DNA from: an uncultured Roseburia sp.
GTDB taxonomy: Bacteria > Bacillota > Clostridia > Lachnospirales > Lachnospiraceae
DNA: 33,730 nucleotides
Reading direction: 5' to 3'
NCBI GenBank assembly: GCA_947246475.1
Contig: CAMXSH010000026.1
Span: 1-33,730, forward strand
Part shown: positions 1 to 33,730 of the stretch, in pieces
How positions within the stretch are numbered: the first letter of the stretch is position 1
Layout: every line of letters starts with the position of its first letter
Program-made: the position numbers and the translations under genes
Notes under the pieces: model-generated
Told to the model about the DNA's origin: nothing
What the model saw: the letters and a program-made list of their open reading frames with translations, nothing else
Database searches by the model: none

Positions 1-231
1 ATCAAGATCACAGCAAAGAAGACTGTTAAAAAGGGCAAGAGTATTACATTGACAGCAAAGCTTACCAATGTCTCTGGAAAAGTGAAATGGTCAGTCAATA
101 AGAAAAAGCTGGCTAAGATCACAAGCAAGGGCAGTAAGAAAGCCAAACTGAAAGCCTTGAAAAAAGGAAAAGTAAAAGTTACAGCTAAGGTTAAAAAAGT
201 AAAGAAAACAATCACGATCAAGATTAAATAA
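1..231 (+). CDS. C-terminal end of a lysine-rich Ig-like (Big_2-type) surface protein, partial
   Basis: The reading frame is open from the first base and ends with TAA at 229-231, so the gene starts upstream of the window. About 76 residues are visible. They are very rich in lysine and show the alternating beta-strand pattern of bacterial Ig-like domains: a run like SITLTAKLTNVSGKVKWSV, then a K(A)KVTAKVKKVKKTITIKI ending. In this family such C-terminal Big_2 repeats belong to secreted or wall-attached proteins, and the extreme Lys content is common in Lachnospiraceae exoproteins. The catalytic or adhesive part is not in view, so no function is assigned. A strong hairpin terminator follows directly. 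Confidence 0.75.
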   Translation: MKITAKKTVKKGKSITLTAKLTNVSGKVKWSVNKKKLAKITSKGSKKAKLKALKKGKVKVTAKVKKVKKTITIKIK

Positions 232-250
232 GATCATATTTTTCTTTTAA

Positions 251-306
251 GAGGAGCATCGTTCTGTAAAGATTTTACGGATTATTACAGAACGGTGTTC
301 TTTTTA
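251..306 (+). terminator. Intrinsic terminator after the Ig-like protein gene
   Basis: Left arm 257-269 (CATCGTTCTGTAA) pairs with right arm 285-297 (TTACAGAACGGTG) with one G-T pair. The stem can be extended by 254-256/298-300, and a run of five T follows at 301-305. Confidence 0.85.
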
Positions 307-323
307 ATATCTATAGAATTGCG

Positions 324-352
324 TTGTAAGATGGTTTGTAATAGGTTATAAT
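324..352 (+). promoter_or_regulatory. Sigma-A-type promoter of the SGNH hydrolase gene
   Basis: TTGTAA at 324-329, a 17-base spacer, then TATAAT at 347-352. The predicted start near 359 leaves about 40 bases of leader before the ATG at 399. It makes the alternative upstream ATG at 375 unlikely. Confidence 0.6.
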
Positions 353-398
353 GAACTTATTATATAATTAATAAATGATAAGAAAGCTGGGGACAGTT

Positions 399-2123
399 AT
401 GGTTACAATAAAAAATAAGAAGGCGGTCAGGGTTCCTGCCCCCACGGATCAGAAAGTTTATAGCAACTACTTTGAGGACGGAGAGATGAAGGGCGTGAGT
501 GCCAGAGGCGATGCGGTATTGGATATTTCCAAAGATGCCAATCATACAGATGGCGGACAGCAGTGTGTGGTGGTCAGTGGCAGAACCAGTACCTGGCATG
601 GAGTGCAGTTGGATATTTCCCGCCTGGTAGAGACAGGCAGCATCTATCAGTTTTCTGCTTGGGTAAGGCAGGACAGTGGCGCCAGCCAGGATATTGGAAT
701 GAAATTCCAGTATACAGACCTGGATGGAAATGCCCGGTATTTTCCTGTTACCTCAGATGACAAGGATGCCTCGGCAGCATCTGGCGAGTGGGTACAGCTA
801 TATGGAGAAAAGAGGATTCCAGATTACTCTGGAAGTCTTCTGCTCTATTTTGAAGTACCTACCTCTGCTACAGCAGATTTTATGCTGGATGATCTCGAGA
901 TTAATGGAAAACCTGTATCATTCAATGCCTTTAAGATAACCGATGAGATTTATGCCCAGATGAAAGAAAACGGCGTTCTGTCTACCGGAAATAATGCCCG
1001 GATCAAGGAAGTTATTTCTAGGGCGAGAGCAGGAGAGGACGTTACGCTGGCATATATTGGTGGCTCTATTACGGAAGGCGCTCTGGCTTCTCCAAACGCA
1101 AAATGCTATGGGCAGGTATCTGCTGAAACATTTGCACAGATCTATGGAAAGGATGGGGGAAGCAATGTTCATTTTGTAAATGCAGGTATGAGCGGAACTC
1201 CGTCTTCCCTGGGGATCGTGCGTTATGACAGGGATGTTGTGGGGCAGATGACGACAGGAGGCTGTCCTGACATTCTCTTTATCGAATTTGCTGTGAATGA
1301 TTATGGCGAGTGTACCGATGGAGGTGCCTATGAGGGAATGATCCGCAGGGCTCTAAAAGCTGGTACGGCGGTAGTGCTTGTATTTTCCATTTTTCAGTCG
1401 GGACGAATTATGGAACCTGCCTATAAGAAATTTGGAGAGAAATATGATCTCCCAATGATAAGCATGGGAAATTCTATTGAGAAATATTTTAAAGAGGAAG
1501 ATTTTTTTAATTGGTACTTTGGAGATACCCTTCACCCGAACAATACAGGGCATCAGCTGATGTCGGATTGTATTATGAACCTTTTGGATAAGATCGACAA
1601 GGAAGATTTGGAAGAGGATAATATTGATCCATCAAATCTGCCGGAACCGACGGTGATGTCTGCGGATTCATTTACAGATATCCGTATGTTTGATCCGAAT
1701 ACGGACATTTCCCAGGTGAGTGCGATCTCGGAGCTGACAGTGGGCAGTTTTAGCGGTACCGATGGCAATACTGGTAAATTCCAGTATCCATACAAGGGGC
1801 AGAACAATCAGCCATGGTTCCCGGAGAACTGGATGCACACATCCACATCTGGTTGCGACAGTTTCAAAGCCACTGTAAACTGCAAAACACTGATGATCGT
1901 CTATAAGCTGAGCAGCAGTAAAACTACGGGATCTATGGATCTCTATGTAGATGGGCAGAAAAAGAAAACCATCTCTGGTTACAGTGCAAGTGGATGGAAT
2001 AATGCGACACCAGAAGTTCTTTTTACGGAGTCCGAGGCAGAGGTCCATACCATTGAACTGAAGATGTCGGCCGACAGTGAAAACAAAGAATTTACTCTGA
2101 TTGGATTTGGTTACAGCGAGTAA
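399..2123 (+). CDS. SGNH/GDSL-family hydrolase with N-terminal carbohydrate-binding-like domain
   Basis: Probable carbohydrate esterase or deacetylase of the SGNH superfamily, 574 residues. The N-terminal ~165 residues look like a CBM4/9-type jelly roll (pattern SARGDAVLDIS...WHGVQLDIS...YQFSAWVRQ...FMLDDLEING). The SGNH core follows: block I YIGGSITEG with the Ser near residue 223, a block with FIEFAVNDYGE, and block V DTLHPNNTGH with Asp near 376 and His near 379. A C-terminal beta-rich domain of ~150 residues (KATVNCKTLMIVYKLSSS, DLYVDGQKKKTISGYS) completes it. I prefer the ATG at 399 because a GGGGA motif sits five bases upstream; the in-frame ATG at 375 has no ribosome site. No signal peptide is visible, so the protein appears cytoplasmic unless exported non-classically. 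The substrate cannot be told from sequence. Confidence 0.85.
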   Translation: MVTIKNKKAVRVPAPTDQKVYSNYFEDGEMKGVSARGDAVLDISKDANHTDGGQQCVVVSGRTSTWHGVQLDISRLVETGSIYQFSAWVRQDSGASQDIGMKFQYTDLDGNARYFPVTSDDKDASAASGEWVQLYGEKRIPDYSGSLLLYFEVPTSATADFMLDDLEINGKPVSFNAFKITDEIYAQMKENGVLSTGNNARIKEVISRARAGEDVTLAYIGGSITEGALASPNAKCYGQVSAETFAQIYGKDGGSNVHFVNAGMSGTPSSLGIVRYDRDVVGQMTTGGCPDILFIEFAVNDYGECTDGGAYEGMIRRALKAGTAVVLVFSIFQSGRIMEPAYKKFGEKYDLPMISMGNSIEKYFKEEDFFNWYFGDTLHPNNTGHQLMSDCIMNLLDKIDKEDLEEDNIDPSNLPEPTVMSADSFTDIRMFDPNTDISQVSAISELTVGSFSGTDGNTGKFQYPYKGQNNQPWFPENWMHTSTSGCDSFKATVNCKTLMIVYKLSSSKTTGSMDLYVDGQKKKTISGYSASGWNNATPEVLFTESEAEVHTIELKMSADSENKEFTLIGFGYSE

Positions 2124-2174
2124 GTGATGTTATGCCACTGGACTTCTGCAGGGACAGATTGTATATGGACAAAT

Positions 2175-2212
2175 TCCCCAGGCATCCTGGTTTCAGCATG
2201 CCTGGGGACTGC
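2175..2212. terminator. Bidirectional hairpin between convergent genes
   Basis: CCCCAGGCAT at 2176-2185 pairs perfectly with ATGCCTGGGG at 2198-2207, with T-A closing. The right flank is T-rich on the plus strand. It overlaps the last codons of the minus-strand gene that ends at 2193, so it is mainly a terminator for the SGNH gene. Confidence 0.65.
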
Positions 2213-3032
2213 TTTCTTCTGGAATCCGTTCATTATTCTTAAAGTTCGTACAAAACCGTTCATGGAACGGGGAATTTGTGAGAATTACTGAATCAAACTG
2301 ATGGATCATATCCAGGCACATTCCCAGGGTGTTATGATAAATTTTATCCAGAATACGGTTTGTTTCTTTGGCATTTCCCTTGGGTACCAGATCCATCATA
2401 TGCCCTTCCAGTTTTTTATAGTGACAGGATACGAACATGCCGAGACGGATAAATAACCGGCGGAAGGTTCTTCCCGTGGTAAAAAACCATTTAATAAAGG
2501 ACATGGATCGCAGGGATTTTTTGATCTTTTCCCTGGAGAGTTCAAAAAATCCATAGATTCCGTGGATCGCGTCCAGCGTATCTTTATCCCAGGTGATATG
2601 TTTCCAGGCGGGGTAGAGAAGAGGGTTTCTGCCGTCTTTCTTCATCAGATACCGATCAAATTCGATTTCCATCACGAGATGATTATAGCCAGGTTCTTCT
2701 GCTTTTTTATTCACATAAGTATGGCTTTCGCTGTCCAGCATAAAATGACAGATAAAGCCGAGCAGATAGGCGTATTCGCCACAGTCTTTTCCTTTTTTGC
2801 GGATTACCGGGCGGACTCTCTCCAGAAAGTCACAAAAGGGCTGGCTGTGCTGGGAGCGTCCCAGTTTATTGGGGCCGCATTTGATAAAGGGACGATAGAA
2901 AAACAAAAAGTCGGGTCCCTGGAGTCCAGCATTAAAAGCTTTTGGGTATTTTCGGATAATTTGCTTAAGATCCTCTGGAAGGTTTTTGTAAATTTCTTTC
3001 CCAAAGGAGTGGTGAGCATATAGTGATGGCAT
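2193..3032 (-). CDS. Zinc-dependent phospholipase C-like protein
   Basis: A 279-residue protein resembling the zinc-dependent phospholipase C (PF00882) family found in Clostridia. Features seen are the N-terminal MPSLYAHHSFG with His7/His8, the GPD motif in NAGLQGPDFLFFYRP, the helical LLGFICHFMLDSESHTYV stretch with candidate His and Asp ligands, and HLVMEIEFDRYL. These fit the His/Asp/Glu zinc-cluster pattern of the family. No signal peptide is present, unlike the secreted toxin members, so an intracellular hydrolase role is more likely, with unknown substrate. The start is well supported: GGAGGGA (complement of 3037-3043) lies four bases upstream of the ATG. It is divergent from pgeF and convergent with the SGNH gene, so it is probably monocistronic. 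Confidence 0.75.
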   Translation of the reverse strand: MPSLYAHHSFGKEIYKNLPEDLKQIIRKYPKAFNAGLQGPDFLFFYRPFIKCGPNKLGRSQHSQPFCDFLERVRPVIRKKGKDCGEYAYLLGFICHFMLDSESHTYVNKKAEEPGYNHLVMEIEFDRYLMKKDGRNPLLYPAWKHITWDKDTLDAIHGIYGFFELSREKIKKSLRSMSFIKWFFTTGRTFRRLFIRLGMFVSCHYKKLEGHMMDLVPKGNAKETNRILDKIYHNTLGMCLDMIHQFDSVILTNSPFHERFCTNFKNNERIPEESSPQAC

Positions 3033-3051
3033 AAAATCCCTCCAATTTTTC

Positions 3052-3080
3052 TGTTCATTCTTATATGAATGTAGTATACT
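3052..3080 (+). promoter_or_regulatory. Possible promoter of the pgeF-queH-apbE-MATE run
   Basis: TATACT at 3075-3080 is a reasonable -10. The matching -35 at 3052-3057 (TGTTCA, 17-base spacer) is poor, so this is a weak prediction. Confidence 0.3.
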
Positions 3081-3123
3081 ATATTCTGTGAAAGTTATGC
3101 AAGTGATCAGAAAGGGGAAAAAA

Positions 3124-3966
3124 ATGATATTTGGATCAAATGAAAATATACGATATATTGACGCAGAACCGGCGCCTTATATACGGTTTCCGCTGTTTGA
3201 TGGATATCCGGTGGTACATGGTTTTTCTACCAGACTGGGCGGTGTGAGCCATGGTGACTGTGCTTCGATGAACTTAAGCTTTACAAGAGGAGACCGGCTG
3301 GAGGATGTGAAGAGGAATCATTGCCTGCTGGCAGAGACGCTAGGTTATGAGCCAGAACAGCTGGTGCTGACAGATCAGGTACACCAGACGAAGATCTTAC
3401 GGGTGGGAAAGGCGGATGCAGGGGAAGTGTTTGAGGAAAGCCGCCGGATCCGCGAGACTGACGGTCTGGTGACCGATGAGCCAGGAGTGATGCTGATGAC
3501 TTTTTTTGCAGACTGTGTACCGCTGATCTTTTATGATCCGGTGAGGCATGCGGTGGGAAATGCCCATTCCGGATGGAGAGGTACGGTTTTGCGGATGGGG
3601 GAGAAGATGGTAGGGCGGATGAAGCTGGAATTTGGTTCCCGGCCAGAAGATCTGCGGGCAGTGATCGGTCCCTCGATCTGCCAGAACTGTTATGAGGTCA
3701 GCAGAGATGTGATCGAGGAGTTTCAAAAGGTCTTTGACAAAAGGGACTGGAATCAGATCTACGAGGAAAAACAAAATGGCCATTATCAGCTGGATCTCTG
3801 GCGTGCCAATGAAATTATATTGCAGGAGGCAGGCATGAAGCCGGAGCATATCGCTATCAGTGGCTTGTGTACCTATGAGCATCCAGAGCTTTTGTTTTCC
3901 CACCGTTATACAAATGGAAAAAGAGGAAACCTGGCAGCGGTGATCGGACTAGAGGAAATGGACTAG
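3124..3966 (+). CDS. pgeF: Peptidoglycan editing factor PgeF (YfiH, Cu-oxidase_4 family)
   Basis: About 280 residues of the PgeF/YfiH family, purine-nucleoside/laccase-like proteins. In E. coli the family member removes mis-incorporated residues from muropeptide precursors; family enzymes also show adenosine phosphorylase-type activity. Diagnostic blocks are HGFSTRLGGVSHG near the N-terminus, LTDQVHQTKI, FFADCVPLIFYDP, NAHSGWRGTV and IGPSICQNCYEV, which carry the conserved His/Cys zinc ligands. I place the start at ATG 3124, with AAAGGGGA six bases upstream. A GTG at 3088 in the same frame has no ribosome site and lies too close to the likely promoter. It is the first gene of a same-strand run reaching the MATE gene. 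Confidence 0.9.
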   Translation: MIFGSNENIRYIDAEPAPYIRFPLFDGYPVVHGFSTRLGGVSHGDCASMNLSFTRGDRLEDVKRNHCLLAETLGYEPEQLVLTDQVHQTKILRVGKADAGEVFEESRRIRETDGLVTDEPGVMLMTFFADCVPLIFYDPVRHAVGNAHSGWRGTVLRMGEKMVGRMKLEFGSRPEDLRAVIGPSICQNCYEVSRDVIEEFQKVFDKRDWNQIYEEKQNGHYQLDLWRANEIILQEAGMKPEHIAISGLCTYEHPELLFSHRYTNGKRGNLAAVIGLEEMD

Positions 3967-4030
3967 ATCGATGGCGCAGGACGAAACAGGGGTCAAATTT
4001 GCGTCACCGAGCTAAGACTGCGGTCATAAT
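3967..4030 (+). other. Imperfect palindrome in the pgeF-queH spacer
   Basis: TGGCGCA at 3972-3978 can pair with TGCGTCA at 4000-4006 (one G-T). The block shares short words (CGATGGC, AATTTG, AGCTA) with the long hairpin after argD at 17135-17203. It may be a degenerate intergenic repeat. There is no T-run, so it is not a terminator. Confidence 0.35.
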
Positions 4031-4049
4031 ATGAGAGGTGAGGTCAGAG

Positions 4050-4685
4050 ATGAATCATAGAAATTACCAGAAAGAATTAGATCAATTACTGGAACAGTTG
4101 GTAAAGGAAAAGCAAAAAAAGAAATTATTTCTGCATTGCTGCTGTGCTCCCTGCAGCAGCTATGTACTGGAATATCTCTCTGCTTATTTTGAGATTATCC
4201 TGTATTTTTATAATCCGAATATCACTGAGCCGGAAGAATACAAAAAAAGAAAGGCAGAGCTGATCCGTCTCGTAGAGGAGAACCATTATCCAAATACGGT
4301 AAAGCTGTTGGATGGGGATTATGACAGCTGGTTGTTTTTAAAGATGGCAGAAGGACTCGAGAAGGAGCCTGAGTGCGGAAGACGTTGTTTTCGCTGCTAT
4401 GATATGCGGCTCCGAAAGACTGCCGAAATGGCGGTAAAAGAAGGAGCAGATTATTTCTGCACCACCTTATCCATCAGTCCCCATAAAAATTCGGACAAGC
4501 TGATGGAGATCGGGGAGACGCTGGCTGGAGAATATGGCGTTGCCTATCTGCCATCGGACTTTAAAAAGAAAAATGGGTACAAAAGGAGCATCGAGCTCTC
4601 CAGGGAATATCATTTATACCGGCAGAATTACTGTGGCTGTGTATTTTCAAAAGAGGCGGCACAGGGACGGGAGGAATGCAGATGA
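4050..4685 (+). CDS. queH: Epoxyqueuosine reductase QueH
   Basis: QueH (DUF208) catalyses the final step of queuosine tRNA modification, reducing epoxyqueuosine to queuosine, as a cobalamin-independent alternative to QueG. The 211-residue protein has all the family cysteine blocks: HCCCAPC at 29-35, CGRRCFRCYDMRL, FCTTLSISPHKN and NYCGCVFS near the C-terminus, which in the family bind an Fe-S cluster plus a mononuclear iron. The start at ATG 4050 has GAGGTGAGG about seven bases upstream; the in-frame GTG at 4038 overlaps that site. Its TGA overlaps the next gene's ATG (ATGA at 4682-4685), implying translational coupling to the ApbE lipoprotein gene, although the functions are unrelated. Confidence 0.93.
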   Translation: MNHRNYQKELDQLLEQLVKEKQKKKLFLHCCCAPCSSYVLEYLSAYFEIILYFYNPNITEPEEYKKRKAELIRLVEENHYPNTVKLLDGDYDSWLFLKMAEGLEKEPECGRRCFRCYDMRLRKTAEMAVKEGADYFCTTLSISPHKNSDKLMEIGETLAGEYGVAYLPSDFKKKNGYKRSIELSREYHLYRQNYCGCVFSKEAAQGREECR

Positions 4686-5683
4686 GTAAGAGGATCTTAG
4701 GGCTGATAGCAATGGTATGTCTGGTTTTAACGTCAGGTACAGGCTGTGAAAATACACCCGTTTCGGAGAAGGAGACAGCGGAGATCTTTGCCATGGATAC
4801 CATTATGGATCTGACGGTGTACGGAGAATCGGCGCCGGAACTGCTGACAGAGGCCAGACAGCTGGTTCAAAAATATGAGGGACTTTTTTCTGTCAATACC
4901 AGGACCAGCGATGTGGCAAAATTAAACCAGTCGGCGGGCAGAGCGGTGCAGGTGTCTCCGGAAACCTATGAACTGATTCAGAAAAGCATCGGGATAACGA
5001 AAGAGACGGAAGGACTCTTTGATATTTCTATCTATCCCCTGGTGCGTGCATGGGGATTTACGAAGGAGGAGTACCGGGTGCCAGAGAAGGAGGAGCTTGG
5101 GCGTCTGCTGGAAAAGGTAGATGCTTCTATGATCCAGCTGGGACCAGACAATATGGTAACACTTTCTGAGGGGATGGAGATTGATCTGGGCGGCATCGCC
5201 AAGGGATATCTCTCCCAGAAACTGACAGAACTGTTCCGGGAAGGAGGCGCCCAGGCGGCGGTGGTCTCCCTGGGAGGAAATGTACAGACCTTTGGGAAAA
5301 AGCCAGATGGAACGCCGTTTATGGTGGGCATCACCGATCCGTCCGATGGAACAAGCCTGCTGGGGACGATACAGGTCGGGGAAAAGGCGGTGATCACTTC
5401 CGGGTCCTACCAGAGATATTTTGAAAAGGACGGAAAGGTATATCATCATATTATAGATAAGAGGACTGGGGCGCCGGCAAAGAGCGATCTTACGAGTGTT
5501 ACGGTCATTGGGGAGGATGGTGTCACGGCGGACAGCTTTGCCACTGCCCTGTTTGTGATGGGAAAAGAGCGGGCGGTTCAATATGCCGCTTCTCATCCAG
5601 AGATCCAGCTGGTGCTTGTAGATACAGAATCCCAGATCTGGACTTCGGAGGGAGTAGAAATGGAGGAAAATAGTGAATCATAA
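4682..5683 (+). CDS. apbE: FAD:protein FMN transferase (ApbE family), lipoprotein
   Basis: ApbE-type flavin transferase, 333 residues, which covalently attaches FMN to Thr/Ser of partner flavoproteins outside the membrane. A signal peptide (KRILGLIAMVCLVLTS) ends in a lipobox-like GTGC with Cys22, so it should be a lipoprotein on the outer face of the membrane. Family motifs are FAMDTIMDLTVYG, EIDLGGIAKGYLSQ, VSLGGNVQTFG, TSGSYQRYFEKDGK, HHIIDKRTGAPA and TADSFATALFVMG, including the Asp/Thr/His metal and FAD-binding positions. Start at 4682 follows GGGAGG by seven bases; the ATG at 4676 is too close. No Rnf, Nqr or other FMN-carrying substrate is encoded in this window, so the target is elsewhere. 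Confidence 0.93.
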   Translation: MSKRILGLIAMVCLVLTSGTGCENTPVSEKETAEIFAMDTIMDLTVYGESAPELLTEARQLVQKYEGLFSVNTRTSDVAKLNQSAGRAVQVSPETYELIQKSIGITKETEGLFDISIYPLVRAWGFTKEEYRVPEKEELGRLLEKVDASMIQLGPDNMVTLSEGMEIDLGGIAKGYLSQKLTELFREGGAQAAVVSLGGNVQTFGKKPDGTPFMVGITDPSDGTSLLGTIQVGEKAVITSGSYQRYFEKDGKVYHHIIDKRTGAPAKSDLTSVTVIGEDGVTADSFATALFVMGKERAVQYAASHPEIQLVLVDTESQIWTSEGVEMEENSES

Positions 5684-7070
5684 TAAAGTAAAAGAAAAAC
5701 TGATCGGGGACAGGTCATTTTACCGTCGTCTGTTTGGCATCGCTGTCCCTATGATGATCCAGATGGGAATCACAAATTTTGCCAGTATGCTGGACAATAT
5801 CATGGTGGGGCAGGTAGGAACGGAGCAGATGACGGGAGTTGCCATCGCCAATCAGTTAATTTTTGTATATAATCTTCTTGTATTTGGCGCGGTGTCCGGA
5901 CCGGGCATTTTTACTGCGCAGTATTTCGGTCAGAGAAACGATGAGGGAGTGCGTTACACGGTGAGGTTCAAACTGATCTGCTGTACCATGATCACTGTGG
6001 CGGGGCTTCTGGTCATGGGATCTTTTGGTGACGCCCTGATCCAGCTCTATCTGCATCAGGAGGGGAGTGTGGGGAGTGTCGTCAATACATTAGGATACGG
6101 TCTGGATTATCTGCACATAGTGATGGTTTCATTTATTCCTTTTGCTGTGGTCCAGGTATATGCAGGAACATTGAAGGAGACAGGACAGACGCTGGTGCCG
6201 ATGAAAGCAGGTCTGGTGTCTGTCCTGGTAAACCTGATCTTAAACTACATCCTGATCTATGGTAAATTCGGGGCGCCTGCCCTGGGCGCCAGCGGCGCTG
6301 CCATTGGTACGGTGGCGGCGAGACTGGTGGAGATGATGATCATTCTGGTCTGGACCCATAAAAACCATGAGCAGAATACCTTTATCCGGGGGCTTTACCA
6401 GAGTCTTTATATTCCGGCAGAACTGGTGAAGAAAATCCTGGTGCGGGGAACACCTCTGCTGCTGAATGAGGGATTCTGGGCGGCGGGCATGGCGATGCTG
6501 ATGCAGTGCTATTCGGTGCGCGGGCTGGAGGTAGTCGCCGCCATGAATATCTCCAATACACTAAATAATCTTTTTAATGTCGTATTTCTTTCCATCGGAA
6601 ATAGTGTGGCGATCATTGTCGGTCAGCTTCTTGGTGCAGGGAAGATGGATGAGGCGAAAAGAAGCGCTTACCGGATCATTTTCTGTTCCACTGGGATCTG
6701 TGTAGGGGTGGCGATGCTTCTGGCAGGGGCGGCGTTTATTTTTCCACAGGTATACGAGACCTCTGAGAGTATACGCCATCTCGCTGCCAGATTTATTCTT
6801 ACGCTGGCGGTGTATATGCCGGTGAATGCTTTTTTGCACGCTGCCTATTTTACCATCCGTTCCGGTGGGAAGACCATTATCACCTTTTTGTTTGACAGTG
6901 GATTTATCTGGGCGGTGTCGATCCCGCTTGCCTGGTGTTTATCCAGGTATACCGACCTGCCTATCGTTCCCCTTTATTTTGTATGCTGTGGAGTGGATGT
7001 CGTAAAAGCAGCGGTGGGATTTGTGCTTCTGGTCCGGGGAATGTGGCTCAATAATCTGGTTTCGGAGTAA
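5673..7070 (+). CDS. MATE family efflux transporter
   Basis: A 465-residue integral membrane exporter of the multidrug and toxic compound extrusion family, expected to have 12 transmembrane helices in two homologous halves and to be driven by Na+ or H+. The N-terminal signature LFGIAVPMMIQMGITNFASM and the MLDNIMVGQVGTEQMTGVAIAN block match MATE proteins; the internal repeat has GTPLLLNEGFWAAGMAMLMQ. Translation starts at GTG 5673, with GGAGG seven to eight bases upstream. It overlaps the apbE end by 11 bases, so the two are probably co-translated. The substrate is unknown. Confidence 0.92.
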   Translation: MNHNKVKEKLIGDRSFYRRLFGIAVPMMIQMGITNFASMLDNIMVGQVGTEQMTGVAIANQLIFVYNLLVFGAVSGPGIFTAQYFGQRNDEGVRYTVRFKLICCTMITVAGLLVMGSFGDALIQLYLHQEGSVGSVVNTLGYGLDYLHIVMVSFIPFAVVQVYAGTLKETGQTLVPMKAGLVSVLVNLILNYILIYGKFGAPALGASGAAIGTVAARLVEMMIILVWTHKNHEQNTFIRGLYQSLYIPAELVKKILVRGTPLLLNEGFWAAGMAMLMQCYSVRGLEVVAAMNISNTLNNLFNVVFLSIGNSVAIIVGQLLGAGKMDEAKRSAYRIIFCSTGICVGVAMLLAGAAFIFPQVYETSESIRHLAARFILTLAVYMPVNAFLHAAYFTIRSGGKTIITFLFDSGFIWAVSIPLAWCLSRYTDLPIVPLYFVCCGVDVVKAAVGFVLLVRGMWLNNLVSE

Positions 7071-7112
7071 GGTTGTCGAAGATAAATGTATTTTTAATCT
7101 GATTTTAATGTT

Positions 7113-7142
7113 TTGCCAATTATCTTTTAATTCTGATACATT
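7113..7142 (+). promoter_or_regulatory. Promoter of the DUF4342/two-component operon
   Basis: TTGCCA at 7113-7118, an 18-base spacer, then TACATT at 7137-7142 preceded by an extended -10 TGA at 7134-7136. It lies in an AT-rich 141-base spacer after the MATE gene. Confidence 0.45.
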
Positions 7143-7211
7143 ATGATGTAAATATCAAGTAGAGTCAAACATAGAGCCATATCTGACAGATGTGGAGAAA
7201 GGCAGGATCCG

Positions 7212-7757
7212 ATGGACGAATTAGAAAAAGTCGAACGATTAAGAAAAAAGGCAGATGTAAGCTACGAGGAGGCGAAACAGGCGTTGGAAGAGTGCAGCTG
7301 GGATCTTTTGGACGCTATCGTGTATCTGGAAAAGCAGGGAAAGGTAAAAGAACCCAAAAACTCCAGCTATACGACGCAGTATGAGGAACCGGAAAACATC
7401 GAAAAGGCGGCAAGTTCCACCCAGAAGAGCCACGGCGGGTTTAGTGAAACATTGAACAGTTTTTTCAGCTGGTGTGGAAGGATGATCCAGAAGGGAAATG
7501 AGACGCTGTTTAAAGTAGAACGTGAGGGCAGGACGATCCTCAGTGTTCCAGTGACGGTATTTGTCATTATACTTATCATTGCATTTTGGTGTGTCTTTGT
7601 GGTTATGCTGGTGGGACTTTTCTGTGGTTGCCATTACTCATTTGAGGGGATTGATAAGGTGGAAGTGGATGTGAATAAGGCGATGGATAGCGCATCTAAT
7701 GCGGCAGAGAAGATCAAAAAGGAGTTTACAGATGGCGGAGAGGATACTGATCGTTGA
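7212..7757 (+). CDS. UBA-like/DUF4342 domain membrane protein
   Basis: A 181-residue protein. Residues 1-45 form a UBA/TS-N-like three-helix module (RLRKKADVSYEEAKQALEEC, WDLLDAIVYLEKQG), as in the N-terminus of EF-Ts. A linker follows, then a DUF4342-like segment (LFKVEREGRTILSVPVTVF). One hydrophobic helix spans about residues 114-141 (VFVIILIIAFWCVFVVMLVG), and a short charged tail follows. The charge pattern suggests a bitopic membrane protein, probably with the UBA-like domain in the cytoplasm. It overlaps the response-regulator gene by 26 bases and heads that operon, so it may report on or feed the two-component system. The function of the family is unknown. The ribosome site (GGCAGGA) is moderate. 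Confidence 0.75.
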   Translation: MDELEKVERLRKKADVSYEEAKQALEECSWDLLDAIVYLEKQGKVKEPKNSSYTTQYEEPENIEKAASSTQKSHGGFSETLNSFFSWCGRMIQKGNETLFKVEREGRTILSVPVTVFVIILIIAFWCVFVVMLVGLFCGCHYSFEGIDKVEVDVNKAMDSASNAAEKIKKEFTDGGEDTDR

Positions 7758-8442
7758 AGACGAGGAAAAAATTGCAAGATTCATTGAACTGGAACTGAAA
7801 CATGAAGGCTACGAGGTGGGTAAATGTACCAACGGACGGGAAGGGCTGGCAGAAGCTCAAAAGGGCAGCTATGATCTGATGCTTCTGGACATAATGCTTC
7901 CGGAGCTTAATGGCTTTGAGGTGCTGCGGAGACTTCGCAGGACGTCTGTTCTTCCGGTAATACTTCTGACCGCCAGAGATGCCGTTATGGATAAGGTAGC
8001 AGGGCTGGACGGAGGCGCTGACGATTATATTACAAAACCTTTTGCCATCGAGGAACTTCTGGCGAGGATCCGTCTTGTTCTGAAAAAGGCAGCGATGGCA
8101 TCGCCAGCAGCCGGGGCAGCGGAGAAGAACAGTCTGGGGTTCGGGGAACTGACGATGGATACAAAGCGGTATGAGGTGAGGGTAGCGGACCAGCAGGTGG
8201 AACTGACCAACCGGGAGTTTGAGCTGTTAAAGATTCTGCTGGAAAATAAAAATATTGTTATGACCAGAGAAGTGCTTCTGAACCGGGTATGTGGTTATGA
8301 TTATATGGGGGAGACCAATATGATCGATGTCTACATCCGGTATCTTAGAAGTAAAATTGACGAGCGTTTTGGGATCCGGATGATACAGACGGTGCGGGGA
8401 GTGGGATATGTGATCCGGGAGGAGAGACCAGAAAATGACTAA
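7732..8442 (+). CDS. OmpR/PhoB-family response regulator
   Basis: A 236-residue transcription factor. The N-terminal receiver starts RILIVEDEEKIARFIELEL, with acidic-pocket residues, phospho-acceptor Asp53 in LMLLDIMLPELNGFEV, and the conserved Lys102 in DYITKPFAIEELLARI. The C-terminal winged helix spans about residues 140-232 (ELTNREFELLKILLENKN ... DVYIRYLRSKID ... IQTVRGVGYVI). The start at ATG 7732 has AAAAGGAG seven bases upstream and lies inside the preceding gene. The kinase ATG at 8435 overlaps its stop, so the pair is translationally coupled. Targets are not identifiable here. Confidence 0.95.
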   Translation: MAERILIVEDEEKIARFIELELKHEGYEVGKCTNGREGLAEAQKGSYDLMLLDIMLPELNGFEVLRRLRRTSVLPVILLTARDAVMDKVAGLDGGADDYITKPFAIEELLARIRLVLKKAAMASPAAGAAEKNSLGFGELTMDTKRYEVRVADQQVELTNREFELLKILLENKNIVMTREVLLNRVCGYDYMGETNMIDVYIRYLRSKIDERFGIRMIQTVRGVGYVIREERPEND

Positions 8443-9709
8443 AGTGAAAGAGAGAAACAGAATGTCCTCCATAGCCAGGAGGATCAACGGAAAGATTGTC
8501 TGGAAGCAGTTTTCATCCTATTTCTGGATGGATCTTGGAATGTTTTTGCTGGCAGCTGCCGCCTGGTGTGTATCGATGGAGATCAACCAGGTTGGCGATC
8601 TCGAGTGGAGAGGGGTCAGCCGTTGGTTTGAAAAAGGACCTCCGACAGGAGTTATTTATTATGTCGTGGACTGGGGACAGGGCAGGATGCTGAAGGCAGA
8701 TATGAGGATGTTTCTTTACTCTGCCGCCGCCTGCCTGTGTATCGTCGGAACCGTACAGATCCTGTCACTGCTATTTCAGATGATTGGCGGGGCGAAGAAG
8801 ATCCGGTATCAGCTGCATCCCCTGAATGAGCTGGCAAAAAAGGCGGAGGAACTGAGCAGCATCGCCTTTGATGAGAGCAAGTTCCATCTTCTGGAGGATG
8901 CCATTTCCAATGTAAACCCGGAAGAGGGAAGGGAGCATCTTCATATCGGTGACAAGGAGCTGCAGGGTCTGGAGCAGGCAGTGAATAACCTTATCGACCG
9001 CATGAGGGATTCTTACCGCCAGCAGTCGCGTTTTGTGTCGGATGCCTCCCATGAACTCCGCACTCCGATCTCTGTGATCCAGGGATATGCCAATATGTTG
9101 GACCGCTGGGGAAAAGAGGACGAGACCGTCCTGGAGGAGGGGATTGAGGCGATTAAACATGAGTCGGAACATATGTCGGCTCTCGTAGAACAGCTATTGT
9201 TCCTCGCCCGGTCTGACAGCGGAAAAAATCAGATGGTGAAGGAACAGGTGGATCTGGGAGAACTGGTGAAGGAGGTGTATGAAGAGTCCCATATGATCGA
9301 TGAAAATCATCAGTACTCTCTGAATAAGCCGGAGGGAGGCAGATTTTTCCTCACGGGGGATGCTACCATGCTCAAGCAGACCATGCGTATACTGGCGGAT
9401 AATGCCATGAAGTACAGCAGAGAGGGAGACGAGATTCTGTTCTCTGTGGGAAAGGCGGAGGATGGGAAAAGTGAGATCTTTTTTTCTGTGCAGGACAGCG
9501 GCGAGGGAATGAAAGAACAGGATGTTATTCATATTTTTGAGCGGTTTTTCCGTTCGGACACGGCGCGGAACAGCAGTACGGGAGGTACTGGACTGGGACT
9601 TTCCATCGCCAAATGGATCGTGGATAAACACAGGGGGCATTTTGAGATCCTGTCCAGGGAAGGGCTTGGCACAAGGATCACCGTGTGGCTGCCGGTAAAA
9701 GAACAATAG
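8435..9709 (+). CDS. Membrane sensor histidine kinase, partner of the upstream response regulator
   Basis: A 424-residue kinase. Two transmembrane helices at about residues 28-48 and 92-117 flank a short (~45-residue) extracytoplasmic loop, so sensing may occur in the membrane or through the loop. A linker with weak HAMP resemblance follows, then HisKA with His206 in FVSDASHELRTPISVIQGYA. The ATPase boxes are complete: N (ILADNAMKYS), G1 (DSGEGM), F (IFERFFR) and G2 (STGGTGLGLSIAKWIVDKH). The ATG at 8435 overlaps the regulator stop by eight bases; an internal ATG at 8462 is a possible alternative. The signal is unknown; the UBA-like membrane protein in the same operon is a candidate accessory. 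Confidence 0.94.
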   Translation: MTKVKERNRMSSIARRINGKIVWKQFSSYFWMDLGMFLLAAAAWCVSMEINQVGDLEWRGVSRWFEKGPPTGVIYYVVDWGQGRMLKADMRMFLYSAAACLCIVGTVQILSLLFQMIGGAKKIRYQLHPLNELAKKAEELSSIAFDESKFHLLEDAISNVNPEEGREHLHIGDKELQGLEQAVNNLIDRMRDSYRQQSRFVSDASHELRTPISVIQGYANMLDRWGKEDETVLEEGIEAIKHESEHMSALVEQLLFLARSDSGKNQMVKEQVDLGELVKEVYEESHMIDENHQYSLNKPEGGRFFLTGDATMLKQTMRILADNAMKYSREGDEILFSVGKAEDGKSEIFFSVQDSGEGMKEQDVIHIFERFFRSDTARNSSTGGTGLGLSIAKWIVDKHRGHFEILSREGLGTRITVWLPVKEQ

Positions 9710-9867
9710 CTGACGAATGGCGCCAGAGGATGAGGATCTTTGATGACGCCCAGCGGGACCTGGTGATCGAAGTGCCGGCGAGCAAAGAGAAGGAGTATCA
9801 GAAGGCTATGAAGAAGAAAGGGCTTTCAAAGTATGTGAAGATCATCGGAAAAAGAGCGCTGGATTAG
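9685..9867 (+). CDS. Small hypothetical protein at the end of the two-component operon
   Basis: A reading frame of 60 codons from GTG 9685, overlapping the kinase end in another frame. If ATG 9730 is used instead the product has 45 residues, but the only SD-like bases there directly abut the ATG. The non-overlapping part has a plausible protein-like composition (DLVIEVPASKEKEYQKAMKK, KYVKIIGKRALD) and is followed by a strong terminator, which supports a real last gene. I do not recognise the family. It could also be a chance frame. Confidence 0.4.
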   Translation: MAAGKRTIADEWRQRMRIFDDAQRDLVIEVPASKEKEYQKAMKKKGLSKYVKIIGKRALD

Positions 9868-9889
9868 TGGAATATAGACGAACAAACTA

Positions 9890-9936
9890 GGGAGTCCCCA
9901 GCTATGGTTTTAAATCATAGCTGGGGACTCCCCTTT
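9890..9936. terminator. Bidirectional intrinsic terminator, 17-bp perfect stem
   Basis: 9890-9906 (GGGAGTCCCCAGCTATG) pairs perfectly with 9916-9932, with a nine-base loop. Short T-runs flank it on both strands. It separates the plus-strand two-component operon from the minus-strand argG. Confidence 0.85.
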
Positions 9937-9960
9937 CAATGTATCATTAACAATTATTTT

Positions 9961-11175
9961 TTACTTCTCCAATTCCTGCTGCTTCATGGCACGAACCTTT
10001 GTGGAGAGACCGAAGAGATTGATAAAGCCTTCGGCGTCGTGGTGATCATAGAGGTCACCGGTAGTAAAGGATGCGATGCTCTCATTGTACAGAGAATAAG
10101 GTGAAGTGGTGCCAGCTTTGATAATATTTCCCTTGTAGAGCTTGAATTTCACTTCCCCGGTAACGTATTTCTGGGTGGACTCGATAAATGCCTGTACTGC
10201 CTCGCGCAGCGGGCTGAACCATTTTCCTTCATAAACGATCTGAGCCAGTTTGTTACCCATGTCCATCTTCATGGCATAGGTGTCACGGTCGAGGATCAGC
10301 TCCTCTAACTGCTGGTGAGCTTCATAGAGGATCGTTCCGCCGGGGGTCTCATACACACCGCGGGATTTCATGCCGACTACGCGGTTTTCCACGATATCTA
10401 CAATGCCGACGCCGTGTTTGCCGCCCAGACGGTTCAGCTCACGGATGATGTCAGATACTTTCATTTCTTTGCCGTTTACCGACTTTGGAACACCCTGCTC
10501 AAAAGTCATGGTCACCATTTCGCCCTCTTCCGGTGCTTTTTCCGGTGTGGTGCCGAGAACCAGAAGATGGTCAAAGTCCGGTTCGTTGGAAGGATCTTCC
10601 AGTTCCAGGCCTTCGTGGCTGATGTGCCACAGGTTGCGGTCGCGGCTGTAGCTGGAATCTGCCGAAAAGGGAAGATCGATGCCGTGTGCTTTGCAGTACT
10701 CGATTTCGGACTCACGGGAATCCATGGTCCATTTGTCGCTCCTCCAGGCAGCGATGATCTTCAGGTCAGGAGCCAGCGCCTTGATACCCAGCTCAAAACG
10801 GATCTGATCGTTTCCTTTTCCTGTAGCGCCGTGGCAGATCGCAGAAGCGCCCTCTTTGCGGGCGATCTCTACGAGACGTTTTGCAATGACCGGACGTGCC
10901 ATCGAGGTTCCCAGAAGGTATTTATTTTCATATACAGCATGTCCCTGCACACAGGGAACGATGTACTCGTCACAGAACTCATCGGTTACATCTTCTATGT
11001 AGAGCTTAGAAGCTCCACAGAATTTAGCGCGTTCTTCTAGTCCATCCAGTTCCTCTTCCTGTCCACAATCCACACAGACACAAACGACTTCATAATCAAA
11101 ATTCTCCTTCAGCCATGGAATGATCGCTGTGGTATCCAGACCGCCGGAGTAGGCAAGAATAACTTTTTCTTTCAT
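9961..11175 (-). CDS. argG: Argininosuccinate synthase
   Basis: ArgG joins citrulline and aspartate with ATP to give argininosuccinate, the penultimate arginine step; 404 residues, as usual for bacteria. The N-terminal PP-loop ATP site is VILAYSGGLDTTAIIPWL. Further family blocks are FELGIKALAPDLKIIAAWR, SAICHGATGKGNDQIRFE, YSRDRNLWHISHEGLELEDP and SRGVYETPGGTILYEAH. The start is ATG at 11175 with GGAGGTC (complement of 11181-11187) five bases upstream. The frame stays open to 11289, but that extension crosses the promoter. It is divergent from the argCJBD run and shares the ArgR-box region with it. argH and argF are not in the window. Confidence 0.96.
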   Translation of the reverse strand: MKEKVILAYSGGLDTTAIIPWLKENFDYEVVCVCVDCGQEEELDGLEERAKFCGASKLYIEDVTDEFCDEYIVPCVQGHAVYENKYLLGTSMARPVIAKRLVEIARKEGASAICHGATGKGNDQIRFELGIKALAPDLKIIAAWRSDKWTMDSRESEIEYCKAHGIDLPFSADSSYSRDRNLWHISHEGLELEDPSNEPDFDHLLVLGTTPEKAPEEGEMVTMTFEQGVPKSVNGKEMKVSDIIRELNRLGGKHGVGIVDIVENRVVGMKSRGVYETPGGTILYEAHQQLEELILDRDTYAMKMDMGNKLAQIVYEGKWFSPLREAVQAFIESTQKYVTGEVKFKLYKGNIIKAGTTSPYSLYNESIASFTTGDLYDHHDAEGFINLFGLSTKVRAMKQQELEK

Positions 11176-11240
11176 GATAAGACCTCCGTAAAATAATTTA
11201 ATCACAGCCCAAAGCAGCATCGGGCTTGTTTCCTTTTCTA

Positions 11241-11269
11241 AATATACAACATAAATGAATAATATGCAA
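11241..11269 (-). promoter_or_regulatory. argG promoter
   Basis: On the minus strand, TTGCAT (complement of 11264-11269), a 17-base spacer, then TATATT (complement of 11241-11246). It lies about 65 bases upstream of the argG ATG. Confidence 0.7.
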
Positions 11270-11270
11270 G
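11253..11270. promoter_or_regulatory. ARG-box-like operator overlapping the argG -35
   Basis: ATGAATAATATGCAAG resembles the ArgR/AhrC half-site pair (TGAAT-N4-ATTCA type). It covers the argG -35 hexamer, which is where a repressor would block transcription. The match is imperfect and judged by eye. Confidence 0.5.
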
Positions 11271-11319
11271 AGAAAAAATTATTTTCCATCGGAAAAATAT
11301 CCTTAATAATAATTTATAC

Positions 11320-11348
11320 TTGCGTAATATTTTCCAGAGGTGTATAAT
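11320..11348 (+). promoter_or_regulatory. Rightward promoter of the lipoprotein-argCJBD run
   Basis: TTGCGT at 11320-11325, a 17-base spacer, then TATAAT at 11343-11348. No other promoter is apparent before argC, and only 15 bases separate the lipoprotein gene from argC. So this is the likely promoter of the arginine operon. Confidence 0.7.
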
Positions 11349-11357
11349 AAGAGTGCT

Positions 11358-11375
11358 TATGAATATAATGCATAA
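11358..11375. promoter_or_regulatory. ARG-box-like operator at the rightward transcription start
   Basis: TATGAATATAATGCATAA is a near-palindrome of ARG-box type, beginning ten bases after the -10 hexamer, at the predicted transcript start. Confidence 0.5.
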
Positions 11376-11385
11376 AAATGAGTTT

Positions 11386-11405
11386 TATACATTAAAATAT
11401 TCATT
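11386..11405. promoter_or_regulatory. Second downstream ARG-box-like site
   Basis: TACATTAAAATATTCA at 11388-11403 reads TGAATATTTTAATGTA on the other strand, a weaker ARG-box match. Tandem boxes are usual for ArgR hexamer binding. The rest of the divergent region up to 11493 shows nothing further that I can support. Confidence 0.4.
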
Positions 11406-11507
11406 TCATCAACGATTATGCAAAAACTGGGCAGGATATGATGGAGCAATTCTGGCGGAAAACTGCCCCGGATCATTCGGAGAGGTTCTGAAAAAGGAGG
11501 AAATGTT

Positions 11508-12658
11508 TTGAAAAAAAGTAAAGTATTACAATGCCTTCTGGTAAGTATGCTGGTGATGGCATGCCTGACTGGATGTATTGGAGAGAAAACGGAAACGGTT
11601 ATTCGTGCTGATGGCACGTGTTCATACAAATATACATATCTGTATGACAAATCCATATATGACAAGCAGGAAGTAAGGATGACACAATCACTGAACTGAA
11701 TTCGGGGGACTATCAGAAAGAAGTTGTGGAGATCAAGGGAACACCTTATTATTCTTTTAGCAGGATTTTTGAATTTAGCAATATAAATGAATTTAAGGCA
11801 TTCCTAACGGAGGATGAAACCTATTACCGTAAGATCACGGCAGATTCCAAAGCTGCGTCCCAGTACGATAAGAGTTCCCACACGGCGCCCTACTCATCGG
11901 TGACGCTGGACTCCGAAACGTTTATCGGGGTTTTAAAGGATTCTATCCTGGATGAGGGCGAGAAAAATAATTCCCAGGGTAAATCAACTTCAGGATCAAA
12001 AGATACAACGGAGGCGACAGGTATTGATCTCAATGGCAGTAAGAGTGTTGGTGAGATGTATGAAAAACTGGGAATTGTTGTAGAAATTTCTGTCACACTC
12101 CCCACCCCCATCACCGGGAGCAACGGAAAGATCCAGGGAAATTCTGCCACATGGAGCATGAACGATCTGCCGGATGACGGTAAACTGATCGCTGTTACAG
12201 GCAATAACCCGATCTTGTCCTCAGACCAGACGCCGCCGGTGATCAAAGGAGTAAAGAACCAGGGATTGTATAAAAAATCGGTAAAAGTAACTGCACAGGA
12301 TAATGTATGCCTGAAGGAATTGCGGCTCAATGGAATCCGGTATAATACATCTGCTTTCCGCATCAGTCAGAGCGGTTCTTACACGCTGACCGCCGAAGAT
12401 GCCTGCCACAATAAGACTACGGTACGTTTTAAGATCGATAAGAAGAAGCCCGTAATCAAAGGAGCGAAAAACGGCAAAAGATATCGTAAAAATGTAACGA
12501 TGAGATTTTCTGATAAAAACGGAATCCGGAGTGTTCAAATAAATGGAAAAAAGAGGAGTGCAAAAAAGGTGGTTTTGAAAAAGAACGGAAAATATACCGT
12601 GAAGGTGACGGATAAGGCGGGAAATACGAGCAGGATCCGGTTCTGGATCAACAAATAA
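11508..12658 (+). pseudogene. Frameshifted lipoprotein with two C-terminal Ig-like repeats
   Basis: The start is TTG 11508, with AAGGAGG seven bases upstream. The signal peptide ends LVMACLTGC, a clear lipobox. The frame stops at 11697-11699 after 63 codons. From about 11663 the -1/+2 frame is open and continues to 12658; in it the text after the stop region reads DDTITELNSGDYQKEV and joins naturally. The break therefore lies near 11671-11681. The second part has a Ser/Asp-rich linker and two similar Ig-like repeats (TPPVIKGVKNQGLYKKSV and KKPVIKGAKNGKRYRKNV), the last ending DKAGNTSRIRFWINK. No slippery heptamer is seen at the break, so I favour mutation or a sequencing error over programmed frameshifting. 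It sits between the ArgR-type promoter and argC. Function unknown; probably surface attached if intact. Confidence 0.7.
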
Positions 12659-12673
12659 TACAGGAGGAGATAA

Positions 12674-13717
12674 GTGGTGATTAAAGCAGGTATTATCGGT
12701 TCCACCGGATATGCCGGACAGGAGCTTGTGAGATTATTGTTGCAGCACAAGGAAGCAGAGATTATATGGTATGGTTCCAAAAGCTATGTGGATGAAAAAT
12801 TCAGCCGTGTATTTGGCAATATGTTTCAGATCGTAGAAAATCTATGCCAGGGAGACGATCTTCATACTCTATGCCGGGAGGCGGATGTGATCTTTACGGC
12901 GACCCCTCAGGGCTATCTTGCCTCTGTCATCGATGAGGAAATTCTCAGTCAGTGCAAGGTGATCGACCTGAGTGCAGATTTCCGTATCAAAGATGTAGCG
13001 GTGTATGAAAAATGGTATGGTATCCAGCATAAAAGCAGCCAGTTCATCGAAGAGGCGGTGTATGGGCTCTGTGAGCTGAACCGGGAGAAGATCAGAGGGG
13101 CGAGGCTTGTGGCAAATCCGGGTTGTTATCCTACTTGCTCTACCCTTGCCATAGCGCCTATGGTGAGAGAAGGGTACATTGATACGAAGACGCTGGTGAT
13201 TGACGCCAAGTCTGGTACAAGCGGTGCCGGAAGAGGAGCAAAGGTGCCGAATCTTTATTGTGAAGTCAACGAAAATATTAAGGCATACGGTGTAACCAGC
13301 CACAGACATACCCCAGAGATCGAAGAGCAGTTATCTTATGCAGCCGGAGAGCCGGTTATGCTGAATTTTACACCCCATCTGGTTCCGATGAACCGGGGGA
13401 TTCTGATCACGGCATACGCCAATTTAAAGCCTGGTGTTACAAAGGAAATGGTATACGATGCCTATCAAAAGGCGTACAAAGAAGAGTATTTTGTCCGGGT
13501 TCTTGAAGAGGGAACCTGCCCAGAGACGAGATGGGTAGAGGGAAGCAATTTTGTCGACGTTTGCCCCAAGGTAGATGAGCGCACTGGCCGGGTGATCATG
13601 ATGGGAGCCATGGATAACATTACGAAGGGAGCCGCCGGGCAGGCGGTTCAGAACATGAACATATTATTCGGGCTGGATGAGACGGAAGGGCTTCGTCTGG
13701 TTCCAGTATTTCCGTGA
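12674..13717 (+). CDS. argC: N-acetyl-gamma-glutamyl-phosphate reductase
   Basis: ArgC reduces N-acetylglutamyl phosphate to the semialdehyde with NADPH, the third arginine step; 347 residues. The NADP-binding N-terminus is AGIIGSTGYAGQELVRLL. The catalytic Cys is near residue 151 in VANPGCYPTCSTLAI, and the catalytic His lies in SHRHTPEIEEQL. Starts at GTG 12674 or the adjacent GTG 12677; AGGAGGA at 12662-12668 suits either. Its stop falls inside the stretch just before the argJ ATG. The frame is close-packed after the broken lipoprotein gene (15 bases). Confidence 0.95.
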   Translation: MVIKAGIIGSTGYAGQELVRLLLQHKEAEIIWYGSKSYVDEKFSRVFGNMFQIVENLCQGDDLHTLCREADVIFTATPQGYLASVIDEEILSQCKVIDLSADFRIKDVAVYEKWYGIQHKSSQFIEEAVYGLCELNREKIRGARLVANPGCYPTCSTLAIAPMVREGYIDTKTLVIDAKSGTSGAGRGAKVPNLYCEVNENIKAYGVTSHRHTPEIEEQLSYAAGEPVMLNFTPHLVPMNRGILITAYANLKPGVTKEMVYDAYQKAYKEEYFVRVLEEGTCPETRWVEGSNFVDVCPKVDERTGRVIMMGAMDNITKGAAGQAVQNMNILFGLDETEGLRLVPVFP

Positions 13718-13734
13718 TTGTAAGGGAGGAAGAC

Positions 13735-14973
13735 ATGATAAAGCAGATGGATGGGGGCGTGACAGCCGCCCAGGGATTTCAGGCGGCAGGAGCAGCTGCC
13801 GGGATAAAATATGAAAACAGGAAGGATATGGCGCTGGTGTACACCAGGGAGCCCGCGGTGGCGGCGGGAACTTTTACTACAAATGTAGTAAAAGCTGCCC
13901 CAGTGCTGTGGGACAAAGAACTGATTGAAAAAGGGAATCCGGTTCATGCTGTCGTACTGAACAGCGGTATTGCCAATGCCTGTACGGGAGAGGAAGGCAA
14001 AGAGAATAATGTCCAGATGGCGGCGGCAGTGGCAGAGGAACTGTCTGTCTCTGTACAGGAAGTCCTTACCTGTTCCACAGGCGTCATTGGGATGCAGCTG
14101 AATATGGAGCCGGTAAAGAAAGGCGCTGAATTGTTGAAGGAGGCGCTGGCAGATACGAGAGAGGCGGCAAGAGCAGCGGCAGAGGCGATCATGACCACAG
14201 ATACATGTCCGAAGGAATGTGCAGCAGAATTTGAGACAGAGGGAAAGAAAGTGGTCGTCGGCGGCATGTCTAAGGGGTCTGGTATGATCCACCCGAATAT
14301 GGCGACGATGTTAAGTGTGATAACGACGGATGCCTGCATTGGACAGGAGCTTCTTACGGAGACCCTCCGGAGCGTGGTGGGGGATACCTTCAATATGATT
14401 TCGGTGGACCGGGATACTTCTACCAATGATACCTGTATCGTGCTGGCAAACGGAATGTCTGGGATTCCTGAGATCAAGAAAGGGACGAAGGCATATGAAG
14501 CATTCCGGGAGGCGCTTTTGCATGTGGCGCGAGAGCTGGCGAAGCAGATGGCTGGCGACGGTGAGGGCTGTACAAAGCTTCTGGAAGTAAAGGTGGAAAA
14601 TGCGGCGACAGTGGAGGCAGCAAAACAGCTCAGTAAGTCCGTTATCACCTCCAATCTTGTTAAGACCGCTGTCTATGGAAGCGATGCCAACTGGGGAAGG
14701 ATTCTCTGTGCATTAGGGTATGCCGGGGTGGAGTTTGATCCGGAGAAGGTGGATCTCACCATTTGCGCTGAAGTCCAAGAAGGCATGGTATCCATTGTTC
14801 TTGTAAAAGACGGAGTGGCGACGGAATACAGCGAAGAAGAAGCTACAAAGCTTCTCAGTCAGAGTGAGGTATCGGTGGTCTGTGATATGAAACAGGGAAA
14901 TGCATCCGCTGTGGCGTGGGGATGTGATCTGACCTATGATTACGTGAAAATCAATGGGGATTACCGGTCTTAA
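13735..14973 (+). CDS. argJ: Bifunctional glutamate N-acetyltransferase / amino-acid acetyltransferase
   Basis: ArgJ recycles the acetyl group from N-acetylornithine to glutamate and, in bifunctional forms, also uses acetyl-CoA to start the pathway. The 412-residue precursor has the self-cleavage motif [18 protein letters not shown] with the nucleophilic Thr at 191, which splits it into alpha and beta chains. The N-terminal [18 protein letters not shown] and the [11 protein letters not shown] and [18 protein letters not shown] blocks are typical. ATG 13735 follows GGGAGGAAG by a few bases. As no separate argA or argE is seen here, this enzyme supports a cyclic pathway. Bifunctionality cannot be proved from sequence alone. 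Confidence 0.95.
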
Positions 14974-15005
14974 TAGATAAAAGAACAGAAAGGTTATGGA
15001 GAACA

Positions 15006-15908
15006 ATGGAAGAATTTATGCATGAGGTGCTGATCAAGGCGGAGACTTTGATTGAAGCACTCCCTTATATCAGGGATTTTAATAATAAAAAAGTAGTGGT
15101 AAAATACGGTGGCAGCGCCATGCTGGATGAAAAACTCCAGCAGAGTGTGATCAAAGATGTTGCCCTGCTGAAGCTGGTGGGAATGAAACCGATCATTGTC
15201 CATGGCGGCGGAAAGGAGATCAGTAAGTGGGTGAAGCTCATGGGCAAAGAGCCAGAGTTTGTAGAGGGGCTTCGGGTGACAGATGATGATACCATGGAAG
15301 TGGCGGAGATGGTATTAAATAAAGTAAACAAACATCTGGTGCAGATGATGGAGAAACTTGGCGTCCGGGCTGCCGGAATCAGCGGAAAGGATGGCGGCAC
15401 GATCCACTGCGATAAAAAAATGGTAAATGGCAGGGATATTGGTTATGTAGGAGATGTAAAGGAAGTAAACTGCGAGCTTATCGATACTCTTTTGGAAAAT
15501 GATTTTGTACCAATCATCGCCCCCATCGGTCTCGGAGATGATTTTAAGTCCTATAACATAAACGCTGACGATGCGGCGTGTGCCATCGCCAAATCCATAA
15601 AGGCAGAGAAGCTGGCATTTATGACAGACATAGAAGGGGTATGCCGGGATGCCGGAGATCCCTCTACGCTGATGTCCGTGCTGACACTGGATGAGGCAAA
15701 TAAGCTGATCGAGGACGGCTTTATCGGCGGCGGCATGCTTCCCAAACTGAGAAACTGCATCGATGCGGTAGAGGGCGGCGTGAGCCGGGTTCATATCCTT
15801 GATGGGCGGAGGGACCACTGCCTTTTGCTTGAGTTCTATACGAAAAAGGGTATCGGAACGGCGATTATAAATAACGAAGAGAATCTGTATGCCCATGAAA
15901 CAGAGTAA
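15006..15908 (+). CDS. argB: Acetylglutamate kinase
   Basis: ArgB phosphorylates N-acetylglutamate; 300 residues. Motifs are VVKYGGSAM (nucleotide/phosphate site), VHGGGKEIS, and [20 protein letters not shown] near the C-terminus. The N-terminal extension [18 protein letters not shown] corresponds to the helix found in arginine-feedback-inhibited hexameric kinases and absent from the short arginine-insensitive E. coli type. So allosteric inhibition by arginine is likely, by inference. Starts at ATG 15006 with GGAGA just upstream; a second ATG at 15018 is possible. Confidence 0.95.
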
Positions 15909-15934
15909 TATGACATAAAGTGAGGTTTGGCGAA

Positions 15935-17125
15935 ATGATGAAAAACAGCATAGATGAGGCGGAGACATATCTGATCCACTCCTACAACCGGTATCCGGTG
16001 GAGCTGGATCATGGACGGGGGGTATACCTCTTTGATACGGAAGGAAAAAAATACCTTGATTTTGGCGGCGGCATCGCTGTATGTGCCCTTGGCTACAGCG
16101 ACGAGGAGTTTAAAGAGGCGCTGAAAGAACAGATTGACAAGGGACTGCATTTTTCTAATTACTTTTATTCAGAACCATTGAAGAAGGCAGCCCAGGGACT
16201 GGCGAAGGCCACAGGGCTGGACAAGGTATTTATGGCAAACAGTGGAACGGAAGCCAACGAGGGGGCTTTGAAGCTGGCGAGGAAATATGCCCTGATGAAA
16301 GGTTACACGGACCGGACGGAGATCGTCTCCATGAATAAGGCATTCCATGGAAGAAGTATGGGAGCGCTGTCTGTGACAGGGACGAAGAAATACCGGGAGC
16401 CCTTTGAACCGCTGATCTCCGGAGTCTGCTTTGCCGATTACAATGACCTGGAGAGTGTGGAGCAGAGCATATCGGATAAAACATACGCGGTCATCCTGGA
16501 GGCAGTCCAGGGTGAGGGCGGCATCTATCCGGCAGAGGGAGAATTTCTCAAAGGCGTCCGCGAGCTCTGCCACAAGCATGATATTATGATGATCTGCGAT
16601 GAGATCCAGTGTGGGATGGGACGTACGGGAAAGATGTTCGCCTATGAAAATTACGGCATAAAGCCGGATATCGTCACCATGGCGAAGGGAATCGGAAATG
16701 GCATCACCGTGGGCGCTATTGCGGCGACGGAAGAGGTGGCAAAAGCGTTAGTACCAGGAGACCACGGCACGACTTTTGGCGGGAATCCCCTGGCTTGTAC
16801 AGCCGTTGTCAAGTCTCTGGAAATATTTGAGGAAAAGAAGATTTTAGAGCATGTAAATACCGTGGGAAAATATCTTGATAACAAGCTCTCCGGGCTTGTG
16901 GATACATATGCTGTGGTGAAAGAAACGAGAGGGCTGGGGCTGATGCGCGGTCTGGAGTGTGATGCACCGGTGGGAGAAATCTGCAGCAAAGCGCTGGAAA
17001 AAGGATTGATCCTGATGAGCGCCGGAACCAATGTGATCCGTTTTGTCCCTCCGCTGGTGATAGAGACATGCCACATCGATGAAATGACAGGGATCCTGGA
17101 ACAGATCCTTTCGGAATATGAATAA
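15935..17125 (+). CDS. argD: Acetylornithine aminotransferase
   Basis: A PLP-dependent class III aminotransferase converting N-acetylglutamate semialdehyde to N-acetylornithine; 396 residues. It has YLDFGGGIAVCALGYSD, SGTEANEGALKLARKY, CDEIQCGMGRTGKMFAYE and the Schiff-base Lys near 251 in TMAKGIGNGITVGAIAA. The start at ATG 15935 is nine bases after GAGG; a GTG at 15920 lacks a ribosome site. Last gene of the arginine run, followed by a long hairpin and T-run. argF, argH and argR are not in the window. Confidence 0.94.
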   Translation: MMKNSIDEAETYLIHSYNRYPVELDHGRGVYLFDTEGKKYLDFGGGIAVCALGYSDEEFKEALKEQIDKGLHFSNYFYSEPLKKAAQGLAKATGLDKVFMANSGTEANEGALKLARKYALMKGYTDRTEIVSMNKAFHGRSMGALSVTGTKKYREPFEPLISGVCFADYNDLESVEQSISDKTYAVILEAVQGEGGIYPAEGEFLKGVRELCHKHDIMMICDEIQCGMGRTGKMFAYENYGIKPDIVTMAKGIGNGITVGAIAATEEVAKALVPGDHGTTFGGNPLACTAVVKSLEIFEEKKILEHVNTVGKYLDNKLSGLVDTYAVVKETRGLGLMRGLECDAPVGEICSKALEKGLILMSAGTNVIRFVPPLVIETCHIDEMTGILEQILSEYE

Positions 17126-17134
17126 TTTTGGCTG

Positions 17135-17203
17135 AGCCGGGCCCGCGCTGCTAGCTCGATGGCACCAATTTGTGCCGCCTAGCTATGTTGCCGGGCTTTT
17201 TTT
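17135..17203 (+). terminator. Long imperfect hairpin terminator after argD
   Basis: GCCCG 17141-17145 with CGGGC 17192-17196, GCTAG with CTAGC, and GGCAC with GTGCC around an AATT loop form a long, bulged stem. Seven T follow at 17197-17203. It ends the argCJBD transcript. Confidence 0.7.
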
Positions 17204-17210
17204 CTTTCTT

Positions 17211-17240
17211 TGAAACTTTTTAACCCCCTCGAAGCGTCTA
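17211..17240 (+). promoter_or_regulatory. ECF sigma-factor-type promoter (autoregulatory)
   Basis: TGAAAC at 17211-17216 and CGTCTA at 17235-17240 resemble the -35 AAC and -10 CGTC signatures recognised by SigV/SigM-type ECF factors. The 18-base spacer is slightly long. It sits upstream of an ECF sigma remnant, as expected for autoregulation. Confidence 0.55.
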
Positions 17241-17275
17241 ACAGATAGAAACAACACAGGGAGGTGGTAAAACAA

Positions 17276-17460
17276 ATGTCCTATCAGAAAAAAAGGAAAT
17301 GGTAGAGGACAAGATCCTGGAATGCTATGGATCTATGTACCGCATAGCATATACTTATGCAGGCAATGAAAGCGATGCACTGGATATCGTACAGGAAAGC
17401 GCATACAAGGCGATAAAAAATGCGGATTCTGTGAAAAAGGAATGCTATATTGAGACATGG
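17276..17460 (+). pseudogene. ECF sigma factor N-terminal remnant (region 2 only)
   Basis: ATG 17276 follows GGAGGTGG, but that frame hits TAG at 17303 after a run of seven A at 17288-17294. Shifting frame there gives VEDKILECYGSMYRIAYTYA and SDALDIVQESAYKAIKNADS, a clear sigma-70 region 2 of the SigV/YlaC-like type. The homology stops at ECYIETW (17460), after which six unrelated codons lead to TAA. Sigma region 4 is missing. There are two lesions, an A-tract frameshift and loss of the 3' half, so it cannot make a working sigma factor. Confidence 0.75.
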
Positions 17461-17473
17461 AGTCCTTCTTGTG

Positions 17474-18184
17474 AAGTTTAATGCATCCATAGCTCAGGCG
17501 ATGAGCCAGGTTCCAGTAATAAATGCCATCGTAAAGGTGGTTTCATTCCGGACATTTGAGAGCAGTGAAAAAGATATGAATGCGAAAGTCGCAATTCCTG
17601 AAGTTGAAGTTAAGGATGCTTCTGGGAAGAAAAATGATGTGGCATCGAAGGAATTAAATGACCACATAAAAGAATACACAGATACCATTATCCAGCAGTA
17701 TAAAAAAGAGGTGAAAGAAACCAAGGGCAGGGGAAAAGAAGAAGTTATGACAGAGCATAAAGTTCTCACTGATAATGACCGTCTCTTCTCTCTTGGAATC
17801 CAGACAGAGATCGTGGCGGGCTTATCGGATCTTTCGCTAAAGACATACCACATCGACAAGGAGACAGGAACCTGTATCGGACTAAAGGATCTCTTTGAAA
17901 AAGACTCGGATTATCTTAAGATAATGACGAAAGAGATCAAACGCCAGATGAAAGAACAAATGAAAGCTGATGATGGAAAAGCGTATTTTATCGACAGCGA
18001 TGATATGCCAGAGCTGAATTGGAAGGGGCTCACACAGGATGCAGATTTTTACGTCAACGGCAAGGGAGAGCTGACGATCGTATTTGATAAATATGAGGTG
18101 GCGCCAGGGTACATGGGTGCCTGTGAATTTGTGGTCCCAACAGAAGTGATCCAGGGCATTGTTAAGGAGAATTATATGAAGTAG
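17474..18184 (+). pseudogene. RsiV-type anti-sigma factor remnant (DUF4163/DUF3298 ectodomain)
   Basis: The frame open from 17450 to 18184 enters recognisable RsiV-like sequence at about 17474 (NASIAQAMSQVPVINAIVKV), then has the PdaC/RsiV-like region and the DUF3298 domain (TYHIDKETGTCIGLKDLFEK, FDKYEVAPGYMGACEFVVP). The cytoplasmic anti-sigma part and the membrane helix that precede this region in RsiV are absent. It abuts the sigma fragment directly in a different frame. The simplest reading is one internal deletion that removed the sigma 3' end and the anti-sigma 5' end. Without a signal or membrane segment any product would be cytoplasmic and unlikely to act as an anti-sigma factor. Confidence 0.72.
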
Positions 18185-18233
18185 CCTGTGATGCCTGTGA
18201 GTTCTGATCCGTGGCGCAGATGGCTGTTGGCAT

Positions 18234-19352
18234 TTACTGAATGATGATGCTGGCGCACTCCAGATCATCTGCCAGATTATATACATTTCCGGTTTTTAAG
18301 CCGACTACGGTTGGTCTCAGGACGGAGTGCTTGTTATTCTTAACCACCCTGGCGTCCTCCCCGATGCTGAGTGTCACGGTGGAATTCACCGGATAGAGGA
18401 TAACACTTTCAAGAAAACATTTCATGGCGGAGATGTCAAGTTCATCCGTCATGGACATGATCATTTCCACAGCGGTACGCTGTGAAAAGGATTTCTTGTA
18501 AGGGCGCTCTGTCACGAGAGCATCGTATACATCTGTCACGGAAAGAATTTTGGCAAAGGGAACAATTTTTTCAGAAGTGCAGCCAAGAGGATATCCTTTA
18601 CCGTTCATTTTTTCATGGTGCTGCAGCACCGACAGAGAAATAACATTAGAGATTTCTTTTTTTCCTTTTAATATTTCATAGCCAAGGGTGGAGTGGGACT
18701 TCATAATGGCGAATTCTTCATCGTTCAATCTAGCCGGTTTATTCAGGATCTCCAGCGGAATTTTTGATTTGCCCATGTCGTGGAGCAGACCGGCGATGCC
18801 GATATCGTATACCTCTTTTTGAGAAAGTCCTTTGTTTCGGGCGATGATCATGGACAGCGTAGCCACATCCACACTGTGTTTAAAGGTGTACTCATCACTG
18901 GTCTTTAATGCGCTGATATCCACGGCGAGAGCATCGTTGTCATCGATGGCTTTCATCAGGTCTGCGGTGATCTTATTGGCAGTATTGGTAAACTGCTCCG
19001 AGCTGGAATTGTTGTATAGATATTGTATTCCCTCAGAGACACGTTTTTTTACACTTTCAGAAAGCTTGACCTTAGCGGGATCTTTCGTCTTATATTTATC
19101 TATATTTTTACGCACAAAATCAGGCAGGGGTGGTTCTGGCTTGTCCGGTTCTGGATCTTCTTCCCCTTCCTGTATGTATACACCAGTGATTCCGCGTTTT
19201 TTCATTCCATCGATAAGAAACTCGTCCAGCGGGGTGCCGCGGGCAATCAGTGTGCGGTCCATCCGGTCTTTGATTGTCTGATCTATCTTCATGCCCTCTT
19301 TCAAGGAGCTGATACGTACATAATAACGTCTAATCAATCCATCCACCACCAT
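18234..19352 (-). CDS. HD-GYP domain protein, probable cyclic-di-GMP phosphodiesterase
   Basis: A 372-residue protein. The N-terminal ~70 residues resemble a DUF3391-like region (VRISSLKEGMKIDQTI, RGTPLDEFLIDGMKKRGITG), followed by an acidic/proline linker. The HD-GYP domain spans about residues 150-300, with His159, the HD pair 191-192 in LLHDMGKSKIP, HH 245-246 and NGKGYP 250-255. It also has the DVYDALVTERPYKKSFS block. Family members hydrolyse c-di-GMP with a di- or tri-iron centre. The GYP motif is present, so activity is likely. The start is uncertain: ATG 19352 has only an A-rich upstream, while a TTG at residue 6 has GGTGGTGG before it. No membrane segment. Confidence 0.88.
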   Translation of the reverse strand: MVVDGLIRRYYVRISSLKEGMKIDQTIKDRMDRTLIARGTPLDEFLIDGMKKRGITGVYIQEGEEDPEPDKPEPPLPDFVRKNIDKYKTKDPAKVKLSESVKKRVSEGIQYLYNNSSSEQFTNTANKITADLMKAIDDNDALAVDISALKTSDEYTFKHSVDVATLSMIIARNKGLSQKEVYDIGIAGLLHDMGKSKIPLEILNKPARLNDEEFAIMKSHSTLGYEILKGKKEISNVISLSVLQHHEKMNGKGYPLGCTSEKIVPFAKILSVTDVYDALVTERPYKKSFSQRTAVEMIMSMTDELDISAMKCFLESVILYPVNSTVTLSIGEDARVVKNNKHSVLRPTVVGLKTGNVYNLADDLECASIIIQ

Positions 19353-19383
19353 TTTTTTCGTGTATCATATATCCATAGCATTA

Positions 19384-19506
19384 GTTGTTTCACAACTCTC
19401 GCTTCTCCGCTACGCTTCGGTTGGTGCTAAACGAACGTTCACTGAACGCTCAGCACCCTTCAAATGCTAATAAGTTCGTCAGAACTTATTTTTCATGCAA
19501 GCATGA
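19384..19506. repeat. Cluster of short hairpins, possible intergenic repeat element
   Basis: Four consecutive inverted repeats: GTTGT/ACAAC (19384-19396), GGTGCT/AGCACC (19423-19457) enclosing CGTTC/GAACG, AATAAGTTC/GAACTTATT (19469-19490) and TCATGC/GCATGA (19493-19506). The surrounding sequence is GC-richer than the AT-rich DNA on either side. It lies between divergent genes, where no terminator is needed, suggesting a REP- or MITE-like element. Copy number is unknown. Confidence 0.45.
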
Positions 19507-19712
19507 ACGGCATTTTGACCTTTTGATCCTAGAATCATATCCAAAGTGTATAGTATAATTTATATATCGGCAGAAATGGAAATATTATGAAGGTCACTAG
19601 AGAGTTTAAATATGTCAAAAATTTATCGTAAGAAGAAAATAAAGTAAATGATATTCAATACTTTACTTAATTAAGAAAAAGCAATATTTTATTTAAAAAA
19701 ATAAAAAAGTAG
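19507..19712. other. AT-rich intergenic DNA upstream of gltB
   Basis: No gene seen. It contains a TATAAT-like hexamer near 19553 without a convincing -35, and an inverted repeat AAGTAAA/TTTACTT near 19643-19668. Nothing else is supportable. Confidence 0.4.
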
Positions 19713-19741
19713 TTGAAATGTCAATAAAATTATTGTATAAT
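19713..19741 (+). promoter_or_regulatory. gltB promoter
   Basis: TTGAAA at 19713-19718, a 17-base spacer, then TATAAT at 19736-19741, a near-consensus sigma-A promoter. The predicted start near 19748 gives a leader of about 158 bases before gltB. Confidence 0.8.
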
Positions 19742-19752
19742 GCATTCAGACA

Positions 19753-19807
19753 AAGGTGTCAGAGAAGAAATACATACCCAAAGTGTTTCTTTCTGGCACC
19801 TTTTTTG
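19753..19807 (+). terminator. Leader terminator (candidate attenuator) upstream of gltB
   Basis: Left arm 19753-19770 pairs with right arm 19786-19802 with one G-T and one bulged base, and six T follow at 19801-19806. It lies between the promoter and the ribosome site, so transcripts must read through it to express gltB. A small alternative hairpin (GAC-AAAGGT-GTC, 19749-19760) overlaps the left arm and would compete with it. Confidence 0.7.
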
Positions 19808-19905
19808 TTTCAAATGAGTTGGAAAGAATCAAATCAAATGCGCATTATTTTCCAGGGTATGGTGATGTCGGTCTTGTGAAGATGCGTGAGAATGGAGGAA
19901 TCAGT

Positions 19906-22900
19906 ATGAGTGGCAAGTATGCAGAGGAGACAAAGAGAAAAGCCATTGGTATGTATGATCCAAGCTTTGAACATGATAACTGCGGGATCGGAGCGATCGT
20001 TAATATTAAAGGAAAGAAAACCCATGACACAGTAAAAAATGCATTGGAGATCGTGGCTCACTTGGAGCACAGAGCCGGGAAGGACGGAGAGGGGAAGACC
20101 GGAGACGGTGTTGGCATTCTGCTTCAGATCTCCCATAAGTTCTTTCAGAAGGTGGCTGCCGGTATGGGGATTGAGATCGGTGGGGAGAGAGAGTATGGTG
20201 TAGGTATGTTTTTCTTTCCTCAGGATGAGCTCAAACGCAACCAGGCAAAGAAAATGTTTGAGACCATCGTGGATAAAGAGGGGCTGGAATTCCTGGGCTG
20301 GCGTGAGGTTCCCATCTCGCCCCGCATCCTGGGAAAAGCAGCGGTGGAGTGTATGCCGTGTATCATGCAGTGTTTTATCAAGAAGCCGGCAGAGCTGGAA
20401 AAAGGGCTGGAATTTGACCGAAAGCTCTACATCGCCCGCCGTGTGTTTGAGCAGTCCAACGAAAACACCTATGTGGTATCTCTTTCCAGCCGTACCATCG
20501 TATATAAAGGAATGTTTTTGGTGGCGCAGCTGAGGCAGTTTTTTGATGATCTGCAGGATCCGGACTACGAATCTGCCATTGCCATGGTTCACTCCCGTTT
20601 CAGCACCAATACCCAGCCCAGCTGGCAGCGCGCCCATCCGAACCGTTTCATCGTGCACAATGGCGAGATCAATACCATCCGTGGAAATGCGGATAAAATG
20701 CTGGCCAGAGAGGAGACGATGGAGTCGGATCATCTGACCGGAGAACTTCATAAGGTGCTTCCGGTGGTAAATACGGAAGGCTCCGATTCCGCTATGCTGG
20801 ATAACACGCTGGAATTTCTGGTGATGAGCGGCATGGAACTTCCTCTCGCCGTGATGATCACGATACCGGAGCCCTGGGCAAATAACCGTTATATCAGTGA
20901 TAAGAAAAAGGATTTTTATCAGTACTATGCTACGATGATGGAGCCCTGGGATGGACCTGCCTCCATTTTGTTTTCAGACGGGGATATCATGGGAGCGGTA
21001 TTGGACCGAAACGGACTCCGCCCCTCCCGCTATTATATCACCGATGACGACCAGCTGATCCTGTCCTCCGAGGTAGGGGTTATGCCTATCAGTGAAGAGC
21101 ATGTGGTGAAAAAGGACCGTCTGCGTCCGGGAAAAATGCTTTTGGTGGACACGGTGAAGGGTGAATTGATCGATGACGATGAACTGAAAGAGACCTTTGC
21201 GTCAAAACAGCCTTATGGAGAGTGGCTGGATACCAATCTTGTGTGTTTGAAAGATCTTCATATTCCGAATAAACGGATTGAAACTTACGATCCCGAGGAG
21301 AGCCTGCGGCTTCAGAAAGCATTTGGCTATACCTATGAGGAAGTGAGGTCTTCCATCCTTCCCATGGCAAAAAATGGTTCTGAGCCCATTGCGGCGATGG
21401 GACATGACACGCCGCTGGCGGCGCTGAGCGGCCAGCCCCAGCCTTTGTATAATTATTTCAAACAGCGTTTTGCCCAGGTGACCAATCCGCCGATTGATGC
21501 TATAAGGGAAGAGGTTGTGACTTCCACTACGGTATACATTGGGGATGCGGGAAATCTGCTGGAAGAGAAGGCAGAAAACTGCCATTCACTCAAGATTGAC
21601 GATCCAATCCTTACGAATACCGATCTTTTAAAGATCAAGTCCATGCATGTACCCGGCTTTAAGGTGGCGGTTATCCCCATCACCTACTATAAAAATACCT
21701 CTTTGGAAAAGGCGATCCATCGTCTTTATCTGGAGGCAGACCGGGCCTATAAGGACGGCGCCAACATTCTGATTCTCTCCGACCGGGGAGTGGATGAAAA
21801 CCATGTGGCGATTCCGGCGCTCCTGGCAGTATCTGCCATGCAGCAGCATCTGGTCAATACAAAGAAGCGGACCTCCCTTTCCATGATCTTAGAGAGTGCG
21901 GAACCAAGAGAGGTGCATCATTTTGCGACGCTGCTCGGATTTGGCGCTACCGCTGTCAATCCTTACCTTGCTCTGGATACGATCCGCAGTCTGATCGACA
22001 GCCGTGTGCTGGATAAGGATTATTATGTGGCAGTGAATGATTATAATTCTGCGGTTCTTCACGGAATTGTAAAGATTGCTTCCAAAATGGGGATTTCCAC
22101 GATCCAGTCCTATCAGGGAGCCAAGATTTTTGAGGCGGTGGGACTGTCTAAAACATTAATTGATCCCTACTTTACAGGAACCGTTTCCAGGATTGGAGGA
22201 CTGGATATAGAGGACATTCAGAACCAGGTAGAGATGCTGCATGATAAAGCATTTGATCCGCTGGAACTTGGTACAGACATTACTCTTGACAGTATTGGAA
22301 ACCACAAGAGCCGCAGCGGAAAAGAAGAGCACCTCTATAATCCGAAGACCATTCATCTTCTGCAGGAGGCGACAAGAACCGGTGACTACAGGAAGTTCAA
22401 GGAATACTCCCATGAGATTGACCGTGAAGACCTTTACGTGAACTTAAGAAGTCTCCTTGACTTTAACTTCCCGAAGAAGGGGATTGCTCTTTCCAAAGTG
22501 GAGAGTGTGGAGGAGATCGTGAAACGGTTTAAGACAGGAGCCATGTCCTACGGCTCCATATCCCAGGAGGCCCATGAGACCCTTGCCATCGCCATGAACC
22601 GGCTTCATGGAAAATCAAACAGCGGTGAGGGAGGAGAGAGCCTGGAACGGCTTACCGTGGGAAAAGACGGTTTGAACCGCTGTTCTGCTATCAAGCAGGT
22701 GGCTTCTGGCCGCTTTGGCGTGACCTCCCGATACCTGGTCAGCGCCAGGGAGATCCAGATCAAGATGGCGCAGGGCGCAAAGCCGGGAGAGGGCGGACAT
22801 CTGCCGGGGAAAAAAGTATATCCCTGGGTGGCAAAGACGAGACACTCTACACCAGGGGTATCTCTGATCTCGCCACCGCCACATCATGATATTTATTCCA

Positions 22901-24468
22901 TCGAAGATCTGGCACAGCTGATCTATGACCTGAAAAACTCCAACCGGGATGCGAGGATATCGGTGAAACTGGTATCTGAGGCAGGTGTCGGCACCGTGGC
23001 AGCCGGTGTGGCGAAGGCAGGAGCAGGGGTGATACTGATCTCCGGCTATGACGGCGGTACTGGTGCGGCGCCGGGAAGCTCCATTCACAATGCCGGGCTT
23101 CCCTGGGAGCTGGGACTGGCAGAGACCCATCAGACGCTTTTGATGAACGGACTGCGGTCTAAGGTGGTTATCGAGACCGATGGAAAGCTGATGACTGGGC
23201 GTGATGTTATGGTCGCCGCTCTTCTTGGGGCGGAAGAATTTGGATTTGCCACAGCGCCTCTTGTGACCATGGGATGTGTTATGATGCGGGTATGCAACCT
23301 GGATACCTGTCCGGTGGGTGTGGCGACACAGAATCCGGAACTTCGCAAGAGGTTTAAGGGAAAACCGGAATACGTGGAGCATTTTATGAGGTATATCGCA
23401 GACGAAGTCCGGGAGCTGATGGCGAAATTTGGCGTGGCTACGCTGGATGAGCTGGTGGGACGTTCCGATTTTCTGAGAGTGCGGGAAGATATTGATAATG
23501 AAAGAGCCGGCAAACTGGATCTCTCTGCGATCATCGACAACCCCTTTGTGAAGGAGAAAAAGAGTAAGTTCAACAGCAAAGATATCTATGACTTTAAGTT
23601 AAATAAAACCTTGGATGAAAAAGTCTTTCTGAAAAAATTTGCAGAGAATCTGGAGACCGGGGAAAAGAAGACCATTACAGCAAAGGTAACCAATATTGAC
23701 CGCTCTCTGGGAACGATTTTTGGATCCCAGATCACAAAGAAACTGGGAGACGATCTGGAAGAGGATACCTTTACGATAAAATGTACTGGAAGCGGCGGGC
23801 AGAGTTTTGGCGCTTTCATCCCCAAAGGGCTGACCCTGGAGCTTAAAGGTGACAGCAATGACTACTTTGGCAAGGGTCTTTCCGGAGGAAAACTAATCGT
23901 GTACCCGCCGGAAAATATCCAGTATAAGCCAGAGGATAACATTGTGATCGGGAATGTGGCGCTGTACGGCGCCACCAGCGGTACCGCTTTTATCAATGGT
24001 GTGGCAGGGGAGCGGTTCTGTGTTAGAAACTCTGGCGCTCACGCTGTTGTAGAGGGTGTGGGCGAGCATGGCTGCGAGTATATGACCGGCGGCTGTGTGG
24101 TGATCCTCGGCTCAACCGGAAAGAACTTTGCCGCAGGGATGAGCGGCGGTATCGCTTATGTTCTGGATGAGAACAGCGATCTGTATCTGAAACTGAATAA
24201 AGAACTGGTTTCCTCAGAAGCAGTGTCCGACAAATATGATGTCATGCAGCTAAAGGATATGATCGCGGCGCATGTAGAGGCGACGGGTTCAGAAAAGGGT
24301 AAGGAGATTCTTGAGAACTTCAAGGAAGTTCTTCCGAAGTTCAAGAAGATCATACCTCATGATTACAAGAACATGCTGCAGAAAATTGCCATGATGGAAG
24401 AGAAAGGGCTGAGCAATGAACAGGCCCAGATCGAGGCATTTTATGAGACCCAGAAGGAGATTTCCTGA
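19906..24468 (+). CDS. gltB: Glutamate synthase, large subunit
   Basis: GltB converts glutamine plus 2-oxoglutarate to two glutamates; 1520 residues, normal for the family. A short propeptide precedes Cys26 in FEHDNCGIGAI, the N-terminal nucleophile of the class II amidotransferase domain (to ~430). A central domain, the FMN/synthase domain (~830-1190, e.g. QGAKPGEGGHLPGKKV and ISGYDGGTGAAPGSS) and a GXGXG beta-helix near the C-terminus follow. The 3Fe-4S ligands are Cys1124, 1130 and 1135 (CVMMRVCNLDTC). I start at ATG 19906, seven bases after GGAGG. The frame is open back to 19756, but that part lies in the leader terminator and is not family-like. Electrons come through GltD, encoded next. 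Confidence 0.96.
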   Translation: MSGKYAEETKRKAIGMYDPSFEHDNCGIGAIVNIKGKKTHDTVKNALEIVAHLEHRAGKDGEGKTGDGVGILLQISHKFFQKVAAGMGIEIGGEREYGVGMFFFPQDELKRNQAKKMFETIVDKEGLEFLGWREVPISPRILGKAAVECMPCIMQCFIKKPAELEKGLEFDRKLYIARRVFEQSNENTYVVSLSSRTIVYKGMFLVAQLRQFFDDLQDPDYESAIAMVHSRFSTNTQPSWQRAHPNRFIVHNGEINTIRGNADKMLAREETMESDHLTGELHKVLPVVNTEGSDSAMLDNTLEFLVMSGMELPLAVMITIPEPWANNRYISDKKKDFYQYYATMMEPWDGPASILFSDGDIMGAVLDRNGLRPSRYYITDDDQLILSSEVGVMPISEEHVVKKDRLRPGKMLLVDTVKGELIDDDELKETFASKQPYGEWLDTNLVCLKDLHIPNKRIETYDPEESLRLQKAFGYTYEEVRSSILPMAKNGSEPIAAMGHDTPLAALSGQPQPLYNYFKQRFAQVTNPPIDAIREEVVTSTTVYIGDAGNLLEEKAENCHSLKIDDPILTNTDLLKIKSMHVPGFKVAVIPITYYKNTSLEKAIHRLYLEADRAYKDGANILILSDRGVDENHVAIPALLAVSAMQQHLVNTKKRTSLSMILESAEPREVHHFATLLGFGATAVNPYLALDTIRSLIDSRVLDKDYYVAVNDYNSAVLHGIVKIASKMGISTIQSYQGAKIFEAVGLSKTLIDPYFTGTVSRIGGLDIEDIQNQVEMLHDKAFDPLELGTDITLDSIGNHKSRSGKEEHLYNPKTIHLLQEATRTGDYRKFKEYSHEIDREDLYVNLRSLLDFNFPKKGIALSKVESVEEIVKRFKTGAMSYGSISQEAHETLAIAMNRLHGKSNSGEGGESLERLTVGKDGLNRCSAIKQVASGRFGVTSRYLVSAREIQIKMAQGAKPGEGGHLPGKKVYPWVAKTRHSTPGVSLISPPPHHDIYSIEDLAQLIYDLKNSNRDARISVKLVSEAGVGTVAAGVAKAGAGVILISGYDGGTGAAPGSSIHNAGLPWELGLAETHQTLLMNGLRSKVVIETDGKLMTGRDVMVAALLGAEEFGFATAPLVTMGCVMMRVCNLDTCPVGVATQNPELRKRFKGKPEYVEHFMRYIADEVRELMAKFGVATLDELVGRSDFLRVREDIDNERAGKLDLSAIIDNPFVKEKKSKFNSKDIYDFKLNKTLDEKVFLKKFAENLETGEKKTITAKVTNIDRSLGTIFGSQITKKLGDDLEEDTFTIKCTGSGGQSFGAFIPKGLTLELKGDSNDYFGKGLSGGKLIVYPPENIQYKPEDNIVIGNVALYGATSGTAFINGVAGERFCVRNSGAHAVVEGVGEHGCEYMTGGCVVILGSTGKNFAAGMSGGIAYVLDENSDLYLKLNKELVSSEAVSDKYDVMQLKDMIAAHVEATGSEKGKEILENFKEVLPKFKKIIPHDYKNMLQKIAMMEEKGLSNEQAQIEAFYETQKEIS

Positions 24469-24500
24469 CAGCGGCCCTGACAGGGACCAGGGGAAAGACG

Positions 24501-24529
24501 TTGCATTGCATATATAATTAATTTATAAT
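24501..24529 (+). promoter_or_regulatory. gltD promoter between gltB and gltD
   Basis: TTGCAT at 24501-24506, a 17-base spacer, then TATAAT at 24524-24529. The start near 24536 would give a leader of only ~15 bases before the GltD ATG, and part of the ribosome site (AGAGGG) lies at the very 5' end. Confidence 0.6.
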
Positions 24530-24550
24530 GAAGAAAGAGGGTTGAAAGCT

Positions 24551-26017
24551 ATGGGAAAACCAACCGGATTTTTAGAATATGAACGCAGGGGAAACACGGA
24601 GATGGCACCCCTTGAACGGATCCAGAACTTCAATGAATTTCATGTGCCCATGGGGGAAGAGGAGCGCCGCTGCCAGGCGGCCAGATGTATGGACTGCGGC
24701 GTGCCCTTCTGCCAGTCAGGAATGATGATTGGCGGGATGGCTTCTGGGTGTCCGCTAAACAATATGTGCCCGGAATGGAACGATCTGATCTATCTGGGAA
24801 ACTATGCAGAGGCATTGGGAAGGCTGCTCAAGACTAACAATTTTCCGGAGTTTACCTCCCGGGTCTGCCCGGCGCCCTGTGAGGCGGCATGTACCTGCGG
24901 GCTGAACGATACACCGGTCACCATTAAGGAAAACGAAAATGCCATCATTGAATACGGTTATGCCAATGACCTGATGGCGGCGAAGCCGCCGAAGGTGAGG
25001 ACTGGGAAAAAAGTGGCGGTGGTAGGCTCCGGTCCCTCTGGCCTGGCGGCGGCAGACCAGTTAAATAAGCGAGGACATAATGTGACAGTCTTTGAGCGCT
25101 CCGACCGCCCCGGCGGGCTTCTGATGTACGGGATCCCGAACATGAAGTTAGAAAAGGCAGTGATCGAAGGCAGGGTTAAGATCATGGAAGAAGAGGGAGT
25201 AGAATTTAGAACGGGAGTTAATGTGGGAGTTGACGTGAAGGCAGAAGAACTTTTGAAAGATTATGACAGGGTGATCCTCACCTGCGGTTCGTCGAAGCCC
25301 AGGGACATCAAAGCGCCGGGCAGAGAGGCAGAGGGAATATATTTTGCCGTAGATTATCTCATGAGGGTGACAAAACATGTGATGGATCCAGCGTATAAAG
25401 ATGTGATCGATGCCAAAGGAAAAAATGTGCTGGTGATCGGCGGTGGAGATACCGGAAACGATTGTGTGGGATCTTCCATCCGACAGGGGGCAAAAAGTGT
25501 AGTACAGCTGGAGATGATGCCCAAACCACCGGAAGAGCGCGCCGACAATAACCCCTGGCCGGAGTGGCCCAAGGTATTGAAGACCGATTATGGACAGCAG
25601 GAGGCCATCGCCGTGTTTGGCAGCGATCCGAGGATCTATGAGACCACGGTAAAAGAATTTATCAAAGATGAAAAGGGCTGTGTGACTAAGGTGAAGGCGG
25701 TGAAACTGGCCTGGACCAGGGATGAAAAGACAGGACGCATGAACATGGGTGAAGTACCGGGCAGCGAATATGTTCTGGATGTGGATCTCGTATTGATCGC
25801 CGCCGGGTTTCTGGGAACCCAGGAATATATCGCTGAGGATTTTGGACTGAAACTGACTGACCGGAACAATGTGTACACCAGACCTGGTCAGTATAAGACA
25901 AATGTAGAACATGTATTTGCCGCCGGCGATATGCACCGGGGACAGTCCCTGGTGGTATGGGCAATCCGGGAAGGCCGGGAGGTGGCAAGAGACGTAGATG
26001 AGGATCTGATGGGATAG
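24551..26017 (+). CDS. gltD: Glutamate synthase, small subunit
   Basis: GltD supplies electrons from NADPH through FAD and two 4Fe-4S clusters to GltB; 488 residues. N-terminal cysteine clusters are [19 protein letters not shown] and [12 protein letters not shown]. The FAD-binding dinucleotide fold starts [17 protein letters not shown], and the NADPH fold is [13 protein letters not shown]. The C-terminal FAD contact is [31 protein letters not shown] is the usual N-terminus, so ATG 24551 is preferred over TTG 24542, which is too close to AGAGGG. It can be transcribed with gltB and from its own promoter; 90 bases separate it from the GS-like gene with no terminator seen. Confidence 0.96.
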
Positions 26018-26107
26018 TCGAACTTAAATTAAATGTAATTCAAGAGTAACTTGAAGTGAAATGGATTGGGCAAAAACATCTGGTATTGATTATTTAGGAG
26101 GAGAAAA

Positions 26108-27430
26108 ATGGGAAATTATACCAAGCAGGATATTATACGGTTAGTGGAAGAGGAAGACGTGGGATTTATCCGTCTGCAGTTTGTGGACAGTTTTGGCGGG
26201 TTAAAAAATGTGGCGATGACCAGCGACCATCTCGATCAGATCCTGAACAACCGCTGTATGTTTGACGGAGCTGCTATTCAGGGATATGACACCAAGGAAT
26301 TATCAGAATTTATCCTGGCTCCAGATCTGGATACTTTTACCATTTTCCCCTGGCGTCCCCAGAGAGGAAGGGTGGCGAGATTCATCTGCGATGTGCTCAA
26401 TCCTGACGGCACCCCCTATGAAGCAGATCCGAGATATATATTAAAAAAAGTAGCGGCGGAGGCAGAGAGAGAGGGATTTTCCTTCCACGTGGGACCGGAA
26501 AGCCAGTTTTTCCTTTTCGATACCGATGAGAACGGACAGCCCACGACGAATTCCAGGGAAAAGGGTGGATTCTTTGATATCGGGCCGCTGGATTCCGGGG
26601 AAAATGCGAGACGCGACATGATACTTTCCCTGGAGGAGATGGGCTTTGTCATGGAAAGTTCTTATCACTCCAATGAGGTGGCACAGCACTGCATCGATTT
26701 TATGTGTGATGAGGGACTGCGCACTGCGGACAATATCATGACTTTTAAGCTGACGGTACGCACAGTAGCAAAGCGGCATGGGCTGCATGCCACCTTTATG
26801 CCAAAACCGAAATACGGATTAAAAGGATCTGCAATGATGCTTAACATGTTTTTGAGCAAAGATGGAGATAATATATTTGCCGACGAGAGTGCGGCGGACG
26901 GCATGAGCCAAACGGCATATCATTTTATGGCGGGCATCATCCGTCACATCAAAGGGCTGACCCTGATCAATAATCCTATCATAAATTCCTATAAACGGCT
27001 GGTACCAGGCTACAATGCACCAGTAGAGATCACCTGGTCCCGTACCAGCCGAACCCCTCTGATCCGCATCACCAATATAGGCGTGATCGGTCCCAGAGTG
27101 GTACTGCGGAGCCCAGATGGCGCCAGCAATCCTTATCTGGTCCTGGCGGGCTGTCTGGCTGCCGGGCTGGAAGGGATCCGGGAGAAACTGGAACCGCCGG
27201 TGAGCATGGATGACATCAGCGACATCAGCGGGGAACAGGATCCGCGGTTTGACATTCTGCCTAGATCGCTGCGGGAGGCGATTCATGCTTTTGAAGAAGA
27301 TACATTTTTGCAGAATGTGTTTGGAAAAACCCTCTCCGAGATCATAATCAATGAAAAGAAAGAAGAGTGGGAGGAATTTTCCCGACAAGTGACAGCCTGG
27401 GAGGTGGAAAAATATCTCCACCGCGTATAG
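26108..27430 (+). CDS. Glutamine synthetase-like protein with degenerate active site
   Basis: A 440-residue protein aligning end to end with type I glutamine synthetase (CMFDGAAIQGYD, TADNIMTFKLTVRTVAKRHG, INSYKRLVPGY, RTPLIRI, LRSPDGASNPYLVLAG). Catalytic positions are altered. GPE-x-E is GPESQFF, with Gln133 for a metal Glu. HHE(IAPAQ)HEIDF is HSNEVAQHCIDF, with Ser188 and Cys195 for two metal Glu. NGSGMH is KGSAMM, with Lys239 and Met244 for Asn and the metal His. PGYEAP is PGYNAP, with Asn303 for the catalytic Glu. RVELR is RVVLR, with Val332 for a metal Glu. Glu131 and the substrate-binding arginines (297, 315, 320, 334) remain. It should therefore be unable to make glutamine and is probably a pseudoenzyme or sensor. 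AGGAGG precedes the ATG; the ANTAR gene follows 25 bases later. Confidence 0.88.
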   Translation: MGNYTKQDIIRLVEEEDVGFIRLQFVDSFGGLKNVAMTSDHLDQILNNRCMFDGAAIQGYDTKELSEFILAPDLDTFTIFPWRPQRGRVARFICDVLNPDGTPYEADPRYILKKVAAEAEREGFSFHVGPESQFFLFDTDENGQPTTNSREKGGFFDIGPLDSGENARRDMILSLEEMGFVMESSYHSNEVAQHCIDFMCDEGLRTADNIMTFKLTVRTVAKRHGLHATFMPKPKYGLKGSAMMLNMFLSKDGDNIFADESAADGMSQTAYHFMAGIIRHIKGLTLINNPIINSYKRLVPGYNAPVEITWSRTSRTPLIRITNIGVIGPRVVLRSPDGASNPYLVLAGCLAAGLEGIREKLEPPVSMDDISDISGEQDPRFDILPRSLREAIHAFEEDTFLQNVFGKTLSEIIINEKKEEWEEFSRQVTAWEVEKYLHRV

Positions 27431-27455
27431 TGTATATAGGTACAGTAGGAGGTGA

Positions 27456-28007
27456 ATGTCTGCCATGCGGATCCTTGTCGCATTTCAGAAACTGGAGGAT
27501 GCAAAAAAAATTAAAAGCGTTTTGAACCGCGGCGGTTTTGATGATATACTGGCCTGCAATAGTGCGTCCCAGGTGATCGGCGTGGCAAATGATTCCGATG
27601 GGGGTATTGTGATCAGCGGCTATAAGCTGCCAGACATGCACTACAGTGAATTATTTGGATATCTGCCGAGAGGATTTTCCATGCTTCTGGTGGCAAGCCC
27701 CGCCAGACTGGAGGACTGCTACAGCCGGGAGATCGTGTGTCTGTCCATGCCGGTTCATTCCCGGGAGCTGATCAATACCATACATATGATGACCATGGAT
27801 CTCGCCAGGGAATTAAGACGGCGGAAGAAAACGCTGCCGAAAAGGCGGACGGCGGAGGAGCAAAAGACCATTGATGCGGCGAAGGCTCTTTTGATGGAGC
27901 GAAATCAGATGACGGAAATGGATGCACATAAATATATCCAGAAGCTCAGTATGGACAGCGGGAATAACCTGGTGGAAACGGCGGAAATGATCCTGGCGTT
28001 TGAATAA
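27456..28007 (+). CDS. ANTAR-domain RNA-binding antiterminator with pseudo-receiver
   Basis: A 183-residue protein. Residues 4-105 have the receiver fold order, but the phospho-acceptor is Gly55 (VISGYKLPDM instead of LLDxxMP), the acidic pair after the first strand is missing (ILVAFQKL), and the conserved Lys is Met (CLSMPVHSREL). A helical linker rich in Arg/Lys follows. An ANTAR domain lies at 133-181 (EEQKTIDAAKALLMERNQ, TEMDAHKYIQKLSMD, VETAEMIL), with the family's AK-x-x-LM and DAHKYIQKLSM pattern. ANTAR proteins bind paired hexaloop hairpins and prevent termination. A pseudo-receiver like that of AmiR suggests control by a protein partner. AGGAGGTGA at 27447-27455 directly precedes ATG 27456; ATG 27465 is equally possible. 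Its stop overlaps a 28007 ATG just before carA. Confidence 0.85.
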   Translation: MSAMRILVAFQKLEDAKKIKSVLNRGGFDDILACNSASQVIGVANDSDGGIVISGYKLPDMHYSELFGYLPRGFSMLLVASPARLEDCYSREIVCLSMPVHSRELINTIHMMTMDLARELRRRKKTLPKRRTAEEQKTIDAAKALLMERNQMTEMDAHKYIQKLSMDSGNNLVETAEMILAFE

Positions 28008-28024
28008 TGGAATGGAGGCAGTAT

Positions 28025-29128
28025 ATGAAAGCTTATTTGATTCTGGAAGATGGAACCGTATTTACCGGAAAAAGTATCGGAAGTACAAGAGAAGTGATCA
28101 GTGAGATCATATTTAACACTTCCATGACCGGTTATCTGGAGGTGCTGACGGATCCCAGTTACGCGGGACAGGCGGTGGCAATGACCTATCCGCTCATTGG
28201 AAATTATGGCATATGCCGCAGGGACATGGAATCAAAGAGATCCAGTGTGGATGGTTTTATTGTCCGTGAATTGTCCAGGCTCAGCAGCAATTTCCGGGAT
28301 GAGCAGAGTGTACAGGATTTTCTGGTGGAGCAGGATATTCCGGGAATTGAAGGCATCGATACCCGCGCCCTCACCAAGATTCTGCGGGAAAAGGGAACGA
28401 TGAACGGTATGATTACCACCAATGCAGCTTATGATCTGGATGCCGTCACCAGTCAGTTAAAACAATATAGTGTCCTCGGCGTCGTTGACAGGGTGACAAC
28501 AAAAGAAGTTGTCTCCTATCGACCAGGGGATTTCGACACAGATAGCAGCATTCCGATCACGAAGAAGGTTGCTATTCTTGACGTAGGGACGAAATACAAT
28601 ATTGCCAGATGTCTGCTGAGACGGGGCTGTGAGGTGATGGTCTATCCTGCGCGGACAAAAGCGGAGGATATTCTGGCGGAGAATCCTGACGGCATCATGA
28701 TCACCAATGGTCCAGGGGATCCAAAGGACTGCGGGGAAGTGATCGGGAACCTGAAAATCCTTTATGCCTCAGATATACCGATTTTTGCCATCTGTCTTGG
28801 CCATCAGCTGATGGCCCTTGCTATGGGTGCGGATACCGAGAAGATGAAGTATGGACACCGGGGCGCGAATCATCCAGTGAAGGATCTTGAGACAGGCAGA
28901 GTCTATATCTCATCCCAGAACCACGGGTACGTCGTAAAAGAGGATACCGTTCCGGAGGGAGTGGCAGAGACAGCTTTTGTCAATGTAAACGATGGCACTG
29001 TGGAGGGACTGAGATATTTAGGAAAGAATATTTTTACGGTGCAGTTTCACCCGGAAGCATGTGCCGGACCAAAGGATTCCGAAATATTGTTTGAGCGGTT
29101 CATGAGTATGATGAAGGAGGAAGCGTGA
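28025..29128 (+). CDS. carA: Carbamoyl-phosphate synthase small subunit (glutaminase)
   Basis: CarA hydrolyses glutamine and channels ammonia to CarB; 367 residues. The N-terminal domain begins AYLILEDGTVFTGKSIGS and contains IFNTSMTGYLEVLTDPSYAGQ. The class I amidotransferase triad is Cys257 in FAICLGHQLMALA, and His342 and Glu344 in VQFHPEACAGP. ATG 28025 has TGGAGG seven bases upstream; the in-frame ATG 28007 overlaps the previous stop and has no site. It lies in the same transcript as the ANTAR gene. The product feeds arginine and pyrimidine synthesis, which fits the argCJBD/argG genes nearby. Confidence 0.96.
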   Translation: MKAYLILEDGTVFTGKSIGSTREVISEIIFNTSMTGYLEVLTDPSYAGQAVAMTYPLIGNYGICRRDMESKRSSVDGFIVRELSRLSSNFRDEQSVQDFLVEQDIPGIEGIDTRALTKILREKGTMNGMITTNAAYDLDAVTSQLKQYSVLGVVDRVTTKEVVSYRPGDFDTDSSIPITKKVAILDVGTKYNIARCLLRRGCEVMVYPARTKAEDILAENPDGIMITNGPGDPKDCGEVIGNLKILYASDIPIFAICLGHQLMALAMGADTEKMKYGHRGANHPVKDLETGRVYISSQNHGYVVKEDTVPEGVAETAFVNVNDGTVEGLRYLGKNIFTVQFHPEACAGPKDSEILFERFMSMMKEEA

Positions 29129-29129
29129 T

Positions 29130-32100
29130 ATGCCTAAGATGGAAGGAATACAGAAGGTCTTGGTGATTGGCTCTGGTCCGATCGTCATTGGACAGGCAGC
29201 AGAATTTGATTATGCGGGGACCCAGGCATGCCGTTCCCTGAGAGAAGAGGGGATGGAGGTTGTTCTGATCAACTCAAATCCCGCTACCATCATGACGGAT
29301 AAGGATATCGCGGATAAGGTTTATATCGAGCCGCTGACAGTGGACGTGGTAAAAAATCTGATCCGGAAGGAAAAGCCGGACAGCGTCCTGCCCACGCTGG
29401 GGGGCCAGGCTGCCCTGAATATTGCCATGGAGCTGGAAGAGTGTGGATTTCTGGAGGAAGAGAAAGTACGATTGATCGGAACTACCTCCCTGACGATCAA
29501 AAAAGCCGAGGACCGTCTGGAATTCAAACAGACCATGGAAAAGATCGGAGAGCCCATCGCCGCCAGTGAAGTGGTGGAGACCGTGGAAGATGCGGTGGCA
29601 TTTACAAACACCATCGGCTATCCCGTGGTGATCCGCCCGGCATATACCCTGGGGGGCAGCGGAGGCGGCATCGCTGACAGCGAGGAAGAGCTGAGGGAGA
29701 TCTGTGCCAATGGCCTGCGTCTCTCCCGAGTGGGGCAGTGCCTCATCGAACGCTGTATCGCTGGCTGGAAAGAGATCGAGTATGAGGTGATGCGGGATGC
29801 CGGTGGCAACTGCATCACGGTCTGCAATATGGAGAATCTCGATCCTGTGGGCGTCCATACGGGAGACAGTATTGTGGTGGCGCCATCCCAGACCCTGTCG
29901 GATAAAGAATATCAGATGCTCCGGTCCTCAGCATTAAATATCATCACTGAACTGAACATCACGGGAGGGTGCAACGTACAGTTTGCCCTCCATCCGGAAT
30001 CTTTTGAGTACTGTGTCATTGAGGTAAATCCGAGAGTCAGCCGTTCTTCCGCCCTTGCATCAAAAGCTACGGGGTATCCTATCGCCAAGGTGGCGGCGAA
30101 GATCGCCCTGGGCTATACTCTGGATGAGATCCCCAATGCCATCACCGGCAAGACTTTTGCCAGCTTTGAGCCGGCGCTGGATTATTGTGTGGTGAAGATT
30201 CCAAGATTGCCTTTTGATAAGTTTATCAAGGCGAAGAGGACCCTGACCACCCAGATGAAGGCCACAGGAGAGGTCATGAGCATCTGTACCAATTTTGAAG
30301 GGGCTCTGATGAAGGCGCTGCGTTCCCTGGAGCAGCATATTGACAGCCTGGATATCGGCAGATATACAGACCGTTCCAAAGAGGAACTGTTAGAGCGTGT
30401 CCGTATCGTGGATGACCGGAGGATCTATATTATAGCGGAACTGATCCGAAAGGGAGCGAGCTACGATGAGATTCATGAGATCACAAAGATCGATCTCTGG
30501 TTTATCGATAAGATAGCGATCCTGGTGGAGATGGAGCAGCGTCTTAAGAGGGAGCCGCTGACACCGGAACTTCTTGCGGAGGCAAAACGGATTGAATTCC
30601 CTGATAAGGTCATCGCCGGTTATGCCGGAATGACAGAGCGGGAAGTTCATGACCTGCGTATCGCCAATGGCATTACCGCCGCCTTTAAGATGGTAGATAC
30701 CTGTGCGGCGGAATTTGAGGCGGCGACCCCCTATTATTACAGCTGCTTTGGCAGTGAGTGCGAAGCAGATGTGGTGAAAACAAAGAAAAGGGTGATGGTG
30801 CTTGGTTCTGGTCCTATCCGCATCGGTCAGGGAATCGAGTTTGATTTTTGTTCGGTGCACAGCGCCTGGTCGTTAGAACAGAGTGGTTATGAGACCATTA
30901 TCGTAAATAACAATCCAGAGACCGTAAGTACAGATTTTGATGTGGCAAATAAGCTGTACTTTGAGCCCCTGACTCCAGAAGATGTAGAAAATATCGTGGA
31001 CATTGAAAAGCCCGATGGAGCTGTCGTTCAGTTTGGCGGACAGACCGCCATTAAGCTCACCCAGGCACTGATGGAGATGGGGGTTCCGATTTTTGGAACC
31101 AGCGCAGAAAATGTGGATGCCGCAGAGGACAGAGAGCTGTTTGATCAAATTCTGGAGAAGTGTGGGATCCCGAGGCCGAAGGGACATACCGTGTTTACCA
31201 CCGAAGAGGCTTTGGAGGCGGCAAATAAGCTGGGATATCCGGTACTGGTGCGCCCCTCCTATGTGCTGGGTGGTCAGGGGATGCAGATCGCCATCAATGA
31301 TGACGATATCATTGAATTTATGTCCATCATCAACCGCCATGTACAGGAACATCCGATCCTTGTGGACAAGTATCTGATGGGGAAAGAAGTGGAAGTCGAT
31401 GCTGTGTGTGATGGTGAAGATATTCTCATACCTGGTATTATGGAACACATTGAGCGCGCGGGGATTCATTCGGGAGACAGTATCTCCGTCTATCCGGCCC
31501 AGAGCATAAAACCGGAAATTCAGGAAATGCTGGTGGATTATACGAGAAAGCTTGCCAGATCCCTCCATGTCATCGGCTTAATCAACATTCAATTTATCGT
31601 GTATCATGAGGACGTCTATGTGATCGAGGTCAATCCCCGTTCTTCCCGGACGGTGCCCTATATCAGCAAGGTTACGGGGATTCCCATTGTAAAACTGGCT
31701 TCCCAGGTGATCCTGGGAGCAAAGATCAGAGAACTTGGATATGAGACAGGACTGGCGAAAAAGGCAGAATATATCGCCATCAAAATGCCAGTATTTTCCT
31801 TTGAAAAACTCCGTGGCGCCGAGATCAGCCTGGGACCGGAGATGAAGTCCACCGGAGAGTGTCTCGGCATCGCCAGGACCTTCCATGAGGCGCTGTCAAA
31901 GGCATTTCTTGGCGCTGGCATCAATCTGCCGCAGCACAAAAAAATGATTCTCACAGTACGTACCCAGGAACAGGAAGATGCAGTTCCCATCGCCAGACGT
32001 TTTCTTGCCCTGGGATATGAGATCTATGCTACCCTGGGAACGAAAAAAGCCCTTGCCAGGGCAGGCGTTGATGTGATCGGCATCAATAAGATTGAGCAGG

Positions 32101-32333
32101 AAGCGCCGACGCTGATGGATCTGCTGCTGGAACATGAGATCGATCTGGTGATCGATATTCCCAAGCAGGGAGAGCATTCCCATGATGGTTTTCTGATCCG
32201 GCGGACTTCTATCGAGACAGGCGTCACCTGCCTTACCTCCCTGGATACGGCAAATGCCCTGCTGACTTCTTTGGAACATGTGGATAAGACCCAGATGTCA
32301 CTGATCGATATTGCAGCCATCGAGGGGCGTTAG
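29130..32333 (+). CDS. carB: Carbamoyl-phosphate synthase large subunit
   Basis: CarB makes carbamoyl phosphate from bicarbonate, ammonia and 2 ATP; 1067 residues, full length. Two homologous ATP-grasp halves start VLVIGSGPIVIGQAAEFDYA and VMVLGSGPIRIGQGIEFDF. Each has a glycine-rich ATP loop (AYTLGGSGGGIA and SYVLGGQGMQIA) and a metal-binding VNPR motif (CVIEVNPRVSRSSALASKAT; YVIEVNPRSSRTVPYISKVT). The C-terminal MGS-like domain (~930-1067) is the allosteric site for ornithine/UMP in the family. AAGGAGG lies at the end of carA, and the genes are one base apart. The stop codon at 32331-32333 directly abuts the stop of the convergent potassium gene. Confidence 0.97.
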   Translation: MPKMEGIQKVLVIGSGPIVIGQAAEFDYAGTQACRSLREEGMEVVLINSNPATIMTDKDIADKVYIEPLTVDVVKNLIRKEKPDSVLPTLGGQAALNIAMELEECGFLEEEKVRLIGTTSLTIKKAEDRLEFKQTMEKIGEPIAASEVVETVEDAVAFTNTIGYPVVIRPAYTLGGSGGGIADSEEELREICANGLRLSRVGQCLIERCIAGWKEIEYEVMRDAGGNCITVCNMENLDPVGVHTGDSIVVAPSQTLSDKEYQMLRSSALNIITELNITGGCNVQFALHPESFEYCVIEVNPRVSRSSALASKATGYPIAKVAAKIALGYTLDEIPNAITGKTFASFEPALDYCVVKIPRLPFDKFIKAKRTLTTQMKATGEVMSICTNFEGALMKALRSLEQHIDSLDIGRYTDRSKEELLERVRIVDDRRIYIIAELIRKGASYDEIHEITKIDLWFIDKIAILVEMEQRLKREPLTPELLAEAKRIEFPDKVIAGYAGMTEREVHDLRIANGITAAFKMVDTCAAEFEAATPYYYSCFGSECEADVVKTKKRVMVLGSGPIRIGQGIEFDFCSVHSAWSLEQSGYETIIVNNNPETVSTDFDVANKLYFEPLTPEDVENIVDIEKPDGAVVQFGGQTAIKLTQALMEMGVPIFGTSAENVDAAEDRELFDQILEKCGIPRPKGHTVFTTEEALEAANKLGYPVLVRPSYVLGGQGMQIAINDDDIIEFMSIINRHVQEHPILVDKYLMGKEVEVDAVCDGEDILIPGIMEHIERAGIHSGDSISVYPAQSIKPEIQEMLVDYTRKLARSLHVIGLINIQFIVYHEDVYVIEVNPRSSRTVPYISKVTGIPIVKLASQVILGAKIRELGYETGLAKKAEYIAIKMPVFSFEKLRGAEISLGPEMKSTGECLGIARTFHEALSKAFLGAGINLPQHKKMILTVRTQEQEDAVPIARRFLALGYEIYATLGTKKALARAGVDVIGINKIEQEAPTLMDLLLEHEIDLVIDIPKQGEHSHDGFLIRRTSIETGVTCLTSLDTANALLTSLEHVDKTQMSLIDIAAIEGR

Positions 32334-32987
32334 TTAATTGGTTTTTGCCGAAAGCTTAAACACATCAGAGGATTTGCCGATTACAACGATATGGTCATCC
32401 TTCTGGAAAGTATAGTCTCCTTTGGGCATGGGATCGATGGACTGTCCGTTCTTGATGGCAATGATATTGACGTTGTACTCCTGGCGGACATTGATATCAA
32501 TGATAGTTTTGCCGATCCAGTCCGGAATGATCGGGATCTCAAAGATTGAACAATCCGAGGTCAGTTCGATGTAATCGAATATATTTGTGGCATTGTAGCG
32601 GACTGCAAGTTTTTCGGCAATCTCTTTTTCCGGGTAAAATACTTCGTCAGCCCCGATTTTTTTCAGAAATTCGGCCTGGCGGAGCCGTTTTGCTTTGGAC
32701 ACTACAAAGGTCGCCCCTAGTTCTTTCAGGATGGAGGTGATTTCCAGAGAGGCATAAAAATCTTCTCCGATGGCCACAAAGCAGTAGTCAAAATTGTTCA
32801 CTCCGATGCTTTTGAGGACGGCGGGATTGGTACAGTCCCCGGCGATGGCGTCGCCAAATATGGTGGAGAGCTCCTGGATCCTTTCCTCGTCTTTGTCTAT
32901 GATCATGACATCATTTCCTAACTCCTGCATTTTTGCGGCGAGGCAGCGGCCCAGCATTCCCATCCCAATGACTAATATTGATTTCAT
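32334..32987 (-). CDS. Potassium uptake regulatory subunit, TrkA/KtrA family
   Basis: A 217-residue single-unit RCK protein, the size of KtrA rather than the double-length E. coli TrkA. The N-terminal NAD(H)/nucleotide fold is ILVIGMGMLGRCLAAKM with an acidic IIDKDEERI after the second strand. The TrkA_C domain lies at about 135-215 (IDINVRQEYNVNIIAIKNG, QKDDHIVVIGKSSDV). It is cytoplasmic and gates the TrkH/KtrB pore encoded just upstream on the same strand (65 bases between). AAGGAAA (complement of 32995-33001) supports ATG 32987. Confidence 0.92.
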   Translation of the reverse strand: MKSILVIGMGMLGRCLAAKMQELGNDVMIIDKDEERIQELSTIFGDAIAGDCTNPAVLKSIGVNNFDYCFVAIGEDFYASLEITSILKELGATFVVSKAKRLRQAEFLKKIGADEVFYPEKEIAEKLAVRYNATNIFDYIELTSDCSIFEIPIIPDWIGKTIIDINVRQEYNVNIIAIKNGQSIDPMPKGDYTFQKDDHIVVIGKSSDVFKLSAKTN

Positions 32988-33052
32988 TTTAATTTCCTTT
33001 CTTTTTCTATAATGATAATTTATATATTTTAGTATTATGCCATCCTATTGAA

Positions 33053-33730
33053 TCAGCCAATCAGGATTTTTTCCTTTGGCCGTTTGAGCGGCGGCTTTTT
33101 ATCACATTCCCCAAACACCAGCATCAGAGTGAACCCGCCGATTCGCCCGCTGTACATAAGAAGAATCAGTATGATGTGGGACAGAGCACTCAGGGTAGGA
33201 GTGATGCCCATCGTGACGCCGACAGTACAGGTGGCGGAGATCACTTCAAACTGAACGACAGAAAGATCTATACCCTCAATGTGGCAGATCAGCATAGCGC
33301 CCAGGATCACATAGGTGAGATATACAATCACGATCACCGCAGCCTGCTTGACCAGATCCTTCCCCAGCCGTTTCCTGAATATCGTACTGTCGGAATATCC
33401 ACGGGACATGGTGACCATGGAGATAAATATGACCGCCAGGGTAGTGGTTTTGATCCCCCCGGCTGTAGAACCCGGGCTTCCTCCGATCATCATCAGGGCA
33501 TTGGAGAGCAGGACGGAAGAAGGGGACATCTGGCTGTAATCAATGGTGTTGAAGCCCGCCGTGCGCATGGTAGTAGAGGCAAAAAAAGATTTGATGATCC
33601 GTTCTGGAATGCCGTCGCCCTTCATGGTATAGCCGGATTCAAAGAAAAAATAGCCAGCCGTTCCCAGGATCAGGAGAATTCCCGTGGTGATCAGAATCAA
33701 TTTGGTGTGAAGAGAGTATTTGGAAAAATG
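33053..33730 (-). CDS. Potassium transporter membrane subunit, TrkH/KtrB family, partial
   Basis: The C-terminal half (~225 residues) of a TrkH/KtrB potassium channel-like transporter. The frame stays open to the window edge, so the N-terminal part lies beyond it. Selectivity-filter-type loops are visible: STTMRTAGFNT, GGSPGSTAGGIKTTT (with the intramembrane glycine-rich stretch), ATCTVGVTMGITP and SGRIGGFT. Hydrophobic helices lie between them. The cytoplasmic tail ends KRPKEKILIG. It is upstream of the TrkA/KtrA gene on the same strand and surely works with it in K+ uptake. Confidence 0.93.
   Translation of the reverse strand, partial: HFSKYSLHTKLILITTGILLILGTAGYFFFESGYTMKGDGIPERIIKSFFASTTMRTAGFNTIDYSQMSPSSVLLSNALMMIGGSPGSTAGGIKTTTLAVIFISMVTMSRGYSDSTIFRKRLGKDLVKQAAVIVIVYLTYVILGAMLICHIEGIDLSVVQFEVISATCTVGVTMGITPTLSALSHIILILLMYSGRIGGFTLMLVFGECDKKPPLKRPKEKILIG

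Follow-up and report, generated by a model that had tools for sequence, protein, structure and literature searches.

The window analyzed here, a whole stretch of 33,730 nucleotides from an uncultured Roseburia sp., carries an operon in the order gltB-gltD-pGS-ANTAR-carA-carB, in which a pseudo-glutamine synthetase (pGS) and an ANTAR protein are encoded side by side (Table 1). The first-pass annotation had placed a degenerate glutamine synthetase (GS) next to an ANTAR protein, between gltD and carAB, and this description proved accurate: the coordinates and the 25-base gap are correct, with gltD upstream and carAB downstream. It had also noted that no terminator separates the pair, in agreement with our pattern scan of positions 24400-28100, which detected none in the gap; the only terminator-like site in the scanned region (27264-27283; one site vs a mean of 3.3 in shuffles) lies within the pGS gene. 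A replacement of gltB within the clade was considered and rejected, the in-frame identity being 83-98% (own-genus loci with the standard pair). A search of the own genome for an ammonium transporter gave no match, and Rfam searches at gathering scores yielded no match in the window and, for 20 other loci, microRNA matches only, at chance level.

Table 1. Genes and regulatory features of the gltB operon region
Feature	Positions	Strand	Basis or remark
gltB operon promoter: TTGAAA, 17 nt, TATAAT	19713..19741	+	sequence
Small hairpin GAC[AAAGGU]GUC, hexaloop with A1 and G4, putative ANTAR target	19749..19760	+	near predicted leader 5' end
Intrinsic terminator hairpin and U-tract of the gltB leader	19752..19806	+	
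gltB, glutamate synthase large subunit, first operon gene	19906..24468	+	in-frame translation, 1520 aa
gltD, glutamate synthase small subunit; true start perhaps a downstream ATG	24542..26017	+	ORF as listed
pGS, pseudo-glutamine synthetase, GSI-alpha family	26108..27430	+	sequence match, alignment, dN/dS
ANTAR protein, 183 aa: Asp-less receiver, long helix, ANTAR RNA-binding domain	27456..28007	+	domain match, AF2 fold
Alternative start (ATG) of the ANTAR protein	27465	+	
carA, glutamine-dependent carbamoyl-phosphate synthase small subunit	28025..29128	+	named from sequence, no family search
carB, carbamoyl-phosphate synthase large subunit	29130..32333	+	named from sequence, no family search

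Catalytic loss, conservation and the ANTAR neighbor

pGS matches Gln-synt_N and Gln-synt_C over its full length, which identifies it as a member of the type I GS sequence family; phmmer aligns it with the structure 4s0r at an E value of 4e-140, and its NCBIfam GlnA score lies below the cut-off (418.9 vs 429.15 bits). Relative to the GS of B. subtilis, metal-ligand and related positions are changed (E134Q, E189S, E196C, H245M, E333V), as are the flap glutamate (E304N) and S55A, S56A and R62T; E132, D53, R298, R316 and R335 are retained. With most of the metal ligands and the E304 flap glutamate replaced, pGS does not qualify as a GSI enzyme. The same holds across the clade: E189, E196, H245, E304, E333 and R62 are lost, and E132, D53, R298 and R316 kept, in all 22 full-length standard pGS proteins, each of which carries E304N and R62T and so lacks glutamine-sensor contacts of the feedback-inhibited (FBI) GS type. 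Selection acting on the gene is strongly purifying: of 11 dead-clade pairs, 9 could be estimated and gave dN/dS values of 0.019-0.047, although dS exceeds 1 in four of them. Judged by its residues, pGS is predicted to lack catalytic function as a GS. The own genome (assembly 93% complete) yielded two GS genes, pGS and, elsewhere, a 707-aa GSIII, which is probably the working glutamine synthetase. GSIII was found in 31/31 genomes with a dead GSI (two dead clades); of 10 relatives with a GS intact at all 11 catalytic residues, 5 lack GSIII.

The ANTAR gene next to pGS (27456-28007) is the sole one found in this 93% complete assembly. The ANTAR domain of its product scores 58.9 bits (cut-off 27.3) and is preceded by a sensory domain and a helix, as in members of the ANTAR family, and the best fold matches of the AF2 model (pLDDT 75.9) are EutV, Rv1626 and AmiR. 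Throughout the own clade, Gly occupies what we take to be the position of the phospho-acceptor Asp, so that the protein is not a two-component response regulator of the usual kind and, lacking this Asp in its receiver, needs another input. In two genomes of other families (G049 and G056) the receiver Asp is retained. The equivalents of EutV M172 and K143 are kept; counting against the model proposed below, the G-stacking Tyr164 of EutV corresponds to His158, and the positions equivalent to EutV R142 and K147 are not basic.

The conserved adjacency of the two genes that the first-pass annotation called for is observed in relatives. A hand tally of 61 searched genomes, the own one included, gave an adjacent GS-ANTAR pair in 44 of the 46 that bear an ANTAR gene; of the two exceptions, one ANTAR is a contig-edge fragment (G003) and the other is located elsewhere (G045). 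In a class-wide sample, adjacency extends to 53/66 ANTAR-bearing genomes, again including the own one. The gene order around the pair varies by lineage, with gltD-carA-carB-pGS-ANTAR as one arrangement, pGS-ANTAR-GSIII in G049 and G056 and GSIII-gltB-gltD-pGS-ANTAR in G019, and GS and ANTAR stay together. Class-wide, at least one of the 11 catalytic residues is changed in 23/53 ANTAR-adjacent GSs vs 0/16 non-adjacent ones (p=5e-4, computed without kinship correction), and at least two are lost in 9/53 vs 0/16 (p=0.08). A tree of 89 GSs, with G080 left out and relatives included only in part, requires the state "two or more lost" to change 7 times, and supported branches force at least 5 of these changes; an earlier clade tree left out rows L031, L106, L063, L058 and L056. 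Thus, catalytic residues have been lost several times, and all losses in the class-wide sample concern GSs encoded next to an ANTAR gene, which supports a sensor role of pGS.

Leader elements and their link to ANTAR genes

The gltB leader element with its terminator spans positions 19749-19806, and its hairpin and terminator are mutually exclusive because the 5' arm of the terminator draws on the hairpin's loop and 3' arm. In the GSIII leader of the same genome, too, one small 5' hairpin competes with an intrinsic terminator, only one of the two being able to form. According to promoter matches, the hairpin lies close to the RNA 5' end; in 16 gltB leaders, TATAAT precedes the aligned element at a nearly constant distance of 4-6 nt. 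The first-pass annotation had predicted targets in nitrogen-gene leaders, in the form of dual hexaloops carrying A1 and G4. Hairpin-terminator leaders do precede gltB and GSIII, but their hexaloops are single; the own gltB loop has A1 and G4, and the own GSIII loop has G at both positions. In the gltB loop A1 could pair with U6, and the isolated hairpin folds as a 4-bp tetraloop (-1.4 kcal/mol, vs about -26 for the terminator).

Single hexaloops were examined because dual ones with stems of at least 4 bp numbered 0 in 162 upstream regions (0 to 4 in shuffles). A second hexaloop upstream accompanies only 3 of 61 elements vs 4.7 in shuffles, and the published definition, two hexaloops with a linker, does not describe the element. 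The element is present in 16/17 gltB leaders (L097, which lacks it, is left out of the aligned gltB set; the gltB starts used for cutting leaders are accurate to about one base) and in all 22 own-clade GSIII leaders examined. Upstream of GSIII, GSI, amtB and further nitrogen genes it is found again, with stems that covary; the genes of this putative regulon include glutamine makers as well as glutamine users. Among 37 matches of the search model R1 at 29 loci outside the training set, palindromic false matches being kept, stem covariation is 0.656 vs 0.307 in shuffles (reached by 0/500); a second set outside training gives 0.549 vs 0.283 (0/500) for 19 of 20 matches, C46 being left out as matched only at model positions 6-44. 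R1 treats the stem as unpaired, but its letters still favor the training stem; in alignment A1 covariation is not independent, its 39 elements having been selected to have a RANGR loop and a stem of 3 bp or more closed by C-G. A2 and G4 occur in all 37 loops, A1 in 36 and C6 in 31, nearly all C6 loops thus containing an A1-C6 mismatch, although training of R1 accounts in part for the constant loop and for the innermost letters of the stem. In many leaders an A-U or G-U pair could form between loop positions 1 and 6, an unbiased scan scored 14/23 own-clade GSIII hairpins as tetraloops, and G stands at loop position 1 in 13/22 own-clade GSIII leaders. The pattern GACAANGNNGTC has 20 matches in the own genome, with a promoter and terminator at the gltB leader only. 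Of five own-genome R1 matches, two were left after the stem check; those on C33, C46 and C3 (E 7e-4 to 0.01) were rejected, their stems having at most 2 bp.

The element and the ANTAR gene are statistically linked. In the class-wide hold-out, R1 matches were obtained in 35/66 ANTAR-positive vs 7/52 ANTAR-negative genomes (p=6e-6), and 31 of the 66 lack a match at 1e-3. In the first 61 genomes, a comparison that includes training genomes, matches at E<1e-4 occur in 37/46 ANTAR-positive vs 2/15 ANTAR-negative genomes, 9 of the 46 having none below 1e-4; restriction of this set to other families gives 5/11 vs 1/13 (p=0.048). G160 and G097 contain clear-looking elements, and G041 an R1 match at 1e-5, with no ANTAR detected in any of the three.

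A possible nitrogen circuit and its alternatives

We propose that pGS is the nitrogen-status sensor and the ANTAR protein the output that reads the single-hexaloop leaders of gltB and GSIII, a model to which, taken as a whole, we assign a probability of roughly 0.57. The ancestral operon would have encoded a working GS and an ANTAR protein, with the GS already informing its neighbor; where GSIII was able to make glutamine, GSI would have been free to lose catalysis and could have survived as a regulatory subunit devoid of enzyme activity. In the leader RNAs of the gltB operon and of GSIII, the ANTAR protein would bind the 5'-proximal hairpin with its single hexaloop; the bound hairpin would take up the 5' arm of the terminator, allowing RNA polymerase to read through. 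pGS would set the amount of free or active ANTAR protein through binding of an amino acid or nucleotide in its remodeled pocket. We infer the reading of the leader element, the pGS-ANTAR contact, the ligand and the sign of control. The earlier proposal that pGS senses glutamine or nitrogen status gains from the repeated catalytic losses, class-wide only beside ANTAR genes, but its glutamine part is weakened: with E304 and R62 lost, pGS may respond to a ligand other than glutamine. The wider claim, that a retired GS has repeatedly been recruited as the nitrogen receptor of ANTAR proteins, together with an undescribed one-hexaloop leader at the very start of the transcript and a regulon of GSIII, GOGAT, AmtB and glutamine amidotransferases, appears to us evenly poised.

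The most serious competitor, which we regard as possible although clearly less probable than our model, leaves the ANTAR protein and leaders to work as proposed and removes the contact: pGS would be kept for another job, such as binding PII, GSIII or a metabolite, and would neighbor ANTAR through the shared nitrogen operon. The presence of gltBD and carAB, as in a general nitrogen operon, and the loss of the Bacillus-style glutamine contacts fit this reading, whereas the persistence of the GS-ANTAR linkage through changes of the surrounding gene order, the restriction of catalytic changes to ANTAR-adjacent GSs in the class sample and the need of an Asp-less receiver for another input argue for contact. 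It is rather improbable that a factor other than this ANTAR protein recognizes the leaders, or that these are ordinary terminators whose initial sequence is conserved. The stem covaries outside the training set even though R1 leaves it unpaired, A2 and G4 are constant and A1 nearly so in the 37 matches, mostly with the A1-C6 mismatch (a pattern partly trained in), and R1 matches follow ANTAR presence class-wide; against this stand the single rather than dual hexaloop, the possible 1-6 pairing in many leaders, the elements of G160 and G097 and the location of the conserved bases at the probable start of transcription, a site also constrained by the promoter.

Alternatively, pGS might be an enzyme with another substrate (e.g., a gamma-glutamyl ligase) or rewired metals that is merely regulated by ANTAR. 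GS-like ligases with other substrates exist, their models match pGS at scores below the cut-offs, and E132, R298, R316 and R335 are mostly kept; yet E189, E196, H245, E333 and the E304 flap are gone from all 22 own-clade proteins, and other ANTAR-adjacent lineages have lost different residues, a pattern for which a single new activity would not account, so that we consider this reading unlikely. The disappearance of active-site residues would also be expected of a recent, decaying pseudogene, an explanation contradicted by dN/dS values of 0.02-0.05 and opposed by open frames and by a loss that spans the whole clade; we give it hardly any weight.

Comparison with known systems

Collectively, these observations suggest that the system is a new form of ANTAR antitermination, with the likely RNA targets as the new part. 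Neither a dead GS paired with an ANTAR protein nor single-hexaloop leaders were found in a search of the open-licence literature. Many of these Clostridia are not known to have the nitrogen regulators of Bacillus and enteric bacteria. If true, the sensor-output model would provide a defined nitrogen circuit for a large group of Clostridia, in which an enzyme has turned into a signaling pseudoenzyme several times beside one and the same partner, and would relax the definition of ANTAR targets to a single hexaloop in place of two, so that overlooked targets could be found.

In Clostridium saccharobutylicum, the gene for NitR adjoins glnA, and the GS of that cluster is the working enzyme. The primary study is reportedly that of Stutz et al. 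2007. NitR is reported to be the ANTAR protein of a nitrogen cluster and to antiterminate under nitrogen limitation (PMC6316151, PMC4676874); in both clostridia, an ANTAR protein is the known or proposed regulator of genes of the GS/GOGAT cycle. Unlike NitR, which is not known to have a GS-like sensor partner, the present regulator lies beside a dead GS, and its candidate RNA targets are mapped. The pair also resembles AmiC-AmiR and NasS-NasT, in which a ligand-binding protein holds the ANTAR protein, in that a partner protein is encoded alongside: the AmiR receiver is likewise Asp-less (PMC8934654), and in NasS-NasT the ANTAR protein is released according to ligand (PMC3795266). The AmiC and NasS partners, however, are of solute-binding-protein types, whereas here the partner is a GS.

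A GS that serves as nitrogen sensor for a regulator is known from Bacillus GS-GlnR/TnrA, with GlnR encoded in the GS operon; glutamine is read by the feedback-inhibited GS via E304 and R62 (PMC9249791). There, the GS contacts the regulator, which binds DNA, and is active, whereas in our case the contact is proposed and the glutamine contacts E304 and R62 are absent. On the RNA side, EutV-type targets are described as two hexaloops with a 5-12 nt linker (PMC3369931, PMC8934654). The present element resembles them in its candidate A1 and G4 hexaloop on a short stem, a 3' arm shared with the terminator and putative nitrogen-gene targets, but has one hexaloop, near the RNA 5' end and sometimes with G at position 1, where published ANTAR leaders have two. 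The single hexaloop proposed here thereby bears on a point that the EutV-RNA structure has raised, namely, that the minimal motif for binding is one hexaloop (PMC8934654).

The pseudo-glutamine synthetase and its ANTAR neighbour

The first-pass annotation described a degenerate glutamine synthetase (GS) directly beside an ANTAR protein, and the ORFs, the domain matches and the gene order (gltB-gltD-pseudo-GS-ANTAR-carA-carB, with 25 bases between the members of the pair) bear this out, the pseudo-GS scoring slightly below the NCBIfam GlnA cut-off. In the genome as a whole (2.66 Mb in 98 contigs, the window being contig C26), searches detected no second ANTAR gene and one further GS gene, which lies on contig C2 and encodes a GSIII of 707 aa.

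Features of the gene pair and of the two leaders in the own genome (G000); loop bases in brackets
Feature	Position	Strand	Description
Pseudo-GS	26108-27430	+	Full-length GSI-alpha homologue
ANTAR protein	27456-28007	+	ANTAR domain match
gltB leader promoter			TTGAAA-17-TATAAT
gltB leader hairpin	19749-19760		GAC[AAAGGU]GUC; begins seven bases past the -10 box
gltB leader terminator	19752-19806		Strong; 5' arm consists of the loop and 3' arm of the small hairpin
GSIII leader	G000:C2:51618-51660	minus	AGAAC[GAGGGU]GUUCU; arrangement as in the gltB leader

Catalytic residues were compared by alignment to B. subtilis GS, the residue roles being partly those given in PMC9249791 and partly those generally assigned to GS. 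In all 22 full-length pseudo-GSs of the own clade (a set without the truncated G032 copy and the diverged second copy in G033), E189, E196, H245, E304, E333 and R62 are lost, and E134 is replaced by Q in 10; E132, D53, R298 and R316 are retained throughout, and R335 in 21. The replacing residues are constrained too, with N304 in 22 and S189 in 21 of the 22 proteins. The dN/dS of the pseudo-GS is 0.019-0.047 in the 9 of 11 dead-clade pairs that yielded an estimate (dS above 1 in 4), lower than that of the ANTAR gene in all 9, once by a narrow margin. The gene is thus not decaying, and the pseudo-GS it encodes is conserved although it lacks the usual active site. A second, diverged pseudo-GS-ANTAR-carA-carB copy (L092, G033:C52), with a GS 56% identical and other catalytic losses, occurs alongside the standard pair in its genome.

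The own-clade receiver has Gly at the position of the phospho-acceptor Asp and Met at that of the conserved Lys, both positions having been placed by the receiver motif. These replacements make an ordinary kinase-driven regulator unlikely, and some other input would be needed, as is likewise the case for AmiR. The AF2 model of the protein (pLDDT 75.9) comprises a receiver-like part followed by a long helix and then three helices. Among PDB structures it most resembles EutV, Rv1626 and AmiR, although the TM-scores are modest (0.38-0.46). According to the alignment, the RNA contacts of EutV (PMC8934654) are partly retained: the equivalents of M172 and K143 are present, those of R142 and K147 are not, and Tyr164 corresponds to His158.

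Distribution of the pair and losses of catalytic residues

An ANTAR domain gene was found in 46 of the 61 genomes searched, own included, and a GS-like gene lies immediately upstream in 44 of these 46 (tallied by hand; the exceptions are G003, at a contig edge, and G045). The adjacency on which the first-pass annotation built its proposal is thus conserved among relatives, the named ones being MAGs labelled Eubacteriaceae, Eubacterium, Roseburia, Lachnoclostridium and Lachnospiraceae. Genomes of the same order, such as G039, G040 and G046, carry the pair with every tested catalytic residue in place, which suggests that the ancestor probably had a working GS plus ANTAR.

A careful tree does not join the two dead clades: GSs that are intact or only partly changed separate the own clade (20 rows, support 99/97) from the second one, which has 8 rows, support of 100/100 and the changes D53N, S55R or G, E132K or M and E304T. 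In a quick tree built from 89 GSs, the label for a loss of two or more residues has to change 7 times, and supported branches force at least 5 of these changes. From a class-wide sample of 118 genomes, 69 GS matches were compared; the set does not include the partially matching distant types, nor G109, G050 and the second GS copies present in G062 and G096. Of the 53 ANTAR-adjacent GSs, 23 have a change at one or more of 11 catalytic residues (E304D counted), versus none of the 16 others (Fisher p=5e-4); for two or more changed residues the counts are 9 of 53 versus 0 of 16 (p=0.08). Both p values ignore kinship, and one of the 16 (G069) ends at a contig edge, where it may be truly adjacent. 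All 31 genomes having a dead GSI of either clade (the fragmentary G007 and G009, of the second clade, excluded) also yielded a GSIII, which was not found in 5 of the 10 relatives with all 11 GS residues (G003, G040, G045, G046 and G050). Given the presence of GSIII in all dead-GSI genomes and the losses beside ANTAR, catalysis seems expendable once GSIII is present, while something tied to ANTAR does not. Two GS-ANTAR pairs occur in G099 (L303, L276), one with a Bacillus-like GS and the other with a divergent type in which R62 is changed, a setting in which the two roles could be told apart.

Candidate target leaders

The first-pass annotation expected dual-hexaloop targets in the genome; candidates are present as hairpin-terminator leaders at gltB and GSIII, each with one putative hexaloop rather than two. 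A 54-base stretch running from immediately upstream of the gltB hairpin to the end of the terminator stem is invariant between the window and five near relatives, and the flanks differ. The element occurs in 16 of 17 gltB leaders examined, from different genomes (absent from G019), in all 22 own-clade GSIII leaders examined and in 30 of 61 overall. The GSIII leaders of the ANTAR-less genomes G042, G051, G052, G057 and G058 lack it (two are shortened by contig ends); that of G032, where no ANTAR was found and the GS gene runs off the contig end, has it. Leaders of GS-ANTAR operons with an intact GS carry it in G046 and in G039, the latter with GAAC[AAAGGC]GUUC ~60 bases upstream of the GS start codon.

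A search model of the terminator (R1), in which the small-hairpin stem is unpaired, detected further leaders in relatives upstream of amtB, purF, asnB and a class-II amidotransferase gene (one gene of each kind assigned by family search, the remaining amtB and purF by eye). The own genome yielded no match to an ammonium transporter, although amtB leaders with the element occur in several relatives. In two sets of elements outside the training set, stem covariation exceeded that of shuffles, at 0.549 versus 0.283 for 19 of 20 hits and at 0.656 versus 0.307 for the class-wide matches (37 matches, 29 loci), with 0 of 500 shuffles reaching either value; slid registers gave at most 0.332 and 0.192, respectively, and stems extend up to 8 bp. 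In the alignment of the class-wide loci (A5), the main match forms, by eye, a stem of 3 bp or more in 26 of 29 loci (not L242, L243 and L250), or 27 in a scripted count taking the best place per locus rather than the match itself. At E<=1e-3, R1 matched 35 of the 66 ANTAR-positive class-wide genomes (the 66 include G102, below the family cut-off) versus 7 of 52 ANTAR-negative ones (p=6e-6; 34 of 65 and p=8e-6 minus the own genome). Good-looking leaders exist in two genomes where the ANTAR domain was not detected (G160, L266; G097, L267); their assemblies may lack the gene, or the leaders may be read by a different protein. Downstream genes recognised class-wide are GSIII, ammonium transporters, a GOGAT-like amidotransferase and one GSI, with none recognised in about ten loci. 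Elements also precede two genes unexpected in a nitrogen regulon, encoding a circularly permuted ATP-grasp protein (L237, G031) and, by eye, a RelA/SpoT-like protein (L231, G011). At L244 (G176), two elements (989-1052 and 1501-1564) lie ~500 bases apart on one strand, possibly as two attenuators.

Published ANTAR targets, as described in PMC3369931 and PMC8164766, consist of a pair of hexaloops, each with A1 and G4, joined by a short linker, whereas the leaders here have one. A second A1/G4 hairpin ending at most 20 nt upstream was found in 3 of 61 elements versus 4.7 in shuffles, and the element starts a median of 10 nt past the best -10 match, so that there is hardly room in the RNA for a second hexaloop. 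Loop bases 1 and 6 are able to pair in many own-clade leaders, and 14 of 23 own-clade GSIII hairpins came out as tetraloops in an unbiased scan; in 31 of 37 class-wide matches base 6 is C, nearly always facing A1, which makes pairing impossible. Because PMC8934654, on EutV and its RNA, argues that a single hexaloop is the minimal binding motif, the leaders are plausible candidates for a one-hexaloop variant of the ANTAR target.

Proposed mechanism and comparison with known systems

Most likely, the ANTAR protein would bind the 5' hairpin and so block the terminator, and the GS-like partner would set its availability. Promoter- and terminator-like sites in 24400-28100 are no more frequent than in shuffles and the pair lies downstream of the gltB leader; the pseudo-GS-ANTAR operon would therefore be under its own control via that leader. 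Bacillus GS reads glutamine through E304 and R62 (PMC9249791), and the loss of both disfavours glutamine as the signal; the retained R298, R316 and R335 could instead bind an acidic ligand without metal.

The sensor-antiterminator pair proposed in the first-pass annotation thus gains support from a GS that is dead yet conserved and linked to ANTAR, and from candidate target RNAs of a one-hexaloop type in the genome. Contact between the two proteins, and the signal, are suggested by analogy: the partner may hold the ANTAR protein when nitrogen is plentiful, as in the accounts of NasS-NasT (PMC3795266), where a partner holds an ANTAR protein, and of Bacillus GS-GlnR (PMC9249791), where a GS contacts a regulator.
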